Source: Gammaproteobacteria bacterium
GTDB taxonomy: Bacteria; Pseudomonadota; Gammaproteobacteria; Steroidobacterales; Steroidobacteraceae
DNA length: 64,000 nucleotides
Direction: 5' to 3'
Assembly: GCA_025358295.1 (NCBI GenBank)
Contig: JANYJY010000030.1
Span: 1 to 64,000 of the forward strand
Each line of letters begins with the position of its first letter. Positions within the stretch are counted from its first letter, which is position 1. The notes under the pieces were generated by a model. The model did not search any database, was not told where the DNA came from, and worked only from the letters and a program-made list of their open reading frames with translations. Shown piece after piece: positions 1 through 64,000 of the stretch. The position numbers were made by a program, and so were the translations under genes.

Positions 1-1245
<1,245 letters not shown>

Positions 1246-1249
1246 ACCC

Positions 1250-1933
1250 ATGAGCATGTACATCACGCCGCAGGACGAACTGCACGTCGAATACCAGGGA
1301 ATTGCCCTTACCTGCCCCCACTGTCAGACGCTCACTCATCTCACCGCCGTTGCCACACCGAAGTTTGAGGACCTTGCCTCGAGCAAGCCCAAGCACATCG
1401 GCGTTGTGTTCCGCTGCGACGCCTGCGCTGAACCGGTGTTTCTCAAATTCACGGTCAAGGCATACACGGCGCTGCGGGCGGAATTGGCCCCCAACTACAT
1501 GGAAATCGAACGCGCACGCGAGAATTTCCCGCTGACCTATCTTCCGAAAGAAGCCGAGGGTCTGTTCAAAGAGGCACTCAGTTGTTATGCCGCGGGATGT
1601 TTCAACGCCTTCGGGGCCATGAGCCGTCGCACCGCCCAGTCATTGTTCCGCGAGCTCGGCGAACGCGGCAAGCTGGAGCTGTTCGACACGCTGCAAGAAA
1701 TCCGTGCCCTCGCCGAATTGGACGATGACACTTTTTCGACCCTGCGCGCGGTTCTGTTCGGCAGCGACAGCGACCCCTGGCCACATCAGCCGGACATCAA
1801 CGCGGAACGCGCCGGCGTGCTCCTGGAGGTCATGCGCGATCTGCTGTATCAGACCTTCGTTCGCAAGGCGCGACTGTTGCAGGCGATGACCTTCCGCAAA
1901 TTCGTGGCCCCCACCCAGGTCGCAACCGGTTAG
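1250..1933 (+). CDS. DUF4145-like zinc-ribbon protein
   Basis: A 227-residue soluble protein starting at the ATG just after the ettA stop; the open frame extends further upstream only inside ettA. The N-terminal third carries two CxxC pairs (CPHC near residue 23, CDAC near 56) that look like a zinc ribbon. The rest is helical, with a segment of the type [27 protein letters not shown] that resembles the DUF4145 core. DUF4145 domains occur alone or fused to nucleic-acid-processing and defence enzymes; their activity is not established. The stop codon overlaps the convergent purL stop by a few bases. No function is proposed. Confidence 0.75.
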
Positions 1934-4900
1934 CCGACGAACACACGGGCGTTACGGAACAAACGCATCCAGCCGCCGTCTTCCGCCCATTGCTTCGAAG
2001 CCCAGGAGTTTTGCACGGTGCGAAACACGCGCTCGGGGTGCGGCATCACCGAGGTGACGCGTCCGTCGGCGCTGCATAGTCCGGCGAGCCCCTGGCTCGA
2101 ACCGTTCGGATTAAAGGGATATTTCTCCGTAGGCCGCTCGCTATTGTCCACATACTGCAATGTGACCAGGCGATCCCGCATCACTCCGGCCGCGCTCGAT
2201 CCGGAGTCGAATTCCGCCCGACCCTCGCCATGCGCCACGGTGATCGGCAACACCGATCCGTGCATTCCCTGGAGCAACACGGACGGCGACTCGGGGATTC
2301 GCACCAGCGCCAAACGGGCCTCGTATTGCTCGGAGCGATTGCGCACGAAGCGCGGCCAACTTTGGGCTCCTGGAATCAATTCCTTGAGCGCCGACAGCAT
2401 CTGGCAACCGTTGCATACGCCCAGAGTGAACGTTGCATCGCGATTGAAGAATGCCGCAAATTCCTCGCGCGCCACGGCGTTGAAGAGAATGGACTTTGCC
2501 CAGCCTTCGCCGGCGCCCAATACGTCGCCGTACGAGAAGCCGCCGCAGGCCACCAGGCCATGAAATCGGCCCAAGCGAACCCGGCCGGCTAAGATGTCGG
2601 TCATGTGCACATCGTAGGCATCGAATCCCGCGCGCGTCAGCACCGCGGCCATTTCAGTCTGGCTGTTGACGCCCTGCTCGCGTAATACCGCAATTGCCGG
2701 GCGCGCGCCGCTCGCGATGAACGGAGCGGCCACGTCCGCGCTCGGGTCGTAGCTCAACCGCGCATGCAAGCCGGGATCGGCCGGATCCTCCAGCCGTGAA
2801 TACTCTTCGCGCGCGCAATCGGGATTGTCGCGCATCTCCTGAATGCGGAACGACGTTTCGCTCCAGCGGCGATGCAAGGCAAGGCGCGAACCGGAGAAAA
2901 TGGGGCCACCGTTCGCGCGCACTTCGATCTCGTCGCCTGCGCGCGGCTCGCCGATGTCGCGCGACAGCGCCGCCAATCCGTGGCGCGACACCACCTCCAG
3001 CGCCTCCGCGGCGCGCTCCGCCGAAACCTGCAGAACCACGCCCAACTCCTCGGCAAAACAGGCGCCAACGGAATCGGCGACCGTCCCCAAGTCGACGCCA
3101 AGTCCGCAATGAGAGGCGAAGGCCATCTCCAGCACGCTGAGCAGCACGCCGCCGTCCGAGCGATCGTGATAAGCAAGCAGCAGGCGGCGATCTTTCAGTT
3201 CACGCAATGCCGCAAACAGCGACACCAGAAGAATCTGCTCGTCCAAATCGGCCGGCGCGCCGCCGCTTTTGCTGTGCACCTGCGCCCAGCAGCTGCCACC
3301 CAAGCGGTTCTTTCCGGCGCCCAAATCGATGAGCAACAGGCGCGACGGGCGGGTCAAATCCAATTCAGGAGTCAGCGTCGAGCGCACATCGTGAACCGGC
3401 GCAAACGCGGAAACAATCAGGGACACTGGCGCGATCACCGCATGATCACCGGCCGCGTCCTTCCAAGCCGATCTCATTGAGAGCGAGTCTTTGCCGACCG
3501 GAATGGTAATGCCGAGCGATGCGCACAATTCCACGCCCACCGCGCGTACGGTGGCATACAAATCGGCATCCTCGCCCGGCTCGCCGCAAGCCGCCATCCA
3601 ATTTGCCGACAGACGAATATCGGTGAGATGGTGGACGTCCGCAGCGAGAATATTGGTGATCGCCTCGGCCACGGCCAGCCGTCCCGACGCGGGCGCGTTC
3701 AAAACCGCCACGGGGGTTCGCTCACCCATCGCCATCGCTTCGCCGCCATAGCCGTCGTAACTGTTCAATGTGACAGAGACATCGGCAACGGGTACCTGCC
3801 AGGGGCCCACCATCTGGTCGCGGCTGATCATTCCGCCGACGCTGCGATCGCCGATGGTAATCAGGAAGGACTTGTCAGCAATGGTCGGCAGACAGAGCAG
3901 GCGATTCAGCGACTCGGCGACCGTTGACCCGGCGGTCGAGAGTTCTTCGACGGTCTTGCCAATCGTGCGCACGTCGCGGGTCATGCGCGGCGCCTTGCCC
4001 AACAACACCTCGATGGGCATGTCGACCGGCGTGCCGGAGAGCAGCGGATCGGTCACCAGCAACCGTCCGTCGCCGGTGATCTCCCCGACCACGGCATAAG
4101 GGCAGCGCTCGCGCTCGCACAGCGCAGCAAATTGCGGCACGCTGCCGGGCACCAGCGCCAGCACATAGCGCTCCTGCGCCTCATTGCACCAGAGCTCCAT
4201 CGGCGACAACTCCGACTCCGCACTGGGAATTTTGCGCAAGTCGATGCGCCCGCCGCGACGGCTGTGCGCGATTGCCTCGGGCAGCGCGTTGGATAAGCCG
4301 CCGGCGCCCACGTCATGAATCAACAGGATCGGATTCGCCTCGCCCATGGCCCAACAGCGGTCGATCACTTCTTGGGCACGGCGCTGAATTTCGGCATTGC
4401 CGCGCTGCACGGAGGCAAAGTCCAGATCGGATGAACTTTGTCCGCTGCCGACCGAGGATGCGGCACCACCTCCCAAGCCAATCAACATCGCGGGACCGCC
4501 CAGTACGATCAGCGGGGCGCCGACCACGACGTCCTTCTTCTCCACGTCGGGCCTGCGCACATTGCCGAGACCGCCGGCGATCATGATGGGCTTATGATAG
4601 CCGCGAATGACGCGCCTGCCCGATTCCCGCACCTCTTGCTCAAAGGTGCGGAAATATCCGCAGGTATTCGGACGGCCGAATTCATTGTTAAAGGCGGCAG
4701 CGCCTAAGGGTGCGGCAATCATGATGTCGAGCGCCGAGGCGATCCGATCCGGCTTGCCGAAGTCGTGCTCCCAGGCATGCATCATGCCGGGGATTTTCAG
4801 ATTCGATACCGAGTAGCCGGTCAAGCCTGCCTTCGGTTTGGCGCCGATTCCCGTGGCGCCCTCATCGCGGATCTCACCGCCTGCGCCCGTGGCGGCGCCG

Positions 4901-5817
4901 GGAAACGGAGAAATCGCCGTCGGATGATTATGGGTCTCCACCTTCATCAATATATCCACGGGCTCCTGCGTTCCTGAATAGCGCTGAGTCGCGGGATCGG
5001 GGAAGAATCGCGTCGCCATGCCCCCCTCGATGACGGCTGCGTTGTCGCGGTAGGCGGAGAGCACACCGGCGGAGTTGCGCGCATACGTGGCGCGAATCAT
5101 CGCGAACATGGACAGCGGCATGGGCTCGCCGTCAACCACAAAATCGGCATTGAATATCTTGTGCCGGCAATGTTCCGAGTTCGCTTGCGCGAACATCATC
5201 AATTCGACATCCGTCGGGTCACGCTGCAGCTTGCCGAATGCCGCGACCAAGTAATCGATCTCATCGCCCGACAAGGCCAGCCCCCATTCACGATTGGCCG
5301 CCGCCAACGCAGCGTGACCGTTCGCGCCCAGGCTCACCAGCCGCAGCGGCCGCGCGGCTGCGCCGTGAAACAGGCCTGCAGGATCGATGGAATCGGTCCA
5401 CACCGATTCGGTCATGCGATCGTGCAAATGAGCCGCCAGACCGCGCAATTCCGCCTGCCCGAGCGCCGCCGTGGATTCAATGAAATACACGGTGCCTCGT
5501 TCGATGCGTCTGACGGCATCGAGGCCGCAGACGTGCACAATGTCGCTGGCCTTACTGGACCAGGGCGATTCCGTGCCGATACGCGGAGTGATCAGCACTC
5601 GCTGGCCGCTATGGGCCGGCGGATTGGCCCGGGAACCGTAGGTCAGCAGCTTTCCGAGCACCTCCAGCTCGGCAGCGCCGAGAGGCCTCGAATCGTCGAC
5701 GAAGTGCAGCCACCGGGAAGAAAGCCCCAGGACGCGAGAATCCTGCGTGCGCAGGGTGCGCAGCAAGTGATCGAGGCGAAATTGCGACAGCGCCGGCGCG
5801 CCGAATAGGCTAAACAT
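1930..5817 (-). CDS. purL: Phosphoribosylformylglycinamidine synthase, single-chain
   Basis: Fourth step of de novo purine synthesis: FGAR plus glutamine and ATP to FGAM, in the cytoplasm. At 1295 residues it equals the length of the Escherichia coli enzyme. In order: PurS-like N-terminal domain, linker, two AIRS-like synthetase halves (the first with glycine-rich loops around residues 440-470 such as [16 protein letters not shown]), and a class I glutaminase domain. The glutaminase triad is visible as Cys1135 in GVCNGCQML, and His1260 and Glu1262 in MPHPERV, the same numbering as in E. coli. The stop overlaps that of the convergent upstream gene. A small DUF1820 gene lies 23 bases upstream on the same strand. 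The large fused form is characteristic of beta- and gammaproteobacteria. Confidence 0.98.
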
Positions 5818-5840
5818 GAATCATTCTGGCAGGCATACCA

Positions 5841-6182
5841 CTATTTGCGGGCGTTGGAGTCTCCGCCGGGCGTGTAAATGGGGACCGGAAACTGGGCGAC
5901 ATTCGACCCTTCAAGAGCGACGATTTTGCTGACACCTTGCTTCTTGACCTCGTCGATGCGCAGCACCGAATGCATGGGCAAATAAGTGCGCTTTACTTCA
6001 TGGAACTCGGCCTTTATCTTCTCCTCGGCTGGGTCGACGACCACGGTGGTACGCTCCCCGAATACCAGCTCCTCGACCTCGATAAAGCCGAATAGACTGC
6101 CGTGACTCACTTTACGGGCGTAGATTTCGTAAACCTTACCCTGATTTACGAACTGAACTTTAAAAATGTGACTCGCGGCCAT
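5841..6182 (-). CDS. DUF1820 family protein
   Basis: A 113-residue soluble protein with no signal peptide or membrane segment. The pattern KVQFVNQGKVYEIYARKV..., then FGFIEVEELVFGERTTVVVDPAEEKIKAEF and YLPMHSVLRIDEVKKQG, is the DUF1820 family core, which is found mainly in gammaproteobacteria and has no established biochemical role. A GGAG sequence lies about 9 bases before the ATG. It precedes purL on the same strand with a 23-base gap, so the two may share a transcript. Confidence 0.88.
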   Translation of the reverse strand: MAASHIFKVQFVNQGKVYEIYARKVSHGSLFGFIEVEELVFGERTTVVVDPAEEKIKAEFHEVKRTYLPMHSVLRIDEVKKQGVSKIVALEGSNVAQFPVPIYTPGGDSNARK

Positions 6183-6217
6183 TTAGAAGGCTCCAAGCAT
6201 TGCTAATATTTCACCAT

Positions 6218-6223
6218 ATTATA
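6218..6223 (-). promoter_or_regulatory. Possible -10 element upstream of the DUF1820 gene
   Basis: A perfect TATAAT on the minus strand, 36 bases before the DUF1820 ATG, in the intergenic space shared with the divergent FHA gene. I see no convincing -35 at 16-18 bases, so this is a weak prediction. Confidence 0.3.
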
Positions 6224-6266
6224 CGGGCACTTAGCGCAAGACCGCGACCCGTTGGAGGGATTGAAT

Positions 6267-7637
6267 ATGGCCTTGCGCTTACGCGTTGTCAGCGAGCATT
6301 CAAACCGCCTCGGCGAGCAATCCACCAAGGTGTTCGGTGTGCATGGCGGCACCATCGGGCGCTCGACTGACAATGAGTGGATTCTACCCGACCCGGAGCG
6401 TTACCTCTCGGGCAAACACGTGCGCGTGGATTTTCGGGCCGGAACCTACGTACTGGTAGACACCAGTTCCAATGGAACCTACGTCAATGGGGCCCAGGTG
6501 CCCCTGGGCAAATACCACGATTATGTGCTGAAAGACGGGGATTACATCCGTCTGGGCGAATATGAGCTGCTCGTCAGCATCGATAAGAGCAATGATTTTC
6601 CGCCCGAGGAAAGCGCCATCGTCGCCTACGACGGGCAATCGCCTTCCTCGGCGGTCAAGAAATCCACCGCCAACGATCTCGGCGCGGATCTCGACCTAAG
6701 CCAGTTGCTCGAGCCCAGCGACCTGTTGACTGGCGATTCCGGCGTTCGGCCGCGCGACGCCTATGGCCAGGCCCTGCCCAGCCGGGGTGGACCGCCATCG
6801 CGGCCGCCATTTGAGCCCGAAGGCGAAGCCGGCGGCACGCCCTGGCATATGATGACCCGACCGCTAACGGTCGCGGGCTTCAAGGCTGAGGCCCAAAAAG
6901 CCGAAGCACTCAAGGCTGAGCCGACACCACTGGGCCTGTCGCGCTCCCAAAACCCCGTGCTATTCGACGGCGATTTCGATACCGGCCTGACCGCGTTCTG
7001 TCGCGGCGCAGGCATAGACCCCGGGGCCATCACGTCCGAAACGCGCGGCGCGGCTCTGCAGCTTGCCGGACAACTTCTGCGCGAGGCCGTGCTCGGCCTG
7101 ATGGATCTGAACCAGGGGCGCAGCGAATTCCGCAATCGTTTCCGCATATCGGCGCCCGCCAACGATGGTCCGGAGTCGCCGTTGAATTTCTCGCGCGGCG
7201 TCGATGAGGCGCTGGTCCGATTGTTGACCACACAATCAACTCGCGCAGGATCGGTCGAGGCGATCCGTCAGAACTTCCGTGAGCTCAAGGCACAGAATAC
7301 GGCGACCTTGAGCGCCATGCGGGCGGCATTCGAGGAGTTTCTCGGGCGGGTCAACCCGACGGAATTGGAGGAGCGATTCGACAAGGCGACCAAACGCGGG
7401 GTCTTCAGCACGCAAAACAAGAACAAGTATTGGGACCTCTATTCAGAGATGTTCGCGGGACTTGCGCAGCGGCCCGCCGACGGGTTTCCGCATCTATTCA
7501 CCGAGACTTTCGCAAAGGCCTATGAAGCAAAATTGCGCGCCCTGGTCCCGCCGCAGCGCGGCGCCTTCGGCGCAGAAACAGCCGACGATGCTGCACAATC
7601 CGCGGACTCCAAAAATCAAGCGATCGGCGATCTGTAG
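6267..7637 (+). CDS. tagH: FHA-domain protein, type VI secretion TagH-like
   Basis: A 456-residue cytoplasmic protein. Residues about 10-100 form a forkhead-associated phosphopeptide-binding domain with the expected GRS (GTIGRSTDN), SGKH and TSSNGTYVNG motifs. A Pro/Ala-rich low-complexity linker follows (about 110-230). The C-terminal region (about 245-425) has the segments LLREAVLGLMDLNQGRSEFR and WDLYSEMFAGLAQRPADGFPHLF typical of the T6SS TagH C-terminal domain. In T6SS loci TagH works with PpkA kinase and PppA phosphatase in threonine-phosphorylation control. No other T6SS gene is in this window. I chose the ATG because GGAGGG lies 7 bases before it; a TTG five codons upstream is also in frame. 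Confidence 0.85.
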   Translation: MALRLRVVSEHSNRLGEQSTKVFGVHGGTIGRSTDNEWILPDPERYLSGKHVRVDFRAGTYVLVDTSSNGTYVNGAQVPLGKYHDYVLKDGDYIRLGEYELLVSIDKSNDFPPEESAIVAYDGQSPSSAVKKSTANDLGADLDLSQLLEPSDLLTGDSGVRPRDAYGQALPSRGGPPSRPPFEPEGEAGGTPWHMMTRPLTVAGFKAEAQKAEALKAEPTPLGLSRSQNPVLFDGDFDTGLTAFCRGAGIDPGAITSETRGAALQLAGQLLREAVLGLMDLNQGRSEFRNRFRISAPANDGPESPLNFSRGVDEALVRLLTTQSTRAGSVEAIRQNFRELKAQNTATLSAMRAAFEEFLGRVNPTELEERFDKATKRGVFSTQNKNKYWDLYSEMFAGLAQRPADGFPHLFTETFAKAYEAKLRALVPPQRGAFGAETADDAAQSADSKNQAIGDL

Positions 7638-7683
7638 CGCGTTGAGCGTAAGCTAGCGTGTCTTTCTCCTGGTAGCGTGGTAC

Positions 7684-8355
7684 GTGCGGCTCCTAATCGT
7701 AGAAGACGATGACATCGTTGCCGATGCAATCACGCGCGGGCTGACGGCCGCGAACTATTCGGTCCATCGTGTCGCCAGCGCCGAGGCCGCGCAAGCAGCC
7801 CTGATGAACGAAGAGTTTGCCATGGCGGTCATCGACGTAGGATTGCCGGGAGCGGATGGTTTGAGCCTGGTGCGGCGGCTGCGCAGTACGGGCAAGACCA
7901 TGCCGACACTGATTCTCACCGCCCGCTGCACGCTGACCGACAAGGTCAAGGCGCTGGATCTCGGTGCCGACGATTTCTTGAGCAAGCCGTTTGAGGCCGC
8001 CGAATTGGCTGCGCGCTGCCGCGCCTTGATGCGTCGCGCAAGCGGGGCATCGAACGGCATCATCAAACTCAACCGCATGAGCATCGACCTCGTAGGCAGG
8101 CGTCTGTGCATTGACGACGGCGAGATCGAATTGACGGCCCGAGAGTGGCTGCTGCTGGAATGCTTGGTGCTGCGCATTGGATTGATCGTCTCCAAGGAGC
8201 GCCTCCAGCAGGCAGTGGCAAACCCGGATCACGACATCACGCCCAATGCCGTCGAAGTCCATATCTCGCGGCTGCGCGCCAAGATCGGTGCCGCCGCAAC
8301 AGTCCGCACGCTACGCGGCCTGGGTTATCGCCTCGAAGAAGTAAAATCCTCGTGA
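7684..8355 (+). CDS. OmpR-family response regulator
   Basis: A 223-residue two-component regulator: receiver domain (about 1-115) and winged-helix DNA-binding domain (about 128-220). The acidic pocket (EDDD near residue 7), phospho-acceptor Asp51 in AVIDVGLPG, Thr79 and Lys101 are all present. The start is GTG; the N-terminus MRLLIVEDDD fits the family. Its TGA stop overlaps the GTG start of the downstream kinase, which makes them a translationally coupled pair. The sequence resembles the QseB/TctD group; the signal and targets are unknown. The pair is directly upstream of the pilin operon, with only 22 bases between the kinase and fimT. Confidence 0.92.
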   Translation: MRLLIVEDDDIVADAITRGLTAANYSVHRVASAEAAQAALMNEEFAMAVIDVGLPGADGLSLVRRLRSTGKTMPTLILTARCTLTDKVKALDLGADDFLSKPFEAAELAARCRALMRRASGASNGIIKLNRMSIDLVGRRLCIDDGEIELTAREWLLLECLVLRIGLIVSKERLQQAVANPDHDITPNAVEVHISRLRAKIGAAATVRTLRGLGYRLEEVKSS

Positions 8356-9695
8356 CCTCGTCCATCAGCCGTCAGTTGATATTTTGGCTGGCGGTGCCGC
8401 TCATGTTGCTGGCGCTGTGCGGCGCGTTGGTCCACTACTTCAACCACGTCGCACCCGAAGTGATCGACAGCGACCGGCGCTTGCGAGAAGCCTCGAATGC
8501 GCTGATGGCGCATGTACTGATCAAGGGCGGTCAAGTCACGCTCGACGCGAATCAGGCCGGACGAGCGGCCCTGCCGGCGCCCGAATCCATAAGCTATGCG
8601 CTGCGCGGCACGCAGGGTCATCTGCTCATCGGCGACTCACAATTCCCGGTGGTGCCGATGAGCGCCGCGAATCCGCAAATGATTGCGATGGCCCAGATCG
8701 GCAGCCGCACCGTGCGCACACTCACCACCCGATTCGACACCCGCAATGGAGTCATCATCATTTCGGTCGCGGATCTGAAGCCGGCTACGGGGCCGGCGGC
8801 GCGGTATGGCTTCATGAGCACGCTGCTCTGGGATTTCGTGCAATTGGACGTCACCCTGGTATTGGTCTGGGTCGGAATCCAGCTCGGTCTGCGGCCGGTC
8901 AAGAGGCTGCGCAACGAGATCGCGAATCGCTCGCCGCACGATCTGCGACCCATCGACGATTCGACCGTTCCTCGCGAAATCGCACCGGTGGTTGTCACGC
9001 TCAACCGGCTGTTCGCCATGCTGCGCACCTCCGTCCAGTCGCAACAGCAGTTCATCGCCAACACCGCGCACCAATTGCGCACGCCGATCACCGGAATGCA
9101 GGCTCAATTGGACTTGCTGGCGGCCGAACCCGCGGCGCAGCCCATTCGACACCGATTGATGACCCTGCAGGAATCGACCCGGCAGCTGGCGCATTCCGCG
9201 AATCAATTGCTGTCGCTGGCGCGGGCCGATCCGGCCGCGAATATCGCCGCCAAGACCCAGCCCGTGGATTTAAATGCCATCGTCGGCGAGGTCGCGGCTA
9301 AATTCTTCGATCGTGCCCTGCAATCCAGCATCGACCTCGGAGTTGATGCCGTTCCGGTGATCATCTCCGCCGACCCTTCGCTGCTCGATGATCTATTGAG
9401 TAACCTGGTCGACAACGCGTTGAAATATACGCCGGCCGGAGGCAGCGTCACGGTCAGCGCCGGATTGTCCAATGGCCGCGCATTCCTCGCCGTCGAGGAC
9501 ACCGGCCCCGGCATTCCGCCGGCCGAACGGCAGCGCGTGCGTCAGCGATTCTTTCGACTGCCGAATTCTCCCGGGCACGGCAGCGGCCTCGGCTTGGCGA
9601 TCGTGGATGAGATCGCGCGGTTGTACGGCGCCTCGGCCATCATCGGTGACGGCGCAAACGGCAGAGGCACCAAAGTCGTGTTGCAGTTCCCTTAA
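8352..9695 (+). CDS. Sensor histidine kinase, TctE/QseC type
   Basis: A 447-residue inner-membrane kinase. TM1 spans about residues 9-29 and TM2 about 158-180, enclosing a periplasmic 2CSK_N-like sensor domain. A short linker follows, then a HisKA domain with phospho-accepting His240 in NTAHQLRTP, then an HATPase domain with N box (LVDNALKY), G1 (DTGPGIP) and G2 (GHGSGLGLAI). The GTG start overlaps the stop of the response regulator in a GTGA sequence. A longer in-frame extension upstream lies wholly inside the regulator gene and is discarded. TctE-type kinases often sense carboxylates, but nothing here identifies the ligand. Confidence 0.93.
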   Translation: MTSSISRQLIFWLAVPLMLLALCGALVHYFNHVAPEVIDSDRRLREASNALMAHVLIKGGQVTLDANQAGRAALPAPESISYALRGTQGHLLIGDSQFPVVPMSAANPQMIAMAQIGSRTVRTLTTRFDTRNGVIIISVADLKPATGPAARYGFMSTLLWDFVQLDVTLVLVWVGIQLGLRPVKRLRNEIANRSPHDLRPIDDSTVPREIAPVVVTLNRLFAMLRTSVQSQQQFIANTAHQLRTPITGMQAQLDLLAAEPAAQPIRHRLMTLQESTRQLAHSANQLLSLARADPAANIAAKTQPVDLNAIVGEVAAKFFDRALQSSIDLGVDAVPVIISADPSLLDDLLSNLVDNALKYTPAGGSVTVSAGLSNGRAFLAVEDTGPGIPPAERQRVRQRFFRLPNSPGHGSGLGLAIVDEIARLYGASAIIGDGANGRGTKVVLQFP

Positions 9696-9717
9696 ATCGG
9701 CGGAAGGAGAGGTCGGC

Positions 9718-10389
9718 ATGCGTATTCTCTCGGGTTTTTTGCGACCTGCGTCTCATTTCGCGCGCGCCGAAGGGCCGCCGTCAGTTTCGAGCAAGTTTCC
9801 CTCTTTAAGCTTGGCGCCCATGAGTGGCAAGCTATTCAACAATCGTTCGGCGGGCTTCACCATGTTTGAGCTCGTGATCGTCATGGTCATCGTGGCGATT
9901 CTGGCCGCAATTGCCTTGCCGTCGTTTAAATACGTGACCACGTCCAATCGGATCGCCACCGAATTGAACGGCTTGGTCGGTGACCTGCAGTACGCACGCA
10001 GCGAAGCCATCAAGGAAGGTTTGCCGGTGACCGTCTGCTCCTCGACCGACGGTCTCACTTGCGCGACCAGCAGCACCTGGACCACCGGCTGGATCGTGTT
10101 CACCGACCCCAACGGCAACGCCACCGTCGATACCGGCGAAGTCGTGTTGCGCTCGCAAAATGCCTTCACCGCCAGCGGCAGCACCGACACTCTCGTCGCC
10201 AGCAGCGCGGCATTCACCGCAGTCACATTCAATCGCGAGGGTTTCGCGGCAACCGGTGCAGCCACCGTGGTCAATGTGGCATTGCACAGCGTGCCCACAA
10301 ACAACCAATGGACGCGTTGCCTCTCGGTGACTCCGGTTGGCGCGCTCAGCGTAATTAAATACGGCGCGGGGACCCCCTCATGCACATGA
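9718..10389 (+). CDS. fimT: Type IV pilus minor pilin, FimT/GspH family
   Basis: Prepilin-like protein with a class III leader: G followed by FTMFELVIVMVIVAILAAIA, so PilD cleavage would come after Gly46 and the +5 Glu is present. The soluble part ends with a GspH-like beta domain with paired cysteines. AAGGAG sits 8 bases before the ATG at 9718, giving an unusually long 46-residue leader; ATG 9820 would give a more typical leader of about 12 residues but has no Shine-Dalgarno sequence. First gene of a six-gene minor-pilin operon. The last bases overlap pilV. FimT-type pilins help initiate pili and in some species bind DNA during natural transformation. Confidence 0.9.
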   Translation: MRILSGFLRPASHFARAEGPPSVSSKFPSLSLAPMSGKLFNNRSAGFTMFELVIVMVIVAILAAIALPSFKYVTTSNRIATELNGLVGDLQYARSEAIKEGLPVTVCSSTDGLTCATSSTWTTGWIVFTDPNGNATVDTGEVVLRSQNAFTASGSTDTLVASSAAFTAVTFNREGFAATGAATVVNVALHSVPTNNQWTRCLSVTPVGALSVIKYGAGTPSCT

Positions 10390-10910
10390 TCAAAGCACCG
10401 CTGCATTCTCGCGGCTTCAGTCTGGTCGAAGTCATGGTGGCCCTCGTGGTCTGCGCCATCGGGCTTCTGGGACTCGCAAAGATGGAATCTCTCGCTCTAT
10501 CGAGCACGGGCGTTGCCAGTTCCCGATCGCTGGCCGCCATCCAAGCCTCGAGTCTCGCGTCCGCCATGCATGCGAACCGCGCCTACTGGGGCGCCGGCCG
10601 CGCACCGGCTATCACCACCGTGGATGCGAGTTCGACCAACAATTTTTCGACTGCGGTGGACTGCTACACGGCGGGCACGGCGAGCTGCACGCCCGATCAA
10701 ATGGCTTATTTCGATTTGAAGCGGTGGGCACACGACGTGGGCTTACTGCTGCCGGGCTTCAGCTCGACCATTACCTGTTCGACCACGGGCTTCCCGGTCA
10801 ATTGCACCATTCAGTTGAAGTGGATGGAAAACGCAGTGGCGGCCAACGGTCAGCAGACCAACATGACCAGCCTGCAGGCTCCTACTTATGTGGTGTACGT
10901 AGAACCATGA
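10380..10910 (+). CDS. pilV: Type IV pilus minor pilin PilV
   Basis: A 176-residue prepilin with a 12-residue leader ending in RG, then FSLVEVMVALVVCAIGLLGLAKM, the PilV-type hydrophobic helix with Glu at +5. A pair of cysteines in the central part and another in the C-terminal part could form disulfides. PilV is a minor pilin that joins FimU/FimT, PilW, PilX and PilE in a priming complex with PilY1. The ATG overlaps the fimT stop by 10 bases and the TGA overlaps the pilW ATG, so translation is coupled along the operon. Confidence 0.93.
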   Translation: MHMIKAPLHSRGFSLVEVMVALVVCAIGLLGLAKMESLALSSTGVASSRSLAAIQASSLASAMHANRAYWGAGRAPAITTVDASSTNNFSTAVDCYTAGTASCTPDQMAYFDLKRWAHDVGLLLPGFSSTITCSTTGFPVNCTIQLKWMENAVAANGQQTNMTSLQAPTYVVYVEP

Positions 10911-11677
10911 AGACCCATTCCTCAATTGCCGTTGCTGGCCGGCGTGCCGAGGGCGGCTTCAGCATGGTCGAACTGATGGTTGCGCTGTTCATCGGGCTCT
11001 TCCTCACTGCCGGCGTGCTGACCCTGGTGAGCGCCATGAAGCGCACCTCAACCTCTCAAACCGGGCTGTCCCAGCTGCAGGACAATGAGCGCATTGCCAT
11101 GAGTCTGCTTACCGACGTCATTCAATCGGCGGGCTACTACCCGAACCCAGTGGCCAACACGCCCTCAACTTTCTTCCTTGCTACGGCTACCCCGCAGGTG
11201 TTTGCCGCCGGCCAATCGATCACCGGCTCCGGCACATACGTGTCCTCGGCGCAATCGATATCGGTGCGCTATACCACTGCAGGGGCCGACGGCGTCATCA
11301 ATTGCATGGGCAATACCAGCCCCACACAGAAAACCTACACCAACACTTTCAGCATCGACGCCGCCGGCAATCTGCAATGCGTGCTGCTGATCGGCACGGT
11401 GGCCCAAACGCCGGTTCAGCTCGTCAGCGGCATCACGAAAATGCAGATTTTTTACGGCGTGCAAACCAACACCAGTGTTGCCAATAACTCGGTGGACACT
11501 TACATGGATGCTGCCGCAGTCACGGCAGGCAACTATTGGAGCAAGGTCCTTTCAGTGAAAATCACGCTGACGTTCGCGAACCCGCTGGCCGGTCAACCCG
11601 GTCAATCCACCGTCGGAGCGACAATTCCCTTCACGCGGGTAATCACCCTCATGAACAAGACCGGAGTGGACTCATGA
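10907..11677 (+). CDS. pilW: Type IV pilus minor pilin PilW
   Basis: A 256-residue prepilin. The leader ends in EGG, followed by FSMVELMVALFIGLFLTAGVLTLV, characteristic of PilW. A DNERIAMSLLTDVIQSAGY segment after the helix is also typical of this family. It begins at an ATGA overlap with pilV and ends in an ATGA overlap with pilX. It acts in the inner-membrane priming complex for type IV pilus assembly. Confidence 0.94.
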   Translation: MKTHSSIAVAGRRAEGGFSMVELMVALFIGLFLTAGVLTLVSAMKRTSTSQTGLSQLQDNERIAMSLLTDVIQSAGYYPNPVANTPSTFFLATATPQVFAAGQSITGSGTYVSSAQSISVRYTTAGADGVINCMGNTSPTQKTYTNTFSIDAAGNLQCVLLIGTVAQTPVQLVSGITKMQIFYGVQTNTSVANNSVDTYMDAAAVTAGNYWSKVLSVKITLTFANPLAGQPGQSTVGATIPFTRVITLMNKTGVDS

Positions 11678-12258
11678 ATGCACATGCCACACGGTCCATT
11701 AACGCTCAGCGCGGACTCGTTTTGGTCACCAGCCTGCTGCTGTTGGTAGTCGTCACGATTCTCGCCATCGGTATGTTCCGCAGCTTCGGTTTGGACGAAA
11801 AGATTGCCGGCAACGTGCGTGAGAAGCAGCGCGCCTTGAACGCCGCCGAAACCGCCGAGCAATTTGCCGAATCATGGTTGTCGCAGGGCAATGCCACCTC
11901 GGCAGTTGCATGCACGGGCATGGTCAACGCCAGCGTCGGGCAGGTCTGCACCAGCACCCTGCAGGCGCAGGGAATCAACCCCGGGACGCTACCCTGGGGG
12001 GGCAGCACTCCCGTCGGCGTCAACTACCTGCCGAGCACTCCCACCACCATGCCGGTGGCAAGCAGCGGGCAAAATACCTACATCACCAATCCGGTCTTCT
12101 ATATCGGTTTCCTCAATACCGCGACGGTCAATGGGGTCACTACCAGCATTTATCAGATCGACTCCGTCGGTTACGCCGGCAGCGCGAATACCGCGGCAGT
12201 TGTCGAAAGTACCTACCAGGTGCAGACCGCTACCAAGAATTTGGGAGATAACCAGTGA
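11674..12258 (+). CDS. pilX: Type IV pilus assembly protein PilX
   Basis: A 194-residue protein of the PilX family. Its N-terminus QRGLVLVTSLLLLVVVTILAIGMFR is the family's degenerate pilin-like helix, which lacks the canonical +5 Glu. It is followed by the conserved EKIAGNVREKQRALNAAETAEQFAE segment. It sits between pilW and pilY1, with ATGA and GTGA overlaps on either side, as in Pseudomonas minor-pilin operons. Assignment is supported by both the sequence and the gene order. Confidence 0.92.
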   Translation: MNAHATRSINAQRGLVLVTSLLLLVVVTILAIGMFRSFGLDEKIAGNVREKQRALNAAETAEQFAESWLSQGNATSAVACTGMVNASVGQVCTSTLQAQGINPGTLPWGGSTPVGVNYLPSTPTTMPVASSGQNTYITNPVFYIGFLNTATVNGVTTSIYQIDSVGYAGSANTAAVVESTYQVQTATKNLGDNQ

Positions 12259-15200
12259 ACACTATGAAACAGCTAGTTGCAGCGTTGATCTTGGGGCTCG
12301 TCGGGTTGGTGCCGGCCGCACACTCGCAAACGACCTATAGCGAGAATTTCACCAGCACCGGCACCAATAATGCCTGGTACTTTCTCAACGGCGCATGTCT
12401 CACCGCGGGCACCGCAGCGACGACCAATGCCGCTACTCCCGCCTGCCTCGGATTGGCCTACTACACCAATAAGGGCGATACCCTGTTCGGGGGCGACACC
12501 GGCACCTTGCCCGATACCGCCGCCAACGGCGGGGGTGCACTGCGCTTCACCAATCGCGGCAATGAGAACGGCGCCATTCTCTCCAATTTCAATTTCCCGC
12601 TCAGCACGTCCGGATTGGCGGTTTCCTTCACCACCGTCACCTACGAGGGCGACTCCGGCGGTTCCGGCAGGGATGGCGCCGACGGCATCAGTTTCTTCCT
12701 GCAGGACGCGACTTACCCCGCGGATGTGGGCGCATTCGGCGGTAGCTTGGGCTACACCTGTTCGAATTCTAACAACGACGGCACCCTTCGCCCGACCGAC
12801 CTGCTGCCTCGCGGCTACGACGGCCTGGCCGGCGGCTACATTGGCCTCGGCATCGACGAATACGGCAACTTCTTGAATTCGGGCGACAACACCTCAACCG
12901 GTCAAACCAACGCGGCGGGAACCAACCAATTTCAACCAGGGCGCATCGGCATGCGCGGTCCAGGCAGCGTGCTCTGGAAAACCCTGAACGCGACTTATCC
13001 GACACAATATCCTTCGACGTTATCCACGTCGCAGCGCGCGGCGGCCGTCAGGAACGCCTGCCAAACCGGCATATTATCGGACTGGTCGAGCGGATCGCGC
13101 GTACCGGTGGTTCCGATCACGCCGCTGCAGTTTACCTCACCCGGGGGCAGCAACTTCGGCAACTACGCCGTCATTCCGACAGCGTACAAAAATCTCCCCG
13201 CGACACAACCCATCGCCAACGAAGCGGCTACCATGCGCTCGCAAGCGGTGCCGATCACCTATAACTTGAAGATCACCGCCGCGGGCTTGTTGAGCCTCTC
13301 GTACATCTACAACAGCGGCGCCACGCAAAACGTCATCACCAACGTGGACATCACTCAGGGCGGCGCCTACCCCTTGCCCGACAACGTGCGCTTCGGCTTT
13401 GCCGGCTCGACCGGCGGTAGCCGCAACATTCACGAAGTCATGTGCTTCCAGGCGACACCCTCGAGCACTTCGCAAAGTTCCGCCGGCCTCAACCAGAAGC
13501 AAACCGCCAAGGTCCAGCAAGGTACGCAGGTGTACTTCGCCTTCTACAATCCCGTGACCCTCGCCGGTTCGCTGACGTCGCAATACTTGGATCAAAGCAT
13601 CACCGACCCCAATTCGCTCACAATCGATCCCGCCATCAATTGGGACGGATCCTGTGTGTTGACCGGCGTGACCGGAACCGCCTGCGACCAGACGGGACCC
13701 GCGGGTCCGACGCCAGCTCAGGCGAGCCGTACTATTGTGTCCTTCAGTCCCAGCGCCACCGCGAGCACCGCGGCCAGCCCGGGGCCCGGCGCGGGAATTC
13801 CATTCCAGTGGGCGAGCCTCTCCGCCACCCAGCAGGCTGCGCTCGATACCGGCGACACCGCACCCATCGGTCCAACCCGATTGAACTATCTACGCGGCGA
13901 TCGCTCTCTGGAACAGGTACCAGCCACGGCGACAACGTTCACCGGCATTTACCGTGATCGCACCAGCGTATTGGGCGATATCATCGACTCGAGCCCCACT
14001 TGGGTGGGACCTCCGAATGCGACCTTTCCGGCCAGCTGGGCCGATCTTTTGCACCCGGCTACCATGGCGGAGAATTCCGGCCAGCCCTATACGACGTTCA
14101 ACTCGAACGGCACATCGACCTATGTCTCGGGCACGGCCTCGGCCAATCATGAACAGCAGCGCACCAACGTGGTGTATGCCGGCGCCAACGACGGCATGCT
14201 GCACGGCTTTAGAACGGGCTCTTTCAATTCGACCAACACCTATATCAAGACCAGCAACGATGGCCAGGAAGTGCTGGCGTATGTCCCTGGTTATATCGTC
14301 AACAATATTCAGAGCGCGAATCCCACCCGCAACTACTCTGATCCGCAATACGGCCATCGCTTCGACGTCGACGCGCCTCCGGGAACCGGCGACTTGTTCT
14401 ACAACGGCGTTTGGCACACTTGGTTGATCGGCGGGTTGGGCGCCGGCGGCCGCGCAATCTACGCGCTCGACATCACCGATCCCGACAGCATGTTCTCGGA
14501 ATCCAATGCGTCGGGAACGGCGTCGGGATCCACCGGCGTAGTGAAAGGCGAATGGAGCACCGCCACATCGACCAGCGTCTCGAGCACGGGCGTCGTCACG
14601 ACCACCTACGTCGGCACCACGTTGAACTGCATGAACGACTCGAGCACTGCGTGCGGCTACAATCTGGGCAACACCTACGGCATTCCGCAAATACGCCGCT
14701 TTCACAATGGCAGCTGGGGTGCCGTGTTCGGCAACGGCATCGGCAGCATGAGCGGCGATGCAGGCATCTATGTAATGCTGGTCGATCCCACGAGCGGGCT
14801 GGTCACCTTTTACTACCTGAGCACCGGCACGGGTTCCACCACGACCCCGAATGGCATCGCCTATGTCACGCCTGCGGATTTGGACGGTGACCACATCACC
14901 GACTACGTCTATGCCGGCGACCTATTGGGCAATGTGTGGCGCTTCGACTTGACCAGCGCCAACGCCAGCACATGGGCGGTGACGCCGACCAAGATCTTCA
15001 CGACGGTCGCGAACGTGCCCGCCACGACGCCGGCCAGCAATCAGCCCATCACCACCAAGGTGAGCGTCATATCGGCCGCGGGAACCGGCTCGCCCAATCC
15101 CCGGATCATCGTTGAATTCGGAACCGGCCAACAAATACCGATGACCAACTCGTCGGCTGCAACCTACACGGCCGCGGGTCAATCGCTGTACGGCATTTGG

Positions 15201-15890
15201 GACTGGAACATGAGTTCGTGGAACAGCCAGTCGTCGACTCAGCAGTACGCCTCCTTGTCGTCGCACGCGGCGATTTCGGGCAGCAGCCTGATCACCCAGC
15301 AAACGATCACGAGTACGTCGACCGCAACGGCGACCGGCACCGGCACGGACTATCGTACCGTCAGCTCGAATACCGTTTGCTATGCGGATATCTCGGGTTG
15401 TACGCAGTTCGGCTGGTACCTGAATATGGTTTCCGGCAATGCGTATCCTTCCGATCCGGCCTTGCCCCAGACCGGCAATGCAACCTATGCAGCCAACCCG
15501 CTGGTGTATGAACAGGTCATCTTCAGCCCAGTAGTCGAGGCAGGTGCGTTTATCGTCAACACCACGATTCCGCCGGCCACGGCACCGACGATGTGCTTCT
15601 CCAGCTTGGCTTCGGGATGGACGATGGCGCTCAATCCGGCCACCGGCGGAGCATTCACGAGTGCCTTCTTCGGCGATACCAGCGGCAACTTCCTGAACAC
15701 CGCTGTCAATGGACAGCCGGTTCCGGTGAGCGGTGTCGCGCTCGGCGGCACGGGTAGCCCGTCCATGGTGCAATCCGGTACTCAAGGTTATGTTGTCACC
15801 CAGACCGTATCCGGCACGGGCGCGCTCATCCGCAATTTCCCCCAGGGCAATACCCAGGGCAAACGTTTGACTTGGATACAGAAGCGCTAA
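12255..15890 (+). CDS. pilY1: PilY1-family pilus biogenesis and adhesion protein
   Basis: A 1211-residue exported protein with a Sec signal peptide (KQLVAALILGLVGLVPAAHSQ). The N-terminal half is lectin-like and Ser/Thr/Gly-rich. The C-terminal half, from about residue 640, is the PilY1 modified beta-propeller. The calcium site is intact: Asp875, Asp877, Asp879 and Asp883 in DLDGDHITDY, the position that in Pseudomonas controls pilus extension against PilT retraction. The GTG start overlaps the pilX stop; an ATG three codons on is an alternative. PilY1 is thought to act at the pilus tip and in surface sensing. The N-terminal region differs widely between species, so adhesion targets cannot be inferred. 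Confidence 0.93.
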   Translation: MNTMKQLVAALILGLVGLVPAAHSQTTYSENFTSTGTNNAWYFLNGACLTAGTAATTNAATPACLGLAYYTNKGDTLFGGDTGTLPDTAANGGGALRFTNRGNENGAILSNFNFPLSTSGLAVSFTTVTYEGDSGGSGRDGADGISFFLQDATYPADVGAFGGSLGYTCSNSNNDGTLRPTDLLPRGYDGLAGGYIGLGIDEYGNFLNSGDNTSTGQTNAAGTNQFQPGRIGMRGPGSVLWKTLNATYPTQYPSTLSTSQRAAAVRNACQTGILSDWSSGSRVPVVPITPLQFTSPGGSNFGNYAVIPTAYKNLPATQPIANEAATMRSQAVPITYNLKITAAGLLSLSYIYNSGATQNVITNVDITQGGAYPLPDNVRFGFAGSTGGSRNIHEVMCFQATPSSTSQSSAGLNQKQTAKVQQGTQVYFAFYNPVTLAGSLTSQYLDQSITDPNSLTIDPAINWDGSCVLTGVTGTACDQTGPAGPTPAQASRTIVSFSPSATASTAASPGPGAGIPFQWASLSATQQAALDTGDTAPIGPTRLNYLRGDRSLEQVPATATTFTGIYRDRTSVLGDIIDSSPTWVGPPNATFPASWADLLHPATMAENSGQPYTTFNSNGTSTYVSGTASANHEQQRTNVVYAGANDGMLHGFRTGSFNSTNTYIKTSNDGQEVLAYVPGYIVNNIQSANPTRNYSDPQYGHRFDVDAPPGTGDLFYNGVWHTWLIGGLGAGGRAIYALDITDPDSMFSESNASGTASGSTGVVKGEWSTATSTSVSSTGVVTTTYVGTTLNCMNDSSTACGYNLGNTYGIPQIRRFHNGSWGAVFGNGIGSMSGDAGIYVMLVDPTSGLVTFYYLSTGTGSTTTPNGIAYVTPADLDGDHITDYVYAGDLLGNVWRFDLTSANASTWAVTPTKIFTTVANVPATTPASNQPITTKVSVISAAGTGSPNPRIIVEFGTGQQIPMTNSSAATYTAAGQSLYGIWDWNMSSWNSQSSTQQYASLSSHAAISGSSLITQQTITSTSTATATGTGTDYRTVSSNTVCYADISGCTQFGWYLNMVSGNAYPSDPALPQTGNATYAANPLVYEQVIFSPVVEAGAFIVNTTIPPATAPTMCFSSLASGWTMALNPATGGAFTSAFFGDTSGNFLNTAVNGQPVPVSGVALGGTGSPSMVQSGTQGYVVTQTVSGTGALIRNFPQGNTQGKRLTWIQKR

Positions 15891-15902
15891 AGGCGAACAC
15901 TC

Positions 15903-16403
15903 ATGAAGAACGATACCGCTATAAGTCACTCAAGCTCGATGGGTCCGCGGCAAAACAAGGGATTCACGCTTATCGAACTCGTCATCGCGATGGTCATTGT
16001 GGCTATTTTGGCAGCCATTGCCGTACCGTCCTACTCCAACTATGTACGCAAATCGCGGCGCACCGAGGCCAAGAGCGTGTTGCTGGATCTGGCCAGTCTC
16101 GAGGAGCGTTACTACAGTACCCAGAACGCGTACACCGCGACCGCGGCGGACTTGGGTTATGCGGCATTTCCGGCGACGACCGCCAGCACGTACTACAGCA
16201 TCGCGGCGCCTACCGTAGTCGCGGCCGTCGCACCGACGACCGCTGCTCCCGCGGGTTCGCCGGCGACTTTTTCGATTACCGCGACGGCGGTCGGCGACCA
16301 GGTGAACGACACTGCATGCAGAACGTTAACGGTGACCTCGAGCGGCGCGCAAAGCGCCACCGACTCTGCGTCCGCCGTTAACAGTCAGACCTGCTGGCGT
16401 TAA
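15903..16403 (+). CDS. pilE: Type IV pilin PilE-like (minor pilin)
   Basis: A 166-residue prepilin. A 19-residue leader ends QNKG, followed by FTLIELVIAMVIVAILAAIAVPSY with +5 Glu. The segment RRTEAKSVLLDLASLEERYYSTQNAYT after the helix is the PilE signature. Two cysteines near the C-terminus could form the disulfide loop. The tail is Ala/Thr-rich. It is the last gene of the operon, 12 bases after pilY1, and runs tail-to-tail into a glycine-rich gene with no spacer. By position it is more likely a minor PilE than the major pilin, which is usually encoded elsewhere. Confidence 0.92.
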   Translation: MKNDTAISHSSSMGPRQNKGFTLIELVIAMVIVAILAAIAVPSYSNYVRKSRRTEAKSVLLDLASLEERYYSTQNAYTATAADLGYAAFPATTASTYYSIAAPTVVAAVAPTTAAPAGSPATFSITATAVGDQVNDTACRTLTVTSSGAQSATDSASAVNSQTCWR

Positions 16404-17258
16404 CTATTTAGCGCTGTAACCTCGTCCCTCGACGCAGGCGACCATGGCGCGCTGATAGTCCGTTCCGTTCTGCGCCACGGGGCCGGCTTGTTGAGTAGCC
16501 CATTGCTGGCACTCTGCCTTGTCGGTGGCTGTCTGCTCGGCGCTCTGTCCGTTCTTTGGGTACATGAAAATCTCGCCTGCGCCTGCCGCGCCCACCGCCG
16601 TGCCGGCCCCCGAGCTCGATTCCTCGGTGAGTGGCGGCGGATCCGTGGCCACATAACCGTCGTAGGACGGGTTGTAGGTGTAGTACACATCATTGGCATA
16701 GTAGTAAGGGACGCCGCTGTACCAGTAGGTGGCATACGCCAAGGGCAGAAGCGGGAGATACCAGGAAAACCCGACACCGTAGTAGCACCGCGGCCAAAAG
16801 CCGCCGCGCCAGTAGCCACCACGCCAATTTGCGCCGGTGGAGTAACCGCGGCCGTAGTAACCGCCGGGGGCGGGGCGACCGTAATTCCCGCCTGGCCGCG
16901 CATAACCACCATGGTAACCGGCAAGCCCGCCTCCGTGGAAAGCCGCAGGAATGCCTCGGGCGTACCCCGGGCTGGGGGCGAAATGACCGCCAGGCCCGTA
17001 GTGAGTTGCGCCCGCGAATTGGCTGCCGCCAAACGCCGCGCGGCCGCCCGCGCCGCCACCGAAGTGTGGTCCACCGCCACCACCGAAGTGCGGGCCGCCG
17101 CCGCCACCGCCGCCGCTATGGTTACCACCACCGCCACTATGGCCGCCACCACCGCCACCGTGTGACTGTGCCGATACGGGCGCCGCGCCCAGAAGCAGCG
17201 ATCCCAGTACGCCAAACGCCAGAACTAAGCCCGTGCCCTTGGTACGCATGAATGTCAC
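16404..17258 (-). CDS. Glycine-rich secreted protein, DUF6515-like
   Basis: A 284-residue protein with a signal peptide (about residues 1-30, cleavage near VSAQS). A long Gly/His/Ser tract follows, then a Gly/Tyr/Trp-rich region (about 110-150), a hydrophobic stretch with repeated Tyr (YYYANDVYYTYNPSYDGYV) and a compact C-terminal domain with two cysteines, YPKNGQSAEQTATDKAECQQW ... ACVEGRGYS. The tail resembles DUF6515/glycine-zipper-type envelope proteins; this is from memory of family patterns and is tentative. The stop codon abuts the pilE stop. An ATG at 17249 is an alternative start. Function unknown. Confidence 0.75.
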   Translation of the reverse strand: MTFMRTKGTGLVLAFGVLGSLLLGAAPVSAQSHGGGGGGHSGGGGNHSGGGGGGGPHFGGGGGPHFGGGAGGRAAFGGSQFAGATHYGPGGHFAPSPGYARGIPAAFHGGGLAGYHGGYARPGGNYGRPAPGGYYGRGYSTGANWRGGYWRGGFWPRCYYGVGFSWYLPLLPLAYATYWYSGVPYYYANDVYYTYNPSYDGYVATDPPPLTEESSSGAGTAVGAAGAGEIFMYPKNGQSAEQTATDKAECQQWATQQAGPVAQNGTDYQRAMVACVEGRGYSAK

Positions 17259-17347
17259 CTTCGGTTATCGATCGTGCTAAACCGTCTCATCTCTATGACC
17301 TACTTTGTACAACGCCGTTCAAGCTGATTGGTGGACATAACCCATGC

Positions 17348-19510
17348 TTAATTCCGCAACGCCGCATTAAACATAATGTACTCAGTCCGGCCGGGCGCCG
17401 GCTCAAAAAACCTGGAATTGGATTCGTTGACGATCACGGACCCTATATAGGCCCGATCCGCGAGGTTTTCCACCCGGGCGAACTCGCTAAACCGCCAATG
17501 CATCGTTTCCTGTGTGAAGCCGGCCCGCAAATTCGCGACCCAAAACCCCGCTGCCGCGTCCGAATTGCGGTCGTCCACATAGATCCTCGCTCGGCCCAAG
17601 GTCTCCAAGGTCGTGGAGAAGCCCCATGGAGAATAGCTCCAGGTCGCTCCGGCATACAAACTGTTCATCGCTACGGCCGGCAGGTAGTCGCCCGCATTGA
17701 CCGTCTTGTAGTTAGCAGGCAACGGACCGCCCGGATTCGCCAGGGGGTTGCATGGGGCCGCTACGCAGGTTGCGTAGGCCTGTCCTACCACCGCCCGAAT
17801 ATAGGTGTAGGCCAATCGTCCGCTGAAGCCGCCGCGCCAATTCGCATCGAGCTCGAATTCGAGCCCGCGGCGATTGGTGGAGTTGATGTTCTGATAGACC
17901 GACCTGCCGCCGGAGTTTTGCAGCACGGCCAACTCATCCACGGTGCTGATATAGAACGCGGCAAGATTGGCGCGAACACGCTTTGTTCCCGCTTTGATTC
18001 CGACTTCGTAATTGTTGCTGCGGGCCGGCTTTAGGCCAAGGTTCAGCCCCGGCAGACTGCCGTTGACCGATCGATAGGCAAGATCATTGAGCGTCGGGGT
18101 CTCAAAACCCTTGCCGTACGAACCATACAGATTCACCGCCGAACTCGCACGGAAAGTGACGCCTCCCACCGGATTCACCGACGAGTAGCGCACGCTGCTG
18201 TCTGCTCCGTCGAGCACCGCAATGTGTCCGTGAGAGCTCAACTGGACCAGGTTGTTGCGCACGCCGCCGATCACCCGCCAGCGAGCATCGGGATCCCATT
18301 GCGCCTGCAGGTACTGATCGAAGTCATACACATGATTCGCTTCATCGCGCCGCAAATCCCCCGCCACCCCCAACGCCGTACCGACGAAATTAAAATATCC
18401 CCTGCGTGCCTCCGCCAAATCGTCGTAGTTCAGACCCGCCACGACTTGAAGATGCGTGCCGGCAAGCTCGCGACTATCGGTCAAATGGGTATCGATCCCC
18501 CAAAACGCACGATCCAAATCGATCACGCCGCCCGGACTCAAGGGCGCGCCCTGAGTGGCCCTCGGTATGCCCTGAAATTGGGTGGTGGCACGATGGCCGG
18601 TGTAGAGCATGGCCGACAAATCATCCGTCGCGCTCAATTCGTCTTCGAATATCGCACCCAACTGTTCTTGGTCGAGAGACTTGCGGGTGTTGTACAGGAT
18701 CGCTCCCGTGCCGGCCTGACGCGCGTCCGCCCCCATCTGCGCGCGCGTCAGCCCGAGGGGATCCTGAACGCTCGGCGTCTCGACCGCATTGGCAACCATC
18801 GTCAATTTCGATTTGTCGCCGGTCGGAATGAGCAGCTTCGCATTGAAGTTGTCGCGCTCCGCATCGCTGTGAAACCGATAGCCGTCGGTCTGAAAGTGCG
18901 CGGCATCCACCACATAGTTGACCACGCCGTTGTCGCCCTCGCTCTTCAAGGCGTAGCGTTGCGTGTTGAAAGTACCGTACTCCGCGGTGCCGCCGACCTC
19001 ACTCCCGGGCTTCCCGCTTTCGGTGAAGATGGCGATGACGCCACCGGATGAATTGCCGTACAGCGCGGAGAAAGGTCCGCGCAGCACTTCGATGTGATCG
19101 GCCGACCCCAAATCGAATTGCGAAAATTGACCCTGACCGTCGGGCATGGTGCCCGGAATACCGTCGGAATAGAGCCTGATGCCCCGGACTCCAAAGCTCG
19201 CTCGCGCGCCGAAGCCGCGCACCGAGATCTGTAGGTCCTGGGCATAGTTCTGGCGGCTCTGAACGGACAAGCCGGGTACGGCAATCAGCGATTCAGACAA
19301 ATTGACTTGTAGCTGGCCATCGGCGATGGCGCGTCGGCCAACTCGGTCGACGGACACGGGGAGTTCGAAGCTGGACTGGGCGACTCGGGTGGCGGTGACC
19401 ACGATGGCGTCCAGTTGCGCAGTATCTTCTGCGACGGCGCTGCCGCCGCAAATTCCCCAGCCAGTCAGCAGGGCGGCAACCCACACCCCAGTTCGTCCTC
19501 GCATGCTCAT
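17348..19510 (-). CDS. TonB-dependent outer membrane receptor
   Basis: A 720-residue outer-membrane active transporter. Signal peptide at about residues 1-27 (cleavage near AVAED), then a TonB-box-like stretch (LDAIVVTATRV), a plug domain (about 45-155, with VRGFGARASFGVRGIRLYSDGIPGTMPDGQG and EVLRGPFSALYGNSSGG) and a 22-strand-type barrel ending in a terminal aromatic/hydrophobic strand, YIMFNAALRN. The plug resembles FecA-like siderophore or citrate receptors, but the ligand is not evident. I chose the ATG at 19510, which has AGGA four bases upstream; the frame stays open to 19669, but that extension lacks a signal sequence. Divergent from the secreted-subunit cluster at 19668. Confidence 0.92.
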   Translation of the reverse strand: MSMRGRTGVWVAALLTGWGICGGSAVAEDTAQLDAIVVTATRVAQSSFELPVSVDRVGRRAIADGQLQVNLSESLIAVPGLSVQSRQNYAQDLQISVRGFGARASFGVRGIRLYSDGIPGTMPDGQGQFSQFDLGSADHIEVLRGPFSALYGNSSGGVIAIFTESGKPGSEVGGTAEYGTFNTQRYALKSEGDNGVVNYVVDAAHFQTDGYRFHSDAERDNFNAKLLIPTGDKSKLTMVANAVETPSVQDPLGLTRAQMGADARQAGTGAILYNTRKSLDQEQLGAIFEDELSATDDLSAMLYTGHRATTQFQGIPRATQGAPLSPGGVIDLDRAFWGIDTHLTDSRELAGTHLQVVAGLNYDDLAEARRGYFNFVGTALGVAGDLRRDEANHVYDFDQYLQAQWDPDARWRVIGGVRNNLVQLSSHGHIAVLDGADSSVRYSSVNPVGGVTFRASSAVNLYGSYGKGFETPTLNDLAYRSVNGSLPGLNLGLKPARSNNYEVGIKAGTKRVRANLAAFYISTVDELAVLQNSGGRSVYQNINSTNRRGLEFELDANWRGGFSGRLAYTYIRAVVGQAYATCVAAPCNPLANPGGPLPANYKTVNAGDYLPAVAMNSLYAGATWSYSPWGFSTTLETLGRARIYVDDRNSDAAAGFWVANLRAGFTQETMHWRFSEFARVENLADRAYIGSVIVNESNSRFFEPAPGRTEYIMFNAALRN

Positions 19511-19586
19511 GAAGTCCTCTGAAGGTCTACAATTGGGGTCAAAGCACTCACCAGGATATGTCAAGAAGGGTATCCGCAGGCAGAAA

Positions 19587-19599
19587 TCGGGGTCCCCGA
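19587..19599. promoter_or_regulatory. 13-base palindrome in a divergent intergenic region
   Basis: TCGGGGTCCCCGA is a perfect inverted repeat (6-base arms, 1-base centre) lying between the divergent TonB receptor and the secreted-subunit gene. It is well placed for an operator, but no regulator is identified and GC-rich palindromes arise by chance. Confidence 0.25.
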
Positions 19600-19667
19600 G
19601 ATAATCATTAAAGTACCGCCGCCGCTTGTCGTTACCTTCGATAGAAGGGGAAATCGGGAACGCGAAC

Positions 19668-20069
19668 ATGAAATGGCATCATGCAGTCGGCGGCTTGATG
19701 AGTACTGCGGCAATATTGATGCCGTTGTCGGCTGTGCCGGAATCGCAGATTCAAACGGCGGCGCCGGACAAGGCCGTGAGCGCCTCGGCGCATGTGAATT
19801 TTAAAATAGTCATCCCTCCGGTTCTGTACTTGAGCGCCACAGGCGAGCAGACCGTCGCCGTCATGAGCAACAGCCGCAATATCACGCTGAACGCCACCAG
19901 CGCGGCCGATACCGCCGGCGCGAACGGCCGCCCAAGAAGCAATTTGATCCTGAACGCAGCCGGAAGAAGGGTCATTGCGCGGGAGACGCGTTGCGCCGTT
20001 GCCGCCGCGCCTGTCGGCACACCGACCGCAACCGTTCACCCGGTCATTTGTACTGCCTCGATGCCTTGA
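19668..20069 (+). pseudogene. Shortened copy of the downstream secreted subunit, probably decayed
   Basis: A 133-residue open frame with a signal-peptide-like start and then SAHVNFKIVIPPVLYLSATGEQ, closely matching AHLDFSIVIPKVLYLRVGSG in the gene at 20359. SNSRNITLNATS matches SNSGNVTLNATAS, and the final PVICTASMP matches RVTYTATMP. Two blocks present in the 212-residue relative are missing: the segment after the first strand, and the middle with the DGAGDSIPF motif. The part between them (about residues 85-110) is Arg-rich and unlike the family. It could be a decayed duplicate or a short functional variant; the missing core argues for the former. Weak ribosome binding site. Confidence 0.55.
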
Positions 20070-20358
20070 AGCTCTCCGCCTGAACGCGCGCCAGGCGCGC
20101 ACGGGCCGCAATCTCCCGCGACGTACCACCCAATTGCGTGCTGCATTTCACGCAATTTTTCCGCGCGCGGCCGCAGCCGGTGCGAACTGGCGCACAAAAA
20201 TCTCGCTATATCGGCCGTCCTGAACAGATCTTGAGGATTCCCAATCTGAACTGCGACCTAGTTCCACGTGCCATTAAGGCTAAACCCTAGTATTGGCGCC
20301 GGGGTCGCCCTTGTCGGCCTCCACGAGCGAAACCATCAGTCAGCACAGGAAGCAGGAA
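20070..20358. other. 289-base intergenic stretch before the subunit operon
   Basis: No supportable gene. The sequence is GC-rich at first and then more mixed (20220-20300). I see no clear sigma-70 or sigma-54 promoter. A promoter for the operon starting at 20359 would be expected here. The first part could hold residue of the decayed upstream copy. Confidence 0.3.
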
Positions 20359-20997
20359 ATGAATACATCGATGGCCTTGAAGAGTTTACTGGGCGTAGGG
20401 GCATTGATGCTTCCTCTCCTGGCATCCGCCGAATCTAATGTTCAGACGGGAGCCGCGACCGCCTCACCCGGCGCGACTGCCCACCTGGATTTTTCCATTG
20501 TGATTCCGAAGGTTCTGTATTTGCGCGTCGGTAGCGGTTCTGCCTATACGACCGGAACTCTGGCTTCGGTGAACACCACCGACCTGATCACCTTCTCTCC
20601 GGCTGCGGGCACCGTGGGCAACGGCACCGCTGTCGCCGGCACGGGCGGTGATCTGACCGGCGGCGTCGAAACGGCGGCCATCGTGAGCAACAGCGGCAAC
20701 GTCACGTTGAACGCCACGGCCAGCGGCGCGCTCAGCGACGGCGCCGGCGACAGCATTCCGTTCACGCAGATCACCACGGCTGCAACGGCATTGACGTCGG
20801 CCACCCAGCTGCCGCCTCCGACACTGACCAATGCCACGAGCTCCAACGTGGTTCTCACCGCGCCGGCGACGAAACTGATCGTCCAGGACGCCAAGTGGAC
20901 CTATAGCTTCGCCAACTCCACCAACGTGCCGGCCGGCACCTACGGCGGCATCAACGCGAACAATAGCCGCGTGACCTATACGGCGACGATGCCGTAA
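20359..20997 (+). CDS. Secreted beta-rich putative fibre subunit
   Basis: A 212-residue exported protein: signal peptide about 1-23 (cleavage near ASAES), then a Gly/Ala/Thr/Ser-rich domain made almost wholly of alternating beta-type segments, without cysteines. Recognisable blocks are IVIPKVLYLRVGSG, VSNSGNVTLNA, GAGDSIPFTQI and the last strand RVTYTATMP. The gene at 21019 shares the LRVGSG/LQVGVG, AGDSIPF and C-terminal PAGT...VxYT blocks, and the short frame at 19668 shares the first and last. The AGGA of AGCAGGAAATG gives the start. Context with a PapD-like chaperone and an outer-membrane protein suggests a chaperone-dependent surface subunit; that is inference. No known family is recognised with confidence. 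Confidence 0.75.
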   Translation: MNTSMALKSLLGVGALMLPLLASAESNVQTGAATASPGATAHLDFSIVIPKVLYLRVGSGSAYTTGTLASVNTTDLITFSPAAGTVGNGTAVAGTGGDLTGGVETAAIVSNSGNVTLNATASGALSDGAGDSIPFTQITTAATALTSATQLPPPTLTNATSSNVVLTAPATKLIVQDAKWTYSFANSTNVPAGTYGGINANNSRVTYTATMP

Positions 20998-21018
20998 GGG
21001 CGCACGCACAGCAACGCA

Positions 21019-21699
21019 ATGCACGCCAACCCGCCATCGTCACGGGCGCCTGTTGTGCGGACCGACCGACAAGGGCTGCGCCGAGAATTAATCGGCGCGG
21101 CCCTGTTCGTTGTGCTGTCCGGCACGGCATCAGCGTACACGGCGACACTCACGGCTGCTTCACCGCAAGCCGTGTACTTGCAGGTCGGCGTCGGCAGCTT
21201 CACGAACACGTATCTGAACGGCGGCCAGCCCGGCAATAACACCACGGTAAACAAGGTTTCAGCGACCGTGCCCGCGGGCGTGCTCGGCAATGGCACCGCG
21301 CAGACCATGACCACCGACAGCACTGCCACCCAGAGCTACTGGGACAACTATACGTTTTGCAGCGTGCCGGGTCAGGTGTACATCGGCGGGTTCTATCGCA
21401 CCACCGGCGCGACCACCACCGCGGCACTGGTGACGGCCACGGTGCCGACGGCGCTCACCGACGCGGCGGGCGACAGCATTCCATTTTCAAAAATTCGTTG
21501 GGCTTCCAGCGGCAACGGCGACACGGGCGCCCAGCCATTTCCGGCGGGCACCTTCGTCAACGGCGGCGTGCAGAACGTCGGATCCATGAGCAGCAACACG
21601 TGGAATGAAAGCTGCTGGGCATTCTCTTACTTGAACAATTCGATTCCGCCGGCCGGCACGTTCACCGGCACTGTCCGCTATACGCTGAGTTCGCCGTGA
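21019..21699 (+). CDS. Second secreted beta-rich putative subunit
   Basis: A 226-residue exported protein related to the preceding one. It has a long charged n-region, then a hydrophobic segment (LIGAALFVVLSGTASA), then YTATLTAASPQAVYLQVGVGSF, a central part with aromatic residues (QSYWDNYTFCSVPGQVYIGGFY), the shared AGDSIPFSKI block and a terminal strand GTVRYTLSSP. Two cysteines (about residues 113 and 193) could form a disulfide, unlike the cysteine-free relative. The alternating hydrophobic last strand is what a donor-strand-type subunit would show, but this is not proof. It lies 21 bases after the previous gene, and its stop overlaps the start of the next. Confidence 0.72.
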   Translation: MHANPPSSRAPVVRTDRQGLRRELIGAALFVVLSGTASAYTATLTAASPQAVYLQVGVGSFTNTYLNGGQPGNNTTVNKVSATVPAGVLGNGTAQTMTTDSTATQSYWDNYTFCSVPGQVYIGGFYRTTGATTTAALVTATVPTALTDAAGDSIPFSKIRWASSGNGDTGAQPFPAGTFVNGGVQNVGSMSSNTWNESCWAFSYLNNSIPPAGTFTGTVRYTLSSP

Positions 21700-22181
21700 T
21701 CGCGGCCGCCCCTCGAACGGCGCTCATTGCTTTTTTTTTGGCCTGCGCATTGAGCATAATCTGGCCCTCTTCGAGCCAGGCAAAGACAACGCAGATCGAT
21801 GATTCGGGCACACAGGCGCTCGAACCGTCAGTGAGCATGCGCTGGAAAACCACCACGCCGACACGCACAGGCGCCGGCAACCTGATGGCCGGGACGTCGA
21901 CGTTGCGGGTACGGCTCAATGTCATGCCCTGGCTGCACCGTTCAGGAAAGATCTATTTGAATTTACCGGCGCAGCAACCCGGTCCCATCACGATTTCATG
22001 GCTGACTCAAGGAAGACTGCAGCCGGGACTGCTGCGCTCCGGCAATCGCGTGCTGGTCTATGCCGGCCCCATTGCAACGCCGTTCATGGAGGACACGCTG
22101 ACCCTGCAGTTCAGCGTGGACGGGACTTTGGTCCGGCGAACCTTCCCTGTGTCGTTCCACTTTGAAATGGATGAGGATTGA
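21696..22181 (+). CDS. Small exported protein of the chaperone locus, function unknown
   Basis: A 161-residue protein with a signal peptide (hydrophobic core ALIAFFLACALSII, cleavage near SSQAK) and a mature part of about 130 residues with a beta pattern: TLRVRLNVMPWLHRSGKIYLNLP, ITISWLTQGRLQPGLL and TLTLQFSVDGTLVRRTFPVSFHFE. No cysteines in the mature part. The GTG start overlaps the previous stop (GTGA). Not recognised as a member of a named family. Position between the subunits and the chaperone, and the Ig-like strand pattern, suggest an adaptor, tip or minor subunit. Confidence 0.7.
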   Translation: MIAAAPRTALIAFFLACALSIIWPSSSQAKTTQIDDSGTQALEPSVSMRWKTTTPTRTGAGNLMAGTSTLRVRLNVMPWLHRSGKIYLNLPAQQPGPITISWLTQGRLQPGLLRSGNRVLVYAGPIATPFMEDTLTLQFSVDGTLVRRTFPVSFHFEMDED

Positions 22182-22183
22182 TC

Positions 22184-22975
22184 ATGCGGCGATTGGCTTT
22201 GGTATTGTTCTCCCTACTCGGTATCGCGCTCGCGTCGGCGGCGCATTCGCAAGGATTCGCAGCGTTGGTATCGCCGCCGCGCTTCGAGCTGTCGACGCAG
22301 CCCGGCAAGACTCTGCGCAGCGTGATCGAGATCAGCAATCGATCGACAGCTCCCGGGCGCTATCTCATGCATACCGCCGACTGGACTTTCTCGGCGGATT
22401 TCACGGTGAACTTTCTGGACGACCTTCAGCCCGGCAGTTGCCGGCCGTGGGTTGCCATCGAGCGGCCCGAGGTCGTGGTTCCCGGCGGCGGAACCTTGCG
22501 CTACCGCTTCGAAGTGACGGTACCTGCGGACGCTCCGCCGGGGGAGTGCCGTTTCGCCGTGATGATTGAAGGTGCCGAGCCGTCGATCGCCCGCAGCCAA
22601 GGCCTCGACCTGCCGGTTACCGGACGCATCGGCGTCATTGTCTACCTGACCGTGGGCGACGGTGCACCGGACCTGGAAGTATTCGGCCCGAAGGTGGTGA
22701 TACTCAACGGTCAACAGATTCCGGTTCTCAGCGTTCACAACTCCGGCTCCGCACACGGCCGCATGAGCGGTTTCTTAACCGGCAAGGACGCCAAGGGAGT
22801 GGAGTACGACTTCACGCCATCGGACTTTCCGATATTGCCTCACGAACAGCGCGACGTCTTTTTAACGCCGTCGACTGCCACGGACGATCACCCCAAGCTC
22901 GCCTTCCCCGTGACGGTGAAGGGCACTCTCGAGTGGGGCAATCACAAGACTGAGCTTGATCAGATTTTTGAATGA
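22184..22975 (+). CDS. PapD-like periplasmic chaperone
   Basis: A 263-residue exported protein: signal peptide about 1-22 (cleavage near AHSQG), then two Ig-like domains. The first begins ALVSPPRFELSTQPGKTLRSVIEISN, with the Arg in SPPRFEL at the place of the chaperone's subunit-anchoring Arg. It continues with WTFSADFTVNFLDD, PWVAIERPEVVVPGGGTLRYRFEVTVPADAPPGECRFAVMIE and GRIGVIVYLTVGD. The second domain is SVHNSGSAHGRMSGFL to the end. Two cysteines (SCRPW, GECRF) are atypical for classical FimC/PapD chaperones. The family is broad, and divergent members are often called P-pilus-assembly-chaperone-like. GAGGA lies just before the ATG, which I prefer to an in-frame TTG two codons earlier. The next gene overlaps its stop. 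Confidence 0.8.
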   Translation: MRRLALVLFSLLGIALASAAHSQGFAALVSPPRFELSTQPGKTLRSVIEISNRSTAPGRYLMHTADWTFSADFTVNFLDDLQPGSCRPWVAIERPEVVVPGGGTLRYRFEVTVPADAPPGECRFAVMIEGAEPSIARSQGLDLPVTGRIGVIVYLTVGDGAPDLEVFGPKVVILNGQQIPVLSVHNSGSAHGRMSGFLTGKDAKGVEYDFTPSDFPILPHEQRDVFLTPSTATDDHPKLAFPVTVKGTLEWGNHKTELDQIFE

Positions 22976-24990
22976 CGCGCCTCTCCCACCTCGCACCCCG
23001 GCTCGCGATCGGCCTGTGCGGGCTGGGAGGACTCACGTGCAGCAATGCCGCGGGCGCGCAAAACGCGCCGGCGGCATTGCCGGCCCTGTCTGGGTATCAG
23101 GATCACTACATCGGCGGCGGCAACCTGACGCCGGACATTTCAGCGGGTGACACTTCGACCCGCGATACCGAGGGCCTCGCACGCTCGCTGCAGGTCGATG
23201 GCGTAGTGAGCGCACTGAGCTCGCATGGCGGCGGCTCCAGCAGCAACGTGACGGAAAATGGCATCGTCGCCAAGGCTCAATGGGAGACCGCGCGGTATGG
23301 CGCCTGGTCGCTCGATGCGTCCGCACGCACGGGCGGCTCGGATATGGGCCCGTATGAACAGGGCCAGGGCGGCGTCATCGCATTAAGGCAGCGAGGCATG
23401 CCCTTCGATGGAGATTGGCAGGCCGACAATGCGCTCGGCGATGTGAATTCCCCCGACATCAACATGGCGCGATTTCAACCGCGCTTTTATCTGCCCACGG
23501 CACCGATTCAAGGAGGGTCAACGGAATGGCGCGGGCCTTCGGGCCTGCAGCTGGTAGCCGGCGGCGGAGTGCCCGGCCTCTACGATGGCATCGTCGTCCC
23601 CAATTTCCGCACCCTGGACGGATCCACCGCGACCGCCGGCGCGCAATGGTCGCCGGTCCCCCACTGGACCGTGGGAGCACAGTTCATCGAAGCGCACAAT
23701 GTGAATCTCGCCGCGGGTCCCGTCATCGATGGCAGCAGCCTTACCTCCTCCACTACCGGCCTTCTCAGCGCCGCCTGGGCCGATGACAATAAACATGTGC
23801 AAGCGAATCTCTTGGACGGCGGCATCAGCGGCAAGGGCAATGCCGTGGGCACCTGGATCGACGGATCCATCACGCAAGGTCGGTTGCTGCAAAATGCCGG
23901 TGTGTTTCGCATCGATCCGAACTTAACCTGGGGCAATCAGCTGATTTCAAACGACGCCCAGGGTGGCTATTACCGGGTCAGTTACCAGAGCCGGCAGTGG
24001 CTTGGGGACCTTGGCATCGACGAAGTCCGTTCGGTTTCGGGGCTCGGCACAAGCACGACGTTTCTCACCGGCGACACGCGCTACCAGATGTCGCGTGACT
24101 GGGGCATCGGCAGCGTCGCCAACGCCAGTCATTCCGACGGCGGCACCAGCTGGTCGCTGGAAGGCTTCTTGGACCATATCAACGGCGGGGGCACGGGACG
24201 CGCGCAGGCTGATTTCACGCAGACCCCGGCTGGCAAGGATGCCATGTTCACCTTGAATGAATCCTGGTCGACGCCAGTCAACTTCCGGCTCAGCACGTCC
24301 GCAGCCGTGGAACGCATCAGCGGTGCCCTCATCAACGGCCTGCAACAAGACAGCACGGTGCTGAGCGTCGCAGCCTACGGGGGAGGTCAATTTGGCGCCG
24401 GCTTCGGCATAGAGGGCAATGTGCGCTGGGCTGAGGCCGTGCAAGGAAAGGCTGCGCCCGGGATATTCGCGAACGTCTCTTTGACCTGGCAGATGTCCCA
24501 TGCCTGGCAGATCTTGGCGACCTACTACGATAGCCGCATCGGTTCCTGGACCCCGCTCATCGTGGAGTCGCCGTTAACACCGCCCGTTGCAACCCCCGTG
24601 GCCGCGGTCCAGGAGCGTGGCGTGTTTTTGACAGTACGTTATCGACGCGCGCGAGGGTCTCATTTTGCGCCTCTGGGTGGTGCACCGGGCGCCGGGTCCG
24701 GTGAAATCACCGGTGTCGTGTTTCTCGATGCCAACAACAACGGCCGCTCGGATGCGGGCGAGGCTGGCGCCGCCAATGTTACCGTGGTGTTAGACCGACG
24801 ATTCTCGGTCCAAACCGACGTCAACGGACGCTTTTCATTCCCTGTGGTGGCAACCGGACATCACGTGATCACCGTCGTGGCCGATAATCTTCCCCTGCCG
24901 TGGACCCTGTTGAACGAGGGCCGCACGGCAGTCGAAGTCACGACTCGCGATCGCACCGATATCAGCATCGCCGCGCAACGCCCGCGCTGA
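22972..24990 (+). CDS. Outer-membrane beta-barrel-like protein with C-terminal SdrD/Cna-B-like domain
   Basis: A 672-residue exported protein. Signal peptide about 1-29 (cleavage near AGAQN). Residues about 60-555 alternate polar and hydrophobic residues with many Gly, Trp and Tyr, as in an outer-membrane barrel. A Gly/Pro-rich region in the first third includes RGMPFDGDWQADNALGD and GVPGLYDGIVVPNFRTLDG. Residues 576-672 form a domain starting EITGVVFLDANNNGRSDAGE with VNGRFSFPVVATGHHVITV, like SdrD B-type or prealbumin-like domains; the DANNNGRSDAGE loop could bind calcium. It is shorter than classical FimD ushers, and I see no FimD-type conserved cysteines or N-terminal domain. Coupled by overlap to the chaperone gene. 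An export or anchoring role for the subunits is inference from context. Confidence 0.7.
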   Translation: MTRLSHLAPRLAIGLCGLGGLTCSNAAGAQNAPAALPALSGYQDHYIGGGNLTPDISAGDTSTRDTEGLARSLQVDGVVSALSSHGGGSSSNVTENGIVAKAQWETARYGAWSLDASARTGGSDMGPYEQGQGGVIALRQRGMPFDGDWQADNALGDVNSPDINMARFQPRFYLPTAPIQGGSTEWRGPSGLQLVAGGGVPGLYDGIVVPNFRTLDGSTATAGAQWSPVPHWTVGAQFIEAHNVNLAAGPVIDGSSLTSSTTGLLSAAWADDNKHVQANLLDGGISGKGNAVGTWIDGSITQGRLLQNAGVFRIDPNLTWGNQLISNDAQGGYYRVSYQSRQWLGDLGIDEVRSVSGLGTSTTFLTGDTRYQMSRDWGIGSVANASHSDGGTSWSLEGFLDHINGGGTGRAQADFTQTPAGKDAMFTLNESWSTPVNFRLSTSAAVERISGALINGLQQDSTVLSVAAYGGGQFGAGFGIEGNVRWAEAVQGKAAPGIFANVSLTWQMSHAWQILATYYDSRIGSWTPLIVESPLTPPVATPVAAVQERGVFLTVRYRRARGSHFAPLGGAPGAGSGEITGVVFLDANNNGRSDAGEAGAANVTVVLDRRFSVQTDVNGRFSFPVVATGHHVITVVADNLPLPWTLLNEGRTAVEVTTRDRTDISIAAQRPR

Positions 24991-25029
24991 AGTGATAGGC
25001 TTAGATTGACCATCAGTTAAGGTATCGCC

Positions 25030-25380
25030 TTGTCACGATTGCGCCATCGATTCGGCCTACGCGTTGCGGTAATCACCGCAGTCGCGTTGCTGCTTGCCCA
25101 ACTCGGGGCGATGACGCACGCCTATTCGCACGACGGAAGTCTTGCGCCGGCCGCGCTGCATCAACCGATCTCCGGCGATCGGGCCGCTCCGTCCAGTCAC
25201 GATTTTTGCCGCGACTGCCTCAATTTCGCGCCCCTGTTGGCGGCGGCGGGCACACCCACCGCGCTACCCCACATCAAGCCGCAGGATTGCAGCCTTACGC
25301 GGCACGCCGAATCTCGAGCGCCGGTCGCTCGCCGCCCCCATTTCGCCTTCCGTTCTCGCGCTCCTCCCCTCACGCACTAA
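25030..25380 (+). CDS. Small exported His/Cys protein, DUF2946-like
   Basis: A 116-residue protein with an N-terminal hydrophobic segment (VAVITAVALLLAQLGAMTHA), then histidines (HAYSHDG) and HDFCRDCLNFAPLLAAAG. A conserved hydrophobic start, His and CxxC pattern is shared with DUF2946 proteins, which are often encoded beside TonB receptors and metal-handling genes. The start is TTG with AAGG about 7 bases upstream; no better start is present. The tail is Arg/Pro-rich. It lies 66 bases before a TonB receptor, probably in one transcript. A metal-related role is inference. Confidence 0.6.
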   Translation: MSRLRHRFGLRVAVITAVALLLAQLGAMTHAYSHDGSLAPAALHQPISGDRAAPSSHDFCRDCLNFAPLLAAAGTPTALPHIKPQDCSLTRHAESRAPVARRPHFAFRSRAPPLTH

Positions 25381-25446
25381 CTTTCCAAGAGTTTCGCCGC
25401 GCAACACCGCGGCCGTGCGTTTGTCGGATGAGGAGATCGCGATTTC

Positions 25447-27600
25447 ATGTTGTCATTCAAAACTTGTGCAGTGTCGCTGACGCTGTCGGCTACCTTGATT
25501 GTTCTTTTACCGCGTGTTTTGCACGCCGATGAAGGCACCCAATCGCTCGACGCCATCGTCGTCATGGCGCAGCACCTGAACGAAGCCCGTAACGGCATTC
25601 AGACCAAGACCGGCGCGTCGACCTACGTCATCGACGAAGCCGCAATCGCCGCCGCGCCCGGCGGGGACAATAGCCTGCTCAATCAAGTGGTCATGCAGGC
25701 GCCGGATGTTGCCCAGGATTCCTTCGGCCAATATCACGTTCGCGGTGAACACAACGGCCTGCAGTATCGGTTGAACGGCATCATTCTGCCCGAAGGCATC
25801 AGCGTATTCGGCCAGTCGCTGGATCCCCGGCTCATCTCCTCGCTGACGCTGATCACCGGTGCGTTGCCGGCCGAATACGGACTGCGCACGGCGGGCATCA
25901 TCGACCTGAAGACCAAGAGCGGGGTCATAGATCCGGGCGGCTCGGTCTCACTGTATGGCGGCAGCCACGGCACCATCCAGCCCAGCTTCAACTACGGTGC
26001 TACATCCGGCGCGCTCAACTACTTCGTGTCGGGAGACTTTCTGCGCAGCGACCTCGGGATCGAGTCCCCGGACGGCTCATCCCATCCGCTGCACGATCAC
26101 ACCACCCAATATCATGGCTTTGCGTATATCGAGTACATAGTCAATGAAGAGAATCGTCTGAGCGCGGTGCTCAGCACATCGACCGGCCAGTTTCAGATTC
26201 CGAATAGATCCGGCCTGCAGCCGGGGATCTTGAATGCGGACGGCACACCGCTCATCGTCGCCGGACAAAGTAACTTTCGGAGCGATGCTCTCGCTGAAAA
26301 TCAGCGGGAAATCAATCATTTTGCCGTCCTAAGCTGGCAGCACTCGCAGGGCGCACTGGACGTGCAGACCTCGATGACCGCGCGCTATTCGAGTTTGACA
26401 TTCACGCCCGACCCGCTCGGCGACATTCTATTCAACGGTATCGCACAAGACGCCTACAAGCAGAATGTCGCGTACGCGCTACAATCGGACGCCGCGTATA
26501 AGCTCGACGATTCGCACACGTTGCGTGCCGGACTTTTCATGCAGAGCGGCCGGTCGAAGAGTCTCACGAGTTCGGCGGTGATCGCGCTCGCTACCGACGG
26601 CAATCAAATCGACGATGTACCGTTGACGATCTCGGACGACGGAGCTAAGACCGAATGGATTGAAAGCTTATACCTTCAGGACGAATGGAAAATCGTTCCC
26701 ACGGTCACGATCAATTACGGCTTGAGATTCGATCGCTTCACGGCCTACGCGAGCGCCAATCAAGTAAGCCCTCGTTTCAACATCGTCTGGCAGGCACTCG
26801 ACGGCACGGTCGTGCACGCCGGCTATTCGCGATACCTGTCGCCGCCGCCCTTCGAATTGGTCGGCAACGAGACCGTCGCAAAATTCGCGAATACCACGGC
26901 AGCAACCGCAGTGACTCAGGCAGACACTCCGCAGGCCGAGCAAGCGAACTACTACGATATCGGTGTGCAGCAAATGCTATCCCGCCGGGTCACCGTTGGT
27001 GTGGATACCTACTACAAACAATCGCGTCATCTGATCGACGAAGGACAGTTCGGCGCGCCGATCATTCTCACGCCTTTCAATTATGCCCAGGGCAGGCAAT
27101 ACGGCGCCGAATTGACCGGCAACTACACCGACCAGGCCCTCTCCGCTTACTTGAACCTTGCTTACCAGAGCGCGCGGGGCAAGAACATCGACTCTGCGCA
27201 ATTCAATTTCTCCCAGTACGATTTGAACTACATTGCCGAGCACTACATACATCTCGACCACGAACAACAGATCACCGCCTCGGGCGGCATCTCTTACTTA
27301 TGGCTGGGCACCCGGTACAGCGCGAATTTCCTGCTCGGTTCCGGGCTGCGAGCTAACCAGGATCTATCCAACGGCGACTTCATCCCGAATGGCGCACACC
27401 TGCCCTACTACACCCAGGTCAACCTCGGCGTGAGTCACGTTTTCGATCTCGGTGGCGCCGGCACATTGACGGCGCGATTCGACGTCCTCAATGCCCTGGA
27501 CAAGATTTATGAGATCCGGGACGGCACGGGCGTCGGCGTCGGCGCGCCGCAGTTCGGACCGCGGCGCGGATTCTTCGTGGGCGTGACGAAGTCGCTTTAA
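25447..27600 (+). CDS. TonB-dependent receptor
   Basis: A 717-residue outer-membrane receptor. Signal peptide about 1-27 (cleavage near LHADE), a TonB-box-like LDAIVVMAQ, a plug domain (about 45-155) with NSLLNQVVMQAPDVAQDSFGQYHVRGEH and a barrel to the C-terminus. The plug lacks the usual LRGP...YG form: the corresponding stretch is TLITGALPAEYGLRTAGIIDLKTKSG, which is the form seen in a distinct subgroup of receptors. The final strand ends RRGFFVGVTKSL. A small His/Cys protein lies upstream, and this pairing is often metal-related. The substrate is not evident. Confidence 0.9.
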   Translation: MLSFKTCAVSLTLSATLIVLLPRVLHADEGTQSLDAIVVMAQHLNEARNGIQTKTGASTYVIDEAAIAAAPGGDNSLLNQVVMQAPDVAQDSFGQYHVRGEHNGLQYRLNGIILPEGISVFGQSLDPRLISSLTLITGALPAEYGLRTAGIIDLKTKSGVIDPGGSVSLYGGSHGTIQPSFNYGATSGALNYFVSGDFLRSDLGIESPDGSSHPLHDHTTQYHGFAYIEYIVNEENRLSAVLSTSTGQFQIPNRSGLQPGILNADGTPLIVAGQSNFRSDALAENQREINHFAVLSWQHSQGALDVQTSMTARYSSLTFTPDPLGDILFNGIAQDAYKQNVAYALQSDAAYKLDDSHTLRAGLFMQSGRSKSLTSSAVIALATDGNQIDDVPLTISDDGAKTEWIESLYLQDEWKIVPTVTINYGLRFDRFTAYASANQVSPRFNIVWQALDGTVVHAGYSRYLSPPPFELVGNETVAKFANTTAATAVTQADTPQAEQANYYDIGVQQMLSRRVTVGVDTYYKQSRHLIDEGQFGAPIILTPFNYAQGRQYGAELTGNYTDQALSAYLNLAYQSARGKNIDSAQFNFSQYDLNYIAEHYIHLDHEQQITASGGISYLWLGTRYSANFLLGSGLRANQDLSNGDFIPNGAHLPYYTQVNLGVSHVFDLGGAGTLTARFDVLNALDKIYEIRDGTGVGVGAPQFGPRRGFFVGVTKSL

Positions 27601-27620
27601 ATCTTGAGAAACACCAGATG

Positions 27621-29438
27621 TCAGTGCGGCGTGAAACCATCGGCCTGATACACCACGCGACCCCCGACCACGGTCTGCAGCACCTTGATGTCGGCGATCT
27701 CGGCGGCGGGTATCGCGAAGAACTTGCGGTCGATAACGATCAAGTCGGCAAGCTTGCCCACTTCCAGCGAGCCGGTCGCCTGTTCCTGATGAAGTTCATA
27801 GGAAGAGTTCATGGTAATGGCGCGCAGCACTTCGCTTCTCGATAGACCCTTGTCTTCGCTCAGGCGACCGGCGTACTTGTGGTCGGGCTGTGGAGCATTG
27901 GTTCTTGTGATTCCGACCTGCAACGCAAACCACTCGTCGAGCGGATCCACGGGCCAATCGCTGCCGAAAGCGATTCTTGCCCCCGCCGCGGCCAGAAACC
28001 CGGTGGGTTCCATGTACTTGAAGCGCGCCGGCCCCAAATACTCCTGCGCTCCCTCCATGGTGTCGGGAGCTTGCTTCCCCCATTGAAAGGACAGCACGGG
28101 AATCACGTTCAACTGCTTGTAGCGTGGAAAATCAGCCGGGTCGACGATTTCATTGTGGGCGATGGCGGCCCGGATGTCGCGGCCGGGAAATTGCCTGCGC
28201 AGCGCCTCGATGCCATCCAGGCCCTCGCGCACCGCGCGATCACCGTCCGCGTGCATATGCGGTTCGAATCCAGCGCCTGCGACTTCGATCAACAGCGCAG
28301 CGAGAATCGGCGCCGGGAAATACACCTCCGGTCCGCGGCTCTTGGACGGTGCCCAATGAGGATTGGACGGCGCTCCCTGCAAGCTCAGATAGGGCATCAG
28401 CATTGCGCCCGTGGACGCGGGCGCGGTGATCACACCATCGAGAAACAGTTTCACATTCCGCACCGTCAGGCTGGGAGGGGGGACGATGTCGCCCTGGTCG
28501 TAGCGCTGGGCCAAAGCCTTGACCGATGCCACGGCCCGCTTCGAATCGCGCCCTTGCGGCGGCGTGATCAGGACGGCGAAGTGAGCCCGCGCCGTCAGCA
28601 AGCCCTGGTGCTGTACCGCGGCAAACGCTTCCAGTGCCGGTGGCAGCGCCGCCGCATCCAAAAACGTCGTTACGCCTTGTTTGCGCAAGGCATCGAGCGC
28701 TGCAACTGCCGCCTTGATATTGTCGGCGGGCGTGGGCTCGCGGATTTTCCGGGTGGCAATGTCTTGCGCGGCGTCCTCGAGAATGCCGGTCGGCTCGCCC
28801 GCAGCATTGCGAGCCACCTTGCCTCCCATGGGATCCGCAGTGCGCGCGTCGATGCCCGCGACTTGCAAACCACGCGAATTGACCAGCGATGTATGCCCGA
28901 AGGATGATCCCACGAGAATGGGACGCCGCGTCTTCAGCGCGTCCAAATTTGCGCGGTTGGCGACCACGCCGGCCGGCAGCATGCCCTCTTGAAACCAATT
29001 GACCACTTCGAGCCAGACATCCGGTTCGAGTGATTTGGACTGATCGAGGCAGGCCTGGATCTTGGCCTGCATCTGCGCGACGGTCAGCTGCAGGTAATTT
29101 AAATTGCATTTCAGCAGCGACCCCCCGCCTTGCAAGGGATGCGAATGGCCATCGACCAGCCCGGGCATCAGCATGCGTCCCTGCAAATCCACCACGCTGG
29201 TCTTCGGGCCAACGAACGCGACGACTCCCGCATCGCTGCCCACGTAGACGATGCGGCCGCCGCGCGCGGCGAGCGCTTGCTGCACACTATCCTTCGCGTC
29301 CACCGTATAGACGAACCCATGCCGATAAACCAAATCCGCCGCAGCCTGCGCCGCCTCAGCATGCACGTGGCGAACGGGCATTGCAGCGATAATCATGACA
29401 ATCAAACCCGCCATCACCATCAAAAGCTTAGATCGCAT
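27621..29438 (-). CDS. Amidohydrolase family protein, YtcJ type, exported
   Basis: A 605-residue metal-dependent hydrolase. An N-terminal hydrophobic segment ([23 protein letters not shown]) suggests export or anchoring. The amidohydrolase 3 fold follows, with [10 protein letters not shown] supplying the HxH metal ligands, a conserved [10 protein letters not shown] block with further ligands, [16 protein letters not shown] and FGSDWPVDP with the catalytic Asp. Family members cleave amide or related bonds in diverse small molecules; the substrate is unknown. AGGAG lies 9 bases before the ATG; the TTG one codon earlier is also possible. Its start overlaps the end of the upstream PLP-enzyme gene, so they form an operon. 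Confidence 0.88.
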
Positions 29439-30729
29439 CAAGCGCTGCTCCTAGATCCGCGATGAGGTCATCGGCATCTTCGATGCCGACCGATATTCGA
29501 ATCAACGCATCGGTGATGCCGATCCGATCTCTAGTCTGCTTGAGCACGCCGGAATGGGTCGTGCTGGCGGGGTGCGACATCAGGGTCTCGGTGCCGCCGA
29601 GACTTACCGCGAGCTTGATCACTTGCAGCGCGTCGAGCATTCGAAATGCCTCCGCCTCGCCGCCCTTCACGGCAAATCCGAACGTGGAGCCTGCGCTCTG
29701 ACATTGCTTCTGGAATACAGGGTAGCGCGGATCATCGACGGCCAAGAAACCGAGATAATTGACGCTGGCGATCTTCGGGTGATTACGCAGGAAATTCGCC
29801 ACCAGGGCGGCGTTCTCTGCGGCCTTGTGCATGCGCAGGGACAGAGTCTCCATGGAGCGCATGATCATCCACGCCGTATTGGGATCCAGCTGAGTACCGA
29901 GAGCACCGCGCAGCTTCTTAACCGGGCCCACGGCCTCACGCGAGCCGACGACGCCCCCGGCGACCAAATCCGAATGACCGCCGACGTATTTCGTCAGCGA
30001 ATACATGACGAGGTCCGCGCCATGACCGAGGGGCCGCTGAAAGACCGGTCCCAAAAATGTATTGTCGACCACCACCGGCGGCCGGACGCCGCTTTGCCGC
30101 GAGCCGATTTGCTCGGAGACTTCGCGCATGAGCGCCAGATCAACCAGGCTGTTGGTTGGATTCGCCGGCGTCTCCACCATGACCAGACTAACTCGGCCGC
30201 CGCTGTCGGCGGCGCGTTTAGACGCCTCCCGGGCCGCCTCGGCCACAGCGTCCCGATCATGTCCCAGTGTAAAACTGACGGCGGTCACGCCGAACATCGG
30301 CAGGGTCTTCTCGATAAGGGTCTCCGTGCCGCCGTACAGTGGCTGGCTCATCAGAATCACGTCGCCCGGCCGGACGTGCGTCCAAAGAACCGTCGAAATG
30401 GCCGCCATGCCGCTGGAGAATACCGCCGCGGTCTCGCCTTCCTCCCACAATGCCAAGCGATCCTCGAGCACCTCCAGGTTGGGATTATTGAAACGCGAAT
30501 AGACCAGTCCCGAAGTTTGTCCGGGGCTCAGCTCGCGCCGTCCGGATGTGAAATCGAAAAAATCCTTGCCGTCCTGTGCCGTTTTGAAAACGAACGTGGA
30601 GGTCAGAAAGATGGGAGGCTTGAGCGAGCCTTCCGATAAGCTGGGATCATAGCCGTAGCCCATCATCTGGGTTTCGGGCTTAAGGATGTGTTTTCCGATT
30701 TTGCGTTTATGATACGAGTCGTAGCTCAC
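29428..30729 (-). CDS. Cystathionine gamma-synthase family PLP enzyme
   Basis: A PLP-dependent enzyme of Cys/Met metabolism, about 433 residues. The Schiff-base lysine is in [16 protein letters not shown]. Other family blocks are [30 protein letters not shown], and [17 protein letters not shown] near the C-terminus. Members act as cystathionine gamma-synthase, O-acetylhomoserine sulfhydrylase or methionine gamma-lyase, and the exact reaction cannot be read from sequence alone. I chose the GTG at 30729, which has GGGGGA just upstream; a TTG five codons earlier is in frame. The distal gene is an amidohydrolase. A palindrome lies upstream, between it and the divergent ZIP gene. Confidence 0.9.
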
Positions 30730-30751
30730 GCTTCCCCCCAACAAGTCGAAT

Positions 30752-30763
30752 TTGTGCGCACAA
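30752..30763. promoter_or_regulatory. 12-base palindrome between divergent genes, candidate operator
   Basis: TTGTGCGCACAA is a perfect palindrome in the 72-base space between the gamma-synthase-like gene (minus) and the ZIP transporter (plus). Its length and position fit a dimeric repressor or activator site controlling one or both genes. No regulator is encoded nearby. Confidence 0.35.
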
Positions 30764-30801
30764 TATAACCTGCCGACTCAAAAGCGTGGAATGAATCAAT
30801 C

Positions 30802-31503
30802 GTGTTACTCCTAGTCATCGCCGCCGCGGCGTTTCTCAGCACATTGCTCGGCGGCCTGCTGGCGCTGAAGCTGAGAGATAAATTGCATTTGATCTTGGGC
30901 TTCAGCGCCGGCGCCGTGATCGGGGTGGCCTTTTTCGACCTCCTGCCCGAGGCGATCAACTTCGGCCGGGCATTCCACAGCCCCGCAACTCTCTTGTCGT
31001 GCACCGCCCTCGGCTTTTTGGCCTACTTGGTTCTGGATCGGATGTTGCTGTTTCATGGCGATGCAGCGGTTCGCGGCCCCTTTGCTGCCGGCGTGCTTTG
31101 CCTTCACAGTCTGCTGGACGGCGCCGCCATCGGACTTGCGTTCCAAGCCTCCCATCACATGGGCATCGTGGTGGCGATCGCCGTGCTCACCCACGATTTT
31201 TCGGACGGCATCAATACCATGAGCATCGTGCTTAAGAACGGCGGCAATCGTGCGCAGGCCTTGCGCTGGCTGTTGGCGGACGCGATCGCGCCCGTGCTGG
31301 GAGTAGCGTCGACATTCTTTTACACCCTGCCGGGCGACGGGCTGGGCACCGCGCTGGCGCTGTTCGCGGGATTTTTTCTGTACATCGGCGCCAGTGATCT
31401 CATCCCTGAGAGCTATCACGCGCACCCGAAATTTCTGACGACGATCATGACATTGGCGGGGGCGGCCGTTCTGTATCTGGCCATCGCGCTAATCGGGCAA
31501 TAA
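30802..31503 (+). CDS. ZIP family metal transporter
   Basis: A 233-residue inner-membrane protein with about eight hydrophobic segments. It has the ZIP metal-site motifs in two helices: HSLLDGAAIGLAFQ and LTHDFSDGINTMS, plus SDLIPESYHAH near the C-terminus. ZIP proteins move zinc, iron or manganese towards the cytoplasm. The start is GTG; an ATG 11 bases upstream is out of frame. The stop overlaps the 3' end of the convergent RhtA-like gene. The palindrome upstream could be its operator. Confidence 0.88.
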   Translation: MLLLVIAAAAFLSTLLGGLLALKLRDKLHLILGFSAGAVIGVAFFDLLPEAINFGRAFHSPATLLSCTALGFLAYLVLDRMLLFHGDAAVRGPFAAGVLCLHSLLDGAAIGLAFQASHHMGIVVAIAVLTHDFSDGINTMSIVLKNGGNRAQALRWLLADAIAPVLGVASTFFYTLPGDGLGTALALFAGFFLYIGASDLIPESYHAHPKFLTTIMTLAGAAVLYLAIALIGQ

Positions 31504-32364
31504 CCGGGGAGTCGATGCGCGGCTGGTTGCCGCACTGCCCGCCGACGCCGCCATAATGCTGGCGATCGCCGCCCACTGAATCCAGGTGAGGCGTTCACCG
31601 AGAAAGACCAAGCCGGACAAGGCTCCCAGGGCAGGATCCAGACTCATGAGTACGCCGACGGTGCGGGTCGGCAATTTCGGCATGGCCATCATTTCCAGCG
31701 AGTAAGGCAGCGCACTCGACAATAGAGCCACGCCGAGCGCGGCCGGCAAAATCGCCGGTGAGAGCAGCTGTGAGCCGGCCTGGGCCACGCCGATGGGTAC
31801 GAGGATGACGGCACTGACCGCCATTCCGAATGCGGTCGTCTGGCCGCCGTGCGCAGCTCCCGCCTTGCGCCCAAAATAAATGTACAAGGCCCAAAAGACG
31901 CCCGCGGCAAGCCCATAAACTACACCCTCGGTATCCAATGGCGTCGTGCCGATACCGATTGGCAGCAAGCTGATCAAGCCAATCGTCGCCATCAGTATCC
32001 AGAGGAAATCGATCGCGCGGCGAGAAGCCGCCATCGCCAGAGCCAGCGGGCCGGCAAATTCCAAAGCGACGGCAATGCCCAGTGGGATGGTGCTCAGCGA
32101 TTGATAAAAACAGAAATTCATGCAGCCCATCACAAGCCCATAGGCGACGACTGTGCGCAGTTCAGCCGGCGTCAGGCGCATCCGCCAAGGACGCCACACG
32201 ACCAGCAACATAAGGGAGGCTAGCGCTGTCCGTAATGCGGTGGTACCGGCCGCTCCGACCATCGGGAACAGCCCTTTTGCGAGGACGGCCCCCAATTGGA
32301 AGCAAAACATTGCCGCAATCAGCACGGCGATAGGGACGGCCGCCGTATCGGTTTTGAATCTCAA
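31489..32364 (-). CDS. rhtA: EamA/DMT-family exporter, RhtA-like
   Basis: A 291-residue inner-membrane protein with ten hydrophobic segments in two EamA halves. Blocks such as [27 protein letters not shown] and [46 protein letters not shown] are typical of RhtA, the threonine/homoserine exporter, and of its close relatives. Substrate assignment is by similarity only. The TTG start overlaps the stop of the LpxD-like gene (TTGA), so the two are translationally coupled. Confidence 0.82.
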
Positions 32365-33443
32365 GCGTCGGAACTGTCGGCGGGGACCTTGTCGAGAAGA
32401 TTCAGACGCTTCATGACGCGGTTGAGATTCCTACGGATTTCGTTCAGATGCCCGATGTTGACGGCGGTCTTCATCGCCTCTTTCAACGGCTGCAGAGGAT
32501 AACCGCCATAGGCTCCCGCGTTGGGCACATCGTTGGTCACCGAAGATCGACCAGACAGAATCACATTGTCGCCGACGGTGATATGCGCCGTCACCACCGT
32601 ATTGCCGCCGGTCACGAATTGCCTGCCGATCTTCGTCGAGCCGCCCATCATGAAACCCGCAGTGAAGAAGCCGTTTTCACCCAAATCGCAGTTGTGCGCA
32701 ATATGACAGATGTTGTCCAGCTTGGTGCCGGACCTGATATGAGTCGAGGCCAGCGTAGCGCGGTCGATGGCGCAATTGCTGCCGATTTCCACGCAGTCGC
32801 CGATTTTGACATTGCCGAGGTGGGAGATTTTCCGCGGCTTGCCGTCGGGATCCACCGCGTAGCCGAAACCATCGCTGCCTATGCTGGTGTGCGGATGTAT
32901 CTCGCAATCGTTGCCCACCACGCAGCCGGCGCCCACGAAAACATGCGGATGCAACACGGTTCGCTCGCCGATGCAGGCATCGTTCTCGATGACGGCGTGC
33001 GCGCCGATCATGCAGCCGGCGCCGATGCTGGCATTTGCACCGATCACGCAGTATGGGCCCAGGAAGGTGCGCTCGCCGATGACCGCGTCCGGATGCACCA
33101 CGGCCGTTGGATGTCGCTCGCCCCATTGGGTGAATCGCCGGCTCTTGGCGTCGAAATACTTCAACAAGACCGCCATGCCCATGGGAATACTTTGTACTGA
33201 AAAGCAACAACTATGAGCGTCCATCTGGACATCGATGCAGCCGCTCATTTTGGCGGGAACGATGACGATGGCGGGCTTACGGCAGCGCACTTCCGCAAGT
33301 TGAGCGGCATTGCTCACGTAGACCAGGCTGCCCAACGCAGCTTCTTCTGGAATGTGGCAATGCTCTGCCTGGACTCCCAGATCGCCGTGGAGGTAGGTAA
33401 AGACGTCCGAGTGCTTATTTTTTATAGTTTGAGCGGTTAGCAT
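32361..33443 (-). CDS. lpxD: LpxD-like UDP-3-O-acylglucosamine N-acyltransferase
   Basis: A 360-residue acyltransferase with a left-handed beta-helix of hexapeptide repeats (about 115-300). LpxD adds the N-linked hydroxyacyl chain in lipid A synthesis. The catalytic histidine is visible in [13 protein letters not shown], and [35 protein letters not shown] is the strongly conserved family block. The N-terminal part (about 1-110) is divergent from the usual uridine-binding domain. There is no lpxA, fabZ or bamA next to it, so it is probably a second copy and may have a modified substrate. ATG at 33443 with AGGA 10 bases upstream; the frame is open to 33524, but that extension overlaps the divergent gene. 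Confidence 0.85.
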
Positions 33444-33518
33444 GATCCGGTTCCTCGCCAATCCACGGGCGAATGCCCGACAGAGTATGATCGCAATCGG
33501 CAGCATTCGCGAACAATC

Positions 33519-34463
33519 ATGCATGATCCAGTCGACAGCTTTCTTGAGCGACGTCCCCTCATGGTCCTGGACGGCGCGTTGGCGACAGAACTCGAAGCGC
33601 GCGGCGCGGATTTAAAGGATCCACTTTGGTCGGCAAAGCTGCTGATCGAGCGGCCCGAACTGATTCGCGAGGTCCATCTCGACTACTTTCGCGCCGGCGC
33701 CGACGTCGCAACTACCGCCACCTATCAGGCGACTTTCGAGGCGTTTGCGCGCCGCGGCATCGACCATCAGGGGGCCGAGCGCCTGATGCGCGACGCGGTG
33801 GCGCTCGCCGTCGAGGCGCGTAGCGAGTTTTGGGCCGTTGAAGCCAATCGGCGCGGCCGGCTGCGGCCCCTGGTTGCCGCATCCGTCGGTCCTTATGGAG
33901 CGATGCTGGCGGACGGTTCCGAGTATCGCGGTCACTATGACTTGGACGATGCCGCGCTTGCGGAATTTCATCGCCCCCGACTGCGCGTGCTGGCAGACAG
34001 CGGCGCCGAACTGCTGGCCGCCGAGACCATTCCCTGCTTGCGCGAAGCGCGGGTGGTGGCGCAGCTGCTCACTGAATTTCCGGGCATCTGCGCCTGGATT
34101 AGCTTCTCCTGCATGGATGGTGCGCGAAATTGCGAGGGCGAGGATATCGGTGCGTGCGCGGCGGAGCTGAACGCCTATCCGCAGGTGGCGGCTGTGGGCG
34201 TCAATTGCACACCGCCGCAGCACATTGCATCGTTGCTGCGGCGAATGAAAAGCGAAACCAATAAGCCGCTGGTCGTCTACCCCAACTCCGGTGAACGCTA
34301 TGACGCCTCCTCCAAACAATGGGGCGGCGCGAACGGAATCGTCGAATTCGGAACGCTGGCGCGGCTTTGGTTTGCCGAGGGCGCACGCTTGATCGGCGGC
34401 TGCTGCCGCTCTGGACCCACGGACATCCGCGGCGTCAGTGAATTCGCACATTCTGCCGGATGA
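33519..34463 (+). CDS. mmuM: Homocysteine S-methyltransferase
   Basis: A 314-residue cytoplasmic zinc enzyme transferring a methyl group, usually from S-methylmethionine, to homocysteine to make methionine. The conserved [15 protein letters not shown] start, [16 protein letters not shown] with the first zinc Cys and [11 protein letters not shown] with the Cys pair are all present. Length matches MmuM. The start codon is divergent from the LpxD-like gene. Whether the donor is S-methylmethionine or another methylsulfonium cannot be judged here. Confidence 0.92.
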
Positions 34464-34471
34464 GCCGGCAG
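34453..34471. terminator. Hairpin between convergent genes
   Basis: CTGCCGG, a 5-base loop containing the mmuM stop codon, then CCGGCAG: a 7-base perfect stem at the point where mmuM and the crotonase gene converge. There is no T-run, so intrinsic termination is uncertain. Confidence 0.35.
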
Positions 34472-34473
34472 CG

Positions 34474-35262
34474 CTAGTGCTCCGAGAAATTCGGCTCGCG
34501 CTTCTCGAAGAAGGCGCGCACGCCCTCGACACAATCGTGAGTTTCCAGTGTCATTTCTTGTGCGCTGCGCTCGGCGCGCAACTGTTCCTGCAGAGAATTG
34601 TCGAATGTCGAGGCGTGCAAGGAACGGATTTGCCCGAGGACGGCGCACGGGCCGGTGGCGAGGCGATGAGCGACGGCCTGTGCGCGCGTCACCACCTCGG
34701 CGGCAGGCACCACGGCATAGACCAGACCCCAATCGAGCGCCGTCTTGGCATCGATGCGTTCTGCAAGCATCAATGACGACAATGAGCGGCCGGAGCCGAT
34801 GCGGCGCGCCAGATGAAAGGTGATGCCCGCGTCCGGCACCAGCCCCAAGCGCGCGAATGAGGGAAGAAAATAGGCGTTGTCTGCCGCGATAATGATGTCG
34901 CTGGCGAGCGCAAGACTCATGCCTGCGCCCACTGCGGCGCCGTTCACCGCGGCAACGATGGGAAATCGGAAGCCGCTCAGCCGGAGAATCAAGGGATCCA
35001 TGAAGCGGCGCATTTCGAAGTGAGCGCGCTGCCGTGCCTCCTGGGTCTTCAGATCCACCGAGTGCAGGTCCAATCCGCTGCAGAACACATCGTTGCTGCC
35101 GGTGATGACGACGGCCCGTGCGCCGCTTTCTCCTTTTTGAATCTGATCCAACGCCAGGTGCATGGCACGGATGACCGTGATGTCGATCGCGTTGGAGGCG
35201 GAACAGCGCTGAATCGACAGAGTGGCAACTCCGTCGGCAACCGTGAACGACAAATTATTCAT
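34474..35262 (-). CDS. Enoyl-CoA hydratase/isomerase family protein
   Basis: A 262-residue crotonase-fold enzyme. The oxyanion-hole regions are FCSGLDLHSVD and NGAAVGAGMSLALASDIIIAA. Then come FLPSFARLGLVPDAGITFHLARRIG and the trimerisation helix region. GLVPDAG has Asp where canonical hydratases carry a catalytic Glu or Gly, as in the PaaG-like isomerase branch, so hydratase or isomerase cannot be decided. ATG at 35262 with AGGAG upstream; the longer 276-residue frame lacks support. Confidence 0.88.
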   Translation of the reverse strand: MNNLSFTVADGVATLSIQRCSASNAIDITVIRAMHLALDQIQKGESGARAVVITGSNDVFCSGLDLHSVDLKTQEARQRAHFEMRRFMDPLILRLSGFRFPIVAAVNGAAVGAGMSLALASDIIIAADNAYFLPSFARLGLVPDAGITFHLARRIGSGRSLSSLMLAERIDAKTALDWGLVYAVVPAAEVVTRAQAVAHRLATGPCAVLGQIRSLHASTFDNSLQEQLRAERSAQEMTLETHDCVEGVRAFFEKREPNFSEH

Positions 35263-35547
35263 GTGCCCGAACTCCTCGCGTAGCCAACGGCAATCGTCTT
35301 TCAACCAGCGAAAATCACATATATTGTTAAGCAGCCTTCATATTGAGGGCCCGTACGTCGATCATGCCCCTTGCCAACCGCCTCCGCAAGGAGACTGGCG
35401 GCGATGCACAGGCGCCGCTGCCGCGCCCCGCCAGCGGCGCAGGAGAGGTTGCCGCCGTCGCGCTGCGCACCTTGCGGGGCGTTGCGCCCCACCGTGTGAT
35501 ACCGCAGACTTGCGCCGCGCAATTGCGCTTCACATCAGGGGATCATC
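35263..35547. other. 285-base intergenic region with a small hairpin
   Basis: No gene supported. It is the divergent space between the crotonase and CocE-type genes. GGGGCG-TTG-CGCCCC at 35476-35490 is a 6-base stem, and the AT-rich stretch at about 35320-35340 would suit a promoter, but no clear elements are seen. Confidence 0.4.
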
Positions 35548-37503
35548 ATGTCGGGGAATCTTGTACGACGACGCTGCAGCCTGCTTTTGGCGGGCCTAAG
35601 TTGTTTGTCGATCGCCGCGAGCATGTCCGCGGGGGCCGCCGACACATTGCCGAGCGAAATACCCGCCGCCTTCGTGCCGCGAGTTGACAGCTACGACTAC
35701 GTGAAGCGCGAAGTCAAGATCCCGATGCGCGACGGCGTCAAGCTGCAAACCATCATTCTGATTCCGAAAGGAGCGCATCGAGCCCCGATTCTTTTGTCGC
35801 GCACTCCCTATGGCGCGACGGAGCGGATCGCACAGAACAGCAGCGCGCATTTGTCCGCGCTGATCGGCAGCAGCGATGTGGCGGACGACGCCGTGGTCAG
35901 CGGCGGCTACATTCGCGTAATGCAGGACGTCCGCGGCAAGCACGGATCCGAAGGCGACTACGTCATGAACCGCCCACTGCGCGGTCCGCTCAATCCCACC
36001 GACGTGGATCACGCCACCGACACTTACGACACCATCGATTGGCTGGTCAAGAACCTCCCTGAGTCCAACGGCAAGGTGGGTATTCTCGGCATTTCTTACG
36101 ACGGCTTCACCTCGCTCACGGCGCTCGTGAACCCCCACCCCGCTCTACGGGCGGCCGTGCCCATCAACGCAATGGTCGACGGCTGGAGAGGCGACGATTG
36201 GTTCCACAACGGCGCGTTTCGTCTCGACAGCCTGACCTATTTTCATGGTCAGGAATCAACCCGCGGCAGCGACGTCGCGTGGTGGACGAGTTACTACGAC
36301 GATTATGAAACCTGGTTGAATGCCGGTTCGGCGAGCAACATGGCGCGGCTGCACGGCCTGGAGCAGGTGGGCTTCACCGACAAGGTCATGAACCACCCCG
36401 CCTATGACGCATTCTGGCAGGACCAGGCGCTGGACAAGATACTCGCCAAACAAGGCGTGTCCGTACCCGTCATGCTGGTCCATAGCTTGTGGGATCAGGA
36501 GGATATGTACGGCAACATCGCCGTGTACAAGGCGCTGAAGGCGTCGCAGCCCCTCAGCCCAAACGTCTACCTCGTCATCGGACCGTGGTTTCATCATCAG
36601 GAACGGCTCGACGGCAGCGCCATCGGATCGATTCGCTTCGGTAGCGACACGGCGCAATACTTCCGCCAGCACATTCTGCGGCCATTTTTAGATCACTACC
36701 TCAAGGACGATCCGGCGCCGACCGGACTATCGCCGGTCACTGCATTCGAGACCGGCACCAATCGCTGGCTGTCGCTGCCGACGTGGCCGAGCGGCTGCGA
36801 GACAGGATGCAGCATCGCTCATAAGAATCTGTATCTTCAGTCGCGCGGCAATTTGCGCCTGGGCTCATCCAGCGGATCCGCATCCGACGCGGAGTCCTAC
36901 GTTTCCGACCCCGCCAAGCCCGTTCCCTACACCCCGCGCCCCATTCACATCGGCGGCGATGACGGAGAGACGAACTGGCAGACATGGCTGGTGGGCGACC
37001 AACGCGATGCAGCATCGCGCACGGATGTATTGAGCTTTACGACTCCGGTTCTGAGCGAGCCTGTAAAGATCAGCGGCGAACCCATGGTCAATCTCAATGC
37101 CTCGACCTCGGGAACAGACGGTGATTTTGTGGTGAAACTGATCGACGTTTATCCGGATGAAGTCGGACGCGAACCAAAGATGGGCGGTTATCAGCTGATG
37201 GTTGCGGCGGACATTCTGCGCGGCCGCTATCGGGAGTCGTTCAGCGCTCCGAAGGCCATACCTGCCGATCAGAAGCAGCTCTATCGTTTTGCGCTGCCAA
37301 CCGCCAATCACGTGTTTTTGCCGGGACACCGCATCATGGTTCAAGTGCAGTCGAGCTGGTTTCCGGTGTACGACAGAAATCCGCAGAGTTATGTCGACAA
37401 CATCTTTTTTGCACGGCCGGACGACTACAAAAAAGCCACTATCAAAATATTCGACGGCGGGACGAGCGCGAGCTTCGTCGATTTACCCATCGTGAGCCGC
37501 TAG
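35548..37503 (+). CDS. CocE/NonD family hydrolase (X-Pro dipeptidyl-peptidase fold), exported
   Basis: A 651-residue serine hydrolase with a signal peptide (about 1-30; LLLAGLSCLSIAASMSAGAAD). The alpha/beta hydrolase domain has nucleophile Ser183 in GISYDGF, an acid in SLWDQED and His in GPWFHHQ. A C-terminal jelly-roll domain (about 490-645, SEPVKISGEPMVNLNASTSGTDGDF) is typical of CocE and alpha-amino acid ester hydrolases. The YGATER and QDVRGKHGSEGDY motifs near the N-terminus are also family features. It is periplasmic by prediction. Family substrates include amino-acid esters, cephalosporin acylation substrates and X-Pro peptides; the substrate here is unknown. AGGGG lies before the ATG. 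Confidence 0.9.
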   Translation: MSGNLVRRRCSLLLAGLSCLSIAASMSAGAADTLPSEIPAAFVPRVDSYDYVKREVKIPMRDGVKLQTIILIPKGAHRAPILLSRTPYGATERIAQNSSAHLSALIGSSDVADDAVVSGGYIRVMQDVRGKHGSEGDYVMNRPLRGPLNPTDVDHATDTYDTIDWLVKNLPESNGKVGILGISYDGFTSLTALVNPHPALRAAVPINAMVDGWRGDDWFHNGAFRLDSLTYFHGQESTRGSDVAWWTSYYDDYETWLNAGSASNMARLHGLEQVGFTDKVMNHPAYDAFWQDQALDKILAKQGVSVPVMLVHSLWDQEDMYGNIAVYKALKASQPLSPNVYLVIGPWFHHQERLDGSAIGSIRFGSDTAQYFRQHILRPFLDHYLKDDPAPTGLSPVTAFETGTNRWLSLPTWPSGCETGCSIAHKNLYLQSRGNLRLGSSSGSASDAESYVSDPAKPVPYTPRPIHIGGDDGETNWQTWLVGDQRDAASRTDVLSFTTPVLSEPVKISGEPMVNLNASTSGTDGDFVVKLIDVYPDEVGREPKMGGYQLMVAADILRGRYRESFSAPKAIPADQKQLYRFALPTANHVFLPGHRIMVQVQSSWFPVYDRNPQSYVDNIFFARPDDYKKATIKIFDGGTSASFVDLPIVSR

Positions 37504-37505
37504 CG

Positions 37506-37533
37506 CGCGCGAGCCGGCAATCCGGCTCGCGCG
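37506..37533. terminator. Strong hairpin between convergent genes
   Basis: A 12-base perfect stem (CGCGCGAGCCGG and CCGGCTCGCGCG) around the loop CAAT, three bases after the stop of the CocE-type gene and before the convergent lipoprotein stop. The only T-rich sequence after it is ATCTTG, so it may act bidirectionally with or without Rho. Confidence 0.5.
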
Positions 37534-37545
37534 GATCTTGCACAA

Positions 37546-38760
37546 CTACCTGTTGCCACCGTCGCCCTCATGCCGATCGTTCCTCGGCGGTTTGGGGTTC
37601 TGCTGCGCCTGCGGCCTGGGCTGCTGAGGCGCTGCACTCGGCGGGCGACTTTGCACCGGGGCCTGCGGCCGCGTTTGCGGCTGGCCCTGACCCTGCGGGC
37701 GCATTTGCGGCTGGCCTTGGACCTGCTGCGGGCGCATTTGCGGCTGGCCCTGACCCTGAGGGCGCATTTGCGGCTGACCTTGGACCTGCTGCGGGCGCAC
37801 TTGAGGCTGAACCTGCCCCTGCGGGCGCGCTTGTAGCTGGCCCGGCGATTGCGACTGACTCGCGCCCGGTACTTGACCCTGCATCTGGCCCTGCTGCGGG
37901 CGCGTAACCGGATTCGGTGCGCCGGGTGCCCGGCCTATTGCGCCGCGAGCCGCCACCACACCCGGAGCATTGAACGCGGCAGGCCGGGGAGTGGCCGCAA
38001 TCGCCGGATGACCGCCATTGCTTCTCGCGGCGAGTTCCGGATTTCTGGCGGCCTGCTGGATGTGCTCGCGCTGCATCGGTGTCACAGCAACATGCTGTTC
38101 GCGAGCAACGGCTCTTTCCTGAGGCGTCGGCGCGGCAGCGATACCGCCGGCACCGCCGTTGTAGCTCACTTTGTTGACAGTCACGTTGTTGATGACGGTC
38201 TCGTTGTAGGTATTGTGAATATTGGTCACGTTCACGTTGTTGACGGTCCGGTTGTAGGCAAACGAATTGCCTGCCCAGCGTCCGCCGGCATAACCTGCGC
38301 CGCCGTAGCCATAACCATAATTCACGCCGCCGTAGAAGCCGACATGCGGGCCCCAGTAGCCGGTGTGAAACAAATAGACGCCACCGATGAAACCCCAGTA
38401 GCCCGGCGTCCACAGAACACCGACTCTCGGCGGCTGCACCCAGGTTCCGGGCACCCAATAATAGCCACCGCCGCCCCAGCCCCAATAGCCGGGCGTCCAC
38501 AGATAGCCCTCGTCGGGGCATGGCGGCTGCTCGTATTCCGGCAAGGGAGGCGGGGCTTCTGATACTCGCACCTCTGCCTCGTCGGACTGCGCATCGTAAC
38601 CGGGGGACTCGTAAGCCGGCGGCGGCGGAGGCGGTGCATAGGCACGGGGCGGAGGCCCAGCGACGACACAACCGCCGAGTATGGCAGCCGTCGACAAGGC
38701 GATGGCGGCGCGTATGGGCGCCGTTGCGACGTGATCGGGACTCTTGGGTGATGTATTCAT
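37546..38760 (-). CDS. YXWGXW-repeat lipoprotein with Gln/Pro-rich C-terminal repeats
   Basis: A 404-residue predicted lipoprotein. Signal peptide with lipobox LGGC (about residue 31), a Pro-rich stretch, then tryptophan repeats of the type LWTPGYWGW...YWVPGTWVQPP...LWTPGYWGF...YLFHTGYWGPHVGFYGG, characteristic of YXWGXW-repeat proteins. A Asn/Thr/Val-rich segment (NRTVNNVNVTNIHNTYNETVINNVTVN) and a long low-complexity C-terminus of QPQMRPQGQGQPQ repeats follow. The frame continues further upstream to 38820, but the ATG at 38760 begins the signal peptide. Widespread in proteobacteria without an assigned role; an envelope location is likely. Confidence 0.85.
   Translation of the reverse strand: MNTSPKSPDHVATAPIRAAIALSTAAILGGCVVAGPPPRAYAPPPPPPAYESPGYDAQSDEAEVRVSEAPPPLPEYEQPPCPDEGYLWTPGYWGWGGGGYYWVPGTWVQPPRVGVLWTPGYWGFIGGVYLFHTGYWGPHVGFYGGVNYGYGYGGAGYAGGRWAGNSFAYNRTVNNVNVTNIHNTYNETVINNVTVNKVSYNGGAGGIAAAPTPQERAVAREQHVAVTPMQREHIQQAARNPELAARSNGGHPAIAATPRPAAFNAPGVVAARGAIGRAPGAPNPVTRPQQGQMQGQVPGASQSQSPGQLQARPQGQVQPQVRPQQVQGQPQMRPQGQGQPQMRPQQVQGQPQMRPQGQGQPQTRPQAPVQSRPPSAAPQQPRPQAQQNPKPPRNDRHEGDGGNR
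37681..37806. repeat. Two tandem 63-base repeats inside the lipoprotein gene
   Basis: Copies at 37681-37743 and 37744-37806 differ at only a few bases and each encodes 21 residues of Gln/Pro/Met/Arg-rich sequence. Each copy is itself two related sub-units of 30 and 33 bases. Such arrays can change length by replication slippage. Confidence 0.85.
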
Positions 38761-38924
38761 AGGTACTCGCCTTTTAAAGTTACAAGCAGCGTACTCGGCT
38801 GTTCGCTGTCCATAGAACATATAACGTCACACTCTGCCGATGGGCTACCCGGGTGAAGCGTTTGTAACCCCCCCCTCGCCGCCATGTCCGCGAATGGCGA
38901 CATAGTCAGGCGAGGGAAGCTTTG

Positions 38925-40598
38925 TCAACTGTCGATGGCGCGCTTGAAAGTTTCTGGAAGGAACAGCAGGCCCAGAACCAATGTCGCTCCCGCAACGACA
39001 ATGGGATACCACAGCCCGTAATAAATATCGCCGGTGGCCGCCACCATGGCGAAGGCGGTGGTCGGCAGGAAGCCGCCGAACCAGCCGTTGCCGATATGGT
39101 AAGGCAGAGACATCGCGCTGTAGCGAATTCGCGCAGGGAACAATTCAACCAGCAATGCAGCGATCGGCCCGTACACCATGGTCACGTACAGCACCAAAAT
39201 AAACAGAATCAACACCACCATCGGTTTATCGATGGACGCTGGATCGGCCTTGTCCGGATAGCCATCCGCCGACAGCGCGGCCTTTACCTTCGCTTGGAAT
39301 GCCGCAATGGCCGCCTTGCGCTCCGAGCCCGTGACGATATTGGGATTCGGCGCGGTAAAAAAGTTCGTGCCGCTTTGAATTTTTGCCAGGGTCCCTGACG
39401 GACCCTCGATGGTTTGGTAAGTGACTCCGGACTTGGCCAGGAAGCTCTTGGCAATATCGCAGGACGTCGAATCGAATTTATTCTTGCCGATGGGATCGAA
39501 CTGGAACGAGCATTGCCGCGGGTCCACTATCACCGTGATAGGCGCTTTCGACTGCGCCTCGAACAGCGCCGGGTTCGCGTAACGCGTAAGCGCCTCGAAC
39601 AACGGAAAATAAGTCAGCATCGCCAGCAAGCAGCCGGCCATGATGATGGGCTTCCTGCCGATCTTGTCCGAAAGCCAGCCGAAGAACACGAAGCCGGGAG
39701 TCGCCAATATCAATGCGATCGCGGTCAATACATTGGTGGTCGCGCCGTCCACCCGCAGCATCCGCTCCAGGAAAAACAGTGCGTAGAACTGTCCCGTGTA
39801 CCAGACCACCGCCTGACCCATGACTGCACCGAGTAGCGCAATGATGACAATCTTCAGATTGCCCCAGCGGCCGAAGGCCTCGGCCAGCGGCGCCTTCGAG
39901 GTAGTCCCCAAACTCTTCATCTTGAGAAACACCGGACTCTCGGAAAGCTGCATGCGTATCCACACCGACACCGCCAGCAGCACAATGGAGACGAGAAACG
40001 GAATGCGCCAACCCCAGTCCTTGAAAGTGTCCTCGCCCAGGTAAGTGCGCGTGCCGATGACTACCAGCAGCGCGGCGAACAAGCCGAGCGTTGCGGTCGT
40101 CTGAATCCAACTGGTGTAGAGCCCACGCTTGCCCGGCGGCGAAAATTCCGCCACATAGGTTGCCGCGCCGCCGTACTCGCCGCCCAACGCCAGTCCTTGC
40201 AGCAGACGCAGCAGTAGTAACGCAATGGGCGCAACCACGCCGACGCTGGCATAGCTCGGCAGCAGGCCCACCGAAAAAGTGGCGGCGCCCATGATGCCCA
40301 TGGTGATCAAGAAAGTATGCTTGCGCCCCACCAGGTCGCCCAGCCGTCCGAACACCAATGCTCCGAAAGGCCGCACGGCGAACCCGGCCGCAAACGCCGC
40401 CAGCGCGAAAATGAAGCCGGTGACTTCATTGACGCCGGAAAAAAATTTTGCGCTGATAACGGTTGCCAGCAATCCATACAAATAGAAGTCGTACCATTCA
40501 AATACGGTGCCCAATGACGAAGCCCCGATCACCAGCCAGTCGTTTTGCATCGACGACTTTACTTCGGGCGAAGCGCCCATCCCCGACTTGGTGGCCAT
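38925..40598 (-). CDS. MFS transporter, metabolite:H+ symporter (MHS) family, with long loop
   Basis: A 557-residue inner-membrane protein. The N-terminal half has the MHS pattern NDWLVIGASSLGTVFEWYDFYLYG, then GRLGDLVGRKHTF and LRLLQGLALGGEYGGAATYVAE, typical of ProP- and KgtP-like symporters. About 120 residues (roughly 340-460), with two cysteines and no hydrophobic segment, are inserted before the last four membrane segments, making it longer than the usual 430 residues. The loop would lie in the periplasm if the topology is canonical. Substrates of the family include proline, betaine and dicarboxylates; this one is unknown. It lies 41 bases after the DUF3014 gene on the same strand. Confidence 0.88.
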   Translation of the reverse strand: MATKSGMGASPEVKSSMQNDWLVIGASSLGTVFEWYDFYLYGLLATVISAKFFSGVNEVTGFIFALAAFAAGFAVRPFGALVFGRLGDLVGRKHTFLITMGIMGAATFSVGLLPSYASVGVVAPIALLLLRLLQGLALGGEYGGAATYVAEFSPPGKRGLYTSWIQTTATLGLFAALLVVIGTRTYLGEDTFKDWGWRIPFLVSIVLLAVSVWIRMQLSESPVFLKMKSLGTTSKAPLAEAFGRWGNLKIVIIALLGAVMGQAVVWYTGQFYALFFLERMLRVDGATTNVLTAIALILATPGFVFFGWLSDKIGRKPIIMAGCLLAMLTYFPLFEALTRYANPALFEAQSKAPITVIVDPRQCSFQFDPIGKNKFDSTSCDIAKSFLAKSGVTYQTIEGPSGTLAKIQSGTNFFTAPNPNIVTGSERKAAIAAFQAKVKAALSADGYPDKADPASIDKPMVVLILFILVLYVTMVYGPIAALLVELFPARIRYSAMSLPYHIGNGWFGGFLPTTAFAMVAATGDIYYGLWYPIVVAGATLVLGLLFLPETFKRAIDS

Positions 40599-40639
40599 AG
40601 AGTCTCGCTTTTGGATTATATTTATATCGAGTAACCCGG

Positions 40640-41437
40640 CTATCGTTTGGGAGGCGCAGCGGTGACGGCGGCACGCAGTTCCTTGAGCTTTGCCTTGATC
40701 ACGGCCGCATTCTCCGGGCCCATCCGGATCAGCAATTTCTGCCCCGCGGAACGCGCCTCCAGAGACGCGTCGGCAAAGGTATACATGACATTCGGGCGCA
40801 CGAGCTGGATGGGTCCCGCGGCCTCGGGAGCCGCCAACAAATGATCGATCACCTGTACCAGCCGATCATTGAAGTAACCGTTTGGATATCCTAAATCCTG
40901 ATACGCGCCCTGAAACAGCGGATAAAAATGGATGTAAACGGCAGCCAGCTGTTGGGTGTTGATCTTGCCGATGACGGCCACCACGGGTTGATAGCGGGCG
41001 AAATTCTGCGGATTGAGCGTCGCATGCAATTCATCGCCGTCGGCGATGAAGTTGCCGCCGGCCGCCACGACCGGGCGCTTATCCACCGCGATTTTTAGCC
41101 GCGGCAAATTGTCGATGGTGACAACCAAATGGCGGACAATGCTCTCCGGGCGGAGATAGTCTTTCACGGCATTCGTGCCGATGACGGTGCCGAGCGCGTC
41201 GCTGAGCGCAGAATCGCTGTCGGCAAGCGCCGGCAACGGGGCTTGAGACATCGAGTCACTCGCCGCCGAGACGGGATGTTCGACGGCGTGTTCGGCAGAC
41301 GGTTCCGCGGGCAAGGACTGACGGACATCCGCCGGCGCCACGGGCAAGTCCGCGTGGCGGCTTTGCAAGTAATACCAAGCGCCCGCCGCGACTATGACGA
41401 CGGCGGCCGCAACCCCGATTGCCGGCTTATTAATCAT
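40640..41437 (-). CDS. DUF3014 family membrane-anchored protein
   Basis: A 265-residue protein with one N-terminal membrane segment (about 7-24, IGVAAAVVIVAAGAWYYL), an Ala/Pro/Ser-rich stretch and a DUF3014 domain (about 80-255) with YLRPESIVRHLVVTIDNLPR, YPLFQGAYQDLGYPNGYFNDRLV and LIRMGPENAAVIKAKL. No biochemical role is established for the family. AAGGAG precedes the ATG. It is 15 bases after the retropepsin-like gene, on the same strand, so probably an operon. Confidence 0.9.
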   Translation of the reverse strand: MINKPAIGVAAAVVIVAAGAWYYLQSRHADLPVAPADVRQSLPAEPSAEHAVEHPVSAASDSMSQAPLPALADSDSALSDALGTVIGTNAVKDYLRPESIVRHLVVTIDNLPRLKIAVDKRPVVAAGGNFIADGDELHATLNPQNFARYQPVVAVIGKINTQQLAAVYIHFYPLFQGAYQDLGYPNGYFNDRLVQVIDHLLAAPEAAGPIQLVRPNVMYTFADASLEARSAGQKLLIRMGPENAAVIKAKLKELRAAVTAAPPKR

Positions 41438-41452
41438 CGCTTCTCCTTGAGG

Positions 41453-42493
41453 CTAACCCGCGCCGCCTTTGGCCATGCGCATTTGAAGCTCGTGGCGGCG
41501 ATAATCGATCACCAGGGTATCCAGCAAGCCCAACGCGTCCATGCCGATCAATATCGCAGGCTCGTTCACGAGTTTCCATTGCTTGAAAATATATACGTCC
41601 GCAAAGGTTACGCCACTGTCGAGTATGGCGATGCCGCCGATTCGAATCGCAGGCATCGGCAGGATCTCGCCTTTCTCCACGTCCTTGGTTGCGCCCGTGA
41701 TCTCGTCGGGGATGCCCCCCGCACGCGAGCCGTGCTGCGACAGCGCGTCGCGCAGCGCGAGATTTGCAATGGTCGTCTGGCCACCCGTATCGATGATCGC
41801 CTTGCAATAGACATCGCCGATGCGCGCCTGAACGACGACCAGCGTGCCCCGGACCGCGTGAAATGGCACGTCCACGAACCCGCTCGTGGATCGTTCGTTG
41901 CGCGAAAAGGTGATGGAGATCTTGTCGTGGCGAAAATCGATGAAAATGCGCTTGCCCACCAAGCCTTCAGCCCCGAGTATTCCCTGCGCGCCGCCGAGCG
42001 CGTCAGGCACGATGGGCAATATGGGCGAGTCGACCGATAAGTCGCCCACCGTCAGTGAGTCGACCTTGATGGTCGGCACCGTGGCGAAGCCGGTTACACC
42101 GCGCAAGACCACGGGCGGGGATTCTCCGGTCGGAATACCGAGAGTGAGCGCAACCAATTCCGTGACCGCGCTATGGCTCGCGCCGGTATCGAGCACCAAA
42201 CGAAAAGGTCCGTGTCCATTGATCATCACCGGCGCCCAGATGCGGCCGATTTGATCGCGCCGCGTGGGCGAAACATAGCGAGGTTCGGGCGCCTCGACCA
42301 TGATATCCGCGAGTGCTTCGATGGTGGTATCCGTCGGATTGGTCAGCGGTGCAGCCGGTGGCGCGGCGATGGGCGCGGTGGCAATTGACCACTCGGGATT
42401 TATCGCAAGAATGACGACGAGAGCGACGCCGGCACCATGCCGGATCAAGCGGCCATGGCGCTTGCCGAGAGATCTGCAAACCACATTGCTCAT
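41453..42493 (-). CDS. Two-domain retropepsin-like aspartic protease
   Basis: A 346-residue protein with an N-terminal hydrophobic segment (GAGVALVVILAI), probably anchored or exported. Two retroviral-type aspartic protease domains follow: the first has Asp102 in LVLDTGASHS and the second Asp235 in IIDTGGQTT. Each is followed by hydrophobic strands, and GILGAEGLVG and ILIGMDALGLLDT are typical flap and dimer-region blocks. Bacterial retropepsins normally carry one such domain and dimerise, so a single chain with both could form its own active site like pepsin. Substrate unknown. It precedes the DUF3014 gene by 15 bases and diverges from the Tat flavoprotein. Confidence 0.87.
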   Translation of the reverse strand: MSNVVCRSLGKRHGRLIRHGAGVALVVILAINPEWSIATAPIAAPPAAPLTNPTDTTIEALADIMVEAPEPRYVSPTRRDQIGRIWAPVMINGHGPFRLVLDTGASHSAVTELVALTLGIPTGESPPVVLRGVTGFATVPTIKVDSLTVGDLSVDSPILPIVPDALGGAQGILGAEGLVGKRIFIDFRHDKISITFSRNERSTSGFVDVPFHAVRGTLVVVQARIGDVYCKAIIDTGGQTTIANLALRDALSQHGSRAGGIPDEITGATKDVEKGEILPMPAIRIGGIAILDSGVTFADVYIFKQWKLVNEPAILIGMDALGLLDTLVIDYRRHELQMRMAKGGAG

Positions 42494-42650
42494 GCTGCAA
42501 CCGCCTTACGGCTTTGAGTCGGACCGCGGAGCGGTTTGCCCGGCGGCGCGCGCCGTCGCAAAAGCATAGCACCGGGCACTCGCCGTCACCAACGCTTGAT
42601 TGCTCGAAACTGATATTGCTAATACCCCACGGGCTTGCGAACATCGCTCG

Positions 42651-44489
42651 ATGACCACTGGAATCACTCGCCGCGACTTCATGAACGGCATCGCGATCGC
42701 CGTAGCGGGCGCCGCGGGTGTCGATTTGTCCCGTGCCGGCGACGCCGCACGGCCGCTCTACCCACCCGGCCGCGACGGTTTAAGGGGCAGCCATGTCGGC
42801 TCTTTTGAAGCCGCGCATCGTATGCGTGACGGAATTCCTTTCGATTTGTCGCAAGCAGCGTTGACCGAACACTACGATCTCGTCGTAGTAGGCGCCGGCA
42901 TCAGCGGTTTGGCCGCCGCCTATTTCTATCGGCAGCGACGCCCCAAAGCGCGCGTTTTGGTCGTGGACACCAATGATGATTTCGGCGGCCACGCCAAGCG
43001 CAACGAATTCGTGATCGACGGGCGAATGCTCATCGGCTACGGAGGCACTCAGTCAATAGACGGTCCGGCGCGCAATTGGGATGGCGTTGCAAAGAATTTA
43101 TTGAAAGATCTGGGTATCGACCTTACGCGCTTCAAAACGGCCTTCGACAACGACTTCTACACTCGCTGGAGCTTGCGACAGAGCGTGTTTTTCAAGAAGG
43201 AAGTGTTCGGTGTCGATCGTCTGGTGCGCCGGCCCTTCGGCACTTGGCAGGAATTCAACGAGGACCCGCACGACAGCGCGGTATTGCGCGCCTATCTCGA
43301 TCAATTTCCTTTCACCCAGAAGGCCCGCGACCGATTGCACGAGATGATTTGGTCCGATCGCGACGTGCTGGCCGGAAAGTCTCGGCAACAGCGCCTGGAT
43401 ATTCTCGAACACATCAGCTATCGCGATTTTCTCAAGCAGTACTGGGATGCCGACGAAGAGATCCTGAACTATTTGCAGACGCGCACTCACGAGCTATGGG
43501 CGGTGGGCATCGATGCCATTCCCGCCAGCGTAACGCCCACGATGCCGGGCCTCAAGGCGCAGCGTGCGACGTTGGCAGCGGAGCCCGAAGAACCTTACAT
43601 CTATCATTTCCCCGACGGCAATGCGTCGATCGCCCGGATGCTGGTGCGACGGCTCATTCCCGGCATCGCTCCCGGCAACACCATGGAGGACATCATCCTC
43701 GCGCGATTCGACTACGCACAACTGGATCGTGCCGAACATCCCGTACGGATTCGGCTCAACTCGACCGCGGTAGACGTGCGCAATGCCGCCCACGGCGTCG
43801 AAGTCGCCTATGTGAACGATGGCAAGGTCACTCGAGTCGCCGCCGCCGACTGCGTGCTGGCGTGCTACCACGCAATGATTCCCTACATCGCTCCGGAGGT
43901 CGGCGCTGAGCAGCGCGCGGCATTGCACGAGAATGTGCGGGCGCCGCTGGTTTACGTCAACGTAGCCGTGCGCAATTGGCAGCCTTGGCGCAAGCTCGGC
44001 GTGGCCTACATCGACAATCCCGGGGGCACGTTTTCCGCCTCATTGGATTATCCCGTGAGTCTGGACGGCTATCGGTTCACATCCGATCCTTCGAAACCCG
44101 CCTGCCTGCACCTGGTGCACTGTCCCACCGCCGCCAACCAAGGATTGAGCGCGCGCCAGCAATATCGAGCCGGCCGCGCCCGCCTGTACGCCATGAGCTT
44201 CGCGGATTTCGAACGCGAGATCCGCGATGAACTCGGCCGAATGCTCGGCCCGGCGGGCTTTGATTTCGATCGCGATGTGACCGCCATCACCGTCAATCGA
44301 TGGCCCCATGGCTATGCCTATACGCCGACGCCGCTATACGATGAACCCGTACACCAGGAGCAGATCGCGAATCTGGCGCGCCGCCGGCTCGGGCGCATCG
44401 CGATTGCCAATTCCGATTCTGGCTGGGATGCCTACTCCCAGGTCGCCATCGACCAGGCGCACCGCGCAGTCGGGGAACTGACCGGCTAG
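42651..44489 (+). CDS. Tat-exported FAD-dependent amine oxidase, spermidine-dehydrogenase-like
   Basis: A 612-residue flavoprotein. A twin-arginine signal is at the start: TRRDFMNGIAIAVAGAAGV. The FAD-binding Rossmann motif is YDLVVVGAGISGLAAAYF, followed by VVDTNDDFGGHAKRNEF. The central part includes blocks similar to spermidine dehydrogenase and other flavin amine oxidases (NWDGVAKNLLKDLGIDL, then HELWAVGIDAIPASV). The C-terminus has ATDxx-type GRIAIANSDSGWDAYSQVAIDQAHRAV, with the FAD-contacting Asp. The ATG starts the Tat signal; a TTG 17 codons upstream is less likely. A polyamine or related amine substrate is inference. Confidence 0.85.
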   Translation: MTTGITRRDFMNGIAIAVAGAAGVDLSRAGDAARPLYPPGRDGLRGSHVGSFEAAHRMRDGIPFDLSQAALTEHYDLVVVGAGISGLAAAYFYRQRRPKARVLVVDTNDDFGGHAKRNEFVIDGRMLIGYGGTQSIDGPARNWDGVAKNLLKDLGIDLTRFKTAFDNDFYTRWSLRQSVFFKKEVFGVDRLVRRPFGTWQEFNEDPHDSAVLRAYLDQFPFTQKARDRLHEMIWSDRDVLAGKSRQQRLDILEHISYRDFLKQYWDADEEILNYLQTRTHELWAVGIDAIPASVTPTMPGLKAQRATLAAEPEEPYIYHFPDGNASIARMLVRRLIPGIAPGNTMEDIILARFDYAQLDRAEHPVRIRLNSTAVDVRNAAHGVEVAYVNDGKVTRVAAADCVLACYHAMIPYIAPEVGAEQRAALHENVRAPLVYVNVAVRNWQPWRKLGVAYIDNPGGTFSASLDYPVSLDGYRFTSDPSKPACLHLVHCPTAANQGLSARQQYRAGRARLYAMSFADFEREIRDELGRMLGPAGFDFDRDVTAITVNRWPHGYAYTPTPLYDEPVHQEQIANLARRRLGRIAIANSDSGWDAYSQVAIDQAHRAVGELTG

Positions 44490-44493
44490 TGCA

Positions 44494-45504
44494 TCAGAAA
44501 TTTTCAGTATCGACTTCCGCCTGCGTTGCCGCGTTGTAGCGTTCGCCCACGACATTGTGCCGGTTGATGGCGACCTCTAATTGCGCGATTAGGGCGGGCT
44601 GCAATTCAACCATTGCCGCGCCCAGATTCTCCTCCAAGTGCGCACCGCAAGTGGTGCCGGGTATGACCACCACGTGTTCGCCGCGAGCCAACACCCAAGC
44701 CAACGCCAATTGCGCCATGGAGGCGTGAGTGGCCCGCGCCAGCCGCGCGAATTCATCTAACAACCCCAGGTTCGCCGCATATGCCGCCACCTCGAACCGC
44801 GGCATGGTACGGCGGATATCCCTCGGTTCCAAAGTCGACACATCTTTCAAGGCGCCGGTCAGGAATCCCCGCGCCAATGGGCTGAAGGCGACGAAGCCGG
44901 CACCGATGTCGCGGCAGGCGTCGATAAGCGCTATTTCCGGATTGCGCGTGCAGAGCGAGTATTCGCTCTGCACTGCCGTGATGGGATGAACGGCGTGCGC
45001 ACGGCGCAGCGTGGCGGCCGACACCTCCGAAAGTCCGATGGCGCGAATCTTGCCCTCCACGACTAGACGGCCCAGGGCACCGACACTGTCCTCGATGGGC
45101 ACGGACTTGTCCCATCGATGCAAATAATAGAGATCGATGACGTCGGTTCTGAGCCGCCGCAGACTATCCTCGCAGGTCTGCTTCAGTGTCTGGGGCCTGC
45201 CGTCGATTACGCGCCGCATGCCTGCATCGGTTTTCACACCTTGCAGGCCGCACTTGCTCGCCAGCGTGAATCGGGAACGCAGCGGTGACAGCGTGCGCCC
45301 CACCAATTCCTCGTTGGCGCCGAAGCCATACAACGCAGCCGTGTCAAAATGCGTGACGCCGAGATCCAAGGCGCGCAAAAGCATGTCCGCAGCCACGTCC
45401 GCGGTCGGCGGAACGCCGTAGGCATGACTCAAGTTCATGCAGCCGAAGCCGATGGACGATACGGTGAACGGGCCTAGATTGCGCTGCGGCAATATCAATT
45501 GCAT
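44494..45504 (-). CDS. Aldo/keto reductase
   Basis: A 336-residue NADPH-dependent oxidoreductase with a TIM-barrel fold. The catalytic tetrad is visible: Asp and Tyr in FDTAALYG, Lys in LASKCG and His in YYLHRWD. Other family blocks are GLSEVSAATLRRAH, QSEYSLCTRNPE and VVIPGT. Resembles the YajO/AKR11-type group that reduces aldehydes or keto groups; the substrate is not evident. ATG start. Its stop lies 4 bases from that of the convergent flavoprotein gene. The pirin gene is directly upstream, 6 bases away, on the same strand. Confidence 0.92.
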   Translation of the reverse strand: MQLILPQRNLGPFTVSSIGFGCMNLSHAYGVPPTADVAADMLLRALDLGVTHFDTAALYGFGANEELVGRTLSPLRSRFTLASKCGLQGVKTDAGMRRVIDGRPQTLKQTCEDSLRRLRTDVIDLYYLHRWDKSVPIEDSVGALGRLVVEGKIRAIGLSEVSAATLRRAHAVHPITAVQSEYSLCTRNPEIALIDACRDIGAGFVAFSPLARGFLTGALKDVSTLEPRDIRRTMPRFEVAAYAANLGLLDEFARLARATHASMAQLALAWVLARGEHVVVIPGTTCGAHLEENLGAAMVELQPALIAQLEVAINRHNVVGERYNAATQAEVDTENF

Positions 45505-45510
45505 TGTGCT

Positions 45511-46404
45511 CTACGCGTCTTCGGTGTGCGGCGCGGCCGCCGGCATTCGGCCGAACTTGCCTTTCTGAAAATCACTCATCGCCGCTTCGATCTCCTGTCG
45601 CGAGTTCATCACAAAGGGACCATAGCCGACCACCGGCTCATCGATGGGCACAGCGCTGAGCAGCAGCAGCGTCGCATCGGCCTCGGCTGCGATGCACGCC
45701 TCGGCGCCGACGCGGTCCAGCACCACCAACTCGGCGCCGTTCACCTGCCGCGAACCGTTGACCGTGACCGAGCCCCGCAACACCGCGATGGCGGCGATAT
45801 GACCGTCGGGGATGGGCAGCAATGCGCTGTGCCCCGCGTTTACGCGCACGTCCCAGACATTGAGCGGGCTGAATGTGGCCGCAGGACCGGTGCGGCCGTC
45901 GAAGCTGCCGGCGATGACGCGCACGCTGCCGCTGCCGTCGGCAAGAGTCACGCGGGGAATGGCCGCATTGAGAATGGTCTGATAGCGCGGCGGCGCCATC
46001 TTGTGGGTGGCCGGCAGGTTGACCCACAGCTGCGCCATTTCCAAGTTGCCGCCCTGACGCGTAAACGCGGGAGAATGGAATTCTTCATGCAATATCCCGG
46101 ACGCCGCAGTCATCCACTGCACATCTCCCGGACCGATCAAACCTGAATTGCCGACAGAATCGCGATGCGCGACCTCGCCCTGGTAAACGATCGTGACTGT
46201 CTCGAAGCCGCGATGCGGATGTTCGCCCACGCCACGCGGTCGCGCGGCGGGCGCGAACTGCGCCGGGGCCGCGTAATCCAGCAGCAGGAATGGATTGAGG
46301 TGTTGGCCCAAATTATCGTAGCTAAACAGGCTCCGCACCGGGAACCCGTCCCCCACCCAGTGACCTTTCGGGCTGGGGTAAATACCGAGTATCGCTTTAT
46401 TCAC
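45511..46404 (-). CDS. Pirin family protein
   Basis: A 297-residue double beta-barrel cupin. Metal ligands are in EHPHRGFETVT and ILHEEFHS, as in pirins with quercetinase activity or with a regulatory role. The TASGILHEEFHS and GHWVGDGFPVRSLF blocks are family signatures. The start is GTG with AAGGAG 7 bases before it. Transcribed with the downstream aldo/keto reductase. Confidence 0.93.
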   Translation of the reverse strand: MNKAILGIYPSPKGHWVGDGFPVRSLFSYDNLGQHLNPFLLLDYAAPAQFAPAARPRGVGEHPHRGFETVTIVYQGEVAHRDSVGNSGLIGPGDVQWMTAASGILHEEFHSPAFTRQGGNLEMAQLWVNLPATHKMAPPRYQTILNAAIPRVTLADGSGSVRVIAGSFDGRTGPAATFSPLNVWDVRVNAGHSALLPIPDGHIAAIAVLRGSVTVNGSRQVNGAELVVLDRVGAEACIAAEADATLLLLSAVPIDEPVVGYGPFVMNSRQEIEAAMSDFQKGKFGRMPAAAPHTEDA

Positions 46405-46559
46405 TGGCAGCTCCTTCCGATTAATCGCTTAAGCCGGGCCAGCAATATGGGTGCGGAAATTGGTATTACCAGGGTTCCGCGAGCCCGCTCGGCGGCCGCC
46501 GAGATTGTGCGATGATAACCGCAGTGCGACCATTTGAACCCCACGGCGCGAGGTTGTCG

Positions 46560-47012
46560 ATGAACACGTATCAACACTTGTCCGAGCTACAGAATCTAAT
46601 CGACACCACGCTGGGGACCAGCGACTGGATCTCCATAGATCAAGCGCGCATAGACCAATTTGCGGCAGTTACGGGCGACGATCAATGGATCCATGTCGAT
46701 CCGGCGCGCGCGACCGCCGGACCCTTCGGGACGACTGTGGCTCATGGTCATTTGACCCTCAGTCTGCTGCCCGTCATGGTTCGCACGGCATTCAAAGTGG
46801 CTGACGTGCGCATGACGGTCAACTATGGGCTCAATCGCGTGCGGTTTCCGGCGCCGGTCCCGGTGGGGAGCCACGTGCGTGGTCACTTCAAGCTGATGAC
46901 TTTCGAGTCGATTCCCGGCGGCGCTCAGGTCGTGGTCGAAGTGACCTCTGAACGGGAAGGTCACGCAAAACCGGTGTGCGTGGCCGAGTCGGTCGTGAGG
47001 CACTACGTCTAG
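46560..47012 (+). CDS. MaoC-type (R)-specific enoyl-CoA hydratase
   Basis: A 150-residue hot-dog fold hydratase. The active-site region FAAVTGDDQWIHVDPARATAGPFGTTVAHGHLTLSL contains the catalytic Asp and His of (R)-specific hydratases, which act on 2-enoyl-CoAs. Length matches single-domain MaoC proteins. An ATG 48 bases upstream is in frame, but the internal ATG has GAGG 8 bases before it and gives the family start, MNTYQHLSELQ. Divergent from the pirin gene and convergent with the HDAC-like gene. Confidence 0.9.
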   Translation: MNTYQHLSELQNLIDTTLGTSDWISIDQARIDQFAAVTGDDQWIHVDPARATAGPFGTTVAHGHLTLSLLPVMVRTAFKVADVRMTVNYGLNRVRFPAPVPVGSHVRGHFKLMTFESIPGGAQVVVEVTSEREGHAKPVCVAESVVRHYV

Positions 47013-47018
47013 AAGGGA

Positions 47019-47966
47019 CTATGCGCTCGGCGGATCTCTTTGCGCCAGGGCCCTGACATGCGCCACGGCGCTGCGGCCAAGGGCGGAGAGGTGATAGCCG
47101 CCTTCGAGCATCGAGATTATGCGCCGCTGCGAGTGACGCGCAGCCACCGCCATCAATTCGCACGTAATCCACGCATAGTCCGCCTCCACCAGCGCCATGC
47201 CGCCCAGCAAGTCCTCGCGGTGCGCGTCGAACCCCGCTGAAATGACGATCATCTCCGGCTTGAAGTCTTCAAGTGCAGGCAGCCATTGTGTTTCGACGGC
47301 GCCTCTGGCCGCCGCGCCGTCGCTGCCCTCGGCCAACGGCACATTGATCATGTTGGGGGCAGGATTGGCCGTGCCGCTATAGGGATAGAAAGGGTGCTGG
47401 AAAAAACCCACCATCAGCACGCGATCCCGCCAGCGCGGCTGACTGAATATGTCTTCCGTGCCGTTGCCGTGGTGCACGTCGAAATCGATGACGGCAATCC
47501 TTTCGAGGCCCTTCTTCTCGAGCGCATAGGCTGTGGCGACGCCGACATTATTGAAAATGCAAAAACCCATGGATCGCGCCTGCGTCGCATGGTGGCCGCA
47601 CGGACGTACCGCGCAAAACGCGTTTTCCGAACGGCCGGACATTACTTCGTCGACCGCCAATAGTCCCGCGCCCGCAGCCCGCCGCGCCGCCACCAGGCTA
47701 TGCGGATTCATCGCCGTATCGGGGTCGAGCTGCGCATAGCCGTCGGCCGGCGCACTCTCGTAGATAAAATCCACATAGTTCGAACTATGCACGCGCTTGA
47801 GGTCGTCGATGTCCGCAAGCGGTGCCTCGAGGCACTGCAGCTGCCCGAGCATTCCGGAGGAACGCATCTGCTCGTTGATCGCGTTCAAACGCGCGGGACA
47901 TTCCGGATGTCCTTGACCCATTTCATGGCGCAGGAAATCGGGATGAGTAATATAAGCCGTTGACAT
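47019..47966 (-). CDS. Histone deacetylase-like amidohydrolase
   Basis: A 315-residue zinc hydrolase of the class II HDAC / acetylpolyamine amidohydrolase superfamily. Active-site blocks are present: CGHHATQARSMGFCIFNN, IDFDVHHGNGTEDIF with zinc ligands Asp and His, SAGFDAHREDLLGG, and EGGYHLSALGRS. In bacteria such enzymes deacetylate polyamines or other small amides, rather than histones. I chose the ATG that gives the family start STAYITHPDFL; in-frame ATG and GTG codons lie 12 and 30 bases upstream. It is followed closely by the ketopantoate-reductase-like gene, which runs in the same direction. Confidence 0.92.
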   Translation of the reverse strand: MSTAYITHPDFLRHEMGQGHPECPARLNAINEQMRSSGMLGQLQCLEAPLADIDDLKRVHSSNYVDFIYESAPADGYAQLDPDTAMNPHSLVAARRAAGAGLLAVDEVMSGRSENAFCAVRPCGHHATQARSMGFCIFNNVGVATAYALEKKGLERIAVIDFDVHHGNGTEDIFSQPRWRDRVLMVGFFQHPFYPYSGTANPAPNMINVPLAEGSDGAAARGAVETQWLPALEDFKPEMIVISAGFDAHREDLLGGMALVEADYAWITCELMAVAARHSQRRIISMLEGGYHLSALGRSAVAHVRALAQRDPPSA

Positions 47967-47999
47967 GGACGATCTCATGCTCTTGCGTGAGTCCACACT

Positions 48000-48998
48000 C
48001 TAGCAAGAACTCCCCAGGGGTACATACAGCCCGGCGGCCCTGCCGCGCGCCCGAACCAACGCCGACACAGAGTCGATCATGGGCGTGCACACTGCCGTCA
48101 GCCGACCTAGTTCCTGTACCGCGGTGACCAATGCATCGATCTCCAGCTTACGGCCGCGCTCCAGATCCTGCAGCATCGACATTTTGTGGCCGGTCAAAGA
48201 GCCGGCGATTGCGAGCATCCGCTCGCCCATGACGCCCGGAATTTGTATATCGAGCGACTCATTGACCGCCTTGGCCTCGAACATCATGGCTTTGCACAAT
48301 TCGAGCAAGCCGGGCTCGCCCAAGATGCGGTCCACGGTCAGGCCGGTCAGCGCAGCGATGGGATTCAGGCATACATTGCCCCACAACTTCATCCAAATGT
48401 TCCAACGAATATTGTCGCGTATCGGCGCATCGAAGCCGGCCGACACTAGCACGGACGACAGTTCCATCACGCGAGCCGACCAGCTGCCGTCCGGCTCACC
48501 CAGGATGAAGCGATTCAACTTGTGACGCAGGATGACGCCCGGCGCAATCACCTCGCAAGCAGGTTCGACCACGCAGCCGATCACGCGCTCCGGCCCGATA
48601 GCGCTCCATTGCCGGCCGCCGGGATCCACCGACGCGAGATGATGCCCGTCGAAGCGGCCGCCGCTGCGATAAAAATACCACCAGGGAATGCCATTCATCG
48701 CCGTGAGCACCGTGGTGCCTGGATGCAGCAGCGGCGCAAAAGCGGCCGCAGACTCGTACGCCTGATGCGACTTGAGCGCACATATCACGACATCCTGCAC
48801 GCCAAACGCGCCCGGATCCTCGGCGGCCGGGATCCGCGCGACCCTCTCGCGTCCGTCGCTCACGAGCTTGATTCCGTGCTCTTGGATTGCTTTCAAGTGC
48901 GCGCCGCGCGCGACGACGCAGACTTCCTGACCGGACAGGGCCAGTTCCACTGCCAGATATCCGCCTATGGCGCCGGCACCAAACACACAAAATTTCAT
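48000..48998 (-). CDS. panE: 2-Dehydropantoate 2-reductase family protein
   Basis: A 332-residue NADPH-dependent reductase. The Rossmann loop is FCVFGAGAIGGYLAVELA, and GRERVARIP, VVICALKSHQ, LTAMNGIPWW and NIRWNIWMKLWGNVCLNPIAALTG follow, as in ketopantoate reductases. True PanE makes pantoate for CoA; the family also includes paralogues with other substrates, so the symbol is provisional. The ATG is at the Rossmann domain; a much longer open frame upstream to 49271 overlaps the divergent gene and is rejected. Confidence 0.85.
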   Translation of the reverse strand: MKFCVFGAGAIGGYLAVELALSGQEVCVVARGAHLKAIQEHGIKLVSDGRERVARIPAAEDPGAFGVQDVVICALKSHQAYESAAAFAPLLHPGTTVLTAMNGIPWWYFYRSGGRFDGHHLASVDPGGRQWSAIGPERVIGCVVEPACEVIAPGVILRHKLNRFILGEPDGSWSARVMELSSVLVSAGFDAPIRDNIRWNIWMKLWGNVCLNPIAALTGLTVDRILGEPGLLELCKAMMFEAKAVNESLDIQIPGVMGERMLAIAGSLTGHKMSMLQDLERGRKLEIDALVTAVQELGRLTAVCTPMIDSVSALVRARGRAAGLYVPLGSSC

Positions 48999-49119
48999 CG
49001 GTCGACGGCTCGCGCAATTGCAGTAGGCGCCGATCATACCTCCGATTGAGGCGCGTGCCGCCTCGGCGGCATCCGCGTACCATGTGGCAAACGACGTGAG
49101 CGATCTTGAGGAGAAATTG

Positions 49120-50115
49120 ATGCCCCTGCCCGCAAATATGACAGCGATCGAAATTGCCGCCCCCGGCGGACCCGAGCAATTGAGGCCGGCACAAAGACCG
49201 GTGCCGACACCCGCGGAAGGAGAAGTGCTGGTACGAGTCACCGCCGCGGGAGTCAATCGGCCGGATGTCATGCAGCGTCAGGGCCGTTACGCACCTCCCG
49301 CCGGCTCCTCAGATTTGCCCGGCCTCGAGGTATCCGGAGAAGTCGCGGCGCTGGGACCGCAGGTAGCGGGGCTCGCCATCGGCGACAGAGTCACCGCTCT
49401 GCTGCCGGGAGGAGGCTATGCCGAATATGCCGTGGCTGCGGCGCCGCTGTGCCTGCCGGTGCCGAACGGCATCAGCATGATCGAAGCGGCCGCCATCCCG
49501 GAAACTTATTTTACGGTGTGGACCAACCTTTTCGACCGCGGCCGGTGCAAGGCGGGAGACATCGTGCTGATTCACGGCGGCACCAGCGGCATAGGCACGA
49601 CGGCCATCCAACTTGCAGTGGCTTTCGGAGCGCATGTTTACGCGACCGCCGGTTCCGACGACAAGGGGCGCGCCTGCGAACGTCTGGGAGCGGTCCGGGG
49701 AATCAACTATCGCACGGAGGATTTCGTTGAGGTGATGCGCGCCGCCTCCGGCGGCAAGGGTGTCGATGTCACGCTGGACATGGTCGCCGGCACCTATGTG
49801 GGGCGCAATTTGGAGATAGCAGCGCTCGAAGGCCGCGTAGTTGTCATATCCCTGCTCGGCGGTGCGCGCGCGGAAGTCAACATGGGAATGATCTTGACCA
49901 AACGGCTGACGCTTACCGGATCGACGCTGCGGCCTCGAACCGTTGCACAGAAGGCCGAGGTCGCCGACGCCGTGCGCAGCCAGGTTTGGCCGCTGCTGGC
50001 CGCGGGCCGTGTTCGACCTGTCATTCACGCCACGTTTCCGCTCGCCGAGGCCTGCGAAGCGCACCGGCTCATGGAGACCTCGAATCACATCGGAAAAATC
50101 GTCTTGACGGTCTAG
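49120..50115 (+). CDS. NAD(P)H-quinone oxidoreductase, PIG3-like
   Basis: A 331-residue zinc-free medium-chain dehydrogenase. An N-terminal GroES-like domain (RVTAAGVNRPDVMQRQGRY) is followed by a nucleotide domain with LIHGGTSGIGTTAIQLA and a GxGxxG-like turn, plus TLTGSTLRPRT near the end, all typical of the PIG3/Zta1-like quinone reductase subgroup. GAGGAGA precedes the ATG. The 36-base open stretch upstream is not used. It diverges from the ketopantoate-reductase-like gene. Confidence 0.92.
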   Translation: MPLPANMTAIEIAAPGGPEQLRPAQRPVPTPAEGEVLVRVTAAGVNRPDVMQRQGRYAPPAGSSDLPGLEVSGEVAALGPQVAGLAIGDRVTALLPGGGYAEYAVAAAPLCLPVPNGISMIEAAAIPETYFTVWTNLFDRGRCKAGDIVLIHGGTSGIGTTAIQLAVAFGAHVYATAGSDDKGRACERLGAVRGINYRTEDFVEVMRAASGGKGVDVTLDMVAGTYVGRNLEIAALEGRVVVISLLGGARAEVNMGMILTKRLTLTGSTLRPRTVAQKAEVADAVRSQVWPLLAAGRVRPVIHATFPLAEACEAHRLMETSNHIGKIVLTV

Positions 50116-50142
50116 AAAATAATGCCGCAGATGGACAAGTCG

Positions 50143-50209
50143 GCGTCGCTCCGACGCGTCCAAGGCGCGAAGGTTAGGTGATATAGTCTTTTGCCGGCAT
50201 TGGCCGGCA
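50143..50209 (+). other. Leader with two hairpins before fhs
   Basis: GCGTCG-CTC-CGACGC at 50143-50157, and TGCCGGC-ATTG-GCCGGCA at 50192-50209. The first could be a terminator remnant of the preceding gene, but no T-run follows it. The second lies in the probable 5' untranslated region. I do not see a known tetrahydrofolate riboswitch consensus. Confidence 0.35.
50179..50187 (+). promoter_or_regulatory. Possible extended -10 of the fhs operon
   Basis: TGATATAGT fits an extended -10 (TGn followed by TATAGT), 62 bases before the fhs GTG. No clear -35 is needed for this class, and none is visible. Weak prediction. Confidence 0.3.
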
Positions 50210-50248
50210 CCAACACCGCGGCGAATCGCATCATCACCAGGAGTACTC

Positions 50249-51919
50249 GTGAGTTCCGATATCGGGATTGCCCAAAATGCAACGTTGAAGCCCATCGGCG
50301 AAATCGCCGCCCGCCTAGGTATCCCGGCCGCAAGTATTGAAAATTATGGCCATTACAAGGCGAAAATCGCGCTCGACTATATCGAGACCCTTAAGGACAA
50401 GCCGGACGGCAAACTCATCTTGGTCACCGCCTTGAGCCCGACGCCTGCCGGCGAGGGCAAAACGACGACCACCGTGGGTCTCGGCGATGCGCTCAACAAG
50501 ATCGGCAAGAAGGCCGTGATTTGCCTGCGCGAACCAAGCTTGGGTCCCGTGTTTGGCATGAAGGGCGGCGCCGCCGGCGGCGGTTACGCGCAAGTCGTCC
50601 CGATGGAAGACATCAATCTGCATTTCACCGGCGACTTCGGGGCGATCGGGCTCGCGCATAACCTGCTCTCGGCGCTCATCGACAATCACATTTATCACGG
50701 CAATGACCTCGGTTTCGATGTTCGGCGAATCGCCTGGAAGCGCGTCATGGACATGAACGACCGCGCGTTGCGCGAAATCACCGTTGGCCTCGGCGGCCCC
50801 GGCAACGGCTTCCCTCGAGAGGACGGTTTCGACATCGTCGTCGCTTCGGAAGTCATGGCCATCTTCTGCCTTGCGGACAGCCTGGTCGACCTCAAACAGC
50901 GGCTCGGCAACATCGTGGTCGGCTATCGTCGCGACCTCACGCCGATTCATGCCCGGGACCTCAAAGCCCAGGGCGCGATGACCGTGCTCCTCAAGGAGGC
51001 GCTGAAGCCGAACCTGGTGCAGACGCTGGAAAACAACCCTGCGTTCATTCATGGCGGTCCCTTTGCAAACATCGCACACGGCTGCAATTCGGTGCTCGCG
51101 ACCAAGACGGCGCTGAAGCTCGCCGACTATGTAGTGACCGAAGCCGGATTCGGCGCCGACCTCGGCGCCGAGAAATTCATCGACATCAAGTGCCGCAAGT
51201 CGGGACTGCGGCCCGCCGCGGTGGTGATCGTCGCCACGGTGCGCGCCCTCAAATTCCACGGCGGCGTGGATCTGAAGGAGATCAATAAGGAAAATCTTGC
51301 CGCACTCGAGAAGGGCATCGCAAATCTGGAACGACACGTCAACAATGTGCGCAACCAGTACGGCCTGCCCTGCGTAGTTTCCGTCAATCACTTCACCGCC
51401 GACACCGATGCGGAGCATTCTTTGCTCGCCAAGCAAATGGCGGCGCTCGATGTGCCGCTGGTGCTCGCGCGTCATTGGGCGGAAGGCGGCGCAGGCGCAA
51501 CCGACGTCGCCCGCAAGGTGGTAGAAATCGTCGAAAAGGGAGCCTCAAACTTCCGCTTCGTTTACGACGAAAAGCAGACCCTGTGGGACAAGGTAAAGAC
51601 CATCGCCACAAAAATCTATGGCGCCGCCGACATTTCCGGCGACACGAAGATTCGCGCGCGTTTCGAAGAGTTGCAAAAGACCTACGGTCACTACCCGGTC
51701 TGCATCGCCAAGACACAGTATTCGTTTTCCACCGATCCTGCGCTGCGCGGCGCCCCGAGCGGCCACATGTTGAACATCCGCGAAGTGCGGCTTGCCGCCG
51801 GCGCGGAGTTCATCGTGGTGGTGTGCGGCGACGTCATGACGATGCCGGGACTGCCGAAGGTGCCCTCGGCGGATAAAATCGACATCGACGCTCAGGGACG
51901 CGTGGTCGGCCTGTTCTAG
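50249..51919 (+). CDS. fhs: Formate-tetrahydrofolate ligase
   Basis: A 556-residue enzyme (also called FtfL) that makes 10-formyl-tetrahydrofolate from formate, ATP and tetrahydrofolate. Nucleotide-binding loop [18 protein letters not shown], then [70 protein letters not shown] and PGLPKVP near the end are all family hallmarks. Length matches. The GTG start has AGGAG upstream. It is the first gene of a C1 cluster with hprA, mtdA and fchA, where FtfL is the entry from formate into folate-bound C1 units for the serine cycle. Confidence 0.97.
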
Positions 51920-51962
51920 CCGGAGCGGGCCTCCTCTCCGGAGCGGGTGATTGTTGCGCACG

Positions 51963-52910
51963 ATGCCGCGAGTGGTGTTTCTGGATCGCGCCTCGCTCAA
52001 GGCGAATGTGCGCAAATTGTCGTTCGCCGCGGAATACGTCGAACACGACACTACGGGCATCGATGACATCGTGCCGCGCCTTGGGGGCGCGGCCGTCGCA
52101 ATCGTCAACAAGGTGCCGATGCGCGCACAAACACTGCGCTGGCTGCCGCAGCTAAAAATGATCGCCGTGGCGGCGACGGGCTACGACGTGGTGGATGTTC
52201 CGTACTGCAAGGAGCACGGCATCGCGGTGGCGAACATCCGCAATTACGCGGTGCACACCGTGCCGGAACACACGTTTGCAATGATTCTGGCGCTGCGCCG
52301 CAATCTGCTCGCCTACCGGCAGGATGTCGAGAACGGCGTTTGGAACAGAGCCGAGCAATTTTGTTTTTTCAACCATGACATCGGCGACCTGTACGGCGCC
52401 ACTCTCGGCATCATCGGCGAGGGAGTGATCGGCCAGGGCACCGCAGCAATCGGGCGGGCTTTCGGTATGCAAGTGCTGTTTGCCGACCACCCACCGCCAC
52501 GGGCGGCGGACGTGGAGTTCACTCCGCTCGATCAGGTACTTGCCCGGTCGGACGTCGTCTCGCTGCACTGTCCGCTGCTGCCGTCGACGCGAAATCTGAT
52601 CGGCATCGACGCCTTCAAACAAATGAAGCACAATGCCCTGCTGATCAACACTGCGCGTGGCGGGCTGGTGGATGAAGCGGCGCTCGTTCAGGCGCTCGAC
52701 CAGGGTCTGATCGCAGGCGCAGGCTTCGACGTATTGACCTCCGAGCCGCCGAGGGACGGGCACCCGCTGCTCGATGTCCGGCGCCCTAATTTCATTCTGA
52801 CACCGCACATTGCCTGGGCCTCGGACGGCGCGATGCAGTTCCTGGCCGATCAATTGATCGACAATATTGAGCACTGGGCGGCCGGTAAGCCGCAGAACCT
52901 CGTGACTTGA
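51963..52910 (+). CDS. hprA: Hydroxypyruvate reductase (glycerate dehydrogenase), serine-cycle type
   Basis: A 315-residue D-2-hydroxyacid dehydrogenase. NAD loop GIIGEGVIGQGTAAIGRAFG, catalytic Arg in NTARGGLVDEAAL, Glu in DVLTSEPP and His in LTPHIAWAS. VVFLDRASL, INKVPMRAQTL, AVAATGYDVVD, VNIRNY-like NIRNYAVHTVPEH and AGKPQN match methylotroph HprA in recalled sequences. It reduces hydroxypyruvate to D-glycerate, the substrate of the GckA-type kinase encoded downstream. The ATG matches the family start; the GGAG upstream would better suit the in-frame TTG at 51951. It is in the fhs-hprA-mtdA-fchA operon. Confidence 0.9.
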   Translation: MPRVVFLDRASLKANVRKLSFAAEYVEHDTTGIDDIVPRLGGAAVAIVNKVPMRAQTLRWLPQLKMIAVAATGYDVVDVPYCKEHGIAVANIRNYAVHTVPEHTFAMILALRRNLLAYRQDVENGVWNRAEQFCFFNHDIGDLYGATLGIIGEGVIGQGTAAIGRAFGMQVLFADHPPPRAADVEFTPLDQVLARSDVVSLHCPLLPSTRNLIGIDAFKQMKHNALLINTARGGLVDEAALVQALDQGLIAGAGFDVLTSEPPRDGHPLLDVRRPNFILTPHIAWASDGAMQFLADQLIDNIEHWAAGKPQNLVT

Positions 52911-52943
52911 TACGCCGCCCCCGGCCACGCATCATCGCATCCC

Positions 52944-53804
52944 ATGAAAAAACTCCTCTATCAATTCGATACGGACGACCTGCCCTCCGTTTTTGACAAT
53001 GTCGTGGGCTTCGACGGAGGCGCCGATCACGTATCGGCATACGGCGGCGTCAACGCCGCCAATGTCGGCGGCCTGGTCGAGGGTGCAATTTTTACCCGGG
53101 GGCTGAAGGACAAGAAAAACACGGCAATATTCATCGGCGGCGGCAACATGACCGAAGGCGAAGCCGTGCTCGCGGCGGTGCGCAAGAAGTTTTTTGCCAA
53201 ATTCCGAGTCTCAGTGATGTTCGACTGCAACGGCTCAAATACGACGGCGTCGGCCGCCGTCGCGTGGCTTGCGCACGGCCGCTCCCTCGCCGGTAAGCGC
53301 GCCGTCATACTGGGCGGATCGGGACCCGTGGGTCAGCGCGCCGCCGTATTGCTTGCGCGGGAAGGCACCGTCGTCGCGGTCACCGGGCGAAAACGCGAGG
53401 TGGTGCAGGCGGCCTGCGACTCCATCCGCACCCGATTCGGCACGGTCGTGGAAGCCATTGAAGCGCCGACCAACGTCGAGCGCGGCGCCGCCATCGAGGG
53501 CGCCCACATCGTGCTCGCCACCGGTGCCGCGGGCATCACTTTGCTGGACGAGAAGCAATGGCGCGACAACGGCACATTGGAGCTGATTGCCGACGCGAAT
53601 GCCTCGCCGCCGGCCGGCATCGAAGGCGTGGGGCAAAGCGATCGCGGCGCCGCCAAGCACGGCAAAATTATCTTCGGCTCGCTCGGCTTCGGCGCACTCA
53701 AGCTGGCCCTGCATCGCGCCTGCATAGCGCGTCTGTTCGAGCAAAACGATCTGTTGCTCGATACTGAAGAGATTTACGCTCTCGCCAAGACAATGGTCGC
53801 CTGA
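52944..53804 (+). CDS. mtdA: NADP-dependent methylene-tetrahydrofolate dehydrogenase MtdA
   Basis: A 286-residue enzyme of the MtdA family that interconverts methylene- and methenyl-tetrahydrofolate, and in methylotrophs also acts on tetrahydromethanopterin. The start LLYQFDTDDLPSVFDNVVGFDGGADHVSAYGGV matches MtdA closely. Other blocks are FIGGGNMTEGE, CNGSNTTASAAVAWL, the nucleotide loop ILGGSGPVGQRAAVLL, ALGAIG-like VLATGAAGI and GSLGFGALKLALHRACIARLFE. Close to the full MtdA length. It lies 33 bases after hprA. Found with fchA and fhs mostly in serine-cycle methylotrophs and some relatives. Confidence 0.95.
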   Translation: MKKLLYQFDTDDLPSVFDNVVGFDGGADHVSAYGGVNAANVGGLVEGAIFTRGLKDKKNTAIFIGGGNMTEGEAVLAAVRKKFFAKFRVSVMFDCNGSNTTASAAVAWLAHGRSLAGKRAVILGGSGPVGQRAAVLLAREGTVVAVTGRKREVVQAACDSIRTRFGTVVEAIEAPTNVERGAAIEGAHIVLATGAAGITLLDEKQWRDNGTLELIADANASPPAGIEGVGQSDRGAAKHGKIIFGSLGFGALKLALHRACIARLFEQNDLLLDTEEIYALAKTMVA

Positions 53805-53825
53805 ATCCTTTAGGGCCCGATAACC

Positions 53826-54452
53826 ATGATGACTCAAAACTCGGTCGAAAAATTTCTTGACGAACTCGCGAGCGGCAATCCGACGCCGGGAGGCGGGAGC
53901 GCGGCGGCCATCATGGGCGCCATGGGCGCCGCCCTGGTGTCGATGGTCTGCAACGTCACCATCGGCAAAAAAGGTTATGAGGCGGTTGAGGCTGAGATGA
54001 AGGCCGTGCGCGAGGAGTCCGAATATGTGCGCCGCCGGCTGACGGCCATGGTGGCCGAGGATATCGCCGCGTTTGACAGCATCATGTCCGCGTACAAGCT
54101 TCCCAAGGCAAACGACGACGAAAAGGCCCGGCGAGCCGCCGCAATTCAGGTCGGGCTGCGGCGCGCCACGGAAGCGCCGCTGGACTGCGCGCGCGCGTGC
54201 GCCGAAGTGATCGCCTTGTCGCGCCGCGCCAGCGAACAGGGCTATATCAATGTCATCAGCGACGGCGGCGTGGGCGTATTGGCAGGGATTACGGGATTAC
54301 GCAGTGCGGCGCTGAACGTCTATATCAATGCACCGGCATTGAAGGATCGAGACTTTGCGGAAAAGGCGACCGCTGAATTGAGACAGCTGGTCGAGTTTTG
54401 CACGGCGGAGAGCGAAGCCGTATACAAAATCGTCCGCAACAAGCTGGGCTAA
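53826..54452 (+). CDS. fchA: Methenyl-tetrahydrofolate cyclohydrolase FchA
   Basis: A 208-residue cyclohydrolase of the FchA/FTCD-cyclodeaminase family, converting methenyl- to 10-formyl-tetrahydrofolate. GNPTPGGGSAAAIMGAMGAALVSMVCNVTIGK near the N-terminus and NVISDGGVGVLAGITGLRSAALNVYIN are the family blocks. It starts 21 bases after mtdA and completes the reversible path between MtdA and FtfL. Two start codons in tandem (ATGATG) are possible. Confidence 0.95.
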   Translation: MMTQNSVEKFLDELASGNPTPGGGSAAAIMGAMGAALVSMVCNVTIGKKGYEAVEAEMKAVREESEYVRRRLTAMVAEDIAAFDSIMSAYKLPKANDDEKARRAAAIQVGLRRATEAPLDCARACAEVIALSRRASEQGYINVISDGGVGVLAGITGLRSAALNVYINAPALKDRDFAEKATAELRQLVEFCTAESEAVYKIVRNKLG

Positions 54453-54470
54453 AAGGCAAAGGAGAGCGCT

Positions 54471-55010
54471 ATGCCGGGCGGTAGAATCGATGTCGATCGC
54501 GCGTTCACCGTGCTGGGAATCGCGCTGCTGACGATCTCGGACCCGCGGGGCGCACGCGAGGATGCCTCAGGCGACTTGCTGGCGGAGCGCGTCAACGCAT
54601 CGGGCCATCGGCTGCGCGCTCGATCCCTGGTGGGCGACGACATGGCCGGGATACAAAGCCAAGTTCGGGCATGGATCGACGATCCGGACATCGACGTGAT
54701 CATTACCAACGGCGGCACCGGCATCACCCGGCGGGATGTGGCGCCGGAAGCGTTGCGTGCACTCTTCGACAAGGAACTCGAGGGATTTGCCGTACTGTGG
54801 CATCTCATTTCCTATGAGACGGTGGGTGTGTCCACCCTGCAATCCCGCGCCTGCGCCGGCATCGCGGGCAATACTGCCATCTATGTATTACCGGGCTCCA
54901 CCGGCGCCTGCCGGGACGGCTGGGATAAATTGATCGGTACTCAGATCGACAGCCGGCACAGGCCGTGTTCGATCGTGGAGGCATTGCGGCGGCCTGGTGA
55001 GGCAACGTAA
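54471..55010 (+). CDS. moaB: Molybdenum cofactor biosynthesis protein MoaB/MogA-like
   Basis: A 179-residue protein of the MoaB/Mog fold that handles molybdopterin adenylation and Mo insertion. TISDPRGAREDASGDLLAERV, VIITNGGTGITRRDVAPEAL, then YETVGVSTLQSRACAGIAGNTAIYVLPGSTGACRDGWDKLIG are the family signature, including the Asp and the PGST loop. The ATG has AGGAG just upstream and is 18 bases after fchA. A molybdenum-dependent formate dehydrogenase is a plausible client, but none is in this window. Confidence 0.92.
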   Translation: MPGGRIDVDRAFTVLGIALLTISDPRGAREDASGDLLAERVNASGHRLRARSLVGDDMAGIQSQVRAWIDDPDIDVIITNGGTGITRRDVAPEALRALFDKELEGFAVLWHLISYETVGVSTLQSRACAGIAGNTAIYVLPGSTGACRDGWDKLIGTQIDSRHRPCSIVEALRRPGEAT

Positions 55011-55086
55011 GCGCGCTCGAGGCCGCCGGCGCAGCGCGAAATTCCCGTCGGGATCGCACCTACGGCGATTGGCGGGACGTGCATTC

Positions 55087-55839
55087 ATGAGCGCGCCCAT
55101 GCTGCTGCAGGCGCTCATGATCCTGGTGATCGCCGTGACTCTATGGTTCACCCTGAATTGGATCTACCAAGTGGTCCGCAAGCCCTCGGAACTGTTCTTT
55201 CCGGTCAGCGGCACGCTCAACAAGACGCCCACCGAGACCTGGTCGCGCTATGCCTCGCTGTTTCTCAACTATTCCACCAATGTCATGTCTCCCGAACTGC
55301 TCGCTGCGCTCGCGCAGGTGGAAGGTTCCGGCAATCCGGTGGTGCGCACGTACTGGCGTTGGTCTCTGCAGCCCAAGCCCTTCGATGTATACCGCCCGGC
55401 ATCGAGCGCGGTCGGGATGTACCAGATCACCGACGGCACGTTTGCCGAAGCCAGACGCTATTGCGTGCGCAATCACGTGGTGGTCGAGGATGGACCCTGG
55501 AACGACTGGAATTCCTGCTGGTTTAACGGCCTGTATACTCGGGTTGTACCCTCGCACGCGGTGGAACTCACGGCGGCCTACCTCGATCGTGGCGTGGCGC
55601 AGGCGCTGCTGCGTCATCGCTTGAATTTAGTGCCGCTGGAACGCAAGCAGGAACTGGCGGCGGTCATTCATCTGTGCGGCGCAGGCGCGGGCGATGCCTA
55701 CGTCCGGCGCGGCCTGCGATTTGCCGACGGTGAACGATGCGGGGACCACGATCCGCGATCCTACGTCGCTCATGTGATTGCGATGCAACGCGCCTTCGCG
55801 GCCATAGAGCACGCGGCAGCGCGCGCCGGCGCTCGCTAG
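55087..55839 (+). CDS. Membrane-anchored lytic transglycosylase-like (SLT) protein
   Basis: A 250-residue protein with an N-terminal anchor (MLLQALMILVIAVTLWFTLNW). An SLT-type domain follows, with catalytic Glu in LAALAQVEGSGNP, then SSAVGMYQITDGTFAEARRYC and a helical remainder. The family cleaves peptidoglycan and is common in envelope remodelling. ATG at 55087; an in-frame GTG 90 bases upstream overlaps moaB and is less likely. Its place after the folate/moaB genes may only reflect transcription in the same direction. Confidence 0.8.
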   Translation: MSAPMLLQALMILVIAVTLWFTLNWIYQVVRKPSELFFPVSGTLNKTPTETWSRYASLFLNYSTNVMSPELLAALAQVEGSGNPVVRTYWRWSLQPKPFDVYRPASSAVGMYQITDGTFAEARRYCVRNHVVVEDGPWNDWNSCWFNGLYTRVVPSHAVELTAAYLDRGVAQALLRHRLNLVPLERKQELAAVIHLCGAGAGDAYVRRGLRFADGERCGDHDPRSYVAHVIAMQRAFAAIEHAAARAGAR

Positions 55840-55841
55840 TA

Positions 55842-57176
55842 TCAGTCGATTAGTGTGGCGCGAAAGTCGTTCACATTGGTGAAGGTGGGCCCGGTGATCA
55901 CGGAATCGCCGAGCGCAGCGAAAAAAGCGTGGGCGTCGTTATTCGCCAGCATGTCCTTTGGACTGAGGCCGAGGGACCATGCCCGGGCGAGCGAGTCAGG
56001 TCCGATTTGTCCGCCTGCAATCTCCTCCAGGCCGTCGACGCCGTCCGTGTCGCCCGCCAAGGCGTGAATGCGTGGGTGACCGTCGAGCGCAATCGCCATC
56101 GACAGCAGATATTCCACATTGCGGCCGCCCCTTCCGCCGCCGCGAACCGAGACCGTAGTCTCGCCGCCGGAGAGCAGCACACAGGGCGCGCTCACCGGCT
56201 GATCGCGCGCCGCCACCTGCAAGGCCATGCCGGCGAGCACCTTGCCGACTTCGCGCGCCTCACCTTCTATCGCATCGCCGATGATGTAGGGAGCAACGCC
56301 CGCCAAGCGCGCCACACACGCTGCCGCCTCCAGCGCCATTTGCGGCGTGGCGATCAATCGCACCGATGCGCGCGACAGCCGCGGGTCGCCCGGCTTTATG
56401 GATTCGCCCTCCCCGCTTTCAAGCACATCACGAACCGCCACCGGCAAATCGATCGCGTAGCGGCGTGTGATGGCGAGGGCATCGGCGCAAGTGGTCGGAT
56501 CCGCCACCGTTGGCCCGGAAGCGATGTCGATCGCCCGGTCGCCGGGAACATCCGAGATAAGCAGTGTGTGCACGCGCGCCGGATGGCAGGCGGCGGCCAG
56601 CCGCCCACCCTTGATGGCCGAAAGATGACGCCGCACGCAATTAATTTCACTGATGTTCGCACCGCTCGCCAGCAGCGCGCGATTCACGACTTGTTTGTGC
56701 TCGAGCGTCACTCCGCGTGCGGGTAGCGGCATGAGCGCGGAACCGCCGCCGGAGATGAGACAGAGGACCAGGTCCTCTTCCCGCAATCCGCCGACGCACT
56801 CGAGCATGCGCTGAGCAGCGCGCATTCCCGCGGCATCCGGCACCGGATGCGCTGCTGCAACAATCTCGATACGCTGGCACGGCTCGACATAGCCGCGGCG
56901 TGTGATGACCAGCCCCGACAGCGATCCGGGCCAATGCATCTCGACCGCTCGCGCCATGGCGGCGGAGGCTTTGCCGGCTCCAATGACGATCAGCCTGCCG
57001 CGAGGCGCTTCGGGCAGGTTCGGTGGAACACACAGCGCCGGCTGCGCCGAGGCGATCGCTGCATCGAACATCTGCCGCAACAAAACGCGCGCCGCAGCAG
57101 ACGCTGTGACATCGCAAGGGTACTTCACAGAGTCGATGATTTCGCTCCGCCACGCATGTGGTTCAAATTCAGGCAT
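55842..57176 (-). CDS. gck: Glycerate 2-kinase, MOFRL/GckA type
   Basis: A 444-residue kinase phosphorylating D-glycerate to 2-phosphoglycerate. Blocks VIGAGKASAAMARAVE, LISGGGSALMPLPARGVTLEHKQ, NCVRRHLSAIKGGRLA, ISDVPGDRAIDIASGPTVAD and the C-terminal MOFRL signature LLSGGETTVSVRGGGRGGRN with AGDTDGVDG are the family hallmarks. This is the class used in the serine cycle as GckA; it is also found in tartrate and glycerate degradation (TtuD). The ATG is at 57176; a longer open frame to 57356 overlaps the divergent regulator. Convergent with the C1 operon. Confidence 0.9.
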   Translation of the reverse strand: MPEFEPHAWRSEIIDSVKYPCDVTASAAARVLLRQMFDAAIASAQPALCVPPNLPEAPRGRLIVIGAGKASAAMARAVEMHWPGSLSGLVITRRGYVEPCQRIEIVAAAHPVPDAAGMRAAQRMLECVGGLREEDLVLCLISGGGSALMPLPARGVTLEHKQVVNRALLASGANISEINCVRRHLSAIKGGRLAAACHPARVHTLLISDVPGDRAIDIASGPTVADPTTCADALAITRRYAIDLPVAVRDVLESGEGESIKPGDPRLSRASVRLIATPQMALEAAACVARLAGVAPYIIGDAIEGEAREVGKVLAGMALQVAARDQPVSAPCVLLSGGETTVSVRGGGRGGRNVEYLLSMAIALDGHPRIHALAGDTDGVDGLEEIAGGQIGPDSLARAWSLGLSPKDMLANNDAHAFFAALGDSVITGPTFTNVNDFRATLID

Positions 57177-57196
57177 AGCCGCCTCGCCCAAACAAT

Positions 57197-57206
57197 TGAT
57201 ATACCA
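57197..57206. promoter_or_regulatory. Candidate operator between gck and gntR
   Basis: TGATATACCA is a palindrome with one mismatched pair, in the 80-base space between divergent gck and the GntR/FCD gene. FCD-type GntR proteins often bind T-G-rich inverted repeats with an ATA/TAT centre, so this may be an autoregulatory site; the general family pattern is from memory. Confidence 0.35.
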
Positions 57207-57256
57207 TATAAAAAACGCTTGTGGCGACTGAACTCTCAGCCGCATCAGGAGGGTCG

Positions 57257-57976
57257 ATGAACACGATTGCATCGCTAGTACAACGCACATCCTCGGTGAC
57301 TCCGTTGGCGCTCGCGCCGCTGAACGCAACCAGTCTGCGCGACCAGGCGTATGCACTGCTGAAGAACGCGATTGCGGATACCGACATCTACGATCCGACC
57401 CAGGAACTACGGCTGGATGAACGACAACTCACCGCCGCTCTCGGCGTCAGCCGCACCCCGATTCGTGAGGCGCTCTCACTGCTGGAGCAGGAAGGCTTTA
57501 TCCGCACCATACCGCGGCGCGGCATTTACATCGTTCGCAAATCCAAGTGCGAAATCATTGAAATGATCCAGGTCTGGGCGGCGCTCGAATCCATGGCGGC
57601 GCGACTGGCAACCCAGCACGCCAGCAATGCGGATATTGCGAAGCTGCGGCATTTGTTCGCTGAGTTCCAGAACTCGCCTCCCGCCGAGCACCTCGATGAA
57701 TATTCTGACGCCAATATCGCGTTTCACACGGCCGTCATCGCGCTCGGGGGGTCGCAAACCATCGTCGATGCGACTCACAACCTGTTGCTGCACGTGCGAG
57801 CTATCCGTCGCGCAACCATTTCACAGAGCGACCGGGCTGCGCGTTCCATCGTCGACCACCTGAAAATCATCGAAGCGCTGGAGAAGCGCGACATGGAATT
57901 GGCCGAACGCCTCACGCGGCAGCACACCCTCGACCTGGCGACGCACGTCGACCGGTACTGCGACTTCTTGGGCTGA
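57257..57976 (+). CDS. GntR family transcriptional regulator, FCD domain
   Basis: A 239-residue repressor-type regulator: winged helix-turn-helix (about 25-90), with LTAALGVSRTPIREALSLLEQEGFIRTIPRRGIYI, then a helical FCD effector domain (about 95-235) with AALESMAARLATQHAS, FHTAVIALGGSQTI and HLKIIEALEKRDMELAERLTRQH. FCD domains usually bind small organic acids through metal ligands. Adjacent to gck and the C1 operon, so a role in serine-cycle or glycerate control is plausible. AGGAGGG precedes the ATG. Confidence 0.92.
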   Translation: MNTIASLVQRTSSVTPLALAPLNATSLRDQAYALLKNAIADTDIYDPTQELRLDERQLTAALGVSRTPIREALSLLEQEGFIRTIPRRGIYIVRKSKCEIIEMIQVWAALESMAARLATQHASNADIAKLRHLFAEFQNSPPAEHLDEYSDANIAFHTAVIALGGSQTIVDATHNLLLHVRAIRRATISQSDRAARSIVDHLKIIEALEKRDMELAERLTRQHTLDLATHVDRYCDFLG

Positions 57977-58007
57977 CCAGGCGCTCCCGCTCACCCGCCC
58001 TTTCGTA

Positions 58008-58023
58008 TGCCGCAGATGCGGCA
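58008..58023 (+). terminator. Hairpin after gntR
   Basis: TGCCGC-AGAT-GCGGCA, a 6-base stem with 4-base loop, about 30 bases after the gntR stop, followed by AAAACCGTCTATTTCC. The T-run is poor, so intrinsic termination is only possible. Confidence 0.35.
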
Positions 58024-58201
58024 AAACCGTCTATTTCCTAACGGAATCACATAGATGCGACGCAATTCGCTGTATTGCGCCGCAACGTGTGACGGATTCG
58101 CCACCCGCGTGGCTGTTCACTTAATCCAGAATGCACGGATAACGTGACATTTGGTGCACAGGCGCGTAACCAAGAAGACCGCGGCGGGGAATTCTAAGCT
58201 C

Positions 58202-60343
58202 ATGATTTCGCAACCGATCGCTCCAACCCCTGTGGGCCGGATGCAGGCTATGGCCGGCATCGCCTCTGGCGGAGCCCTGGATACCGCTCTGAGCGGAGTC
58301 GCACGGTTCGCGGCACGCATCTGTGGAGCGCCCTGGGCCTCGATCATCGTGAATGGCAGCGGCGCGGCCTGGTGCTCGCAGACAGCCGGACTCGCCCCGT
58401 CCGATGCGCCCCTGTCAGATCCGTTTGCGCCCTACGCATCGCAAACCGTGGGGCTTCTCGAAATAGCCGACATCGCTTTGGATGATCGACATCGCGCGTC
58501 TGGGCAAATGGCTGGATTGCATGGCATTCGCTTCTACGCGGGATGCGCACTGCGAAGCTCCGTCGGGGACGGGATACTCGGCACCTTGGCCGTATACGAC
58601 ACGGCGGCGCGCGAACTGACGCCCCAACAGCGCGAATCGCTGCTAATGCTGGCCGAGCAAGCGGTGGATCGCATCGAACTACAAACGCGGCTGACCGAAC
58701 TGGCCCTGTTCAGCGACGCCCGGCCCGCGACATCGCCAGGGCGTGACGACAATACGCTGGCCGGCGCGCTGATCGAAAGCGCACCAGTCGCCATCTATCA
58801 CACGGATGCCGTCGGCAACCTGATTTACAGCAATCCCGAATATCGGCGCATTTTCGCCCTGCAGGTTGGACACAGCGCCGATGCCTGGGCGCAGTACTTA
58901 CACCCAGACGATCGGACACGCATGGAGACGGCGTGGGCGGAATTCTGCAGCAAGCCAATACCGAGCCGATTCGCGTATCGCACCCGGTCGCAGGACGGCA
59001 TCGAACGCCATTTCGCCGAGCAAGTGGTGGCGGTCGATGGAGTTGCCGGCTGGATCGGTACCATTGCGGACTTCAGCGACCTGGTCACTGCGCGAGACAA
59101 TTTGCGCAAAGCGGAAACGCTGTTTCGCAACACTTTCGACCAAGCGCCTCTCGGCATCGTCTATTCGGACCGTGGCGGAAAACTATTGCGCCACAATCAG
59201 GCGTTTCGCTCCATGGTGGGATTCGACTCCGACCGGATCGGCGACATGACCATGCGCGACATTACCTGCCCGGAGGATGTCGGGCGCGTATCGGCTGAAC
59301 TGGTTCAGCTCTGGAACGGCGAGATACAAATGGTCGACGTGGAAAAGCGCCTTCTCCGCAGGGACGGCAGCGTTCTCTGGGTGCGCACGACGACGGCTCT
59401 CGTGCGCGAAACCGACGCTGCACCGGAATTGTCGGTCGAGTTCGTCAGGGACATTACCGCTCGCAAGGAAACCGATCAGGAACTGGAGCGAGTGAACAAA
59501 CAGCTCATGACGGCATCGCGTCAGGCGGGCATGGCCGAAGTCGCCACCAATGTGCTTCACAACGTCGGCAACATACTTAACAGCGTCAACATTTCCGCAA
59601 GTCTCGTCACCGAGCGCGTCAAGCAGTCCAAGGGACCCGGCGTGTCCCGGCTCGCCGCGCTGTTGCAGGAGAAAGGCGCCGCAGTCGGAGAATTTATCGC
59701 GCAAGACGAGCGCGGCAGGCGCATTCCGGAGTACTTGACGTCGCTCGGCGAGCAATTGATCAGCGATCAAAAAGTGGCGCTGGAAGAACTCGCTTCTCTG
59801 CGCGAAAACCTTGAACACATCAAAGACACCGTCGCGATGCAACAGAGCTACGCCAAACTGTGCGGCGTCACTGAAACCATCGCCGTGGCCGAACTGGTGG
59901 AGGATAGCCTGCGCTTGAACGCGGGCGCTTTCGTGCGTCACGGCGTGACATTGCGCCGTGAATTCAACGATGTCCCGCCGATCACCGTCGACAAGCACAA
60001 GGTGCTGCAGATCCTGGTTAACCTGGTTCGCAATGCCAAGTATGCCTGCGATGAATCGGGCAGAACCGACAAGCTCCTCACTCTGAGGATCGACAAGGGG
60101 CCGACCGGCGTGCGCATTTGCGTCATCGACAACGGCGTGGGCATTCCCGCCGAGAACATGTCGCGCCTGTTCACGCACGGATTCACCACGCGCGCATCCG
60201 GGCACGGGTTCGGTCTGCACAGCGGCGCCCTCGCCGCCCAGGAGCTCGGCGGCTCTTTGCGCGTCGAGAGTGACGGGCCGGGCTGCGGGGCGACATTCAT
60301 ACTGGAACTGCCCGATGGTTCCGAGACGGCCGCCCGTGTCTAG
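58202..60343 (+). CDS. GAF/PAS sensor histidine kinase
   Basis: A 713-residue cytoplasmic kinase with no membrane segment. GAF-like domain (about 25-170), two PAS domains (about 190-300 and 305-425, with SAPVAIYHTDAVGNLIYSNPEY and QAPLGIVYSDRGGKLLRHNQAFRSMVG), and a kinase core with phospho-accepting His453 in TNVLHNVGNILNSVN. The HATPase has LVNLVRNAKYACDES, DNGVGIP and GFGLHSGA. This HN-VGN H-box is characteristic of a distinct PAS kinase group. Start codons upstream (TTG or GTG about 50 bases earlier) are possible. The GGDEF-EAL receiver protein overlaps its end, so they are probable partners. Confidence 0.9.
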   Translation: MISQPIAPTPVGRMQAMAGIASGGALDTALSGVARFAARICGAPWASIIVNGSGAAWCSQTAGLAPSDAPLSDPFAPYASQTVGLLEIADIALDDRHRASGQMAGLHGIRFYAGCALRSSVGDGILGTLAVYDTAARELTPQQRESLLMLAEQAVDRIELQTRLTELALFSDARPATSPGRDDNTLAGALIESAPVAIYHTDAVGNLIYSNPEYRRIFALQVGHSADAWAQYLHPDDRTRMETAWAEFCSKPIPSRFAYRTRSQDGIERHFAEQVVAVDGVAGWIGTIADFSDLVTARDNLRKAETLFRNTFDQAPLGIVYSDRGGKLLRHNQAFRSMVGFDSDRIGDMTMRDITCPEDVGRVSAELVQLWNGEIQMVDVEKRLLRRDGSVLWVRTTTALVRETDAAPELSVEFVRDITARKETDQELERVNKQLMTASRQAGMAEVATNVLHNVGNILNSVNISASLVTERVKQSKGPGVSRLAALLQEKGAAVGEFIAQDERGRRIPEYLTSLGEQLISDQKVALEELASLRENLEHIKDTVAMQQSYAKLCGVTETIAVAELVEDSLRLNAGAFVRHGVTLRREFNDVPPITVDKHKVLQILVNLVRNAKYACDESGRTDKLLTLRIDKGPTGVRICVIDNGVGIPAENMSRLFTHGFTTRASGHGFGLHSGALAAQELGGSLRVESDGPGCGATFILELPDGSETAARV

Positions 60344-62282
60344 GTCCAATCCTCTCGCCAATCGGCGCATCCTGATCATTGATGATAATGCCTCCATTCA
60401 TCTGGATTTCCGCAAGGTCTTGGGCGCTCAGGCCGAACACGTCGCCCAGGACGCGCTCGACATTTTGGAAGCGAATCTGTTCGGCGAATCCGTTGTTGGC
60501 ACCTCGCGCCCGAACTTCGACATAGACTCTGCGCACCAGGGACAGGAAGGCGTCGCCATGGCGCAGCAGGCTCACGCCGAAGGCAAACCTTATGCCATGG
60601 CATTCGTCGACATGCGCATGCCGCCGGGCTGGGACGGACTGAAGACCATCGAGCGCCTGTGGGCGGCAGATCCCGACGTTCAAGTCGTGATTTGTTCCGC
60701 ACACGCCGACTACGACTGGACCGAAGTCGTTGAGCGACTGGGTCATTCCGACAAGCTGTTGGTATTGCGCAAGCCCGCCGAACCCATCGAGGTTTTGCAG
60801 TGCGCCACGGCGCTGAGCCGCAAGTGGGAAAACGACAAGCTGGTTCGGGAGCATGTGCTGCGGCTCGAGGAAGTAATCACCACACGCACACGCGGACTGG
60901 AAGCGGCCAATCGGCAACTGCGCCATCTGGCCACGCACGATTCGTTGACCGGCCTGCCCAATCGCGTTTTGCTCGACGATCGGCTGCAACAGGCCATCGC
61001 GCACGCCGATCGCGATATGCGATCTTTCGCAGTGCTGGTATGCGACCTGGATCGGTTCAAGCTCATCAACGATTCCCTGGGCCATCGCGCAGGCGATGAA
61101 TTGCTTCAAGAAGTGGCGCGCCGTCTCTTGACCGTGGTGCGCACCGCCGACACGGTTGCCCGCTTCGGCGGCGATGAGTTCGTGCTCATTGGCACGTCGA
61201 TCGGCGACGCCGAGGATGCTGCGGCGCTAGCTTCCCGCGTCATGGACGTTCTGCAGCCGCCGGTGCGGATCGCGACCATCGATATTCATGCCTCGCCCAG
61301 CATCGGTATTGCCATGTATCCGGATGACGGCGCGACCATGGAGGCATTGCTCGCGCACGCCGATGCCGCCATGTATTCGGCCAAACAGAACGGCCGCGGC
61401 AATTTCCGCCGCTATGCGCCCGGAATGGATGCCGGCGCGGAAGACCGCGTTCAACTGGAAAGCGAACTGCACAATGCGGTCGCGCAGAACCAATTCGAAC
61501 TGTATTACCAACCCAAGGTGGACACCCAAACCGGTGAGGTGCGCAGTGCAGAGGCATTGATCCGCTGGAATCATCCAACCCGCGGACTCGTGTCGCCCGC
61601 GCAATTCGTGCCTCTCGCCGAGGAATGCGGCCTGATCGGCACGATCGGCGCTTGGGTGATTCGCGAAGCGTGCCGGCAGACGCGCCAATGGCAGCTCGAC
61701 GGTGTCCCGTCGCTGCGCGTATCGGTGAATTTATCGGCCTCGCAGTTCCGCGATAGTGGCCTGGTCGACACCATTCGCAGCGCGCTCGACGACGCCGATC
61801 TGCAAGCGCGCTTTCTCGAAGTCGAACTCACGGAGAGCGCCGTAATGAGCGATCCGGAAAAATCCGTCGCCATTCTCGAGCATCTGAGCGCCATGGGCGT
61901 GCTTGTCTCAGTCGACGATTTCGGCACCGGCTATTCGAGCATGAGCTATCTGCGCCGTTTCCCCATCGACAAGCTGAAAATCGACCGGGTATTCATCGAT
62001 GAAATCGTCAGCCGCCCGGAAGACGCATCCATTGTCCGCGCCATCGTCTCCCTCGCGCACAGCCTGCGCCTCAAGGTCGTCGCCGAGGGCGTGGAGACCC
62101 CCGCTCAGCTCGACTTCCTGAAAACCGCGGGGTGCGATGAGTACCAGGGCTATCACTTCAGCCGCCCGCTGCCTGCGCCCGCGTTCGAGCGGCTAATCCG
62201 CGAGTCGTACTCCGCCGACAACCTGAGCGAGGAAGATGCCGTCCGGACGCACAGCAAGCTCGCGGCTTACCTCCCCAGATAG
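60315..62282 (+). CDS. Response regulator with GGDEF and EAL domains (c-di-GMP)
   Basis: A 655-residue protein: receiver domain (about 15-175) with phospho-acceptor Asp99 in AFVDMRMPPGWDG, then GGDEF (about 200-370) and EAL (about 390-640). The GGDEF motif at residue 285 is intact (RFGGDEFVL), with an RxxD inhibitory site (RTAD) five residues before it. The EAL motif at residue 413 (EALIRWNHP), the NLSASQF Asn, DDFGTGYSSMSYL with loop 6, KIDRVFI and EGVET are all intact, so both synthesis and hydrolysis of c-di-GMP are possible. It starts inside the last codons of the PAS kinase gene, ATG or GTG (60336) being alternatives, and is the likely phosphorelay target of that kinase. Confidence 0.92.
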   Translation: MVPRRPPVSRSNPLANRRILIIDDNASIHLDFRKVLGAQAEHVAQDALDILEANLFGESVVGTSRPNFDIDSAHQGQEGVAMAQQAHAEGKPYAMAFVDMRMPPGWDGLKTIERLWAADPDVQVVICSAHADYDWTEVVERLGHSDKLLVLRKPAEPIEVLQCATALSRKWENDKLVREHVLRLEEVITTRTRGLEAANRQLRHLATHDSLTGLPNRVLLDDRLQQAIAHADRDMRSFAVLVCDLDRFKLINDSLGHRAGDELLQEVARRLLTVVRTADTVARFGGDEFVLIGTSIGDAEDAAALASRVMDVLQPPVRIATIDIHASPSIGIAMYPDDGATMEALLAHADAAMYSAKQNGRGNFRRYAPGMDAGAEDRVQLESELHNAVAQNQFELYYQPKVDTQTGEVRSAEALIRWNHPTRGLVSPAQFVPLAEECGLIGTIGAWVIREACRQTRQWQLDGVPSLRVSVNLSASQFRDSGLVDTIRSALDDADLQARFLEVELTESAVMSDPEKSVAILEHLSAMGVLVSVDDFGTGYSSMSYLRRFPIDKLKIDRVFIDEIVSRPEDASIVRAIVSLAHSLRLKVVAEGVETPAQLDFLKTAGCDEYQGYHFSRPLPAPAFERLIRESYSADNLSEEDAVRTHSKLAAYLPR

Positions 62283-62288
62283 TCGCGC

Positions 62289-64000
62289 CTAGCCGCTGTT
62301 GCGCAACGCCGTAGCGATGGCATTGATCGATAGTTGAATGCCCTCGCGCACCCGCGGATCCTTCTCTCCGGCGCGGTGACGTTTGAGTAATTCCACCTGC
62401 AGGAGGTTCAACGGTTCGATGTAGGGCAGCCGCAGCCGGATGGAATCATCCAAGGCCGGGTGTCTTTGCAGCAGGCGCGTTTGGCCGGTGACTCGCAGCA
62501 AGCAGTCATGGGCCTCGGACCAGGCGTCGCGGATGCGGCTGAACAGGACCTCGGCAAGCACGCGGTCCTGCACCAAAGAAGCATAACGAGCAGCGATCCC
62601 CATGTCGGACTTGGAAAGCACCATTTCCAGATTGTCTACGGTCGCGCGAAAGAACGGCCAAGCTTCGTGCATTTCACGCAGCAACCCTGCATCGGCGGTG
62701 CGCAGCGCATCGCCTACGCCGAACCAACCCGGCAACATCACCCGCGCCTGAGCCCAGCTGAACACCCAGGGAATCGCGCGCAGATCCTCGATGCGCTGTG
62801 AATTCGAGCGCGACGCCGGCCGCGAGCCGATCTTCAGATCGGCTATTTCCACCAAGGGAGTCATTTGCCGGAAAAAAGTCGAAAAGCCCTCTGTCTCGTA
62901 CACCAGCCGGCGATAAGCAGTGAACGCGTGCGCGGACAGCCTCTCCATCACGGCGGCGAATCGCGAACGATTCGCGCTCGACAATGAGTCGATCTCGAGC
63001 GACGCCAGCAAGGTGGCCGCGGTAATGGCTTCGAGATTGGCGGCGGCGCTTTCACGATTGCCGTATTTCGCGGCGATAATCTCGCCCTGCTCGGTAATGC
63101 GGATGCGGCCGCGGACGGTGCCTTGCGGCTGCGCTCGAATTGCCGCGAACGAGGAGCCACCTCCGCGGCCGACGGCTCCGCCGCGGCCGTGAAAAATCTG
63201 CATCGCCGTGCCGGAACTCTCGAACACTGCCGCCAGCGACCGGGTTGCCTGATGCAGGCTCCATACGGAGGTCAGATATCCGCCGTCCTTGTTGGAATCC
63301 GAATATCCAACCATGACTTCTTGGAAGCCATGCGCCGCGGTGACGGCCGCGACTTCCGGTAGCCCGAGCCACGCCTTCATCACATCGCGGGAATTCGTCA
63401 AATCGCCGATGGTCTCGAACAGCGGCACCGCCATGATGTCGGCGCGCGCATCGCCATGTCCTCGGTACAGGCCAGCTTCTTTCAGAAGGATATGCACCTC
63501 CAGCAGATCCGAGACGCTATCGCACTTCGACACAATGTAGGCGGTGATGCAGCCGCGGCCATAACGCCGGTGCGCCTCAGCGGCGGCGCGCACGATGCCC
63601 AATTCAGACAGCGTTTCTTGAGAGTATGTAGCGTACGGACTTGCCAGGAGGCGCTCGCCGGCGAGTTCGCTGCGCAATAGCCGGACTCGCGCTGCTTCGT
63701 CCAAGGCCAGGTAATCCGAACATACGCCGGCGACCTTCAGCAGCTCGGCCACCACGCGTGCGTGCACATCGGAGTTTTGCCGCAAGTCCAGTGTCGCTAG
63801 ATGGAAACCGAAGGTCTCGACCGCCCGGCACAATCGCGACAATGAGCCGCCGGTATTTCGCCCCACCTGGCTATCCGACGCCAATGACATCTCCAGGACG
63901 GTCAGGTCGGCGCGCAAACTCTGCGCATCGGCATAGGGCTCGGCGCTGACCGACGCAGGTCGGGGCGGCGCTCGCCCGGTAATTCTTTGATAGGTGGCCG
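62289..64000 (-). CDS. ppc: Phosphoenolpyruvate carboxylase (N-terminus outside window)
   Basis: C-terminal ~570 residues of a PEP carboxylase, which is normally about 900. The frame remains open to the last base (it reads TYQRITGRAPP just before the edge), so the gene continues to the right. Diagnostic blocks are GYSDSNKDGGYLTSVWSL, FHGRGGAVGRGGG with the catalytic Arg/Gly loop, TEQGEIIAAKYGN, RAIPWVFSWAQARVMLPGWFGVG and a C-terminus NSG, which matches the usual NTG end. PEP carboxylase fixes bicarbonate onto PEP to give oxaloacetate and is the carboxylation step of the serine cycle, besides its anaplerotic role. The first ORF methionine shown by a simple start search is internal. Confidence 0.96.
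   Translation of the reverse strand, partial: ATYQRITGRAPPRPASVSAEPYADAQSLRADLTVLEMSLASDSQVGRNTGGSLSRLCRAVETFGFHLATLDLRQNSDVHARVVAELLKVAGVCSDYLALDEAARVRLLRSELAGERLLASPYATYSQETLSELGIVRAAAEAHRRYGRGCITAYIVSKCDSVSDLLEVHILLKEAGLYRGHGDARADIMAVPLFETIGDLTNSRDVMKAWLGLPEVAAVTAAHGFQEVMVGYSDSNKDGGYLTSVWSLHQATRSLAAVFESSGTAMQIFHGRGGAVGRGGGSSFAAIRAQPQGTVRGRIRITEQGEIIAAKYGNRESAAANLEAITAATLLASLEIDSLSSANRSRFAAVMERLSAHAFTAYRRLVYETEGFSTFFRQMTPLVEIADLKIGSRPASRSNSQRIEDLRAIPWVFSWAQARVMLPGWFGVGDALRTADAGLLREMHEAWPFFRATVDNLEMVLSKSDMGIAARYASLVQDRVLAEVLFSRIRDAWSEAHDCLLRVTGQTRLLQRHPALDDSIRLRLPYIEPLNLLQVELLKRHRAGEKDPRVREGIQLSINAIATALRNSG

Follow-up and report, generated by a model that had tools for sequence, protein, structure and literature searches.

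Five overlapping or closely spaced genes lie on the plus strand of the window (the whole 64,000-nucleotide stretch of DNA that was analyzed), and the list of open reading frames (ORFs) bore out the arrangement given in the sequence-only reading. The first gene, sub1 (20359..20997), encodes an exported subunit of the type that is extended at its N terminus and measures 212 aa from its ATG; the mechanical ORF begins at TTG 20293. After a gap of 21 bases follows sub2 (21019..21699), encoding a second exported subunit type of 226 aa without the N-terminal extension. The three remaining junctions are 4-base overlaps. A small exported protein of 161 aa with a GTG start (21696..22181) overlaps both of its neighbors; it is followed by a soluble, two-domain WxLIP/PapD-like chaperone of 265 aa with a TTG start (22178..22975, with an alternative in-frame ATG at 22184) and by a usher-like outer-membrane (OM) protein of 672 aa (22972..24990). 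A sixth gene of the cluster, sub0 (19668..20069, plus strand), lies 5′ of these five and was recognized from the ORF list and from its counterparts in four relatives (L002, L003, L006, and L007). Its start was placed at ATG 19668, where the counterparts in L003 and L007 begin (the mechanical ORF spans 19626-20069), and its 133-aa product is a short subunit-like exported protein with a donor-like N-terminal segment, a short body with two Cys, and the end ...TASMP.

Signal peptides of the cluster proteins were judged by eye. In Pfam and NCBIfam, the only match among these proteins was SdrD_B at the C-terminal end of the OM protein; the small 161-aa protein, earlier described as Ig-like, matched no family in either collection. 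Phage families were rejected as the identity of the cluster, with 0 matches for the five proteins in PHROGs. One promoter-like site was observed compared to 1.4 expected. The neighbors of the cluster in the window are TonB receptors.

Recurrence of the gene set in other genomes

The five genes form a conserved module. The chaperone profile matched at least 15 of the 369 genomes of the class; this search scored up to 7 candidates per genome (another such search up to 2), and the counts are therefore lower bounds. For the comparison of loci, 31 were collected, all through the chaperone except L024, which was a short fetch; a 32nd locus with all five families was added, and ORFs running off contig ends were taken as they stood. 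In 30 of the 31 loci, an OM homologue lay no more than a few kb from the chaperone; a sub2-type gene was present in 28, a member of the small-protein family in 27, and a sub1-type gene in 25. All five families occurred in the window's order in 16 of the 32 loci; presence of the five-gene order in other genomes was one of the checks proposed in the sequence-only reading. Because the families recur together, their grouping is more than chance, and the conserved gene set supports the claim of a subunit/chaperone/outer-membrane module. Some loci have more than one sub1-type ORF: two in L010 (one of them cut by the contig start), two in L015, and three in L056.

In the host genome itself, no match to usher, PapD_N, or SCPU was found. 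Among 19 genomes of the genus, 7 had the new system and 6 had PapD plus SCPU, with zero overlap (hypergeometric 0.034, uncorrected for relatedness). Mutual exclusion with archaic chaperone-usher systems was rejected as a general rule because an usher was also present in 3 of the 15 class-sample genomes with the new chaperone.

Affinities of the chaperone

The description of the chaperone as PapD-like held in one sense, that of a remote relative in the PapD superfamily. The chaperone family had no match to PF00345 (PapD_N) with HMMER/Pfam. By hhalign, both domains aligned with seven archaic PapD proteins of the genus and its order (96.3%, score 70.8, and E 1.5e-9, E values here referring to single comparisons) and with 23 diverse PapD proteins (97.9%, score 95.4). 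As a statement of nearest kinship, the description did not hold. Judged by profile comparison, the chaperone is closer to WxLIP/DUF916 proteins, which belong to Gram-positive WxL clusters, than it is to PapD, with 99.3%, E 1.8e-20, and a score of 148.6 against 12 actinobacterial representatives. The same was seen with matched sets, where 7 random WxLIP proteins scored 118 to 138 and 12 random PapD proteins 64 to 86 in six out of six draws. Column-shuffle controls reached at most 1.0% (25 per pair) and 1.5% among 30 in another run, and seven hhalign pairs that were rerun gave identical observed values. The Pfam model PF06030 (WxLIP PGBD) matched 2 of 18 chaperone members (best E, 0.027), and tblastn with the chaperone reached DUF916-type proteins, one of them adjoining a WxL-like protein.

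The higher WxLIP score, which persisted with matched sets, and the tblastn matches argue against an ordinary, highly diverged chaperone-usher system, that is, a new usher clade with a reduced platform in which the likeness to WxLIP would reflect a common Ig-like chaperone fold. This reading seems quite improbable to us, although several observations favor it. First, there are the PapD matches themselves and the match of the OM protein to ushers described below. Second, PapD and WxLIP profiles match each other at 87.8-95.0%. Third, two columns are common to the chaperone family and PapD and are found in none of the 12 WxLIP proteins: Trp69 (30 of 31 chaperones, 7 of 7 archaic PapD, and 20 of 23 diverse PapD) and Arg35 (27 of 31, 7 of 7, and 17 of 23, respectively).

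Other positions set the chaperone family apart from PapD. The columns aligned to the Arg89 and Tyr196 anchors, which were assigned manually, had A in 29 and P in 30 of the 31 chaperones, compared to R in 7 of 7 archaic and 18 of 23 diverse PapD proteins and Y in 7 of 7 and 15 of 23. In 27 of 31 chaperones, a conserved Arg precedes the Arg89 column by two residues. An invariant Pro of strand D1 is reported for chaperones in PMC4654587. In that column, which has P in 7 of 7 archaic PapD proteins, R was found in 29 of 31 chaperones, with P in the next column in 10 of 31; merely 13 of the 23 diverse PapD proteins have P there, and the alignment is therefore unsure at this point. None of the 31 chaperones had a C-terminal membrane helix: the most hydrophobic 19-residue stretch among their final 70 residues scored at most 1.17, compared to values of at least 1.97 in the WxLIP set (n = 12). 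In an unrooted, long-branched tree, PapD was separate at 100/100 and WxLIP at 100/98, and only 16% of bootstrap trees had a branch that set the chaperone-family rows apart from all others, a low value caused by L066, a distant row that grouped with WxLIP. The tree decides nothing about descent.

Outer-membrane protein and subunits

As modeled, the OM protein resembles ushers in overall architecture. AlphaFold2 predicted a 26-strand beta barrel at residues 71-561 (23182..24654; mean pLDDT, 72.0; pTM, 0.63), and in a PDB fold search with this model, the first nine matches were all FimD or PapC, at a weak TM of 0.33-0.42 and rmsd of 17.8-23.6 Å; TonB receptors and porins came next, from E about 1e-6. 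Residues 565-672 (24664..24987) form an SdrD_B/usher-CTD1-like C-terminal domain, the SdrD/Cna-B-like domain noted earlier, which Pfam confirmed as SdrD_B (3.7e-07, 30.7 bits against a cut-off of 29.7). The OM profile matched 35 ushers (28 of 30 ORFs plus 7, two ORFs outside 600-960 aa having been dropped) at 96.1% by hhalign, through CTD1 to the protein end, whereas two TonB receptors encoded in the window, taken as controls, reached 0.1-0.4%. Most of this score came from the C-terminal domain: the barrel alone reached 30.7% over 34 columns, and 3.0% with 7 archaic ushers. Because the usher match is weak apart from the C-terminal domain, the barrel is called merely usher-like. The C-terminal domain itself matched the CTD1 stretch of the 35 ushers at 90.0% and was rejected as a usher-specific mark, since SdrD_B domains of other large proteins matched it better (92-98%).

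Canonical usher membership was also rejected for want of a family match: PF00577 did not match the 672-residue protein at E ≤ 1 or 17 members at E ≤ 0.5, and no confident match of the protein to a known usher or secretin family was obtained. The usher N-terminal domain (NTD) was not found, the OM N-terminal profile reaching 0.1-0.2% against ushers. A plug domain was not found in the model, in which no gap between strands exceeds 24 residues (medium confidence), and neither was CTD2, the protein stopping where usher CTD1 stops (column 701 of 801). In ushers, the domains that were not recognized in the OM protein gate and hand over subunits. The earlier statement that classical usher features are absent therefore stands for PF00577 and these domains but not for the overall architecture. 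A barrel family that sequence does not establish, together with TonB receptor neighbors, would also suit a complex that makes no fibers and acts in secretion or as a receptor, e.g., a porin-like barrel with periplasmic Ig-like accessories and secreted beta-rich effectors. However, flanking TonB receptors were present only in loci of close relatives (12 loci searched), while the five families recur together, and we regard such a complex as extremely improbable.

The relatedness of sub1 and sub2, proposed earlier, was evident from BLASTP (29% over 163 aa, E 1.7e-6) and profile-profile comparison (99.7%). Residues 43-50 of sub1 (20485..20508) form a donor-strand-like segment, an alternating hydrophobic, Pro-terminated sequence pattern. 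This pattern, which was defined after inspecting the sequences, was present in all 29 sub1-type rows, which include two sub0 counterparts, compared to 1 of 27 sub2-type rows, and the lone sub2-type row has it inside the signal peptide. Because all 15 archaic SCPU subunits were without it, the pattern cannot be taken as a general sign of a donor strand. A Pro at the C-terminal end was found in 27 of 29 sub1-type and 23 of 27 sub2-type rows. Structure prediction of a subunit gave a model of low confidence (pLDDT, 68.9) and zero fold matches with E below 0.1; the second refuting outcome named in the sequence-only reading, subunits predicted to be other than beta sandwiches and not to pair with the chaperone, was not obtained. 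The window's sub1 and sub2 and 13 sub1 members matched neither DUF4402 (PF14352) nor SCPU (PF05229), and membership in both families was rejected; the hhalign values were 4.8% and 1.1% for SCPU and 1.2% for DUF4402, whose alignment was poor and held wrong-frame ORFs.

The same proteins had no match to the WxL domain model PF13731. Against a set of 12 WxL-like rows (four taken by position next to a WxLIP gene and eight by tblastn), hhalign gave a weak 34.5% for sub2 (25 shuffles, at most 0.3%) and 12.1% for sub1, falling to 1.2% for the combined subunit profile, and the subunits were rejected as WxL domains. The weak sub2 match and the nearness of the chaperone to WxLIP would be consistent with a WxL-type surface complex adapted to the diderm envelope, in which one or two WxL-like proteins stay bound for good to the WxLIP-like protein and the barrel does no more than anchor or export the complex, with no polymerized fiber. 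This is unlikely, though, given that the window's subunits and 13 sub1 members match no WxL model and that the chaperone lacks a membrane anchor. Furthermore, the N-terminal extension of sub1, the extra sub1 copies, and the usher-like barrel better fit polymerization.

A proposed assembly pathway and its relation to known systems

On balance, the cluster is probably a surface assembly pathway of chaperone-usher-like type whose chaperone belongs to the WxLIP (DUF916) lineage, and its product would be a fiber or surface protein. First, going by their signal peptides, all six proteins would be exported via Sec. Second, the two-domain chaperone would bind each beta-rich subunit in the periplasm and complete its sandwich by donor-strand complementation, as homology to both PapD and WxLIP suggests. 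Third, the architecture suggests that chaperone-subunit complexes dock at the barrel protein, which, with its C-terminal domain aligned to usher CTD1, may serve as translocation pore and assembly platform. Fourth, the observed sequence difference between the subunits would translate into different roles: sub1-type subunits may be chained by strand exchange via the N-terminal donor-like segment, whereas sub2, without this segment, could accept a strand but not donate one and would form the cap at the distal tip. Finally, the small protein and sub0 may be accessory, perhaps, at a guess, adaptor and terminator. For WxL clusters, published work predicts that a strand of WxLIP occupies a gap left in the beta sandwich of WxL, which is the same logic as donor-strand complementation; ushers, pili, and donor strands are not mentioned in the available part of that paper (PMC10599100).

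Archaic (sigma) chaperone-usher systems of the Csu/CupE type (PF00345, PF00577, and SCPU PF05229) have in common with the window a periplasmic two-Ig chaperone (a remote homologue), a large barrel in the outer membrane (in the window, a modeled one) that is followed by a CTD1-like domain, a number of beta-rich subunits that are exported, and comparable operon content. In contrast to them, the window proteins have no HMMER match to PapD_N, usher, or SCPU, the OM protein has no recognizable usher NTD, plug, or CTD2, the Arg89/Tyr196 anchors are missing from the aligned columns of the chaperone, and the subunits are not detectably SCPU. Gram-positive WxL/WxLIP (DUF916-DUF3324) surface clusters likewise have a two-domain WxLIP-like protein (hhalign, 99.3%), the combination of a single protein of this kind with two secreted, beta-rich proteins that are related to each other, and a strand-like motif at the partner's extreme end. 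However, the window has a diderm host and an added outer-membrane barrel, its WxLIP-like protein is without a membrane anchor, and the partners are not recognizable as WxL domains.

A literature search found no description of such a gene set; PMC4654587 distinguishes three types of chaperone-usher pathway, classical, alternative, and archaic. The conserved module appears to do the same job as chaperone-usher pili with a chaperone closer to WxLIP and a platform of fewer recognizable domains. If a fiber is assembled, the system would show the needs of a minimal usher and would be an evolutionary link between two donor-strand systems. Possible but doubtful is a separate class of diderm surface-fiber pathway that uses WxLIP-type chaperones together with SdrD_B-tailed barrels and is spread over Proteobacteria and Deinococcota. 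If true, the chaperones that donate strands in Gram-negative pili would share one ancestor with the proteins that hold WxL in Gram-positive walls, with the window system as the surviving intermediate. Comparable four-gene sets occur on two Deinococcus plasmids (operons L199 and L200), where the annotation reads hypothetical or carboxypeptidase-like regulatory domain. They differ from the window in a barrel protein (1013 and 1090 aa) that has additional Ig-like domains at its N terminus and whose barrel-like region (judged by eye) reached 0.1-0.2% against the OM barrel profile, and in subunits and a small protein not detectably homologous to the window's (hhalign below 2%). In common are an exported subunit-like gene and a small exported protein, a WxLIP-like protein in which no membrane helix was seen by eye (98.8% and 98.5% against the window's family by hhalign, without shuffle control), and a long protein in which, by eye, a barrel-like region is followed by SdrD_B/CarboxypepD domains.

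Gene content, order, and distribution of the module

The system is real and conserved. The five plus-strand genes claimed by the sequence-only reading are all present in the ORF listing of the window: two subunit genes (sub1, 20359-20997; sub2, 21019-21699), a small-protein gene (21696-22181), a chaperone gene (22178-22975), and an outer-membrane (OM) protein gene (22972-24990). The last four look translationally coupled because each of their three junctions is a 4-base overlap; the gap between sub1 and sub2 is 21 bases. A sixth gene, sub0 (19668-20069, plus strand), lies 289 bases upstream of sub1, and counterparts precede sub1 in the relatives' loci L002, L003, L006, and L007. Across the six proteins, the only Pfam or NCBIfam family to exceed its curated cut-off was SdrD_B, located at the OM protein's end (30.7 bits versus 29.7, Pfam). 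CarboxypepD_reg at the same end and NPCBM_assoc in 10 of 18 chaperone members fell below the Pfam cut-offs, and a PHROGs search with five proteins gave no matches.

Five HMMs were used to search 31 loci (the window, L002-L017, L024, and L054-L066). Chaperone presence is by construction, since all loci except L024 (30/31) were fetched through it. Near the chaperone were found the OM gene in 30, a sub2-type gene in 28, the small gene in 27, and a sub1-type gene in 25 of the 31 loci. Six loci lack sub1: L004 and L005 begin, and L059 stops, at a contig end; in L013 the sequence upstream of sub2 amounts to 528 bases; the fetch for L024 was short; and the sole match in L066 is a distant chaperone (60 bits). 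The small protein was absent in L056 and L065 by this search. An added locus, L169, holds all five families. The same five-gene order does recur in other genomes, being found at 16 of 32 loci, window included. Seven of the 32 (L055, L058-L062, and L064) encode the OM protein on the opposite strand, other orders occur in L056, L057, L063, and L065, and five further loci are cut, short, or orphan. That gene content is kept while order changes argues for a functional unit. At L066, the orphan chaperone relative and a 269-aa exported-looking protein ending YTIAIP lie side by side (7614-8435 and 8526-9335, both minus strand), and a search of the fetched 15 kb with the five HMMs revealed no barrel gene.

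The distribution of the module is patchy. A chaperone scan of genome contigs gave 98 pattern stretches, 16 of which encode a relative; the more distant relatives (L010-L017, 43-48% identity) include five Variovorax records among eight. With the OM protein as the query, the window's genus showed the barrel in 8 of its 23 genomes, the window's own included, and in the other 75 relatives covered by that search the match was confined to the SdrD_B end. The chaperone profile matched in at least 15 of 369 class genomes. With the OM profile, and with at most two candidates scored per genome, at least 44 of 398 phylum genomes had some match and at least three (G000, G203, and G808) had the barrel. Among 19 genus genomes (G000-G018), archaic PapD and SCPU genes occurred in six and the new module in seven, with no overlap; in the class sample, archaic chaperone-usher (CU) genes and the module overlap in three genomes.

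When 12 loci were searched for the flanking genes (TonB receptors, an amidohydrolase, and others), these were found in L002-L005 and L007 alone. TonB-dependent receptors flank the cluster on both sides, at 17348-19669 (minus strand; also in L003 and L007) and 25447-27600 (plus strand; also in L002, L003, and L004). Directly 5′ of the latter, 25030-25380 (plus strand) encodes an exported-looking 116-aa protein with His/Cys motifs, which we take to resemble the DUF2946 type; it had no Pfam match at E 0.001.

By title, none of the literature matches listed describes the module. Judged by their titles, those joining WxL and usher are surveys of monoderm surface proteins or surface colonization, and those joining DUF916, chaperone, and Gram-negative include none on the subject. 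The module is unnamed in the literature searched, and its novelty is provisional because subscription journals and preprints lie outside that literature.

The outer-membrane protein

An AlphaFold2 model of the OM protein (17 homologues; mean pLDDT 72.0, pTM 0.63) predicts a barrel of 26 strands at residues 71-561, with the inserted plug absent, a low-confidence N terminus (68 residues including the signal peptide), and a C-terminal beta domain modeled with a pLDDT of 40 to 68. Foldseek against the PDB gave 324 matches at E ≤ 0.001. The top nine were FimD or PapC ushers (E 8.8e-13 to 1.0e-8; TM 0.33-0.42), followed by an Mtr-complex barrel (2.4e-8) and further ushers, with porins and TonB receptors from ∼1e-6. 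In profile-profile comparison, the 31-row OM profile matched 35 diverse ushers at 96.1% probability (E 3.3e-9, OM residues 459-672), and two TonB receptors of the window scored 0.1 to 0.4% against the OM profile. When the usher match was split by part, the C-terminal domain scored 90.0%, the barrel 30.7%, and the N terminus 0.1%. SdrD_B proteins matched the C-terminal domain too, at 92 to 98% for five of the six ORFs compared; the one exception was antisense. Moreover, OM rows span 651 to 721 aa from the aligned start, except for two L004 pieces, whereas ushers are 733 to 942 aa long, bar one contig-cut 621-aa fragment. Because of these split-test, SdrD_B, and length results, we describe the protein as usher-like rather than classing it among the ushers.

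The two pieces come from a MAG whose OM gene lies in two frames (L004:2087-3516; 112 and 382 aa) and is unbroken in close relatives. Genome G000 also has a large 1229-aa frame with an SdrD_B-like stretch (contig C9, 135171-135458, minus strand), and such frames of 1000 to 2200 aa occur in several relatives.

Kinship of the chaperone with PapD and WxLIP

The chaperone members share a two-domain layout, and a pair of Cys residues is conserved among them (each Cys in 30/31). The 31 members matched seven archaic PapD proteins of relatives over both domains (96.3%, E 1.5e-9). In tblastn against 72,556 plasmid records, the window chaperone had only two matches, both in Actinobacteria: one adjoins a gene with a weak, below-cut-off WxL-domain match (PF13731, E 0.0023), and the other is itself a PF06030 WxLIP_PGBD match just under the cut-off (E 1e-5). 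Further searches, together with some of the regions retrieved, yielded sets of 12 WxL-like and 12 WxLIP-like proteins. The chaperone family matched the WxLIP set at 99.3% (E 1.8e-20, 211 columns), and PapD matched WxLIP at 87.8%, or 93.4 to 95.0% with a wider PapD set; column shuffles (25 per pair) reached at most 1.0%. As a set-size control, 16 PapD from beside diverse ushers were added (total, 23). The family then matched PapD at 97.9% with a score of 95.4, versus 148.6 for WxLIP, and in all six random draws 7 WxLIP (118 to 138) outscored 12 PapD (64 to 86). The scores and this control indicate that the three families are related and that the chaperone family is nearer to WxLIP.

Unlike WxLIP, the chaperone family has no C-terminal membrane helix, and it shares with PapD a Trp and an Arg (30/31 and 27/31; 7/7 each in PapD) that are found in none of the 12 WxLIP. 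Another Trp is common to the family (31/31) and WxLIP (12/12). According to PMC4654587, Arg89 and Tyr196 are the anchors of nonclassical CU chaperones; the columns assigned here to them hold Ala and Pro in the family, and the position of the CU-invariant Pro in the alignment is unsure.

Subunits and a possible wider class

The mechanism most likely resembles a chaperone-usher pathway in which the chaperone is of the WxLIP type and the platform is reduced; we hold this reading with moderate confidence. The sub1 and sub2 families are paralogous (99.7%). An alternating hydrophobic segment, a pattern picked after the sequences were seen, precedes the core in 29/29 sub1-type rows (two being sub0 counterparts) versus 1/27 sub2-type rows, there inside the signal peptide; shuffled expectations were 0.6 and 0.4, respectively. 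None of 15 archaic SCPU subunits matched, so the pattern marks the sub1-type family and not donor strands generally. The median number of residues before the core was 28 in sub1-type (19/29 rows) versus 12 in sub2-type (17/27), the core pattern having missed 10 rows in each family. A C-terminal Pro occurs in 27/29 and 23/27 rows, respectively. On the CU reading, sub1 could act as both strand donor and strand acceptor, and sub2 as acceptor only. An AlphaFold2 model of sub1 (32 sequences) had a pLDDT of 68.9, and its comparison with the PDB gave nothing below E 0.1.

In the WxL clusters of PMC10599100, a strand of WxLIP is predicted to fill a gap in the WxL beta sandwich, which follows the logic of donor-strand complementation, and the protein count equals that of chaperone plus sub1 plus sub2; the words "usher," "pilus," "donor," and "Gram-negative" are absent from the main text of that paper. 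On plasmids of Arthrobacter, Streptomyces, Curtobacterium, Cellulosimicrobium, and Clavibacter (L170, L185-L192, and L195), a DUF916-like gene also adjoins a WxL-like or candidate gene, the latter annotated as hypothetical protein in all but one.

The WxLIP search also weakly matched two Deinococcus plasmid records (E 2e-3 and 1e-2). Each has a four-gene run encoding, in turn, an exported protein, a WxLIP-like protein, a small exported protein, and a long protein. The long protein, of 1013 or 1090 aa, combines Ig-like domains at its N terminus with a region judged barrel-like by eye and with SdrD_B/CarboxypepD domains. No kinship to the window counterparts was detectable for the subunits, the small proteins, or the barrel regions. 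The WxLIP-like proteins matched the window chaperone family at 98.8% and 98.5%, versus 8.0% and 11.8% for the seven PapD, and the SdrD_B/CarboxypepD domains matched the OM C-terminal domain at 95.9% when paired (91.4% and 59.4% singly). These matches suggest that diderm systems centered on WxLIP-type chaperones may form a wider class.
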